Made by a program: the position numbers and the translations under genes. The notes beneath the pieces were generated by a model, which saw nothing but the letters and a program-made list of their open reading frames with translations, ran no database searches and was not told where the DNA came from. DNA of 37,318 nucleotides, taken from the NCBI GenBank assembly GCA_036000645.1, contig DASYVA010000034.1:1-37318 (forward strand), read 5' to 3'. Positions 1 through 37,318 of the stretch are shown in pieces; the first letter of the stretch is position 1, and each line of letters begins with the position of its first letter. The stretch is from Candidatus Methylomirabilis sp. GTDB taxonomy: Bacteria; Methylomirabilota; Methylomirabilia; Methylomirabilales; JACPAU01.

Positions 1-104
1 CATCGGACCCTCGGGGGCAGCGCGGCACCACGTACGCCGCGCGCGCCGACGTCAGCCCGAGTTTACCACAGGGGGGGGCGCCTCACCAGGGGACGGGGGG
101 GCCG

Positions 105-656
105 CTACGGCGTTCCCTCCGCGGGGCCGCTCTGGCTCGGCCCTCCGTGCAGGATGGCCCACCAGCGCACCGCGAGCGGGCCCTCCGTGGCGTTGAAGAT
201 GGTGAAGGTCCCATCGGGCGGCGTGGGAGCGCTGGCGAACAGCGCCCCGGCGGGCACCTGATACGAGACCCGTCCGTCGGACGAGAAGACGGCCAGGTGG
301 ACGGTCACCTCGGCCGCCCCGAGGCCGTGCCGGACGGTGGCCTGGCCCGGTTGCAGCCGTGCGAAGCCCAGCGGGCTCCCGATCGGATCCTCGAGCTGTC
401 GCGCTGCGGGCGGGACCGCCACCACCCCGGAGGCGACCATGGGCAGGGCCTCCAGGAGGCCGGTGAGCGTCCGCTCGAGGGCCTCCACGCGCTCCCGCAG
501 GGCCCGGATTTCGCCGGCGAGGGCGGCCGGCGTGGGGGGCTTCGTGGCCCCGGGCGGGGGCTGCTCTGCCGAGGCAAGGCGCACGCCCGCAAGCGCCAGA
601 ACCATCAAAAGGATCGCGCAGGCCTGGAGGCGTCTCCATTCCAGGTGAACCGGCAT
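105..656 (-). CDS. secreted coiled-coil hypothetical protein
   Basis: This gene encodes 183 residues of unknown function. I chose the ATG at 656 because it is preceded by a GGAG-like ribosome binding site and begins a clear signal peptide: a basic start, a hydrophobic stretch (ACAILLMVLALAGV) and an Ala-rich cleavage region near residue 30. A Pro-rich linker follows. A heptad-like segment around residues 45-70 (EIRALRERVEALERTLTGLL) is probably a short coiled coil. The C-terminal 100 residues look beta-rich and globular, with a motif like WWAILHGG near the end. The protein is probably periplasmic and possibly oligomeric. It is divergent from the small ORF at 708 and has no obvious partner. 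I do not recognise the family. Confidence 0.6.
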   Translation of the reverse strand: MPVHLEWRRLQACAILLMVLALAGVRLASAEQPPPGATKPPTPAALAGEIRALRERVEALERTLTGLLEALPMVASGVVAVPPAARQLEDPIGSPLGFARLQPGQATVRHGLGAAEVTVHLAVFSSDGRVSYQVPAGALFASAPTPPDGTFTIFNATEGPLAVRWWAILHGGPSQSGPAEGTP

Positions 657-707
657 GCTCCATTCTGGTAGGCTGAAGGCCGGTTTGTCAAACAGGAGGA
701 GAAGGCC

Positions 708-839
708 ATGGACGCGAACGCCCCGCGAGGAATCCGCCCCGCCACCCTCAATCGGCGGAACATCTGCCCGCGGGTGACGCTGGAGGAGATGGCGCGGCGG
801 GGCTCCCTGTCCTGGGCGCGCCTCGCGGCCGATCGGTAA
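708..839 (+). CDS. 43-residue small ORF upstream of metal permease
   Basis: An ATG at 708 is preceded by a strong AGGAGGAG ribosome binding site (about 693-700) and opens a 43-codon frame ending in TAA at 837-839. The product is basic, has one Cys, and shows no signal peptide or membrane segment. Only 11 bases separate its stop from the GTG start of the NicO/UreH-like permease, so the two are probably co-transcribed and possibly translationally coupled. It could be a genuine small protein or a regulatory leader ORF. The good Shine-Dalgarno sequence and spacing are seen directly; the role is unknown. Confidence 0.45.
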   Translation: MDANAPRGIRPATLNRRNICPRVTLEEMARRGSLSWARLAADR

Positions 840-850
840 GGGAACACGCC

Positions 851-1549
851 GTGGACGCGTCCATTCTCCCTGCCCTCGGCCTCGGGTTTCTGCTGGGCCT
901 GACCCATGCGCTGGATGCGGACCACGTAGCGGCCGTGGGGACGCTAGTGAGTGAGACTCCCGGCCTCCGCCGGTCCTCGCTGCTGGGAACAAGCTGGGGA
1001 CTCGGGCACACTGCGGGCCTGCTCGTCCTTGCCCTTCGGCTGGTGATCCCCCAGCGGCTGTCAGCCGCCGCCGAGTTCGCCGTGGGTCTCCTGCTCGTCG
1101 GGCTGGGGGCCCGCGCGATCTGGAGCGTCCAGCGGGAGAAGCGGCTGCACTGGCATGTCGAGGAGGGCGCCAGCAAGCGGCACCTCCACCTGCACGCTCA
1201 CCACGTGTCCGACGGCGCCCCCCATGCCCACGGCCACCCCTTCCCCCTGGAGCGGCGACCGCTCCTGATAGGGTGCCTCCATGGGCTCGCCGGGAGCGGC
1301 CCCCTTACCCTGCTCGTTCTCAGTACGCTCTCCTCTCCGCTGGCCGGCCTCGCCTACCTCGGCCTCTTCAGCCTCGGGAGCATCGCGGGGATGACGCTGC
1401 TCACCGGCCTGCTCAGTTTCCCCATCGCCTACGCGGTCCGGCGAGGGGCCGCATTCGCCGGGCAGGTCCGGATGGTCGCCGGGAGCATCAGTCTGGTCCT
1501 GGGACTGGGCCTCGCGGGGGAGATCGCCGCGGGCGGGGGCCTACGCTAG
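851..1549 (+). CDS. NicO/UreH-family nickel or cobalt permease-like protein
   Basis: This 232-residue membrane protein starts at a GTG. It has about six hydrophobic segments. The first carries the H-x4-D-H signature of nickel/cobalt transporters (H19, D24, H25 in THALDADHVAAV) and is followed by GLGHT near residue 51. A cytosolic or periplasmic loop at residues 100-129 holds ten histidines and could collect metal. After it comes a second characteristic segment, GCLHGLAGSGP. This architecture matches the UreH/NicO branch, which is often annotated as urease accessory or Ni/Co transport. No urease or hydrogenase gene is nearby, so the metal and client enzyme are unknown. The gene is probably coupled to the small ORF upstream. 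Its stop overlaps that of the convergent EamA gene in the palindrome CTAG. Confidence 0.8.
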   Translation: MDASILPALGLGFLLGLTHALDADHVAAVGTLVSETPGLRRSSLLGTSWGLGHTAGLLVLALRLVIPQRLSAAAEFAVGLLLVGLGARAIWSVQREKRLHWHVEEGASKRHLHLHAHHVSDGAPHAHGHPFPLERRPLLIGCLHGLAGSGPLTLLVLSTLSSPLAGLAYLGLFSLGSIAGMTLLTGLLSFPIAYAVRRGAAFAGQVRMVAGSISLVLGLGLAGEIAAGGGLR

Positions 1550-2418
1550 CGGCTCAATCCGATCAGGATGGTTCCGGCGGCGACGGCGGCCGCGGCCAGG
1601 AGGCGCCGGGGACCGTGCCGCTCGCCGAGGAAGGCGGCCCCGAGCGCGGCCCCGAAGACGATGCTCACCTCCCGCGTCGCGACTACGTAGGCCACCTTGG
1701 CGAGCCGGAGGGCGAAGAGGACGAGCTGGTAGGCCACGAAGGAAAAGACCCCGACGATGGCGATGGTTCGCCATTCCGCCTTCAGGGAGGCGAGCGACGG
1801 GCGCTGGCGCGTCAGGACATAAGGCGCGAGGGCGAGGAAGGCGAGCGCCATCATGAGGATCTGGTACAGGGTGGGGTGGACCAGGCTCACGCCCACTTTG
1901 TCCACGAGGGAGTAGCCCGCGATCGTGAGGCCGGTGAGGAGGGCCATGGCCACGTGCGGGGCATGCCACTGGCTCAGCAGCCGGCTCCGCCCGGGGGGCG
2001 TCGGCTCCGGTCCCCCCGCCAGCCCGAAGACGCCCAGGACCACAAGACCGATCCCCGTCGCCCCGCCCGGGGTGAGGACCTCCTGCAGGAGGAACGGCGC
2101 CAGGAGCGCCACCAGGAGGGGCCCCGATCCCCGCGCCAGGGGATAGACCAGGGACAGCTCCCCCCGCTCGTAGGCCTCGCTGAGGAACAGGAAGTAGAGG
2201 GCATGCAGGAGGCCGGTGGCCACGACGCACGCCCAGCCTCCGGGACTGATCCTGAGCTCGCCCGGCACAAGGAGGAGCCCGGGGGTCGCCAGCAGGGCGC
2301 CCACCAGGGTCCCGAGCCAGGAGACGGTGAGCTTCCGGGTGCTCTGCTTCAGGGCGAGGTTCCAGGTAGCGTGCAGGAAGGCCGCTGCCAGGACCAGACC
2401 GAGGGCCGCTGCCGTCAC
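1546..2418 (-). CDS. EamA/DMT-superfamily transporter
   Basis: This 290-residue integral membrane protein of the drug/metabolite transporter superfamily has ten predicted hydrophobic helices in two EamA halves, with the second starting near residue 150. The GTG start at 2418 is chosen because a GGAGGGA ribosome binding site precedes it. N-terminal AAAFLHATWNLALKQS is typical of EamA proteins, as is the late segment ALGAAFLGERHGPRRLLAAAAVAAG. Members export amino acids, metabolites or other small solutes; this substrate cannot be read from sequence. The gene converges on the NicO-like permease and shares the CTAG stop overlap with it. Upstream lie about 110 bases of GC-rich spacer before the outer-membrane protein gene. 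Confidence 0.85.
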   Translation of the reverse strand: MTAAALGLVLAAAFLHATWNLALKQSTRKLTVSWLGTLVGALLATPGLLLVPGELRISPGGWACVVATGLLHALYFLFLSEAYERGELSLVYPLARGSGPLLVALLAPFLLQEVLTPGGATGIGLVVLGVFGLAGGPEPTPPGRSRLLSQWHAPHVAMALLTGLTIAGYSLVDKVGVSLVHPTLYQILMMALAFLALAPYVLTRQRPSLASLKAEWRTIAIVGVFSFVAYQLVLFALRLAKVAYVVATREVSIVFGAALGAAFLGERHGPRRLLAAAAVAAGTILIGLSR

Positions 2419-2532
2419 CGCTTCCCTCCGGTTCCCGCCGCGCTGCCCCCGGGGCGGGCCCGCTGCACGGTACCAGAAGGGCAGGCGACCGGCAAGGCGC
2501 CGGACGCCGTCGCCGCGGCCGGCCCGCCGCCC

Positions 2533-2886
2533 CTAGAAGTGGCAGGCGAATCCCCGGGCGAAGTGGTTGACCTCGAGCACGAATTTCTCGCTGACGTCGA
2601 AGAGCCGGAGGGAGTGGCTGGCCCGGCTGTATTTATACTCGGCGAAGAACGCCAGGTGGGGCGTGAAGAAGAGCTTCACGCCCGCCAGCGCCCCCGTCCC
2701 CGCCCCACTGTCCCGGACGGTGAAGTCGCTATCGAGCGGCCGGGAGAGCCCGAGGTAGAACCCGACGTACAAATCCGCGTCCTGCGCGCCGACGCCCTGA
2801 GGGACCGCCAGCAGGATCAGAGTCACCAGGAGACCCTCTGCTGCACCGAGGGTCATCCCGGAGAGATGCCGGGCAGGGGAGGCCAT
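2533..2886 (-). CDS. short outer-membrane beta-barrel protein, probably internally deleted
   Basis: This 117-residue protein starts at the ATG at 2886. It has a signal peptide (hydrophobic LLVTLILLAVPQ, cleavage after GVGA) and then amphipathic strands such as DLYVGFYLGLSRP and AGVKLFFTPHLAFFAEYKYS. It ends in Phe, as outer-membrane barrels do. From memory, Opa/OmpW-like small barrel proteins have about 180-220 residues. Here the first strand (DADLYVG) and the final hairpins (KLFFTPHLAFFAEYKY) lie close together, so the middle of the barrel seems missing. Roughly 85 mature residues would give only about four strands. No Shine-Dalgarno sequence is visible, so the start is uncertain. It could be a decaying gene or a genuine small oligomeric barrel. 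Confidence 0.6.
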   Translation of the reverse strand: MASPARHLSGMTLGAAEGLLVTLILLAVPQGVGAQDADLYVGFYLGLSRPLDSDFTVRDSGAGTGALAGVKLFFTPHLAFFAEYKYSRASHSLRLFDVSEKFVLEVNHFARGFACHF

Positions 2887-2914
2887 TGTGGCGAAAGGCG
2901 GCGGGGCGTATACT
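2886..2914 (+). promoter_or_regulatory. putative sigma70-type promoter for the leuCD-like pair
   Basis: TTGTGG (2886-2891), a 17-base spacer and TATACT (2909-2914) form a plausible housekeeping promoter. Transcription would start near 2921, leaving a leader of about 100 nucleotides before the leuC-like ATG at 3024. The leader has short inverted repeats around CCGGGAC and GTCCGG but no clear leader peptide or known riboswitch. The -35 match is only partial. Confidence 0.35.
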
Positions 2915-3023
2915 GGGACATTACACGTCAGGGACCGGAAAGCGAGGATCGAGAACAGCCCAACCGGGACCGGGATATGTCCGGAAGGTTTCACGGGGGC
3001 GGAGGGGCGAGAGAGGGGGAGCC

Positions 3024-4286
3024 ATGGGCCTGACACTGGCCGAGAAAATCCTCTCGCGGCGGCTCAAGCGGGAGGTCCACGCGGGGGATATCGTGGTCGC
3101 GGATGTGGACATGGCCACCGTCCAGGATGGGACGGGCGTCCTCACCTTCGACATGATCCGCGAGCTCATGGGCAAGGACATGGTCAAGTACCCGAATCGC
3201 GCCATGCTGGTCCTGGACCACATGGGGCCCGCCGCCCGGCCCGAGTACAGCAACATGCACCGGCGCCTCCGGGAGTTCGCGGCCAACACCGGCGCCATCC
3301 TGGAGGACGTAGGCTCCGGCATCAGCCACCTGCTCCTCGCCGAGAAGTACGTGAAGCCGGGGGACATCGTGGTGGGGGCGGACTCCCACACCAGCACGGC
3401 GGCGGGGCTGGCCGCCTTCGCCACGGGGATGGGCTCCACCGACGTCGCCATCGCCATGGCCCTGGGGAAGACCTGGTTCCGGGTCCCGGAGACGATGCGC
3501 TTCGTCCTCAAGGGGAAGCTCCAGCCCGGGGTCTCCTCCAAGGACATCATCCTCCACATCATCGGGCAGATCGGGGAGGACGGCGCGGCGTACAAGGCGA
3601 TGGAGTACGCGGGGGACACCGTCCCCACCCTCTCCATGGACGCCCGGCTCACCATGACCAGCATGGCCCAGGAGGCCGGGGCGAAGCTGGGCCTCTTCCC
3701 CTCCGACGAGCAGACCCGCGCCTTCCTGGCCCAGCAGGGGCGGGAGAAGGACTGGCAGCCTCTCGCCGCCGATCCCGACGCCACCTACGAGCAGACCCTG
3801 GAGATTGACGTGGGCCGGCTGGAGCCGCTGGTGTGCGTCCCCCACACGCCGGGCAACGTGAAGCCGATCAGCGAGGTGGCGAAAGAGGGAATCCACGTGG
3901 ATCAGGTGTTCCTCGGGACCTGCACCAATGGGCGGCTCGAGGACCTGCGGGCGGCGGCCGGGATCCTCAAGGGGAAGCGCGTGGCGGCGGGGACCCGGTT
4001 CCTCGTGTACCCGGGGTCGCGGGGCGTGTACCAGCGGGCGCTGGCGGAGGGCCTGGTGGCGACGTTCGTGGAGGCGGGCGCGGTCTTCGGGTCTCCCGCC
4101 TGCGGCCCCTGCCCCGGCTGGCAGTTCGGGCTGCTCGGGGACGGGGAGGTCTGCCTGGCCACGCAGAATCGGAACTTCAAGGGGCGGCTCGGGAACCCCA
4201 AGTCGTTCGTCTATCTCTCCTCACCGGCCGTCGCGGCGGCGTCGGCCATCGCGGGGAAGATCGTGGACCCGCGGCCCTATCTGTAG
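3024..4286 (+). CDS. leuC: 3-isopropylmalate dehydratase large subunit family (aconitase superfamily)
   Basis: This 420-residue protein is the length of the archaeal-type LeuC subfamily. The ATG at 3024 follows a GAGAGGGGGAG ribosome binding site. The three cysteines that bind the 4Fe-4S cluster are visible: C300 in GTCTNGR, and C360 and C363 in ACGPCPG. Active-site segments such as VGADSHTST (about 118-126) are present. It should act with the small subunit encoded 8 bases downstream in a stereospecific hydration/dehydration of a branched dicarboxylic acid: isopropylmalate in leucine synthesis, homocitrate/homoaconitate in lysine synthesis, or dimethylmalate in nicotinate breakdown. No leuA or leuB lies nearby, so the leucine role is the default call and is not proven. 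Confidence 0.85.
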   Translation: MGLTLAEKILSRRLKREVHAGDIVVADVDMATVQDGTGVLTFDMIRELMGKDMVKYPNRAMLVLDHMGPAARPEYSNMHRRLREFAANTGAILEDVGSGISHLLLAEKYVKPGDIVVGADSHTSTAAGLAAFATGMGSTDVAIAMALGKTWFRVPETMRFVLKGKLQPGVSSKDIILHIIGQIGEDGAAYKAMEYAGDTVPTLSMDARLTMTSMAQEAGAKLGLFPSDEQTRAFLAQQGREKDWQPLAADPDATYEQTLEIDVGRLEPLVCVPHTPGNVKPISEVAKEGIHVDQVFLGTCTNGRLEDLRAAAGILKGKRVAAGTRFLVYPGSRGVYQRALAEGLVATFVEAGAVFGSPACGPCPGWQFGLLGDGEVCLATQNRNFKGRLGNPKSFVYLSSPAVAAASAIAGKIVDPRPYL

Positions 4287-4294
4287 GAGGTGCT

Positions 4295-4804
4295 ATGGGC
4301 ATCCGGGGAGTCGCCTGGAAGTTCGGAGATTTCATCTCGACCGACCTGATTGCGCCGGGCCGCTACGCCCATCTCCGGTCGGACCTGCCCAAGCTGGCGG
4401 AGCACGTCCTCGAGGATGCCGATGCGAACTTCGCCCCGGCCACCATGAAGAAGGACACGACCTACATCGTGGTGGCGGGCCGCAACTTCGGCCAGGGCTC
4501 CTCCCGGGAGCACGCGGCCCGGATCATCAAGCTGGCGGGGGTGCCCGTGGTGCTGGCCAAGTCCTTTGCCCGGATCTTCTACCGCAACGCCTTCAACATC
4601 GGGATGCCGGCCCTGACGCTGGACACCGACCGGATCGCCCAGGGGGACGAGCTGGAGGTGGACCTGAAGCGAAGCCTGGTCCGAAATCTGACGAAGGGGC
4701 AGGAGTTCCGCGTGGGGGCGATTCCGGAAGTGATGCTGGCCATCCTGGAGCACGGCGGGATCGTCGAGTTCGTCCGCAAGCACGGGGACCTGGTGTTCAA
4801 GTAA
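4295..4804 (+). CDS. leuD: 3-isopropylmalate dehydratase small subunit family
   Basis: This 169-residue protein is the swivel-domain partner of the preceding large subunit. Its AGGAGGTG ribosome binding site overlaps the leuC-like stop codon, which indicates tight co-translation. It has the DLIAPGR opening motif and the conserved GSSREHAA substrate-binding motif at residues 68-75. The loop after the opening motif reads RYAHLRSD (about 23-30) instead of the YLRT-type loop I associate with isopropylmalate isomerases or the YLVM/HACN types reported for homoaconitases, so the substrate is uncertain. The pair ends at a strong hairpin at 4829-4858. Confidence 0.83.
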   Translation: MGIRGVAWKFGDFISTDLIAPGRYAHLRSDLPKLAEHVLEDADANFAPATMKKDTTYIVVAGRNFGQGSSREHAARIIKLAGVPVVLAKSFARIFYRNAFNIGMPALTLDTDRIAQGDELEVDLKRSLVRNLTKGQEFRVGAIPEVMLAILEHGGIVEFVRKHGDLVFK

Positions 4805-4828
4805 AGAGCCAGCACGCCCAAACGCATC

Positions 4829-4858
4829 GGGCCCCGCCGGGACTTCCCGGCGGGGCCC
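4829..4858. terminator. 13-bp GC hairpin shared by convergent genes
   Basis: A perfect 13-base-pair stem (4829-4841 with 4846-4858) and an ACTT loop lie between the stops of the leuD-like gene and the convergent small secreted-protein gene. It lacks a T run on either side, so it may act weakly or bidirectionally. It is homologous to the hairpin at 5365-5396, with two base pairs changed in a compensating way (C-G to T-A). Confidence 0.7.
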
Positions 4859-4878
4859 GTGCTGTTCAGGCCTCGTGC

Positions 4879-5190
4879 TTATTTGATCTCGGAGCCCCGG
4901 TACTCCAGGACGGGCGGGATCTCCCGGCTCGCCCCCGCCCCCGGGCCAGCCGCGAGGGTCGCCTCAGCCGCTGCCTGGGCGGACCACTGGATGAGCTCCC
5001 GAACCTCCTGCTCCAGGAGGCCATGGATCTCCGCGGCGGGCGCCACCGGGCGGGCCGACTGCGGCGCCTGGGCGGAAAACTCGAACAGCTTCTGCAGCTC
5101 CCGATCCTGGAGGGTCCCGCCGTCCGCGACGGCGGTTCCCGCGAACGCCACTGTTGCCACCAGCAGACCGAATGCGACAAGCTTCTTCAT
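4879..5190 (-). CDS. small secreted protein, tandem paralogue A (103 aa)
   Basis: The ATG at 5190 starts MKKLVAFGLL, a classic signal peptide cleaved near residue 22, and is preceded by a GGAGGA ribosome binding site. The mature part begins DGGTLQDRELQKLFEFSAQ and ends LEYRGSEIK. Both blocks match paralogue B (5416-5604). Paralogue A carries about 40 extra residues that include EVRELIQWSAQ, which resembles its own ELQKLFEFSAQ, so the motif appears duplicated internally. There are no Cys and no membrane segment after the signal peptide. It is probably periplasmic or exported. I do not recognise the family. The promoter region, leader and terminator are all shared with B. Confidence 0.7.
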   Translation of the reverse strand: MKKLVAFGLLVATVAFAGTAVADGGTLQDRELQKLFEFSAQAPQSARPVAPAAEIHGLLEQEVRELIQWSAQAAAEATLAAGPGAGASREIPPVLEYRGSEIK

Positions 5191-5208
5191 GATGACTGCA
5201 TTCCTCCC

Positions 5209-5222
5209 TGCCCCGTAGGGCA
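5209..5222 (-). promoter_or_regulatory. leader hairpin beside the ribosome binding site, copy A
   Basis: TGCCC (5209-5213) pairs with GGGCA (5218-5222) across a four-base loop, immediately upstream of the GGAGGAA ribosome binding site at 5201-5207. The same hairpin position recurs in copy B at 5621-5632. It could tune translation, but the stem is short. Confidence 0.35.
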
Positions 5223-5265
5223 TGCGGTATTTCATCCCTGTTTCACCGTACTCTGCTTACCCGAT

Positions 5266-5293
5266 CCCGCGGCCGCATCTCCCATATAGATGC
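5266..5293 (-). promoter_or_regulatory. GCGGCCGC/TATAG repeated upstream element, copy 1
   Basis: Read on the minus strand, this element has a CTATAT core about 96 bases before the ATG of paralogue A, followed by the palindrome GCGGCCGC (5269-5276). It is one base shorter than the copies at 5677-5705 and 35293-35321, with otherwise similar order and spacing. The core may be a -10 box and the palindrome an operator or an early-leader site; this assignment is inferred. Confidence 0.5.
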
Positions 5294-5356
5294 CCCGACC
5301 GCGAAAACGATGCACGCCGGATCCCGCGTCCCCTCCGAGGAAGCCTGCGTGACCCT

Positions 5357-5396
5357 AAAAAACTCGGGTCCCGTCGGGGATTCCCGACGGGACCCG
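5357..5396 (-). terminator. intrinsic terminator of paralogue B
   Basis: A 14-base-pair stem (5365-5378 with 5383-5396, loop GATT) is followed on the minus strand by six T residues (5362-5357). It sits 20 bases after the stop codon of paralogue B and just before the promoter region of paralogue A, so it separates the two tandem units. Confidence 0.85.
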
Positions 5397-5415
5397 TACT
5401 GTTCGGCTGCCGCGC

Positions 5416-5604
5416 CTAGTTGATGCCGGAGCCCTGGTACTCCAGGGCCGCCGCCACCGGGCTGGCCGGCTTCGCCACCTGGGCCGACCACTCGAAGAGC
5501 TTCTGCAGCTCCCGATCCTGCAAGGTCCCGCCGTCGCCGGCGAAGGCCGCCCCGCTGAACGCCACCGTGGCCGCCAGCAGGCCGAACGCGATGAGCTTCT
5601 TCAT
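5416..5604 (-). CDS. small secreted protein, tandem paralogue B (62 aa)
   Basis: The ATG at 5604 starts MKKLIAFGLLAATVAF, a signal peptide cleaved near residue 22, after a GGAGGGA ribosome binding site. The mature product is only about 40 residues. It contains GDGGTLQDRELQKLFEWSAQ and ends LEYQGSGIN, nearly the same as the start and end of paralogue A. The gene has its own upstream element (5677-5705), leader hairpin (5621-5632) and terminator (5357-5396), so it is a complete transcription unit. Conservation of signal peptide, motif and C-terminus between the copies argues that it is translated. The function is unknown; it might be an exported peptide or a small periplasmic factor. Confidence 0.7.
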   Translation of the reverse strand: MKKLIAFGLLAATVAFSGAAFAGDGGTLQDRELQKLFEWSAQVAKPASPVAAALEYQGSGIN

Positions 5605-5620
5605 GACCTGGTCCCTCCGT

Positions 5621-5632
5621 GCCCCGCAGGGC
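5621..5632 (-). promoter_or_regulatory. leader hairpin beside the ribosome binding site, copy B
   Basis: GCCC (5621-5624) pairs with GGGC (5629-5632) across CGCA, two bases upstream of the GGAGGGA ribosome binding site. Position and sequence match the hairpin of copy A. Confidence 0.35.
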
Positions 5633-5676
5633 GCTTTGTGTTCCATCCCCGTTTCATTTCCTGCTCTGCTCTCGAT

Positions 5677-5705
5677 CCCGCGGCCGCGTCTGCCCCTATA
5701 GATGC
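5677..5705 (-). promoter_or_regulatory. GCGGCCGC/TATAG repeated upstream element, copy 2
   Basis: This 29-base element upstream of paralogue B holds GCGGCCGC (5680-5687), a nine-base spacer and TATAG (5697-5701). It differs at a single base from the copy at 35293-35321, 30 kb away. On the coding strand the TATA core lies about 94 bases before the ATG. Confidence 0.55.
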
Positions 5706-5736
5706 AGCCTCCCCTCCCGGGATCCGCTCCCCACCG

Positions 5737-5772
5737 AAAAAAATCGCGCCTGGCCCCTGGGCCCGGCGCGAG
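5737..5772 (-). terminator. intrinsic terminator of the TRAP transporter operon
   Basis: TCGCGCC (5744-5750) pairs with GGCGCGA (5765-5771), with further GGCC pairing inside the loop. Seven T residues follow on the minus strand (5743-5737). It lies about 32 bases after the stop of the TRAP-propeller gene and closes the long minus-strand gene run. Confidence 0.85.
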
Positions 5773-5803
5773 CAAAAATCCAGCAATTACAGTTGGGCAG
5801 AGG

Positions 5804-8533
5804 TCAGAACGCCCCGACGAACCGGACCACCCGCCCCGCCGCGGTCTCGGCCACATAGAGCCGGCCGGCCGCGTCGAAGGCCGGGTCCCGCGGGCCGGCC
5901 AGCCCCTCGGCCACCACGATCTCCACCCCGCCCGGCTTCAGGCGCCAGACCCGGCCCTCCCCCGGCTCCGCGACGTACACGTCCCCCGAGGGACCGCGGG
6001 CGAGGCCGACGCCCCTGATTCCTTCCCAGAGGGGCCGGTGCTCCCCGTCCGCCGTGACGCGCGAGATCCGCTCCGCCAGGTTTTCCGCCACCAGGATCCC
6101 GCCCCCCGGCTCGAACAGCAGCCCGTGCGCTCCCGCGAGGACGGGACCGAACGGCTCCGCCTCCCCGGGGCCCTCCGCGACCTTGAGCGGCCCCCGGGTG
6201 AACTCGCAGATGATCAAGCGCCCGGCGGAATCGAAGTCCAGGTCCACGGGAGCGGTGAGCCCGCCGACGTACGTGCTCACCGCCCCGTCCGGGGAGACCC
6301 GGGCGATGCGCCCGCGGCGGGTGTCGGCCACGTAGAGGGCGCCCGCCGCGTCTCGGGCGATGTCGTGCGGCCACGACAGGCCCGCCCCGATGCGCGTGAC
6401 GGTCCCGTCGGGCGCAATTCGGGCCAGGGCGTCGCCGGCCTGCTCGGCGGCCAGCACGCTCCCGTCCGGGAGGACGAGGAGCCCGCGGGGCTCCCGCAGC
6501 TCTTCCGCGACGACTTCCATCGGATATGGGGACTTCACCGGGGCCGCACCGGCGCGTGCCGGCGCCAGGAGAGCCGCGAGGAGGAAGACCGCCAGGACCG
6601 GCCCGGCCTTGCGCGGCGGGCGGCGGAGGGCCTGGAGGAGCACGGCGAGCGTGCAAAGCCCGAAGCCGATCAGGTCCTGGAGCCACCCCGGGTACACCAG
6701 CACCAGGCCGGCGGCGACGAGCACGACCTGCTCGAGCAAGCTCGTCTTCCGGAGGAGCCACCCGGTGAGTCCCGCGGCCAGGGCCGCCAGCCCCACCATG
6801 GCGGTCACGGTGGTCCAGAGGATGTTGCCCCAGGGGCCCTTGAGGAGCAGGCCGATGCCGTCCGGGTGCAGCGTGAACATGAAGGGGACGAGGAAGGTGG
6901 GGAGCGTGTACTTCCACGCCATCATCGTCGTCCGGTACGGGTTGCCGCCGGTGATGGCCGCGGCCGCGAACGGGGAGAGCGCCGTGGGCGGCGACACCTC
7001 GGAGAGGACGGCGTAGTAGAAAATAAACATGTGGGCCGCGTACTCCGGCACGCCGAGCCGGATCATCGCCGGCGCCGTGATGACGGCCGCGATGATGTAG
7101 GAGGCGGTCACCGGCACCGCGAGCCCCAGGATCCAGACGGCCAGGGCCGTGTAGAGCACCGTGAGGAACAGCCCACCCCCGGCTAACGTCAGGATGATGA
7201 GGGAGAACTTCAGGCCGAGGCCGGTCAGGGTGACCACGCCGACGATGATCCCCGCCGTGGCGCAGGTGGCGGCGACGGAGAGGACCCCGACGGCCCCACC
7301 CTCCAGGGCGCGGCCCAGGCGCGGAGGGGTCAGGGCGGTTTCGCGCCGCAGAAAGCTCAGCGCGGCGGCGAGGAGCGTCGCGTAGAAGACGGCCAGGATC
7401 GCCGTGTATCCGAAGAGCATGAAGACGACGATCGCGACGAGGGAGAGGAAGTGGAAACCGTACTTGCGCGTGAGGCTCCAGACGTTCTCCCCCGCCACCG
7501 CCACCGGCCGGGCGCCGAACTTCTTCGCGTCCAGCTCGACCATGACGAAGACCGACCAGTAGTAGAGGAGCGTGGGGATCGCCGCCATCGCGATCACGTC
7601 GAGGTAGGAGACCTTGAGGAACTCGGCGATGAGGAAGGCGGCGGCGCCGAGGACCGGCGGCGAGATGATGGCGCCGATGCCCCCGGCGGAGAGCAACCCG
7701 CCGGCCGAGGCCTTGTCGTAGCCGGCCTTCGCCAGGAGCGGCCAGGCCACTGACCCGAGCGTCACCGTCGTCGCCACGCCGGAGCCGGAGGGCCCGCCGA
7801 GGAGGAAGGAAGCCAGCGTCACCGTCCGGCCGGCGGCCGTGGGCTTGCCGCCGGTCGCGGCGAGGGAGAAGTTGACGAAGAACTCGCCGGCACGGGAGTG
7901 CTCGAGGAAAGCCCCGTAGATCGTGAAGAGGATGATGAACGTCGCGGCCACGTCCAGGGGGACGCCGAAGATCCCCTCGAGCGTCGTGTACATGTGCCCG
8001 ACGAGGCGGTCCAGGCCGTAGCCCTGATGGGTCCAGGGCGCCGGCAGCCAGGCTCCGAGCCACGCGTAGGCCAGGAAGGCGATCGCCACGGTCGGGAGGA
8101 TCCACCCCGTCGTCCGCCGGGTGGCCTCCAGGACCAGCAGGATGGTGAGCCCGCCGAAGACCTGATCCCACGTGGTCGGCAGCGCCGCCCGGTAGATGAA
8201 CTCCTCGAAGTCCCAGAGGGGGTAGCCGACGGCGAGGAGGCTCAGGCCCACGAGGAGCCAGTCGGGCCACCCCACCCGCTCCATTCCGCGCTTCCGCCGG
8301 GCGGGGTAGAGCAGGAACGAGAGGACCAGCGTGAAGCCGAGAAAGGACAGGCGCAGGATCTGGGTCGTGACGGTGCCCCAGGCCCAGTAGAGGAAGAGCA
8401 GCGACATGGCGACGGCCACCGCAGAGACGGCCCGTCCCACCGGGCCGGTCAGGCGTCGCCGGGGTCCCTCCTCGGCCTCCACCAACTCCAGTGCGGCGGA
8501 GACCCGTGAGGGATCGATCAGGTCATCGGGCAC
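5804..8533 (-). CDS. TRAP transporter 4TM/12TM permease (TAXI type) fused to a six-bladed beta-propeller
   Basis: This is a 909-residue protein. Residues 1 to about 650 match the fused DctQ-DctM permeases that work with TAXI receptors: an N-terminal four-helix part, then a large multi-helix part with family segments such as FLLGGPSGSGVATTVTLGS and SEVSPPTALSPFAAAAITGGNP. A signal-peptide-like hydrophobic stretch follows at about 640-663 (VLAVFLLAALLAPARAGAA). Then come six repeats of about 40 residues, each with an NHL-like core such as AAGALYVADTRRGRIARVSPDG, forming a whole six-bladed propeller to the end. The GTG start at 8533 has a GGGGAGGA site and overlaps the DUF1850 stop. The propeller would lie in the periplasm. 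The fusion is unusual to me; it may sense or bind substrate, or be a merged neighbouring gene. Confidence 0.88.
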   Translation of the reverse strand: MPDDLIDPSRVSAALELVEAEEGPRRRLTGPVGRAVSAVAVAMSLLFLYWAWGTVTTQILRLSFLGFTLVLSFLLYPARRKRGMERVGWPDWLLVGLSLLAVGYPLWDFEEFIYRAALPTTWDQVFGGLTILLVLEATRRTTGWILPTVAIAFLAYAWLGAWLPAPWTHQGYGLDRLVGHMYTTLEGIFGVPLDVAATFIILFTIYGAFLEHSRAGEFFVNFSLAATGGKPTAAGRTVTLASFLLGGPSGSGVATTVTLGSVAWPLLAKAGYDKASAGGLLSAGGIGAIISPPVLGAAAFLIAEFLKVSYLDVIAMAAIPTLLYYWSVFVMVELDAKKFGARPVAVAGENVWSLTRKYGFHFLSLVAIVVFMLFGYTAILAVFYATLLAAALSFLRRETALTPPRLGRALEGGAVGVLSVAATCATAGIIVGVVTLTGLGLKFSLIILTLAGGGLFLTVLYTALAVWILGLAVPVTASYIIAAVITAPAMIRLGVPEYAAHMFIFYYAVLSEVSPPTALSPFAAAAITGGNPYRTTMMAWKYTLPTFLVPFMFTLHPDGIGLLLKGPWGNILWTTVTAMVGLAALAAGLTGWLLRKTSLLEQVVLVAAGLVLVYPGWLQDLIGFGLCTLAVLLQALRRPPRKAGPVLAVFLLAALLAPARAGAAPVKSPYPMEVVAEELREPRGLLVLPDGSVLAAEQAGDALARIAPDGTVTRIGAGLSWPHDIARDAAGALYVADTRRGRIARVSPDGAVSTYVGGLTAPVDLDFDSAGRLIICEFTRGPLKVAEGPGEAEPFGPVLAGAHGLLFEPGGGILVAENLAERISRVTADGEHRPLWEGIRGVGLARGPSGDVYVAEPGEGRVWRLKPGGVEIVVAEGLAGPRDPAFDAAGRLYVAETAAGRVVRFVGAF

Positions 8534-8984
8534 GCCCGTCCTCCCCGCAGGCCGCGACGGCGAGCCTCACGCGGCGGCCCGGTTCCCCCCCTTCCCCGAG
8601 CGGGACCCGCCGCCATCCCACCGTGATCCGAACTTGAGACTCCGGACTCGCCCGGAGGACCAGCGTGCCGCGTGCCGGCCCCTCGGTCTCGACGATCCAC
8701 CAGTCCCCCTCACGCCGCGCTGCCTCGTGGCCGTAGAACTCCACCAGCCGCTCCTCCCCGTAGCGGAGCCGGACAAGCCGCAACCCCTCCGCCGTCACGC
8801 GGAATGCCTCCTCCACCGGCGACCCGTAGAGGGAATGGCGGAAGGCCAGGCGCACCTCCTCCCCGTCCGTCACCGGGAGGGCGGCGACAGGTCCGTCCCT
8901 GGCCTCCACGTGCAGGCAGAATCCGGCGTCGGCCCCCGAGGGTGCGAGCGTGGCCAGGACCAGGAGCAGGAGAAGCGGCCGCAT
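8523..8984 (-). CDS. DUF1850 protein of TAXI-TRAP transporter
   Basis: This 153-residue protein has an N-terminal signal peptide (LLLLLVLATLAPSGADA). A DUF1850-like domain follows, with RLAFRHSLYGSPVEEAFRV near residues 45-63 and the aromatic segment DWWIVE. DUF1850 proteins are regularly encoded between TAXI receptors and their 4TM/12TM permeases, as here; their role is still unclear. The gene starts 12 bases after the TAXI stop, with a GAGGGG ribosome binding site. Its own TGA overlaps the GTG start of the permease by 11 bases, which suggests translational coupling and fixed stoichiometry. Confidence 0.85.
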   Translation of the reverse strand: MRPLLLLLVLATLAPSGADAGFCLHVEARDGPVAALPVTDGEEVRLAFRHSLYGSPVEEAFRVTAEGLRLVRLRYGEERLVEFYGHEAARREGDWWIVETEGPARGTLVLRASPESQVRITVGWRRVPLGEGGEPGRRVRLAVAACGEDGRAR

Positions 8985-8996
8985 GAAGGCCCCTCG

Positions 8997-9995
8997 CTAA
9001 CTGGCGGGCAGCTTGATGCCCTTCTCCCGGTAGTAGCGCAAGGCCCCCGGGTGAAACGGGACGGGGGAGCCGACCACGGCGCTCTTGAGCGTGATCTCCT
9101 GCGCCGCCTTGTGGACCGCCACTAGCTCCGGCGTGTGCTCGAGCAGCACCTTCGTGATCTGATAGGCCAGCGACTCCTCCATCCGCTCGTGGGCCACGAG
9201 CAGGTTCGTCGCCCCCGCCACGGGCACGTCGGCGCTTAGCCCTGCGTAGGTCGCCTTCGGGATGGTCGCCGTGAAGTAGAGGGGGCCGTACTTGGCCACC
9301 ATCTTCGGGGCGGCGTCCCCGTGCGGGACGAGGGCAATCTTGATGCCCGGGGTGGCCGCCACGTCGAGGACGGCGGCCGTGGGCAGCCCGCCGTCCCAGA
9401 TGAAGGCGTCGAGCTTCCGATCCTTGAGGGCGCCGGCAGACTCGGTCACCCCGAGGCGGTCCTGGCTCCCCAGGTCCTTCGGCGTGAGGCCGTAGGCCTC
9501 GAGGACCCGAAGGCCCTTGACCTCGGTGCCCGACCCCGGAGCCCCGGTGGAGACCCGCTTTCCCTTGAGGTCGGCCACGCTCCGGATCCCGCTCCCCTCC
9601 AGGGTGACGATGTGCATGTAGTTGGAGTAGAGGGCGGCCAGGGACCGAACCGCAACTTTGTCCGCGAGCCCCTTGAGTTTTCCCTCGTGGGCATCCCAGG
9701 CCGTGTCGGGGAGCGTGAGGGCCAGCGCGATTTTCCCCGCATGGAGGAGCTTCATGTTGTCCACCGACGCGGTGGTCACCTCGGCCGTCGCCTCCACCCC
9801 CGGGAGGTACTTCGAGATGAGGGCCGCCATCCCGCCCCCCAGGGGGTAGTAGACGCCGCCCGTGCCCCCCGTGGCGATGGAGAGGCGGACCTTGGTCTGG
9901 GCGAGGATTCTGCGAGCGCCAGCTCCCTGCCCCAACAGCGCCCACCCGCCGATGCCGAGCAGCTTCATGGCCTGCCGTCGCGTGATTGCATGCAT
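8997..9995 (-). CDS. TAXI-family TRAP transporter solute-binding receptor
   Basis: This 332-residue periplasmic receptor has an N-terminus with a twin-arginine-like motif (TRRQAMKLLG) and a hydrophobic stretch, so export may be through Tat. The mature part opens RLSIATGGTGGVYYPLGGGMAA, the hallmark of TAXI receptors, and continues with YSNYMHIVT and the domain-linking region typical of the NMT1/TAXI fold. The ATG at 9995 is preferred over the one 27 bases upstream because GAGGAGAAGG lies at the right distance. It should hand a carboxylate solute to the permease encoded two genes downstream. The enolase-superfamily gene just upstream suggests a sugar acid or related organic acid as ligand. Confidence 0.9.
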   Translation of the reverse strand: MHAITRRQAMKLLGIGGWALLGQGAGARRILAQTKVRLSIATGGTGGVYYPLGGGMAALISKYLPGVEATAEVTTASVDNMKLLHAGKIALALTLPDTAWDAHEGKLKGLADKVAVRSLAALYSNYMHIVTLEGSGIRSVADLKGKRVSTGAPGSGTEVKGLRVLEAYGLTPKDLGSQDRLGVTESAGALKDRKLDAFIWDGGLPTAAVLDVAATPGIKIALVPHGDAAPKMVAKYGPLYFTATIPKATYAGLSADVPVAGATNLLVAHERMEESLAYQITKVLLEHTPELVAVHKAAQEITLKSAVVGSPVPFHPGALRYYREKGIKLPAS

Positions 9996-10050
9996 CGCGC
10001 CTTCTCCTCGAAATGGGTGCACTGCGCAACCCCCGGTCCGTTCGCAACCG

Positions 10051-11142
10051 TCAGCGTTCCAGCGTCTCCCGCAGGGCCTCCTCGTTCGGCTCCAGGCCCA
10101 GCCCCGGCCGGTCGGGGAGCGTGACCGCCCCGCGCACCGGCTTCGGCGGGTCCCGGAAGATGATCTCGCCGGTCACCCACATCGGGACGTGATACTCCAC
10201 GCGCCAGCCGTTCGCCACGCCCGCGATCAGGTGCGCGTTGTGGTGGGGCCAGCCCCCGCCGTTCGCGATCGGCAGGTTGAACGCCTGCGCCATCGCGGCC
10301 ACCTTCACCGCCTCGGTATAGCCGCCGACGTACACCACGTTCGGCTGGAGGATGTCCACGGCCCCGTGGAGGAGCAGCTCCCGGTGGCGCCACTTGTGCC
10401 CCTCGTTCTGCCCCGCCGAGATCGGGATGCTCGTCTGGCGGCGCAGGTCGGCCAGCAAGCGAGCGTCGTTCCCGTACACCGGCTCTTCGAACCACGTGAT
10501 CCGGTACGGCTCGATCCGCTTGCAGAGGTCCAGGGCGCGCGGGAAGGCGAACAGGTAGTTCGCGTCCACCATCAATTCGATCCGGTCTCCGACCGCCTCC
10601 CGGACCGCCCGGACCCGCGCCGCGTCCTCGGCCGGGTCCTGCGCGCCATTGATCGCCACCACCATCTTCAGCTTGTCGTGGCCCTCGGCGACGAACTGCT
10701 TCGCCACCTGGACCAGTTGCTCCCGGCTGTACTCCAGGAGGCCAAAGGTGATGTAGGCCGGCACGGTGGCGCTGTGGCCGCCGAGGAGCTTCCAGACCGG
10801 CTGGTCGGCCCGTTTCCCCTTCAGGTCCCAGAGGGCGATGTCCAGGGCGCTGATGGCCGAGGACCAGACCCCGGTCTGGGCCCGGGGGTTCAACCGGGTG
10901 AACCACTCGTGCCAGAGCCGCTCGGTAGCGAGAGGGTCCTTGCCGATGAGCATCGGCCCCGCTTCCCGGTTCACGAGTTCCCGGACCGCGAACCGCTGGA
11001 TCGGGCCCGTGATCCCGTACCCGGTGAGGCCGCCGTCGGTCTCGACCCGCACGAAGACCATCTCCCGCATGACCGGGTCCTTGAGGAGCGGCACGCGCGC
11101 CGGCACCCGATGCGTCGTGGCTTCGACCTTGGTGACCTTCAT
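10051..11142 (-). CDS. mandelate racemase/muconate-lactonizing (enolase superfamily) enzyme
   Basis: This 363-residue protein has an N-terminal capping domain followed by a modified TIM barrel. Visible catalytic features are KLK at 157-159 (the K-x-K base motif), metal ligands D193 (VDANY), E219 (WFEEP) and E247 (GQNEGH), a later D263 and H300 (GWPHHN). This pattern fits the mandelate racemase subgroup: proton abstraction alpha to a carboxylate, giving racemisation or dehydration. Substrate specificity cannot be told; sugar-acid dehydratase is a common outcome. The start codon overlaps the preceding DinB stop as ATGA, and the TAXI transporter follows 55 bases downstream, so the enzyme probably acts on the imported acid. 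Confidence 0.87.
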   Translation of the reverse strand: MKVTKVEATTHRVPARVPLLKDPVMREMVFVRVETDGGLTGYGITGPIQRFAVRELVNREAGPMLIGKDPLATERLWHEWFTRLNPRAQTGVWSSAISALDIALWDLKGKRADQPVWKLLGGHSATVPAYITFGLLEYSREQLVQVAKQFVAEGHDKLKMVVAINGAQDPAEDAARVRAVREAVGDRIELMVDANYLFAFPRALDLCKRIEPYRITWFEEPVYGNDARLLADLRRQTSIPISAGQNEGHKWRHRELLLHGAVDILQPNVVYVGGYTEAVKVAAMAQAFNLPIANGGGWPHHNAHLIAGVANGWRVEYHVPMWVTGEIIFRDPPKPVRGAVTLPDRPGLGLEPNEEALRETLER

Positions 11143-11666
11143 CCCCAGCCCTTGCGCTCGCGGAGCGACGTGATGTGCGCGACGTGGTGCCGCCCGTGCC
11201 ACGCATACTGCTGGAGGTACCAGTCGAGGGTCACCGTCCCCCATTCGGGATGCCGGAACGCGCGGGCGAAATCGAGCGGGGACAGAGAGCGGAGCACCAG
11301 GACCCAGCGGCGGTGGAGCGATTCGAGCAGCGTCAGCGAGAGCTCGACCGGCGCCGTCCGTGCATCGGCCAGCTCGGCCCATGCCGCCTCGTCATAGGTC
11401 TTGACGGTCGGCTCCGCTTCCGTGAGGGCGAGCTTGAACCGCACGTAGGCGTTCAGGTGGCTGTCCGGCAGGTGGTGCGCGACCTGCCGGATCGTCCACC
11501 CGCCGGGACGATAGGGGGTGTCGAGCTGCTCCGCGGACAATCTGTCCACGGCGGCGCGGAGCCTGTCGGGCGTCCCGGCGATCTCCTCGATCCACCGGCG
11601 GCGCTTGGCATCGGTGACGTCGGCTTCCGCTCGGAACTTCCCGATCGGGTATCGCAAGTCTTCCAT
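11139..11666 (-). CDS. DinB/YfiT-family metal-dependent hydrolase or transferase
   Basis: This 175-residue four-helix protein belongs to the YfiT branch of the DinB superfamily. It begins EDLRYPIGKF, as YfiT members do. It contains GGWTIRQVAHHLPDSH and WHGRHHVAH, which supply the three metal-binding histidines. The ATG at 11666 follows GGAGGGGGAAG. YfiT relatives include bacillithiol S-transferases and metal-dependent hydrolases; whether this organism makes bacillithiol is unknown. The stop overlaps the enolase-superfamily start by four bases, so expression is coupled, although a metabolic link is not obvious. Confidence 0.85.
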   Translation of the reverse strand: MEDLRYPIGKFRAEADVTDAKRRRWIEEIAGTPDRLRAAVDRLSAEQLDTPYRPGGWTIRQVAHHLPDSHLNAYVRFKLALTEAEPTVKTYDEAAWAELADARTAPVELSLTLLESLHRRWVLVLRSLSPLDFARAFRHPEWGTVTLDWYLQQYAWHGRHHVAHITSLRERKGWG

Positions 11667-11694
11667 CGCTTCCCCCTCCAGGACCGCGGCGCCG

Positions 11695-14600
11695 TCAGGC
11701 GCTCGGCGCCGGGGCCTGGTGTCGCAGGCGCTGGCGGACGGCGCCCAGGTCGCCGACCTCGACGGGAACGCCGGCCCGATAGGCAATGACCTGCCCCGAT
11801 GCGGGCGAGAGGCGTGCGCCCGGGGTGATGATGCCGACCAGGTTCAGGGGGTCGGCGGCGCTCACGATCACGACCTCCCCATCGTCCCTCACGCGGCGGA
11901 CGCCGCGGAGCGCCTCCACGGCCTCGGGGAGCGCGAACTGCTCTCCCACGAAGCCGGCCACGAACCGCCCGCCGCGGATCTCGCCCGTGGCCTCGAGCCG
12001 CCGATAGATCCCGAGCAGCGCTCTCCATGCGGGGGCGCGACCTTCCCGGGTGAGCAGCTCGCGGAAGACGACCCCGTAGCGCTGGAGCACCTGGCGCGCC
12101 ATCGCTTCTTCCCTCTCCTCCCTCGCGGGACCGGGCTCCGGCACCGTCCCCACCGGGTGGAGCAGGCCCCACCGGCCGAGCGGGATGAGGCGCTCCCGGA
12201 GCATCGTCCCCCGGACCATCCGGAGCCGGCGGTGGGGAAGGCGGCGCCGCTCCTCGGGCCTGAGCAGGGCACGCAGTCCGGCGAGGCCGTCTCCCGTCAC
12301 CAGGCCGCGCGCCACCAGCTCCCAGAGCGCCCCCTCCACCTGCGCGGGGAGGCGACCCGTGGCCCGGGCGATGTCGGCCAGGAACGAGGCGCCCCGCCCG
12401 GCGAGGTGACCGGCAACGTCCCGGGCCGCCGCCGAGAGCCCCTCGACCGACGCCAGCTCAGCAGGGCCGGGGTCGAGGAACACCGGCAGGTCCCGGCGCA
12501 AGACGAATGCCAGGGGGGCCGAGCGGGTCGGCGCCTGGCGCCGGCCGGTCCGACGCCCGGAATCACGCGCCGGCTCCTCTTCGGAATCGGCGAGGGCGGG
12601 TTGCTGGCGCAAGCGGGCCCAGGCCACCTCCCCGGAGAGGCAGAGCGCCTCCAGGTCGGCCGGGTTGTAGTGGGCGATGCGGGCCGGCAGCACGTCCCGC
12701 TCCCAGCAGGGGGCGGGGAGCTCCAGCCCCTGAAGCTGGCCGATCACCTGCAAGAGGCCCTCCCGCCCGTGCAGTTGCGTCCCCGGCTGGACGTGCTGCC
12801 AGCGGAGGAAGAAGCGGATGAGGTCCGCCGCCGGGACCGGCTCGATCTCGCGGCGGAGGCGCCCGATCGTGAGCCGGTGGATGCGAGCGAGCAGGCGCCG
12901 GTCGCACCACTCAAGAACATCGGCGGCGACCCCCGGGGTGAACCGTCCACGCAGGACGGTGCCCTGATGCTCCAGTTCCAGCAGGGCGAGCTCCACGTCG
13001 GCGGGCGAGAGGCCGAGGCGGGCCGCGAGGGCCGCCCCGGTCGTGGGGCCGATATGCTCCATCCAGCCCCGGATGATGAGCCGGACGGCGTCGGCGCGAT
13101 CGGGCACCTCCGGCTCGCCGCGGGCGGGCGCGGGTGGAGCGATCGCCGGCTCCAGTCGGACGCCAGGAAGCGCCGCCTGGACGGCACGCAGTCGCTCTGC
13201 CGCGACGAGCGCCTCGGAGTGAGCGCTCCCCTCTTCCTCGGCAAGCGCCCAAGAGGCGCGGGTTGCCCTCCCGTCCCGGATCAGCGGCTCCGCCAGGCCC
13301 CTCCACCCCTCGGCCGCCGTGACCGGCAGGAGGACGAGCGTGAGGAGGACATCGTGCAGCTCATGGGGATCCCGCACGTCGGGCCAGGCCTGCGCGCGCA
13401 CCTCCGCGATCGCTGCCCCGTCCAGGGCGCCCACGCCTCGCGCCAGGTCCGGGTCCGTCCGCCGCAGGGCCACGGCCCGGGCCCGCCGTTCCTCCAGGGG
13501 GGCATCGTCCAGGAACGCGTAGGGGTTGGCATGGAGGATCTCGTGACTCATCGGCGAGGGGGCCGGCGTGTCCACCGCCACGGTCCGGATTTCCCCCCGC
13601 GCGATGGCCGCGAGGAGGGCCCGCAGGCCCTCCAGGTCCATCGCCTCGTGCAGGCAGTTGGCGATGGTCTCCTTGACCAGCGGGTGGTCCGGCGGCTCGA
13701 CCGGGCCCGGGTTGTTGTCCTGGCACGCGACCTGGGCGGGGAAGACGGCGGCCAGCAGGTCCTCGGCCCGCATGCGCTGGATGGGCATGGGCACCCGCCG
13801 CCCCCCGTTCATCCGGAGGAGGGCCAGGGCGCGGGCGGCGTTCCACCGCCAGCGGGTGCCGAACATGGGGGCCTGGAGGGCCGCCTGCACCAGGTCCTCC
13901 TCCAGGGCAGCCGGATGGACCATGGCGAAGATGCTCTCGAGCGGGAAACTGTGCTGCTCCCCGAGGGAGAGGACGATCCCATCGTCCGTGGCCGCCGCCT
14001 GGAGCTCGAAGTCGAAGGTGCGACAGAACCGCTTGCGCAGGAGGAGCCCCCAGGCGCGGGTGATCCGCCCGCCGAAGGGGGCATGGAGGACGAGCTGCAT
14101 GCCTCCCGCCTCGTCGAAGAACCGTTCGGCCACGACCACCTGCTCCGTCGGGACGGCGCCGAGGACCGCCAGCGTCTCGGCCACGTAGGCCACCACCTGC
14201 CCGGCCCCCGCGCCATCCAGGCCGGCCTCGGCGCCGAGCCACGCCGTGGCGGCCGCCGCATCCGGCAGCCGGGCGGCCACCCCGCGGCGGAGGGCGGCCA
14301 CGGCGGCGGAGAGCTCGGCCGTGCGCGCCGGGGCCTCACCGAGCCAGAAGGGGATGGTGGGCGGGGCGCCCTGGGCATCCTCCACGCGCACGCGGCCGGC
14401 CTCCACGCGGCGGATGCGCCAGGACCGATTGCCCAGGAGGAAGATGTCGCCGGCGAGGCTCTCCACGGCGAAGTCCTCGTTGACCTTGCCCACGAAGGTG
14501 CCCGCCGGCTCCTCGATCACGTCGTAGTCCGCGGTGTCCGGGATGGCGCCGCCGGAGGTGATGGCGGCCAACCGGGCCCCGCGGCGCCCGCGCAGGCGGG

Positions 14601-16056
14601 CGTGCACCCGGTCCCGGTGCAGGTGGGCCGAGCGGCGCCCCCGCCGCGTCGAGACCCCCTCGGAGAGCATCTCCAGGACCGCTTCGAAGTCGTCCCGGCT
14701 GAGGTCCCGGTACGCATAAGCCCGGCGCACCAGGGTCCATAGGTCTTCCTCCCCCACGTCGCCGCCGGCGGCGGTGGCCACGATCTGCTGGGCCAGGATG
14801 TCGAGAGGAGCACGGGGGAGGATCACCCGGTCGAGCTCGCCCGCCCGGAGGGCCCGGATGGCGGCCGCGCACTGCGTGAGCTCGTCGCGGGTGAGGGGGA
14901 AGAGGACCCCCTTCGGCATGGGGCCGGCGGCGGCGCCCGCCGCCGGCAGGTGGCCCGAACGCCCGACGCGCTGCAGGAGCGTGGAGAGGGCTCGGGGCGC
15001 CCCGAGGTGGCAGACCAGGTCCACCGTCCCGATGTCGATGCCGAGCTCGAGGGAGGCGGTGGCGACCACGACCGGGATCTCTCCCGCCTTCAGGCGCTGC
15101 TCGGCCTCGAGGCGGGTCCGCCGCGAGAGGCTGCCGTGGTGGGCAGCCACCTTCCCTTCGCCCAATCGGGTCGTGAGTTGGTGGGCCACCCGTTCCACCA
15201 GGCGACGGGTGTTGACGAAGACGAGCGTGGTCCGGTGCGCGCGGGTGAGGGCGGCGATCCGGTCGTAGATCTCGGCCCACATCTCGTGGGTCGCCACGGG
15301 GCCGAGCGGCTGGTCCGGCACCTGGACAGAGAGGTCGAGGGGCCGCCGGTGGCCCTCGTCCACGATGGCGCACCTGGGCGCACCGTCCGGGCCAAGCCGC
15401 CCGCTCCCGACGAGGAGGCGGGCGATCTCCTCGATGGGCCGCTGGGTGGCGCTCAGGCCGATCCGCTGGAGGGGCCGGCCGGCCAGCGCGTCGAGTCGCT
15501 CCAGGGAGAGTGCCAGGTGGGCGCCCCGCTTGTCGCCGGCTACGGCGTGGATCTCGTCCACGATCACGGTCCCGGCGGTGGCGAGCGACCGCCGGCCGCC
15601 CTCGGAGGTGAGGAGGATGTACAGCGACTCGGGCGTCGTAATCAGAATGTGCGGGGGCCGACGGGCCATCCGCTGGCGTTCGGCAGGCGGCGTGTCCCCG
15701 GTGCGGACCAGGACCCGGATCTCGGGGAGCTCGAGACCCTCTCCTGCTGCCAGGCGCTCGATGCCGGCGAGCGGCTCCTGCAGGTTCCTCTGGATATCGT
15801 TGCTCAGCGCCTTGAGGGGAGAAACGTAGACGACGCGGGTCCGGTCCTCGAGCGGTCCGGCGGCGGCCGCGCGCACCAGCCCGTCAATGGCCCAGAGGAA
15901 GGCCGCCAGGGTCTTCCCTGAGCCTGTCGGCGCGGCGATCAGCGTGTCCGCGCCGGCGGCGATGTGCGGCCAGCCGGAGGCCTGGGGCGCGGTGGGCGCG
16001 CCGAACCGCTCGCGGAACCAGCGCTCCACCAGGGGATGGAAACGGCGGTCGCTCAT
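11695..16056 (-). CDS. lhr: Lhr-family DEAD/DEAH ATP-dependent helicase
   Basis: This is a 1453-residue superfamily 2 helicase. I place the start at 16056 (MSDRRFHPLVERW), after a GGGGAAGG site; upstream in-frame codons look like non-coding sequence. Walker A APTGSGKT is at residues 42-49, followed by YVSPLKAL, TTPESLY, the DEIH box at 167-170 and LSATQRP. The second RecA domain contains ASLELGIDIG and QRVGRSGH. A long C-terminal region with winged-helix and Lhr-specific domains follows, matching the usual length of about 1500 residues. Lhr proteins translocate along single-stranded DNA and unwind RNA-DNA or DNA duplexes, probably in repair. The gene sits between two DinB genes in the same run. 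Confidence 0.92.
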   Translation of the reverse strand: MSDRRFHPLVERWFRERFGAPTAPQASGWPHIAAGADTLIAAPTGSGKTLAAFLWAIDGLVRAAAAGPLEDRTRVVYVSPLKALSNDIQRNLQEPLAGIERLAAGEGLELPEIRVLVRTGDTPPAERQRMARRPPHILITTPESLYILLTSEGGRRSLATAGTVIVDEIHAVAGDKRGAHLALSLERLDALAGRPLQRIGLSATQRPIEEIARLLVGSGRLGPDGAPRCAIVDEGHRRPLDLSVQVPDQPLGPVATHEMWAEIYDRIAALTRAHRTTLVFVNTRRLVERVAHQLTTRLGEGKVAAHHGSLSRRTRLEAEQRLKAGEIPVVVATASLELGIDIGTVDLVCHLGAPRALSTLLQRVGRSGHLPAAGAAAGPMPKGVLFPLTRDELTQCAAAIRALRAGELDRVILPRAPLDILAQQIVATAAGGDVGEEDLWTLVRRAYAYRDLSRDDFEAVLEMLSEGVSTRRGRRSAHLHRDRVHARLRGRRGARLAAITSGGAIPDTADYDVIEEPAGTFVGKVNEDFAVESLAGDIFLLGNRSWRIRRVEAGRVRVEDAQGAPPTIPFWLGEAPARTAELSAAVAALRRGVAARLPDAAAATAWLGAEAGLDGAGAGQVVAYVAETLAVLGAVPTEQVVVAERFFDEAGGMQLVLHAPFGGRITRAWGLLLRKRFCRTFDFELQAAATDDGIVLSLGEQHSFPLESIFAMVHPAALEEDLVQAALQAPMFGTRWRWNAARALALLRMNGGRRVPMPIQRMRAEDLLAAVFPAQVACQDNNPGPVEPPDHPLVKETIANCLHEAMDLEGLRALLAAIARGEIRTVAVDTPAPSPMSHEILHANPYAFLDDAPLEERRARAVALRRTDPDLARGVGALDGAAIAEVRAQAWPDVRDPHELHDVLLTLVLLPVTAAEGWRGLAEPLIRDGRATRASWALAEEEGSAHSEALVAAERLRAVQAALPGVRLEPAIAPPAPARGEPEVPDRADAVRLIIRGWMEHIGPTTGAALAARLGLSPADVELALLELEHQGTVLRGRFTPGVAADVLEWCDRRLLARIHRLTIGRLRREIEPVPAADLIRFFLRWQHVQPGTQLHGREGLLQVIGQLQGLELPAPCWERDVLPARIAHYNPADLEALCLSGEVAWARLRQQPALADSEEEPARDSGRRTGRRQAPTRSAPLAFVLRRDLPVFLDPGPAELASVEGLSAAARDVAGHLAGRGASFLADIARATGRLPAQVEGALWELVARGLVTGDGLAGLRALLRPEERRRLPHRRLRMVRGTMLRERLIPLGRWGLLHPVGTVPEPGPAREEREEAMARQVLQRYGVVFRELLTREGRAPAWRALLGIYRRLEATGEIRGGRFVAGFVGEQFALPEAVEALRGVRRVRDDGEVVIVSAADPLNLVGIITPGARLSPASGQVIAYRAGVPVEVGDLGAVRQRLRHQAPAPSA

Positions 16057-16126
16057 CGCGCCTTCCCCGTTCGGGGCCCGCAAGGGACCTGACATCGCGC
16101 AAGTTCCTCCCGTCGCCAGTTGACCG

Positions 16127-16591
16127 CTAGCCAGGGTCGAAGACGCGCTTGTCCTTGCCTGTGACCCTCGCGTGGGTCCCCCGGATGTATCGGATCTGGA
16201 ACCGGTGCCCCGACGTGTGCAGCGGGTGGTAGCTGAGAAGCTCACTCAGCCGCCGGGTGCGGCCCTGCCCGTAAGGGACCTGATGGATCAGGTCATTCCA
16301 GCGCAGGGGAGCGATGGCCTCCTGGTACGCCGCGGCGAGTTCCTCCAGGTCCTTCCTGATCTGAGGGAAGGGTGCATCGGGCCAGTGTCCTCGCCCCACG
16401 TCCACCCCCCGCACGATGCTGCCGCAGTAGCGTTCGTACCCCGCCAGGTGCCGCAGGATCCAGTTGATGTCGTTCGCCTGCGGCAGCGGCCGCCACCGGT
16501 ACTCCTCCTCAGCCAGCCCGGTGAGGTTCTTCCAGGTCTGGCTCCAGACAGACCGCTCCATCTCCAGCAGTAGCGCGATCTTCGGGTCCAC
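16127..16591 (-). CDS. DinB-family protein
   Basis: This 154-residue four-helix-bundle protein of the DinB superfamily starts at a GTG with a GGAGGGG site. The putative metal-binding histidines are in INWILRHLAGYER (about 43-55) and in YHPLHTSGHRFQI near residue 122-134. Members act as divalent-metal-dependent thiol transferases or hydrolases, often with unknown substrates. It lies 70 bases before the lhr gene and 29 bases after the DUF72 stop. Confidence 0.8.
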   Translation of the reverse strand: MDPKIALLLEMERSVWSQTWKNLTGLAEEEYRWRPLPQANDINWILRHLAGYERYCGSIVRGVDVGRGHWPDAPFPQIRKDLEELAAAYQEAIAPLRWNDLIHQVPYGQGRTRRLSELLSYHPLHTSGHRFQIRYIRGTHARVTGKDKRVFDPG

Positions 16592-16620
16592 CTCAACCCC
16601 TCCCTGCCGGTTCGGCCCAT

Positions 16621-17481
16621 TCAGCTCTCTACGGGGCCTGCGCCCTCCGCCAGCATCTTGAGCATCATGTGGGCGTTCTGGACCGCCTGCCCGCGGGCGT
16701 GGTTGTTGAAGAAGACGAAGGCCCGCCGCAGGGGGCTCTCCGCGCGGAGCTTCCGGATCCGCTCGGCGAACGGCCGCAGCTCCCCTTCGGTGTAGAGATA
16801 GTCATACCGCTCCTCGGCCCGCTCGTGCTTCCACCACTTCGCCGCGTTGCGCCCGTGGAAGCGGAGGTAGAGCATCCCGCTGAGCGGCCCGACCTCCTGG
16901 CGGATCGAGGAGGGGAACTTCGGCTCGTCAATGATCACCGAGGTCGCCCGGTGGCCCTCGAGCAGGCTCCGGGTCTCGGCGTGCCGGTGGCTCCAGGAGC
17001 GGTGCCGCAGTTCCACCGCCAGCGGGAAGTCGGCCAGGGCCTCGAGCAGCATCCCCAGGTGCTCCAGGTTCTGGACCGAGGCGTGGAACGACGGCGGGAA
17101 CTGGAGAAGGACCGCGCCCAGCTTGCCCGCCTCCGCCAGCGGCCCGAGTCCCGCCCGGAACTTGTCCAGGTCCGCCCGGGTGACCGCCTCCTCCTTCCCG
17201 GCGGCCTCGGCGTGCATCTTCGGATGCGTGAACTTCTGCCAGGCCTTCACGGCGAACGCGAAGCCCGGCGGCGTGATCCGGGCCCACCCCCTCGCCGTCG
17301 CGGGCGGAATCAGTCGGTAGAAGGAGACGTTGACCTCTACGGTGTTGAACAGGCGACCGGCGTAATACTCGAGCTCGCTCTTCGTCCCCGGCGGGTAGAC
17401 CACGCCGGTCCACCGGCCCTCGCCCGTCGGGTACGACCACCCCGACGTCCCGACCCTCACGATCTCGTCGCCCATCGGCAT
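16621..17481 (-). CDS. DUF72 (YecE-like) family protein
   Basis: This 286-residue protein has a TIM-barrel-like fold. Family signatures seen are VRVGTSGWSYP at the start, YAGRLFNTVEVNVSFYRL near residue 40-57, FAVKAWQKFTHPK, GAVLLQFPPSF, and YLRFHGRN followed by FVFFNNHARGQAVQNA near the C-terminus. The biochemical activity of DUF72 proteins is not established. ATG 17481 is chosen from a GGGGAAGAG site; ATG 17475 is an alternative. It lies 17 bases after the nitroreductase stop. Confidence 0.88.
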   Translation of the reverse strand: MPMGDEIVRVGTSGWSYPTGEGRWTGVVYPPGTKSELEYYAGRLFNTVEVNVSFYRLIPPATARGWARITPPGFAFAVKAWQKFTHPKMHAEAAGKEEAVTRADLDKFRAGLGPLAEAGKLGAVLLQFPPSFHASVQNLEHLGMLLEALADFPLAVELRHRSWSHRHAETRSLLEGHRATSVIIDEPKFPSSIRQEVGPLSGMLYLRFHGRNAAKWWKHERAEERYDYLYTEGELRPFAERIRKLRAESPLRRAFVFFNNHARGQAVQNAHMMLKMLAEGAGPVES

Positions 17482-17498
17482 CCGTTGCGGCTCTTCCC

Positions 17499-18209
17499 CT
17501 AAAACCGCTCCCGGTGGAGCTTCCGCTCGAGAGGGAAGCGGGGGGGCTTCGGGGGAAGGTCCTCCTGCGCGTACCCCACCGCCACGATCACGGGGATCGT
17601 CATCCGCCGGGGGATCCCGAGCAGGCGCTTGATCCGGACCTCGTCGAACCCCTCCATGGGGCAGGTGTCCAGGCCGGCCGCGGCCGCAGCGAGCATGAAG
17701 GTCTGGACGGCCAGCATCGTCTGTTTGACGGCATAAGCCCTGAGCCCGCCTCGGCTGACAGGCAGCGTGGGGGTGGGGGTGAAGAGCCGGCGGAGGGGCA
17801 GGAACAGGGCCCGCGCGAGCCCCAGCAGCCCCAGCGGCCCGAGGGCGAAGGCCGGCGGAACCGTCCGGCGGAGCTGCCGCTCGTAGCGCGCGCTGACCGC
17901 TCCCTCCGCCTTCCCCATGGCCAGCACCTCGTCCAGATGAGCGCGCCAGGCCTCCGGGTCGGCCACGAAGATCACGGTCGCCGGGGCCTCCCCCACCTGG
18001 CTCTGGCCCAGCGCCGCCTCCTGCAGCCCCGCCCGCCGCGCGGGCTCGGTGACCACCACGAAATGCCAGGGCTGCAGGTTGAATCCCGAAGGGGCGCGAT
18101 TGGCCAGGTCCAGGAGCTCCTCGAGGATTCCCGCCGGCAGCGGGTCGGGCTTGAAGCGGCGGACCGCGCGGCGCCGCAGGACCGCCTGGGGAAGCGGCAG
18201 GGCCGTCAT
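17499..18209 (-). CDS. nitroreductase-family FMN oxidoreductase
   Basis: This 236-residue enzyme carries the FMN-binding motif RRRAVRRFKPDPLP (11-24), NRAPSGFNLQPWHFVVV (about 37-53), and a C-terminal RRMTIPVIVAVGYA segment typical of NADH-dependent nitroreductases. Between them lies a hydrophobic, Pro-rich insertion (ALGPLGLLGLARALFLPLRRLF, about 120-141) that may touch a membrane or cover the active site. It should transfer hydride from NAD(P)H through FMN to quinones, nitro compounds or a dedicated metabolite. The gene starts 11 bases after the cytochrome gene ends. Confidence 0.85.
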   Translation of the reverse strand: MTALPLPQAVLRRRAVRRFKPDPLPAGILEELLDLANRAPSGFNLQPWHFVVVTEPARRAGLQEAALGQSQVGEAPATVIFVADPEAWRAHLDEVLAMGKAEGAVSARYERQLRRTVPPAFALGPLGLLGLARALFLPLRRLFTPTPTLPVSRGGLRAYAVKQTMLAVQTFMLAAAAAGLDTCPMEGFDEVRIKRLLGIPRRMTIPVIVAVGYAQEDLPPKPPRFPLERKLHRERF

Positions 18210-18220
18210 GGGGGCTCCGC

Positions 18221-19342
18221 TCAGAGCGTCACGAGAAACTCGGCGAGGGTCCGAAGCTCCTGCTCCGAGAGATGGCGGTACGCGGGCATCCGGGCGCCGG
18301 GGATCACCGCGGCCGGCTCCTTCAGGAAGCGGACGTGCCAGGCGACGTCACGCCCTCCGCTCCGCGTTCGGCCGGCGAGGTCCGGGGCCATCTGGCCGCC
18401 GACCCCCCGGACGGCATGGCAGCCCCCGCAGCCCTTCTCCCAGAAGAGGCGCTCGCCGGGGTGGGCCGCGGCTTCCCTCGCCCGCGGGGCGGCCGCAGAG
18501 GTCCCGGGGACCGGCGGGCCGGCCCCGGAGGCCGGACCGGAGCCGATCCGGGCCAGCAGTTCGCGGGCAGCCTGAACGGTCGGGTCATCGGGCGTCAGGG
18601 ATCCCGGTTCGGGCGCAGGCGCTCCAGCGAGGGGGGGCGGGGCGGCTGCCGGGCGGCGTTCCTGCAGGCTGCGTGCCTCCGCCATCATCTCCCGGACCCG
18701 GGCGGCATCCTCCGGTCCCGGGGCCACCTTGAGGAATTGCTCCCAGGTCCTGATGGCGCCGGCGCTATCCCCAAGGAGGGTGGCCTGGACTTGTGCCTTG
18801 TCCCAGAGGGCGTGGGCGCTTCGCGGGTCTCCCTTCAGCGCACGATCGAGCGAGCGCAGCGCCTCCTCCCCGTGGCCTCCGCGGAGGAGGATGGTCCCCA
18901 TGTGCATGAGGGCATCGGGGTTCTCCGGTTCCCGGCGGAGAACTTCTTGATACAGGGTGATCGCCTCGGCGAAGCGGCCCGTATCCAGGTAGAGGTGGGC
19001 CAGGGCCAGGCGGGTGGGGGTCTCGTGCGGGTTCAGCGCAAGGCGCGCCTTCAGGTCTGCGATTCGGGCCGAGGTGTCGGCGGATGGCCCGGCCCCCGCC
19101 TGGTCTCCGGGGTTGGCCGTCCGGGTCTCTTCAGGAACGGCTTCCTGCAGGCCGGGCGGAGGCCCGCCCGTCGGGCTGTTCCAACGGGTCACCAGAAGGC
19201 CGAGCCCGAACCCCACGAGGAGAAGCCCGAGGGCAAGTCCTCCCCAGGTGAGCCACGGGGGGATGCTCCCGGAGCCCGGCCCCCCCGCCCCTGGCACGAT
19301 CGCGGGGCGCCGGCTCGCCCGCTCCTTTCTCCCTCTCGCCAT
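18221..19342 (-). CDS. membrane-anchored TPR protein fused to a c-type cytochrome domain
   Basis: This is a 373-residue protein. The ATG at 19342 follows GGGGAAGGGGGAGGG; the open frame further upstream is antisense to the peptidase gene and is not coding. After a short basic cytosolic stretch comes one membrane helix (GGLALGLLLVGFGLGLLVT). About three TPR repeats follow at roughly 95-205 (LALAHLYLDTGRFAEAITLYQEVL is one, with LNPH and EPENPDA turns). A Pro/Ala linker leads to a cytochrome c domain with CGGCH at 305-309 and a probable axial Met352 in RMPAY. The heme domain would be periplasmic. The TPR part resembles cytochrome-maturation TPR proteins, so it may tether an electron-transfer partner. 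Confidence 0.85.
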   Translation of the reverse strand: MARGRKERASRRPAIVPGAGGPGSGSIPPWLTWGGLALGLLLVGFGLGLLVTRWNSPTGGPPPGLQEAVPEETRTANPGDQAGAGPSADTSARIADLKARLALNPHETPTRLALAHLYLDTGRFAEAITLYQEVLRREPENPDALMHMGTILLRGGHGEEALRSLDRALKGDPRSAHALWDKAQVQATLLGDSAGAIRTWEQFLKVAPGPEDAARVREMMAEARSLQERRPAAAPPPLAGAPAPEPGSLTPDDPTVQAARELLARIGSGPASGAGPPVPGTSAAAPRAREAAAHPGERLFWEKGCGGCHAVRGVGGQMAPDLAGRTRSGGRDVAWHVRFLKEPAAVIPGARMPAYRHLSEQELRTLAEFLVTL

Positions 19343-19380
19343 CCCTCCCCCTTCCCCACTCCAAGCGCAAAGACCCCGCG

Positions 19381-19409
19381 AGTATACACCGGCCCCCGAG
19401 GCCGGGCAA
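19381..19409 (-). promoter_or_regulatory. putative sigma70-type promoter of the minus-strand run
   Basis: On the minus strand TTGCCC (19409-19404), 17 bases and TATACT (19386-19381) fit a sigma70-type promoter with four of six -35 and five of six -10 matches. The transcript would start near 19374, giving a leader of about 30 bases with a strong ribosome binding site before ATG 19342. Confidence 0.6.
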
Positions 19410-19426
19410 CGCGGCCACTCCTGCCG

Positions 19427-19455
19427 TTGACACGTTCCCCGCTCTCGCCTAGCAT
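19427..19455 (+). promoter_or_regulatory. putative sigma70-type promoter of the plus-strand run
   Basis: A consensus TTGACA (19427-19432), exactly 17 bases and TAGCAT (19450-19455) form a plausible promoter. The predicted transcription start near 19462 is only 4-13 bases before the candidate ATGs of the M28 peptidase, so the mRNA would have almost no leader. Confidence 0.6.
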
Positions 19456-19465
19456 CGCCTGCGGG

Positions 19466-21334
19466 ATGCGGTGCATGCCTGTCACGTCCCGGATCGTCGC
19501 TCTCCTCGTCATCCTGCCCCTGGCCGGCTGCGCCGGCGGCAGCTCCCACCTGGCCGCCCACTGGTCGCCGGCGGCGGAGGCCCTCCTCGATCCCGCCGGC
19601 CTGCTGCGCCACGTGGAGGCGCTCGCCGCCCCGGCCATGGAGGGGCGGGCCTCGGGCACGCCCGGGGGGGAGCGGGCCGCCGCCTACATCGCCGCCGAGT
19701 TCGCTCGAGCCGGCTTGAGCCCCGCCGGGGAGGCCGGAGGCTATCTCCAACCCTTCGAGGTGGTGACGGGGATCCGCCCGGGTCCCGGCAACGCCCTCCT
19801 GTTCGACGGCCTGCCGGCTCCCCTCCCGGGACCGCCCGCCCTCGGCCGCGACTACGTCCCTCTCTCCTTTTCGGCCGAGGGGACCGTGGAGGGGGAAGTC
19901 CTCTTTGCCGGGTACGGGATCACGGCCCCCGAGCTCGGCTACGATGATTACGCCGGGCAGGATGCCACCGGCAAGGTCGTCCTGGTCATGAGCCACGAGC
20001 CGCGCGAGCGGGACGAGGCCGGCCCGTTCCGCCGCCCGGAGGCGTACCGCTACACGGAGCCCCGCACCAAGGTGATCAACGCCCGGGAGCACGGCGCCGC
20101 CGCCGTCCTGCTGGTCCGGGACCCGAACAACCACGGGGACGAGCCGGAGGAGCTGATCGGGCTGCGGGGCGCCTCCTCGTCCCGTTCGAGCCTGCTCGCC
20201 GTGAACATTACCGCGGCGCTCGCCGACCGCCTCCTGGGCGCTTCCGGGACGCGACTGGCCGACCTGCAGGCGGCCATTGACGCCGCCCTGGCCCCCCGAT
20301 CGTTCCCGCTGCCGGGAGTCCGCGCCCGCCTCGGCGTGGACCTCATCCGGGACAAGGGGCGGACGGCCAACGTGGTCGGTCTCCTGCGGGGCCGCGATCC
20401 CGCCCTCCGGGAGACGGCGGTCGTCCTGGGCGCCCACTACGATCACCTGGGCCGGGGGGGTGAAGCGTCGCTGGCCCCGTCGGCCTTCGGGGTGATCCAC
20501 CCGGGGGCGGATGACAACGCCTCCGGGACCGCCGTCGTGATCGGACTGGCCCGGGCCTTCGCCGCCGCCGGCGGCGCGGCACGGACTCTGATCTTCGCCG
20601 CCTTCGCCGGCGAGGAGATGGGCCTCCTTGGCTCCTCGTTCTACACCAAGCAGCCTCCCATCCCCCTGGAGCGGACGGTCGCCATGCTGAACCTGGACAT
20701 GGTCGGGCGGCTGCGCGATGGGAAGATTCTGGTCGCCGGCGTGGAGACGGCCGGGGAGTGGCCCGGGATCCTCCGGGCGGCGGCCCGGGGGCTTCCCCTC
20801 ACGCTGGTGATGCGCGGGGACGGCTACGGTCCCTCGGACCACACCGCCTTCGCGCTGCGCGAGCGGCCGGTCCTCTTCTTCTTCACCGGCCCGCACAGCG
20901 ACTACCACCGCCCGAGCGACACCCCCGAGAAGATCGACGCGGCGGGACTGCAGCAGGTGGCGACGCTGGTGTACCGGACGGCGGCCGCGCTGGCCGGCGA
21001 GCCCGCGGCTCCCGCTTTCGTCCGGGCGAGCGGCCGGCCCCCTGCCGCCGGGGACGGGCGGGGGTACGGCCCCTACTTCGGCTCGATCCCGGACTTCGGC
21101 GCGAGCGAGGTCGAGGGCGTGATGCTCGGCGGGGTGCGCCCCGGGAGCCCGGCGGAGCGCGCGGGGCTCCGGGCGGGAGACACCATCATCCGGTTTGCCG
21201 GGGTCCGAATCACAAACCTGGAGGACCTGGCCTATGCCCTGCGCGCGAAGCGGGCGGGGGACACGGTGCAGGTCATTTACCGGCGCGATGGCGAGGAGCG
21301 CGCGATCCGCGCCACCCTCGAGCGCCGGCAGTAG
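19466..21334 (+). CDS. M28-family aminopeptidase lipoprotein with PA and PDZ domains
   Basis: This protein is 622 residues from ATG 19466, or 619 from ATG 19475. It opens with a lipoprotein signal peptide and lipobox (LPLAGC). A protease-associated domain spans about 130-290 (EVLFAGYGITAPELGYDDYAG). The M28 catalytic domain follows, with zinc ligands in AHYDHLG, HPGADDNASGT, AGEEMGLLGS, LNLDMVG and a late GPHSDYH. A PDZ domain near the end contains GGVRPGSPAERAGLRAGD and GDTVQVIYRRDG. It is probably anchored in the periplasm and trims N-terminal residues from peptides. No Shine-Dalgarno sequence precedes either start, which agrees with the promoter lying only bases upstream. The next gene begins 19 bases after the stop. 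Confidence 0.9.
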   Translation: MRCMPVTSRIVALLVILPLAGCAGGSSHLAAHWSPAAEALLDPAGLLRHVEALAAPAMEGRASGTPGGERAAAYIAAEFARAGLSPAGEAGGYLQPFEVVTGIRPGPGNALLFDGLPAPLPGPPALGRDYVPLSFSAEGTVEGEVLFAGYGITAPELGYDDYAGQDATGKVVLVMSHEPRERDEAGPFRRPEAYRYTEPRTKVINAREHGAAAVLLVRDPNNHGDEPEELIGLRGASSSRSSLLAVNITAALADRLLGASGTRLADLQAAIDAALAPRSFPLPGVRARLGVDLIRDKGRTANVVGLLRGRDPALRETAVVLGAHYDHLGRGGEASLAPSAFGVIHPGADDNASGTAVVIGLARAFAAAGGAARTLIFAAFAGEEMGLLGSSFYTKQPPIPLERTVAMLNLDMVGRLRDGKILVAGVETAGEWPGILRAAARGLPLTLVMRGDGYGPSDHTAFALRERPVLFFFTGPHSDYHRPSDTPEKIDAAGLQQVATLVYRTAAALAGEPAAPAFVRASGRPPAAGDGRGYGPYFGSIPDFGASEVEGVMLGGVRPGSPAERAGLRAGDTIIRFAGVRITNLEDLAYALRAKRAGDTVQVIYRRDGEERAIRATLERRQ

Positions 21335-21353
21335 GAGGAGGTACGAACGCGCC

Positions 21354-22349
21354 ATGCGACACATCCGGAGCGTTGTGACGGTCGGCCTGTGCTTCCTGAT
21401 GGCCGGAGCCGCGTGGGCCGGCGGGTCGAGCTACGGCATCGCGCCGGGCGCCCGGCCGAACCTCAAGGGGCAGGTGGCCGAGTGGCCGGTCCCCACCCCC
21501 GAGTTCGCGCGCGATCCGGCCCCCGGGCCGGACGGCAGTATCTACATCGCCGTGATGCACGGGAACAAGATCGCGCGGTTCGACCCCCGCGCGAAGACCT
21601 TCAAGGAGTGGGATCTGCCGGAGGGGGCCAGGCCCCACGGCCTCCTCGTGGATCCGCGCGGCCAGGTCTATTACACGGGCAACGGCAACGGCACCATCGG
21701 CCAGCTCGACCCGGTCACGGGCAAGGTCGTCGAGCACAAGGCCCCCTCGGGCGGCGGCCCCCATACGCTCGTCCTCGACGGTGGGAGCATCATCTGGTTC
21801 ACGGTGCAGGGCGGCAACCGGATCGGCCGGCTGGACACGCGGACCGGGGCGATCACCGAGTTCAAGACGGCGGGCAGCCCCTACGGGATCGCGCTCGACA
21901 AGGCGGGCAACGTCTGGTTCTGCCTGATCAGCGCGGGGAAGCTCGGGAAGCTCGACCCGAAGACCGGCACGATCACGGAGCTCGTGCTGGAGCGGGGCTC
22001 CCAGCCGCGCCGGATGGCCGTCGCTCCGGACGGCTCGCTCTGGGTCACCCTCTACGGCAAGGGCTCGCTGCTCCGCGTGGATCCCGCCGCCGGCAAGGTG
22101 GTCAAGGAGTACCCGCTCCCGGCAGGCCCTGACGGGGGCCCCTACGCCGTCACCGTGGACGGGGCCGGGTTCGTGTGGGCCAATGAGATTGCCACCGATA
22201 CGGTCGTTCGGCTCGACCCGAGAACGGAGCAGATCCGGGTCGTCCCGCTCCCCTCGAAACGGGTGGGCATCCGGAAGATGATCGTGGACGCCGAGGGGCG
22301 GCTCTGGTACATGGGCAGCCACAACGGGCGCCTCGGCGTCATCGAGTAG
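21354..22349 (+). CDS. secreted virginiamycin-B-lyase-like beta-propeller
   Basis: This 331-residue protein has a signal peptide (VVTVGLCFLMAGAAWA) and seven-bladed Vgb/streptogramin-lyase-type repeats. Typical cores are HGLLVDPRGQVYYTGNGNGT, IIWFTVQGGNRIGRLD and GNVWFCLISAGKLGKLD, each about 42 residues. The family includes virginiamycin B lyases and many periplasmic propellers of unknown role. Antibiotic inactivation should not be assumed here. The AGGAGGAGG site abuts the peptidase stop codon. It is the second gene of the plus-strand run and distantly resembles the propeller fused to the TRAP permease. Confidence 0.85.
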   Translation: MRHIRSVVTVGLCFLMAGAAWAGGSSYGIAPGARPNLKGQVAEWPVPTPEFARDPAPGPDGSIYIAVMHGNKIARFDPRAKTFKEWDLPEGARPHGLLVDPRGQVYYTGNGNGTIGQLDPVTGKVVEHKAPSGGGPHTLVLDGGSIIWFTVQGGNRIGRLDTRTGAITEFKTAGSPYGIALDKAGNVWFCLISAGKLGKLDPKTGTITELVLERGSQPRRMAVAPDGSLWVTLYGKGSLLRVDPAAGKVVKEYPLPAGPDGGPYAVTVDGAGFVWANEIATDTVVRLDPRTEQIRVVPLPSKRVGIRKMIVDAEGRLWYMGSHNGRLGVIE

Positions 22350-22357
22350 GGAGGCCC

Positions 22358-22942
22358 ATGCGGAAGCGGGGGGTCCCGGCTGCGGCGGTTTCCGCTCTCC
22401 TGCTCTGCCTCCCCGCCGCGGCCGCCGGGAATGAGGCGCTCTGGGGGCTCCTCAAGGGCGGCGGGCAGGTCGTGGTGATGCGCCACGCCTCGACCGATCC
22501 CGGAGTGGGAGATCCGCCGGGCTATCGCCTCGAGGAGTGCGCCACGCAGCGGAACCTGTCGCCGAAGGGCCGGGAGGAAGCCCGGCGCCTCGGGGCCGCT
22601 TTCCGTGCCCGCGGCATCCCGGTCGGGCGGGTGCTGTCGAGCCGGTGGTGCCGGTGCCTGGAGACCGCGCGCCTGGCCTTCGGGACCGCCGAGCCCTGGC
22701 CCCCGCTCAACTCCTTCTTCGACGATCGGCGCCGCGAGCCCGAGCAGACGCGGGTGGTCCGCGCGCTCGTCGGTGAACGGCCCGGCACCGGCAACGTGGT
22801 CCTGGTCACCCATCAGGTCAATATCTCGGCGCTGACGGGGGTCTTCCCGGCCCCGGGTGAGATCGTCGTCCTGACACCGCAGGAAAGTGGCACGTTCCGG
22901 CTGGCCGGCCGCCTGGCGCCCGCCGCACTCCCCCCCAACTGA
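22358..22942 (+). CDS. periplasmic histidine phosphatase family protein
   Basis: This 194-residue protein has an N-terminal signal peptide (AAAVSALLLCLPAAAAG). The histidine phosphatase core has VVVMRHAS near residue 39 (the catalytic RH), NLSPKGREEARRLGAAF, SSRWCRCLETA, and a second catalytic His in VLVTHQVNIS. The usual family second motif is H-G or H-E; here it is HQ. It probably removes phosphate from small phosphoesters in the periplasm. It begins 8 bases after the propeller gene. Confidence 0.83.
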   Translation: MRKRGVPAAAVSALLLCLPAAAAGNEALWGLLKGGGQVVVMRHASTDPGVGDPPGYRLEECATQRNLSPKGREEARRLGAAFRARGIPVGRVLSSRWCRCLETARLAFGTAEPWPPLNSFFDDRRREPEQTRVVRALVGERPGTGNVVLVTHQVNISALTGVFPAPGEIVVLTPQESGTFRLAGRLAPAALPPN

Positions 22943-22996
22943 GCCGGCGCGAGGGGAACGGAGGCTCTTGCAGCGATGGGGAGGGAGAGCCGCCTC

Positions 22997-24064
22997 ATGG
23001 ACCGGCGGACGGTCCTGAAGCTGGGGCTCGGCGCGGCGCTCACCGCCGGCTGCGCGAGCCCCCGCGGGCCCGCGCGCCCCGTCGAGCGCGACCCCGGGCT
23101 GCGAGAGCGGGAGCGGCACCTGGTGGACGTTCGGCAGCTCACCTTCGGCGGCCAGAACGCCGAGGCCTACTTCTCCCCTGACGGCAGGCAGCTCATCTTC
23201 CAGGCGACCCGGGACGGCTTCGTCTGTGATCAGATTTTCCTGATGAACCTGGACGGCTCCGGCCTCCGGCTCCTCAGCACCGGGAAGGGGCGGACCACCT
23301 GCTCCTTCTTCGTGCCGGGCCAGTCGCGGTTCATCTATGCCTCGACCCACCTGGGCGGCCCGGCCTGCCCGCCCCGGCCCGACCTGAGCCGCGGCTACAT
23401 CTGGCCCATCTATCCCGACTACGAGATCTTCAGCGCGGCCCTCGACGGCTCCGACCTGCGCCGGCTCACCCACAACGTCGGGTACGACGCGGAGGGGGCG
23501 GTCTCCCCGGACGGGAAGACCGTCGTCTTCACGTCGCTGCGGGAGGGGGACCTGGACCTGTACCTGATGGACCTGGACGGGGGGAGCGTCCGGCGCCTCA
23601 CCGACCGGCCCGGGTACGACGGCGGCCCCTTCTTCTCCTGGGACGGGGGGACGATCGTGTACCGGGCCTGGCACCCGAAGGCGCCCAGCGAGCTCAAGGA
23701 GTACCAGGACCTCCTCGCCCGCCACCTGGTCCGGCCGAGCAGGATGGAGCTCTTCCTCATGGACGCGGAGGGGGGGAACATCCGCCAGGTGACGGACCTC
23801 CGCGCGGCCTCCTTCGCCCCCTTCCTGCACCCGGACGGGCAGCGGATCATCTTCTCGAGCAACCTGCACGACCCGAGCGGCCGGACCTTCGCGCTCTACC
23901 TGATCCGCGCCGATGGGACCCACCTAGAGCGGGTCACGTACGGCGAGTCCTTTGCCGCGTTCCCGATGTTCTCCCGGGACGGCCGGATGCTGGTCTTTTC
24001 CTCGACCCGCGACCAGCAGGCGCCGGGAGAGATGAACATTTTCCTGGCCGACTGGGCCGACTGA
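22997..24064 (+). CDS. TolB-like PD40 beta-propeller lipoprotein, Tat-type signal
   Basis: This is a 355-residue protein. I prefer ATG 22997 (after GGGAGGGAGAG) to ATG 22976 because it starts directly with a Tat-like motif, DRRTVLKLGLGA, and a lipobox ending in GC at residue 19. The rest is a WD40-like PD40 propeller. Repeats contain FSPDGRQLIFQATRDG, VSPDGKTVVFTSLREGDLDLYLMDLDGG and FSRDGRMLVFSSTRDQ, the last with the tripeptide-rich ends common in TolB and dipeptidyl peptidase IV N-domains. No hydrolase domain follows. It is probably an anchored periplasmic scaffold of unknown partner. Confidence 0.83.
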   Translation: MDRRTVLKLGLGAALTAGCASPRGPARPVERDPGLRERERHLVDVRQLTFGGQNAEAYFSPDGRQLIFQATRDGFVCDQIFLMNLDGSGLRLLSTGKGRTTCSFFVPGQSRFIYASTHLGGPACPPRPDLSRGYIWPIYPDYEIFSAALDGSDLRRLTHNVGYDAEGAVSPDGKTVVFTSLREGDLDLYLMDLDGGSVRRLTDRPGYDGGPFFSWDGGTIVYRAWHPKAPSELKEYQDLLARHLVRPSRMELFLMDAEGGNIRQVTDLRAASFAPFLHPDGQRIIFSSNLHDPSGRTFALYLIRADGTHLERVTYGESFAAFPMFSRDGRMLVFSSTRDQQAPGEMNIFLADWAD

Positions 24065-24118
24065 CGAACGCCCGCAACGATCCGGAAGCAGGACACGTCC
24101 GCCAAGAGGGAGATCGCC

Positions 24119-25192
24119 ATGAAGGCGGTAACGGTCACTCCCGGCAAGTCGCAGAGCGCCACGCTCCGTGAGATGCCGACTCCCACCCCCTCCCGGGGGG
24201 AAGTCCTGGTCCGGCTGATCCAGGTGGGGCTCGACGGCACCGACGCCGAGATTGACGAAGGGCTGTACGGGGAGGCGCCCGCGGGCGAGGACTTGCTGAT
24301 CCTCGGCCACGAATCCCTCGGGCAGGTCGAGCGGGTCGGGGCGGAGAGCAAGAGCTTCGTTCCCGGGGATCTGGTCGTGGCGACCGTGCGGCGTCCCGGC
24401 GACTGCCTGAACTGTCAGGCGGGCGAGAGCGATATGTGCCTCGACGGCCGATACACGGAGCGGGGAATCAAGGGGCGCCACGGCTTCATGGCCGAGTACT
24501 ACGTGGAGGCCCCCGAGTTCCTCGTGAAGCTCCCGCCGCGGTTCAAGCGGTTCGGGGTCCTCCTGGAGCCGATGACGATCGTGGAGAAGGGCATCGCCCA
24601 GAGCCTCGAGATCCAGAAGCGGATGCGCTGGAACCCGGAGCGCGCCCTCGTGCTCGGCGCGGGGACGATCGGGCTCTTCGCAGCCCTCGTGCTCCGGAAC
24701 CTGGGGCTCGAGGTCACCGTTGTCGGACGCGAGGACCCGGATGTCCCCTCCCTCCGGCTCGAGCTCCTCCGGGCCATCGGGGCCCGCTACCTGTCGAGCG
24801 TCCGCTCCCCCATCCTGGAGCTCCCGAGGCGACTCGGCAACCTCGACCTGATCCTCGAGGCCACGGGGAGCTCCCAGGTCGTCTTCGACGCCATGCAGGT
24901 CCTGGGGACCAACGGCGTCCTCTGCCTGATGGGGATCACCGGCGGCACCCGGACGATCAGCATCCCCGCGGACCGCATCAATCTCGAGATGGTGCTGGGC
25001 AACAAGGTGGTCTTCGGGTCGGTCAACGCCAACCGGCGCTACTTCGAGCTCGGCGTCCAGCACTTCGGCGAGTTCGAGGAGAAGTGGCCGGGCCTCCTGT
25101 CCCGGCTCATCACGCAGCGCCTCCCCCTCGACCGGTTCCGCGAGGGCCTGGAGCGCCGCCGCGAGCACATCAAGGTCGTGCTCGAAGTCTGA
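24119..25192 (+). CDS. glucose 1-dehydrogenase-like zinc MDR enzyme
   Basis: This 357-residue medium-chain dehydrogenase resembles archaeal-type glucose dehydrogenases. Zinc-site residues are D39 in GLDGTDAEID (Asp replaces Cys, as known for the Haloferax enzyme), H64-E65 in GHES and a late Glu in LLEPMTIVEKG. A lobe-zinc motif CLNCQAGESDMC and the Rossmann motif LGAGTIGLFAA are present. It would oxidise an aldose to the lactone with NAD(P)+. It follows the PD40 gene by 54 bases with an AAGAGGGAG site and heads the oxidative sugar genes. Confidence 0.85.
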   Translation: MKAVTVTPGKSQSATLREMPTPTPSRGEVLVRLIQVGLDGTDAEIDEGLYGEAPAGEDLLILGHESLGQVERVGAESKSFVPGDLVVATVRRPGDCLNCQAGESDMCLDGRYTERGIKGRHGFMAEYYVEAPEFLVKLPPRFKRFGVLLEPMTIVEKGIAQSLEIQKRMRWNPERALVLGAGTIGLFAALVLRNLGLEVTVVGREDPDVPSLRLELLRAIGARYLSSVRSPILELPRRLGNLDLILEATGSSQVVFDAMQVLGTNGVLCLMGITGGTRTISIPADRINLEMVLGNKVVFGSVNANRRYFELGVQHFGEFEEKWPGLLSRLITQRLPLDRFREGLERRREHIKVVLEV

Positions 25193-25224
25193 GAGGCGGC
25201 CACACGCCGCAGGAGAGGAATCCG

Positions 25225-26772
25225 ATGGCGGGAGCCCAGCGCTTCGACGTCATCATCATCGGTACCGGCGCCGGGGGCGGAACGCTGGGATACGCCCTGG
25301 CACCGACCGGCAAGCGGATCCTGCTCCTGGAGCGGGGTGGATACCTCCCCCGCGAGAAGGACAACTGGGACACGCACGCCGTCTTCACCCAGGGGAAGTA
25401 CAAGGCCCACGAGACCTGGTACGACAGGGACGGGAAGGAGTTCCATCCCGGCATCCACTACTGCGTGGGGGGCAACACGAAGGTCTACGGGGCGGCGCTC
25501 CTCCGCTTCCGCCGCGAGGACTTCGGTGAGATCCACCATGCCGGCGGGATCTCCCCCGCCTGGCCCCTCGGCTACGAGGACTTCGAGCCGTACTACACTC
25601 GAGCGGAGCACCTCTACCACGTGCACGGGGCGCGCGGCCTCGATCCCACGGAGCCGCCGGCCAGCGGCCCGTACCGCTACCCCCCGGTCCGCAGCGAGCC
25701 GCGCGTCCAGGAGCTCGCCGACGACCTGCGCCGCATCGGCCACCGGCCCTTCTCCGTCCCGCTCGGCATCATGCTGGACGAGGAGGACCGGAGCCGGAGC
25801 CGCTGCATCCGGTGCGACACCTGCGACGGCTTCCCCTGCCTCGTCAACGCCAAGGCCGACGCCCACATCGTCTGCGTGGAGCCGGCCCTGCAGCATCCGA
25901 ACGTGACGCTCCTCACCCGCACCACCGTGACGCGCCTCGAGACGGACGCCTCCGGGCGCGCGGTCACCACCGTGCACGTGCAGCAGGGCGGCGTCCCGGA
26001 GTCCTATGCGGCCGACATCGTGGTCGTCGCCTGCGGCGCGATCAACTCGGCCGCCCTCCTGCTCCGCTCCGCCACCGACAGGCACCCGAACGGGCTGGCG
26101 AACGCTTCGGGCGTTGTCGGCCGCCACTACATGTGCCACAACAACTCGGCCTTCCTCGCCATCTCCAAGCGGCCGAACCCCACGGTCTTCCAGAAGACGA
26201 TCGCCCTGAACGACTTCTACTTCCGCTCCGAGGACTGGAGCTACCCGCTGGGCCACATCCAGATGCTCGGCAAGTCCAACGCCGAGATGCTGAAGGGCGA
26301 TGCCCCGGTCTTCGCCCCCGGCCTCGCCCTCGATTTCCTCGCCAGGCACGCCATCGACTTCTGGCTGACCTCCGAGGACCTGCCCGATCCCGAAAACCGC
26401 GTGATGATCGGACCGAATGGCGAGATCACGCTTCATTACCGCGAGAACAACCTCGAGGGGCACCAGCGCCTGGCCGCGAAGCTCAAGAGCCTGCTCGGCC
26501 GGATCGGCTGCGAGGACCGGCTGCTCCCCTGCACGTTCTACCTGGGGAAGAAGATCCCGATCGCCGGCACGGCTCACCAGTGCGGGACGGTCCGGTTCGG
26601 CCGCGACCCCGAGACCTCCGCCCTCGACATTCACTGTAAGGCCCACGACCTGGACAACCTCTACGTCGTGGACGGCAGCTTCTTCGTCTCGAGCACCGCG
26701 GTGAATCCCGCCCTGACGATCATGGCCAACGCGCTGCGCGTCGCAGACCACCTGCGGGAGCGGCTTGGCTGA
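25225..26772 (+). CDS. GMC-family FAD oxidoreductase
   Basis: This 515-residue flavoprotein starts at ATG 25225 after AGGAGAGGAA. The FAD motif IIGTGAGGGTLG lies at residues 10-21, followed by CVGGNTKVYGAALLRFR. A cysteine-rich stretch, CIRCDTCDGFPC, near residue 193 is common in bacterial gluconate or sugar dehydrogenase relatives and could bind a cofactor. The C-terminal catalytic His and Asn are visible in GTAHQCGT and STAVNPALTIMANA. It is likely to oxidise a sugar or sugar alcohol, passing electrons to a quinone or cytochrome. There is no signal peptide. It lies 32 bases after the glucose dehydrogenase. Confidence 0.88.
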   Translation: MAGAQRFDVIIIGTGAGGGTLGYALAPTGKRILLLERGGYLPREKDNWDTHAVFTQGKYKAHETWYDRDGKEFHPGIHYCVGGNTKVYGAALLRFRREDFGEIHHAGGISPAWPLGYEDFEPYYTRAEHLYHVHGARGLDPTEPPASGPYRYPPVRSEPRVQELADDLRRIGHRPFSVPLGIMLDEEDRSRSRCIRCDTCDGFPCLVNAKADAHIVCVEPALQHPNVTLLTRTTVTRLETDASGRAVTTVHVQQGGVPESYAADIVVVACGAINSAALLLRSATDRHPNGLANASGVVGRHYMCHNNSAFLAISKRPNPTVFQKTIALNDFYFRSEDWSYPLGHIQMLGKSNAEMLKGDAPVFAPGLALDFLARHAIDFWLTSEDLPDPENRVMIGPNGEITLHYRENNLEGHQRLAAKLKSLLGRIGCEDRLLPCTFYLGKKIPIAGTAHQCGTVRFGRDPETSALDIHCKAHDLDNLYVVDGSFFVSSTAVNPALTIMANALRVADHLRERLG

Positions 26773-26788
26773 GGAGGACCCAGCGGTC

Positions 26789-28188
26789 ATGAAATACGAC
26801 GCGATCGTGATCGGCTCCGGGCAGGCGGGCAACCCCCTCACCCATGATCTGGCCGACCGCGGCTGGCGCGTGGCCCTGATCGAGAAGGAGCACCTGGGGG
26901 GGACCTGCATCAATACCGGGTGCACCCCGACGAAGACGATGGTCGCGTCCGCCCAGGTGGCGCACTACGCCCGCAACGCCGCCCGGTGGGGCGTGCGGAC
27001 GGGCCCGGTCAGCGTGGACCTGCCCCGGATCGTCGCCCGGAAGGATGAGGTCGTCCAGCGGTTCCGGTCGGGCAAGGAGGAGGCGTTCGGCAGCAACAAG
27101 AACGTGCGCCTCTATCGCGGGCACGGCCGATTCGTGGATCCCCGCCGGCTCCAGGTCGGGGGGGAGGTCCTGGAAAGCGAGCGGATCTTCATCAACACGG
27201 GCACCCGCCCGGGGACCCCCCGGCTCGACGGCCTGGACCGGGCCGGCTACCTGACCAACGCAACGCTCATGGAGCTGACCGAGCTGCCCGCCCACCTGCT
27301 CGTCCTCGGGGCCGGGTACATCGGGCTCGAGTTCGGGCAGATGTTCCGGCGCTTCGGCAGCCGCGTGACGATCGTGCACCGCGGCGACCAGATCCTGCCG
27401 CGGGAGGACCCGGACATCGCGGTGGGACTGCAACAGGCGCTCGAGACCGAAGGGATCCGCTTCGTCCTGAATGCCCGGACGACCCGCGTGGAGCGGAAGG
27501 ATGGCGAGGTCACCCTGACCCTCGACGCCCCCGACGCGACGCGGGCGGTGAGCGGCTCCCACCTGCTCGTGGCCGCCGGGCGGTTGCCCAACACCGACGA
27601 CCTCGGGCTGGAGCAAGCCGGCGTGGAGACCGACAAGCGCGGGTACATCAAGGTGAACGCCCGCCTCGAGACCACCGTGCCCGGCATCTGGGCTCTGGGC
27701 GACGTCAAGGGCGGCCCGGCGTTCACCCACATCTCCTACCACGACTACCAGATCGTCTATGCGAACCTCATCGAGGGCCAGAGCCTCTCCACCGAGAACC
27801 GCATCGTCCCCTACTCGCTCTTCACCGACCCGCAACTGGGCCGCGTCGGCCTGACCGAGACGGAGGCGCGGGCGGCGGGCTACCGGCTGAAGATCGGGAA
27901 GATCCCCATGACCTGGGTCGCCCGCGCCATCGAGCGGGATGAGACCGCGGGGCTGATGAAGCTCGTCGTGGACGCGGCCAGCGACCGGGTGCTCGGCGCG
28001 GCCATCCTCGCCCTGGAGGGAGGCGAATTGATCCAGATCCTGAGCACCCTCATGCTGGCCCGCGCCCCCTACACGCTGCTGAAGGGCGCCATCTACATCC
28101 ACCCGACCCTCGCCGAGGGGTTCTATACGTTGATGGACGCGGTCAAGCCGGCCGAGGAAGGGCCGAGGGTCCCGGAAGAGATGCCATC

Positions 28189-28192
<4 letters not shown>
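26789..28192 (+). CDS. mercuric-reductase-like class I pyridine nucleotide-disulfide oxidoreductase
   Basis: This 467-residue flavoprotein has FAD motif [12 protein letters not shown], redox-active cysteines C40 and C45 in [16 protein letters not shown](P) motif [12 protein letters not shown], a second FAD motif [10 protein letters not shown] and the C-terminal HPTLAEG catalytic His-Glu pair. There is no N-terminal heavy-metal domain and no C-terminal vicinal Cys pair, so it is unlikely to be a true mercury reductase. Related RclA/YkgC-type enzymes act on thiols or quinones. ATG 26789 is preferred to the TTG at 26765 because of the GAGGAGGA site. Its stop overlaps the glucosidase GTG start as GTGA. 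Confidence 0.87.
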
Positions 28193-30837
<2,645 letters not shown>

Positions 30838-30870
30838 GCCAGAGTCGCGCGGCTCCGGCGGCCCGGCCGC

Positions 30871-31071
30871 CTAGCCCGCCAGGCTGACCTGGAGGACCCG
30901 GCCCTCCTGCGCGAAGTGAATTTTCCCCTCGCGGGCCAGCCAGCCCAGGGCGAGGTAGGTCAGGGACTGGCTCAGACCCGTCTCCCGCTGGATCCGGCCG
31001 ATGCTCTGGGCACCGCCCGCATCCAGGTACTTCCAGACCTTCCCCGCAGCCTCACCGATGGCGTCGAGCAT
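30871..31071 (-). CDS. DUF2582 winged-helix protein
   Basis: This 66-residue protein has a winged-helix fold. The sequence AAGKVWKYLDAG, IGRIQRETGLSQSLTYLALGWLAREGKI matches the DUF2582 family, small helix-turn-helix proteins found beside many genes and of unknown target. ATG 31071 has a GGGAGGG site; an in-frame GTG six bases earlier overlaps that site and is less likely. It converges on the glucosidase gene with a 33-base gap. Confidence 0.8.
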   Translation of the reverse strand: MLDAIGEAAGKVWKYLDAGGAQSIGRIQRETGLSQSLTYLALGWLAREGKIHFAQEGRVLQVSLAG

Positions 31072-31161
31072 GACCACCCTCCCGCGCTAATGCAAACGAC
31101 AGAATGAGTGTGACACGGTCCGGGTCCTGTCGCCGGCGCCGCCCCGGCCCCCGGCCCCCCT

Positions 31162-31202
31162 GGGGAACCCTCCCGTGGTTCCCCCCCTCGGCCCGAGGCC
31201 GA
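31162..31202. other. two adjacent hairpins in the 214-base gap
   Basis: GGGGAACC (31162-31169) pairs with GGTTCCCC (31177-31184), and TCGGCC (31188-31193) pairs with GGCCGA (31197-31202). They lie between the ybaK-like stop and the DUF2582 start, both on the minus strand. No T run follows, so they may be a weak terminator or the DUF2582 leader. I see no gene in 31072-31285. Confidence 0.4.
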
Positions 31203-31285
31203 TGGGCCCCCCCTCCGCTACGGGGGCCTTTGGGCGGCATCCGGCGCCACCCGGACCGCCTGTCACACGAATTATGGCGTTGATA

Positions 31286-31756
31286 TTAGTCGTGCACACA
31301 GAAGTCGCCGAGCCGGGGCCGCACGAGCCGGGCGTAGTCGGCATAGGCCATCGCCACGAGCTCTTCGTGGCTCCCCCCGCGGAAGACGATCTGCGGCAGG
31401 GCCGCCACCTCCTGGTCCACGAGAGTCTCCAGGCCGTACAGGCTGCCGAAGGGAGGCATAGCCCCCGCATCGCAGTCCGGAAAGAGGGGGGAGAACTCGG
31501 CTTCCCGGGCCAGGCTCACGTCCGCCGCCCCAAGGATCCCCCGAAGGCGCTCCGTGCTCACCTTGCAGGCCGCGGGGAGGACGGCCAGGGCGAAGGTGCT
31601 CCCTCGCTTCACGACCACCACCTTCGCCAACGCCTTCCCCGAAACGTGGGCGGCGGCGGCGGTCTCCTGGGCCGTAAACGTTTCGACGTGCGTGGTGACC
31701 CGGTACGCCACCCGCTCCTTGTCCAGGAACTCCTTCAGCCGCTTGACGATGGCCAT
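31286..31756 (-). CDS. YbaK/prolyl-tRNA-editing-domain aminoacyl-tRNA deacylase
   Basis: This 156-residue stand-alone editing domain contains AAAAHVSGKALAKVVVVKRGSTFALAVLPA (about 34-63), which includes the conserved Lys, and PPFGSLYGLETLVDQEV near residue 101-117. Such proteins hydrolyse mischarged Cys- or Ala-tRNA(Pro) or related aminoacyl-tRNAs in trans. ATG 31756 follows GAGGGAGGG. About 290 bases of very GC-rich sequence upstream (31757-32048) hold no gene I can support. Confidence 0.85.
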   Translation of the reverse strand: MAIVKRLKEFLDKERVAYRVTTHVETFTAQETAAAAHVSGKALAKVVVVKRGSTFALAVLPAACKVSTERLRGILGAADVSLAREAEFSPLFPDCDAGAMPPFGSLYGLETLVDQEVAALPQIVFRGGSHEELVAMAYADYARLVRPRLGDFCVHD

Positions 31757-32048
31757 GGGGCACCCTCCCTCGGGCCGGGGAGACGCTCTCCGGCCGCCCG
31801 GTCCCGGGGCGGCGGGGGCTCGGCGGGGCGCAGCCGCGTCCCGCGATGCACGCGGCGGAATCGCCACGCCCCTCAGGGGGAGAAGCCAGCGGGGCGCGCG
31901 GCGGATGGTTGGAGAAGGGCGGCGGCCCCGCAGGGAGAACAGGAGGCCTGGTCCGAGAATACGCCAGGCCCGGCCGGCCCACAAGGAAAAGGTGGAGTCC
32001 GGCGCTGCCGGGGGAGGGAGGGGGCGATCACCTCAGGGCGGCGCGGGC

Positions 32049-32597
32049 TCAGTGCTTGCGCGAGCCGCGGCGAGCAGAGAGGAGACGGCGGATCCGGTCC
32101 ACCTGGGCGAGATGGTTGAGGTCGTGGGCGGCCTCCCACTCCACCAGGTCGCGGAAGGTGATGCGCCCTCGCTCCTGGTGGATGCCGAACCGGGTCCAGG
32201 AGGAGCGGGGGGTCTTCCGAATCAGTGCCAGGTGGCGCCGGCGAAGCGCGGCGAAGGTCTCGAGGGCCACCTTCGGCTCCTGCCGGCGGTAGGCCATCTC
32301 GCTCGCCCAGAGGTCCTGGTCGAACGCGGTCAGGGGAGAGCCCGACTGGGCCAGGATCATGCGGTAGCGCCAGCCGTTCACCACCTCCACGTCGGCCAGG
32401 TGGCAGATGATTTCCCGGATGGACCACTTGTCGGGAGCCGGGCGCCTCGCAAGGTCCGTCTGGCTCACACCCGCCATCGCCCGCCGCAGACGGCCCGCGG
32501 TAGCCGCCTGGATGCGCATTGCGCCCTGCTTCCGGACCAGGTCGAGGTACCCCACCGTGCCCCGAGCGTCCCGCTGGATCCTGGCCGCATCTGCCAT
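32049..32597 (-). CDS. DinB-family protein
   Basis: This 182-residue four-helix protein of the DinB superfamily has WSIREIICHLADVEVV around residues 58-73 and EAAHDLNHLAQVDRI near 154-168, which hold the three putative metal-binding histidines. The ATG at 32597 follows AAAGGGGGC. It is divergent from the M48 protease gene. It is the third DinB-type gene in the window and is no closer in sequence to the other two than superfamily members usually are. Confidence 0.85.
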   Translation of the reverse strand: MADAARIQRDARGTVGYLDLVRKQGAMRIQAATAGRLRRAMAGVSQTDLARRPAPDKWSIREIICHLADVEVVNGWRYRMILAQSGSPLTAFDQDLWASEMAYRRQEPKVALETFAALRRRHLALIRKTPRSSWTRFGIHQERGRITFRDLVEWEAAHDLNHLAQVDRIRRLLSARRGSRKH

Positions 32598-32671
32598 CCC
32601 ATGCCCCCTTTCCGTCTCTCCGCAGACGCCCCACGATACCCGAGGCCGGGCGCACGGGCAAGCCCTGCCCC

Positions 32672-32700
32672 TTGCGTCCCTCCCGCTCCCAACCTAAGAT
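32672..32700 (+). promoter_or_regulatory. putative promoter of the M48 protease gene
   Basis: TTGCGT (32672-32677), 17 bases and TAAGAT (32695-32700) fit a moderate sigma70-type promoter. The predicted start near 32707 leaves a leader of about 38 bases with an AGAGGAGGAAGG ribosome binding site. Confidence 0.4.
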
Positions 32701-32744
32701 TGAGGTACCCCAGCCGGGGACGGAAGAGGAGGAAGGGGGCGGCG

Positions 32745-33929
32745 ATGCGTGCGGTGCGGCGAGCGGTCTCGAGAGAGTGGCGGTTTGCGATTCTCCTGGC
32801 GCTCCTCGCGGCGCTCGCAGCCTCCTGCGCCACCGCCCCCGTCACCCACCGCTCCCAGTTGATCCTGGTCTCCTCCGCCTACGAGGCCCAGCTCGGAGCC
32901 CAGGCCTTCGAGGCCGTCGGCAAGAAGGGCAAGCGCTCCCGCGATCCCGCGCCCATCGCCGTCGTCGAGCGGATCGGGAGCCGGATCGCCGCCGCCTCGG
33001 CGCTCCAGGCCAACTGGGAGTTCGCCGTCTTCGAGGACGACAAGCAGGTCAACGCCTTCGCGCTGCCCGGAGGGAAGGTCGGGGTCTACACGGGCATCTT
33101 CCCGGTCGCGGAGACGGAGGCCGGCCTGGCCGCCGTCCTGGCCCACGAGGTGGGGCACGTCATCGCCCGGCACGGGGCGGAGCGGCTGAGCCAGGGCCTG
33201 CTGCTTCAGTTCGGGGCTGCGGCGATCCAGATCGGGATGGGGGCGAACAACCCCGCGGTGACCAACGGGGTGCTCCAGGCCTACGGCCTCGGCGCCACGA
33301 TCGGCGTCCTACTCCCCTGGGGCCGGACTCAGGAATCGGAAGCGGATCGCATCGGCCTCGTCCTCATGGCCGAGGCCGGCTACGATCCGCACGCCGCCCT
33401 CAGCCTGTGGGAGCGCATGGAGAAGCGGGACGGAAAGCAGCGGGCCCCGGAGTTCCTCTCGACCCACCCGGGGCCGGGCCAGCGGGCCGAGAACATCCGG
33501 GCCTGGCTCCCGGAAGCCCTCGCCCAGTACCGCCCGGCGCCGGAGCAGGTCGCGCAGGGGAACCGGCCCCTCCCTCCCCTCGGCAAGGCACGGGCGGTCG
33601 CCGTCCCGGCGCCGGCGGCCCCTCCCACCCCCACGATCCGCGAGGCACGCTGGGAACGGGAAGGGAGCGCCGACCTCCGCTTCGTCTTCGCCCTGGACCG
33701 CCCGGTCGCCCTGGAGGGGGCCGAGATCCGCGGCCCCGAGGGGATCCTCTACCAGGTCTTCCTGGGGACCCGCCTCGAGGCCAATCAGCGGGAGGTCATC
33801 ACCCTCCCCGCTGGGGCCGCCCCGGGCGGTGTCCCGCCCCCCGGCACCTACACCCTTACCCTCACGGGCCGCTTCCCCGATCCCGCCGGCCAGCGGTTCA
33901 CCGCCGAGCGGACCTATTCCGTGCGATGA
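32745..33929 (+). CDS. M48-family metalloprotease lipoprotein
   Basis: This 394-residue protein has a lipoprotein signal with acylated Cys28 (AALAASC). The M48 domain carries HEVGH at residues 134-138 and the third-ligand motif E197-SEAD, with VNAFALPGGKVGVYTG before the active site. The domain ends near residue 260. A Pro/Ala linker and a C-terminal immunoglobulin-like beta domain of about 110 residues (IREARWEREGSADLRFVF) follow. Relatives such as LoiP and YcaL degrade misfolded outer-membrane proteins. The extra C-terminal domain may bind substrate. It is a single-gene unit converging on an MFS gene. Confidence 0.88.
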   Translation: MRAVRRAVSREWRFAILLALLAALAASCATAPVTHRSQLILVSSAYEAQLGAQAFEAVGKKGKRSRDPAPIAVVERIGSRIAAASALQANWEFAVFEDDKQVNAFALPGGKVGVYTGIFPVAETEAGLAAVLAHEVGHVIARHGAERLSQGLLLQFGAAAIQIGMGANNPAVTNGVLQAYGLGATIGVLLPWGRTQESEADRIGLVLMAEAGYDPHAALSLWERMEKRDGKQRAPEFLSTHPGPGQRAENIRAWLPEALAQYRPAPEQVAQGNRPLPPLGKARAVAVPAPAAPPTPTIREARWEREGSADLRFVFALDRPVALEGAEIRGPEGILYQVFLGTRLEANQREVITLPAGAAPGGVPPPGTYTLTLTGRFPDPAGQRFTAERTYSVR

Positions 33930-33969
33930 CCCTCGCCGGCCCGCCCCCGCGACTCGCCGCCCCGGCCCG

Positions 33970-35253
33970 TCAGTAGGCCGCCGCCTCCTCGGGGGCAAGG
34001 CGGGCGGGCCGTCCCTCCCGGATCAACAGGCTGAGCCCGGCGGCCACGAAGGCGAGGACCGCCGCGGAGAGGAACGCCAGGGCGTAGGAGCCGGTCGCGT
34101 CGAAGATCCAGCCCCCGACCCACGCCCCCGCCGCCGCCCCCACCTGATGGCTCAGGAAGATCCAACCGAAGAGGACACCCACCGAGAACCGCCCGAAGAG
34201 GTCGGCCGTGAGGGTGGAGGTGGGGGGGACAGTCGCGATGTAGTTCAGGCCGAAGAGGACGGCCCAGACGTTCAGGGATACGGGCGTGTCCACCGTGATC
34301 AGGTACAGGATGGAGACCCCGCGGAAGAAGTAGAAGCAGGCCAGCGGAACCTTCTTGCCGAAGCGGTCGCAGAGGTAGCCGGAGGCGAGCGTCCCCACCA
34401 CGTTCATGGCCCCCATGAGGCCGATCGCCGCCGCCGCCGTCATCTCCCCCAGCCCCCGGTCTACGGCGTACGGGACCACGTGCGTCCCGATCATCCCGTT
34501 GCTCGTGTAGCCGCAGACGAAGAACCCCCCCGCCAGATACCAGAAGTCGGCGGACCGGATCGCCTCCCTCACCGCCGTCCGTCGCTCGGGCGCGAGAGCG
34601 GCTCCGGCTGCGCGCCCGGCGGGAGCGGGAGCCGCGGCCCCGTAGGGGCGGAGTCCCTTCTCCCCCGGGTCGTCCCGCAGGAGCCACATGGTGAGGGGAG
34701 CCACCAGGAACACCAGGATCGCCCCGAGCCAGACGAAGGATTGCCGCCAGCCCAACTGGAGCGTGAGGCCCATGGCGAGCGGGATGAAGAGGAGCTGCCC
34801 GGCGGAGGTCCCGGCCCCCGCGATCCCCATCATGAGGGCGCGCCGCTGCTCGAACCAGCGGGCGGCGATCGCGGACGCCGTGACGATGGCGGCCCCGCCC
34901 GCTCCCACCGCCGTGAAGATCCCCGCCCACAGGTACAGATGCCAGAGCCGCGTGACGGTGGCCGAGAGGAGCGCCCCCGCGCCGCAGAGCAGGACGCTCA
35001 GCGCCAATACGCGCCGCGGGCCGTAGCGGTCCACCAGGCGCCCGATGAAGGGCCCGATGGCGCCGTAGATCAGGAGCGAGAACGCGGCGGCGAGGGCGAT
35101 GGCGCCCCGCTCCCACCCGAAGTCGCGCTCGAGGGGTTTGATGAAGACCCCGAAGGACGACCGGACGCCCGAGGCGGCCAGCAGGGCGAGGAAGGTGACC
35201 CCCGCGACCACCCAGGCGTAGTGCAGGCGCCCGCCGTGACTGTTCGTCGGCAT
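33970..35253 (-). CDS. MFS transporter (monocarboxylate/oxalate-formate antiporter-like)
   Basis: This 427-residue transporter has twelve hydrophobic segments and a central cytosolic loop rich in Ala, Pro and charged residues near 200-230. The start YAWVVAGVTFLALLAASGVRSSFGVFIKPLERDFGW is typical of the OFA-like MFS group that carries carboxylates. The motif GRLVDRYGPRRV sits in the loop after helix 2. ATG 35253 follows a GGAGCGAGAG site. It lies downstream of the TenA gene, but its own repeated upstream element (35293-35321) suggests a separate promoter. The substrate is unknown. Confidence 0.87.
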   Translation of the reverse strand: MPTNSHGGRLHYAWVVAGVTFLALLAASGVRSSFGVFIKPLERDFGWERGAIALAAAFSLLIYGAIGPFIGRLVDRYGPRRVLALSVLLCGAGALLSATVTRLWHLYLWAGIFTAVGAGGAAIVTASAIAARWFEQRRALMMGIAGAGTSAGQLLFIPLAMGLTLQLGWRQSFVWLGAILVFLVAPLTMWLLRDDPGEKGLRPYGAAAPAPAGRAAGAALAPERRTAVREAIRSADFWYLAGGFFVCGYTSNGMIGTHVVPYAVDRGLGEMTAAAAIGLMGAMNVVGTLASGYLCDRFGKKVPLACFYFFRGVSILYLITVDTPVSLNVWAVLFGLNYIATVPPTSTLTADLFGRFSVGVLFGWIFLSHQVGAAAGAWVGGWIFDATGSYALAFLSAAVLAFVAAGLSLLIREGRPARLAPEEAAAY

Positions 35254-35292
35254 CGTTCTCTCGCTCCAGGTGGGCGCAGCGACCCGTCCGTC

Positions 35293-35321
35293 CCCGCGGC
35301 CGCGTTTGCCCCTATAGATGC
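35293..35321 (-). promoter_or_regulatory. GCGGCCGC/TATAG repeated upstream element, copy 3
   Basis: This 29-base element matches copy 2 (5677-5705) at 28 positions, including GCGGCCGC (35296-35303), the nine-base spacer and TATAG (35313-35317). It lies in the gap between the TenA stop and the MFS ATG at 35253, in the same orientation relative to the gene as copies 1 and 2. The TATA core is about 60 bases before the ATG. Confidence 0.55.
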
Positions 35322-35346
35322 CCCGGATCCAAATTCGATGCGCCCC

Positions 35347-36015
35347 CTACAGGGGCCAGCGCTCCATCCGGTAGGACATGTCCCAGAACCCGTACTCGTA
35401 GCGGCTGCTGGTCATGAAGTGGCGGCGCATGCGGTCCCGCTCGGCCCGCCCCGCCCCCTCCGCCAGGCGGTCGGTGAGGCCCCGGAGCCAGCGCGCCAGC
35501 TTGCCGAAGTCGGCGCTGCTGTAGGTCCGGATCCAGTCCCCGTAGGGGTTGGCCCGGCCGCCCCGCTGCCCCTTCGCGAGGACGGTGCCCAGCTCCCAGT
35601 ATCCCCACTGGCAGGGCAGGAGCGCGGCGCACAGCTCCGCGAGGGTGCCGGAGGCCGCCACGTGGAGGAGATGCCGGGTGTAGGCGTGCGCGGTGGGGGC
35701 GGGGACGGTCCGCTCCAGGGCCGCCGGGCTCACGCCGAAGCGCCGCGCGGAGCGCCGATGCAGATCCATCTCGGTGTGCAAGGTCGCGTGGAGGAGGGCG
35801 GCGAACTCCCCCATGGTCTGCAGGTCCTCCGCTCGAGCCACCGCGAGGGCCAGGACCCGGCTGTACTCCACCAGGAAGACGTAATCCTGGCAGAGGTAGA
35901 ACCGGAAGCGCCGCCTCGTGAGACGGCCGCTCCCGATCCCCCGGACGAAGGGATGCGCGGCGATCTTCCGCCAGATGGGATCCGCCTTCCGCCGCAGCTC
36001 CGCCGTGAAGGCCAT
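35347..36015 (-). CDS. tenA: TenA-family thiaminase II/aminopyrimidine aminohydrolase
   Basis: This 222-residue all-helical protein has catalytic residues at the positions known for Bacillus TenA: D44 in CQDYVFL, nucleophile C135 in LLPCQWGYWELG, and the late Glu (E207) in SSRYEYGFWDMSY. TenA hydrolyses aminopyrimidines from degraded thiamine, or thiamine itself, to give the HMP moiety for salvage. MFS genes flank it on both sides on the same strand, which would fit uptake of a pyrimidine. No TPP riboswitch is visible nearby. The start follows GGGAGGACGG. Confidence 0.87.
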   Translation of the reverse strand: MAFTAELRRKADPIWRKIAAHPFVRGIGSGRLTRRRFRFYLCQDYVFLVEYSRVLALAVARAEDLQTMGEFAALLHATLHTEMDLHRRSARRFGVSPAALERTVPAPTAHAYTRHLLHVAASGTLAELCAALLPCQWGYWELGTVLAKGQRGGRANPYGDWIRTYSSADFGKLARWLRGLTDRLAEGAGRAERDRMRRHFMTSSRYEYGFWDMSYRMERWPL

Positions 36016-36031
36016 CCGTCCGTCCTCCCTC

Positions 36032-37237
36032 TCAGGGCCTGAGCCCGACCCCTTCGGGCCGGACCGCCGCCTCCCGCTCCCCGGCCCCGCCGATCCCCCA
36101 CCAGGCGAGGGCCGCCCCCGCCCCGGTCAGGAGCCCCGTGGCGACGAACGCTCCGCCGAGGCCGAACGCGTCCGCCAGGAGCCCGGCCAGGGCCGGCCCG
36201 CCCGTCATCCCGATGGCGTAGAAGGCCTGAAACGCCCCCATGGCCGTGGCCCGCTCGCCGGCGCCGGCCTCCTGAAGGCTCAGGGCCATCAGGACAGGGA
36301 AGAGCGCGCCGCGGCCCACTCCTCCGACCGCCTGTGAGAGGACGAGGAGGGAGAAGTCCGTGATGGCCGGGATGACCAGGGTGCCGAGGGCGGCGATCGT
36401 GAGGCCGGCCGTGACCACCACGCGATGGCCGAGGGTCCGCGCCAGCACGCCGCCCGCCAGGAAGCTCGCCGCCGTATAGGTCAGGATGCTCACCGTCGTG
36501 AGGACCCCTAACTCGGCCTAGGAGGCGCCGAGGCCCACGGCGTAGATCGGCGTGAAGCCGTAGACGGTCACGTACGTGGAGAACATCCCCACGGCCGCGA
36601 GACCTGACGCCAGGAGAAGCCCGCGGCGCGCCAGCGGGGCCAGCGCCTCGCGCAGGGACAGGGCCGCCGATCGCCGCCGCCCGGCCTCGGGCAGTCCGGC
36701 GGCGACCACCGCCCCCGCGCCCGCCAGCAGGGCTCCGGCGTAAAAGGGGGCCACCCACCCCCACCGCTCGGCCAGGAGACCCCCGACGGCGGTCGCGAGG
36801 ATCTGGGCGAGCCCGGAGACCCCGACGGCGATCCCCATGGCCCGGCTGGTGGCCCCCGCAGGAAAGTAGCCGGCGAAAAGGACCGTGAAGGCGACCCAGG
36901 ACGCGGCAGCGGCCCCGGCGACGCCCCGGAAGACGAGGAGCGCCCCCGCCCCCGGGGCGAAGCTGAGGCCGAGGCCGCTCGCCAGGGCGAGGAGGAAGCC
37001 GGCCACGATGAAGGGACGGCACCTCCCGTGGCGATCCGCCCAGAGCCCCAGCGGGATGCGCAGGGCGAACTGTGTGAAGCCATAGGCGGCCAGAATGAGG
37101 CCGATCACGGTGAGAGAAGCCCCCAGGACCTGCGCGTAGGGGGCCAGGGTGGGAACATACACGTAGAGCGACCCCCAGAACAGGAGGGTCGCGGCGCAGA
37201 AGCGCAGAAGGGTGCCCCGCCCGGCCGTCCCTTCCAT
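36032..37237 (-). pseudogene. MFS transporter interrupted by an in-frame TAG
   Basis: The frame opens at ATG 37237 (LLRFCAATLLFWGSLYVYVPTL) and runs about seven membrane helices to a TAG at 36518-36520. The same frame continues without a shift to 36032 through about five more helices, giving a normal MFS length of roughly 400 codons. Around the stop the protein reads VGLGAS, stop, AELGVLTTVSILTYT. A Glu codon (GAG) changed to TAG would restore it. Internal re-initiation at GTG 36493 would make only the C-terminal half. TAG is an ordinary stop elsewhere in the window, so recoding is unlikely. It is either a recent nonsense mutation or an assembly error. The gene may have been co-transcribed with tenA, 16 bases downstream. 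Confidence 0.85.
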
Positions 37238-37318
37238 TTCCCGTCTCCCAAGGGCGTTTCAGACGGTTCCCGGGCAGGCGTCGTAGAACCCGACACCGGG
37301 CCTGGCGCCGGCCACCGG

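Follow-up and report, generated by a model that had tools for sequence, protein, structure and literature searches.

A bipartite, candidate non-housekeeping promoter element of small exported-protein genes, also found before an MFS transporter gene, in Candidatus Methylomirabilis

What kind of element is a 29-base repeat that recurs upstream of an MFS transporter gene and of genes for small proteins? Within the window, by which we mean the whole stretch of 37,318 nucleotides analysed, a recount confirmed the report of an earlier note that the copies at 5677-5705 and 35293-35321, about 30 kb apart, agree at 28 of 29 bases, and the third copy that it described is present on the minus strand at 5266-5293 (GCATCTATATGGGAGATGCGGCCGCGGG), with a one-base deletion. 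As also claimed, all three copies have the same orientation before minus-strand genes, and CTATA stands 97 nt ahead of the ATG at 5604, 99 nt ahead of that at 5190 and 64 nt ahead of that at 35253. Chance is excluded as the origin of the repeat, because a 19-base pattern allowing up to three mismatches gave a mean of 0.05 hits in the window over 100 shuffles and because only about 0.05 matches at 14-15 of the 15 fixed positions of GCATC-N15-GCATCTATAG are expected per genome. While the repeat is real, its extent had been drawn too short: a GCATC box (GGATC in copy 34a) located exactly 15 nt upstream belongs to it too, giving a bipartite unit, GCATC-N15-GCATCTATAGGGGCANACGCGGC, that is longer than 29 bases and reads GCATC, 15 nt, GCATCTATAGGGGCANACGCGGCCGC on the minus strand. 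The whole genome, a Methylomirabilales (NC10) MAG of 2.67 Mb in 239 contigs, contains exactly four copies of this element, all in sense orientation and 64-99 nt ahead of a start codon (Table 1). Three of the four precede paralogous genes for small exported proteins, two in tandem in the window and one on contig C95, and the remaining copy precedes the MFS gene downstream of tenA. The two small-protein genes of the window, previously described as distant, are tandem paralogues that lie next to each other, separated by about 410 bp.

Table 1. Coordinates of the element copies and of neighbouring features (positions refer to the window unless a contig is named)
Feature	Position	Strand	Remarks
Element copy 34a	5680..5725	-	GGATC (5721-5725), 15 nt, core GCATCTATAGGGGCAGACGCGGCCGC (5680-5705)
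Element copy 34b	5269..5313	-	GCATC (5309-5313), 15 nt, core GCATCTATATGGGAGATGCGGCCGC; one base missing after the -10-like box
Element copy before MFS gene	35296..35341	-	GCATC (35337-35341), 15 nt, core GCATCTATAGGGGCAAACGCGGCCGC
Element copy on C95	C95:4568-4613		Before the third small-protein paralogue
Orthologous copies of the 34a element	G003 C151:2906-2956; G002 C93:227-255		G002 copy truncated after CTATA
Small exported protein 34a, 62 aa	5416..5604	-	Signal peptide and GDGGTLQDRELQKLFEWSAQ...LEYQGSGIN
Tandem paralogue 34b, 103 aa	4879..5190	-	LFEFSAQ motif repeated internally
Intrinsic terminator between 34a and the 34b element	5365..5396	-	14-pair stem, T tract
MFS transporter	33970..35253	-	Best NCBIfam resemblance SfMCT (L-lactate MFS), below its cut-off
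TenA (thiaminase II family)	35347..36015	-	Directly upstream of the MFS gene, same strand
Segment of ~110 bp with most of the MFS element copy	35227..35338	-	Absent from the G003 tenA-MFS junction

Comparison of the copies with one another and with the orthologous loci of two sister species, G003 (Ca. Methylomirabilota PMV_7_maxbin.006) and G002, separated the constant from the variable parts of the element. G003 comes from a Movile Cave sediment sample, one for which Methylomirabilales MAGs have been reported (PMC9386943). For GCATC-N15-GCATCTATA, the 15-nt spacing is constant in 34a (with GGATC), 34b, C95, the MFS copy, G003 contig C151 and G002 contig C93. The spacers themselves are of two unrelated types, one in 34a, G003 and G002 and the other in 34b, C95 and the MFS copy, with 1-5 of 15 positions identical between types and 8-12 of 15 within them, and the boxes are intact throughout. 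Between 34a and its orthologous G003 locus the stretch GCATCTATAGGGGCAGACGCGGC is identical, and the 70 nt of leader that follow give no convincing alignment. In G002 (L084, C93 227-255) the boxes remain at a locus that has lost the small gene through a deletion running from immediately behind CTATA to a point shortly ahead of the terminator. Boxes and spacing are thus preserved at the orthologous loci of both sister species while spacers and leaders diverge, which points to selection on the boxes and core. Two short boxes at a fixed distance around a free spacer have the look of a -35/-10-like promoter or of paired protein-binding sites. The same comparison bears on the proposal that the element is a residue of duplication, in which the small genes were copied together with their upstream DNA and the MFS gene received its copy by chance, with no regulatory role. 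That three of the four copies precede paralogues and that G003 does without the MFS copy would suit such a history; we regard it as improbable, given that spacers and leaders have fallen to chance-level similarity between types and species with boxes and core unchanged. The G003 paralogue on contig C330 lacks the element. A separate inverted repeat, GCCCTNYGGGGCACGGAGG, lies just before the ribosome-binding site (5612-5634 and 5205-5227; L070 ~4650-4680; L072 ~3020-3050) and is common to 34a, 34b, C95 and the element-less C330 gene but absent from G003 C151, where the element is present; this different distribution suggests that promoter and leader evolve separately.

Background statistics were taken from a sample of about 464 kb of the genome, in which gene calls are approximate. 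In the sense upstream regions of this sample, TTGACA-N16-18-TANNNT was counted 12 times versus 0.00 in shuffles, and TTGACA alone 27 times versus 2.9; the housekeeping consensus here is clearly the ordinary TTGACA-N16-18-TANNNT. The element matches neither TTGACA nor TANNNT, no housekeeping-type TTGACA/TANNNT site lies within 4700-6000, and the best housekeeping scores before the four genes, 7-8, are of the usual size for upstream regions in the sample. What the element shares with housekeeping sigma-70/sigma-A promoters is a distance of about 18-19 nt between box positions and TATA in the downstream box; it departs from them at both consensus hexamers, although this genome's own promoters show both. 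From this mismatch we infer the action of an alternative sigma factor or of an activator. The earlier proposal of an alternative-sigma promoter with an operator therefore stands in part: position, orientation, fixed spacing and cross-species conservation bear out a promoter-like, off-consensus element, and its palindromic operator falls away. That palindrome, GCGGCCGC, was rejected as an operator because it is too frequent (~290 per Mb), shows no enrichment ahead of genes (8 versus 7.65 in shuffles of the 464-kb sample), is altered in the sister species, where its position reads GCGGCTGT in G003, and falls outside the conserved footprint. Its presence, together with a position upstream of start codons, could also suggest a structured RNA or riboswitch leader, a reading to which we give almost no weight: there is no Rfam match in the window, folding is no better than in shuffles (z -1.6 to +1.5), the palindrome is unconserved, and the conserved boxes reach upstream of the likely start site.

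A different kind of operator would consist of tandem GCATC half-sites 20 bp (two helical turns) apart to which a dimeric regulator binds, overlapping a weak sigma-70 promoter with TATAGG as a poor -10. The GCATC direct repeat does keep a fixed 20-bp periodicity in five of the six copies, whether full or partial, with GGATC instead in 34a, and the entire GCATCTATAGGGGCANACGCGG stretch is conserved, which exceeds the needs of a -10 box. We nevertheless consider this arrangement rather unlikely, as the second half-site is fused with an invariant CTATA that resembles a -10 box, and a good sigma-70 site was not found near the element.

The genes downstream of three of the copies encode a family of its own. 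The 34a, 34b and C95 products are paralogues of 62-103 aa, each with a signal peptide followed by (G)DGGTLQDRELQKLFEWSAQ or similar, a variable Pro/Ala/Gly-rich middle and a C-terminus like LEYRGSDIK. Neither Pfam nor NCBIfam gave a match for them, and the sole hit in a search of solved structures was insignificant (E=0.88). Among 95 genomes of the class, the family is present only in the window's genome and G003, with no relatives outside the genus. Family members lie at 4879-5604 in the window and at L070 4688-4912, L071 3024-3251 and L072 2762-3013; copy number differs between the species, and the mature N-terminus and the C-terminus are conserved. The tandem genes face an aconitase/LeuC-like gene and the single G003 copy faces aconitase-family genes. 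Element copies 34a, 34b and G003 C151 each come after a terminator-like hairpin of the preceding gene, and the terminator between 34a and 34b suggests that each small gene forms its own transcription unit. Three copies before paralogues do not count as independent evidence; paralogy accounts for these three and for most of the sharing, and the MFS copy alone is surprising. Elsewhere in the window, a large protein encoded at 18221-21364 on the minus strand combines a cytochrome c domain at the C-terminus with TPR repeats in the C-terminal third.

How the element came to stand before the MFS gene was examined at the tenA-MFS junction. The MFS copy is 85% identical to the C95 copy over 55 bp (E=8e-12), and their spacers agree at 10 of 15 positions, for which P = 0.0007 for a random intergenic 15-mer, uncorrected for the few comparisons made. 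This spacer match makes descent from a paralogue's promoter more likely than convergence, and the MFS gene has thus probably captured the promoter of a C95/34b-type paralogue. In G003, the MFS orthologue (86% identical) directly follows the tenA stop and has no element; G001 carries tenA without an MFS gene in that position, and the contig of G002 breaks off within the MFS gene. The segment missing from G003 is bounded by GGGCGC repeats (35339-35344 and 35227-35232), which could be read as a target-site duplication left by a mobile, promoter-carrying repeat of REP/MITE type inserted before the MFS gene, an option that the earlier note had raised. However, the genome has only four copies, three of them at homologous paralogue promoters and none elsewhere, the similarity between the MFS and C95 copies stops within about 55 bp and not at the ends of the segment, and terminal repeats are lacking. 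Furthermore, MFS orthologues outside the genus have, as read by eye, 6-12 residues before a conserved (L/I)H-x-(A/G)WVV motif, and the G003 protein lacks this N-terminal tail, so that an insertion in the window's genome is no more likely than a deletion in G003 between the GGGCGC repeats. The element is short and intergenic like REP/MITE repeats but differs from them in its four copies, missing terminal inverted repeats, single gene-relative orientation and conservation at orthologous loci, and we consider the mobile-repeat option very improbable.

Beyond these four genes, a wider regulon was not detected: near matches at 12-13 of the 15 positions occur at chance frequency and are not clearly enriched upstream of genes. 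The small regulon suggested by the earlier note comes down to four genes in one genus, three of them paralogues, so that descent explains most of the sharing. GCATCTATAG occurs only at the known copies and on G003 contig C404 (L152 2438-2467), where a site matches at 14 of 15 positions with the exact 15-nt spacing and precedes a possible 25-aa hydrophobic ORF (MFLDGVTATVAFILLAVLAVLLAEV); as it is antisense within a DivIVA-domain ORF, this site is kept as no more than a lead. Sites in the window's own genome on contigs C134 (13/15) and C53 (12/15) were rejected as further members, being within chance expectation. The C53 site (L095 1501-1800) lies 31-40 nt before the gene for a zf-HC2 zinc-finger protein, a type that occurs in anti-sigma factors. 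When 84,980 species were scanned with a 17-base core, the only matches were in G003 and in two unrelated genomes, Thermosporothrix and Acidovorax, whose dissimilar surroundings suggest that these matches are probably due to chance.

Taken together, we favour, with a probability of roughly 0.6, the reading that the element is a non-housekeeping promoter region of the genus-restricted small exported-protein genes that has also been copied to the MFS gene. GCATC would serve as the -35-like box and CTATA within GCATCTATA as the -10-like box, with transcription predicted to start in GGGGCANACGCGGC, just downstream of the latter. The element would not be read by the housekeeping sigma factor alone, and either an alternative sigma factor directly or a regulator acting on the paired GCATC boxes may be responsible. 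Gene duplication would have carried the element to the small-protein paralogues, and one copy, probably derived from a C95/34b-type promoter, may have come to lie between tenA and the MFS gene, giving the latter its own promoter and placing it under the same control. With alternative-sigma-type promoters the element shares two boxes at fixed spacing, a place upstream of starts in sense and conservation in orthologues; no sigma factor or regulator linked to it was found.

Among known systems, the nearest published motif is the -10 element of E. coli sigma-38 (RpoS), CTAtacT with no distinctive -35 box, which shares with the element a C before TATA and the lack of TTGACA (PMC3923258). The element differs in that its CTATAGGG lacks the final T and in that a second conserved box stands upstream at a fixed distance, and its CTATAGG or CTATATG matches CTATACT only at CTATA. 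Outside Proteobacteria, RpoS itself is not expected to occur. Promoters of ECF sigma factors are bipartite with fixed spacing and serve small regulons; the element resembles them in its two short boxes, rigid spacing, few targets and exported or membrane-protein products, and is unlike them in having no AAC-type -35 motif and no linked ECF sigma gene. A broader formulation, in which GCATC-N15-GCATCTATA is a previously undescribed promoter class of Methylomirabilota (NC10) that is read by an alternative sigma factor, drives the genus-restricted exported small-protein genes and was taken over by a transporter gene in a very small, recently evolving regulon, is possible, and we put it forward only tentatively. 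We see in it a minor control element of local reach rather than a new type of system.

A full-text literature search returned no paper in which Methylomirabil- occurs together with promoter, sigma factor and transcription start, so that little appears to be available on NC10 promoters. Against this background, the element offers one well-defined non-housekeeping motif with a clear target list, contrasted with the housekeeping consensus of the same genome. The orphan family of exported proteins whose genes it precedes is confined to a single genus, and the MFS copy serves as a modest example of how a regulon may gain an unrelated member when that gene takes over the promoter of another.
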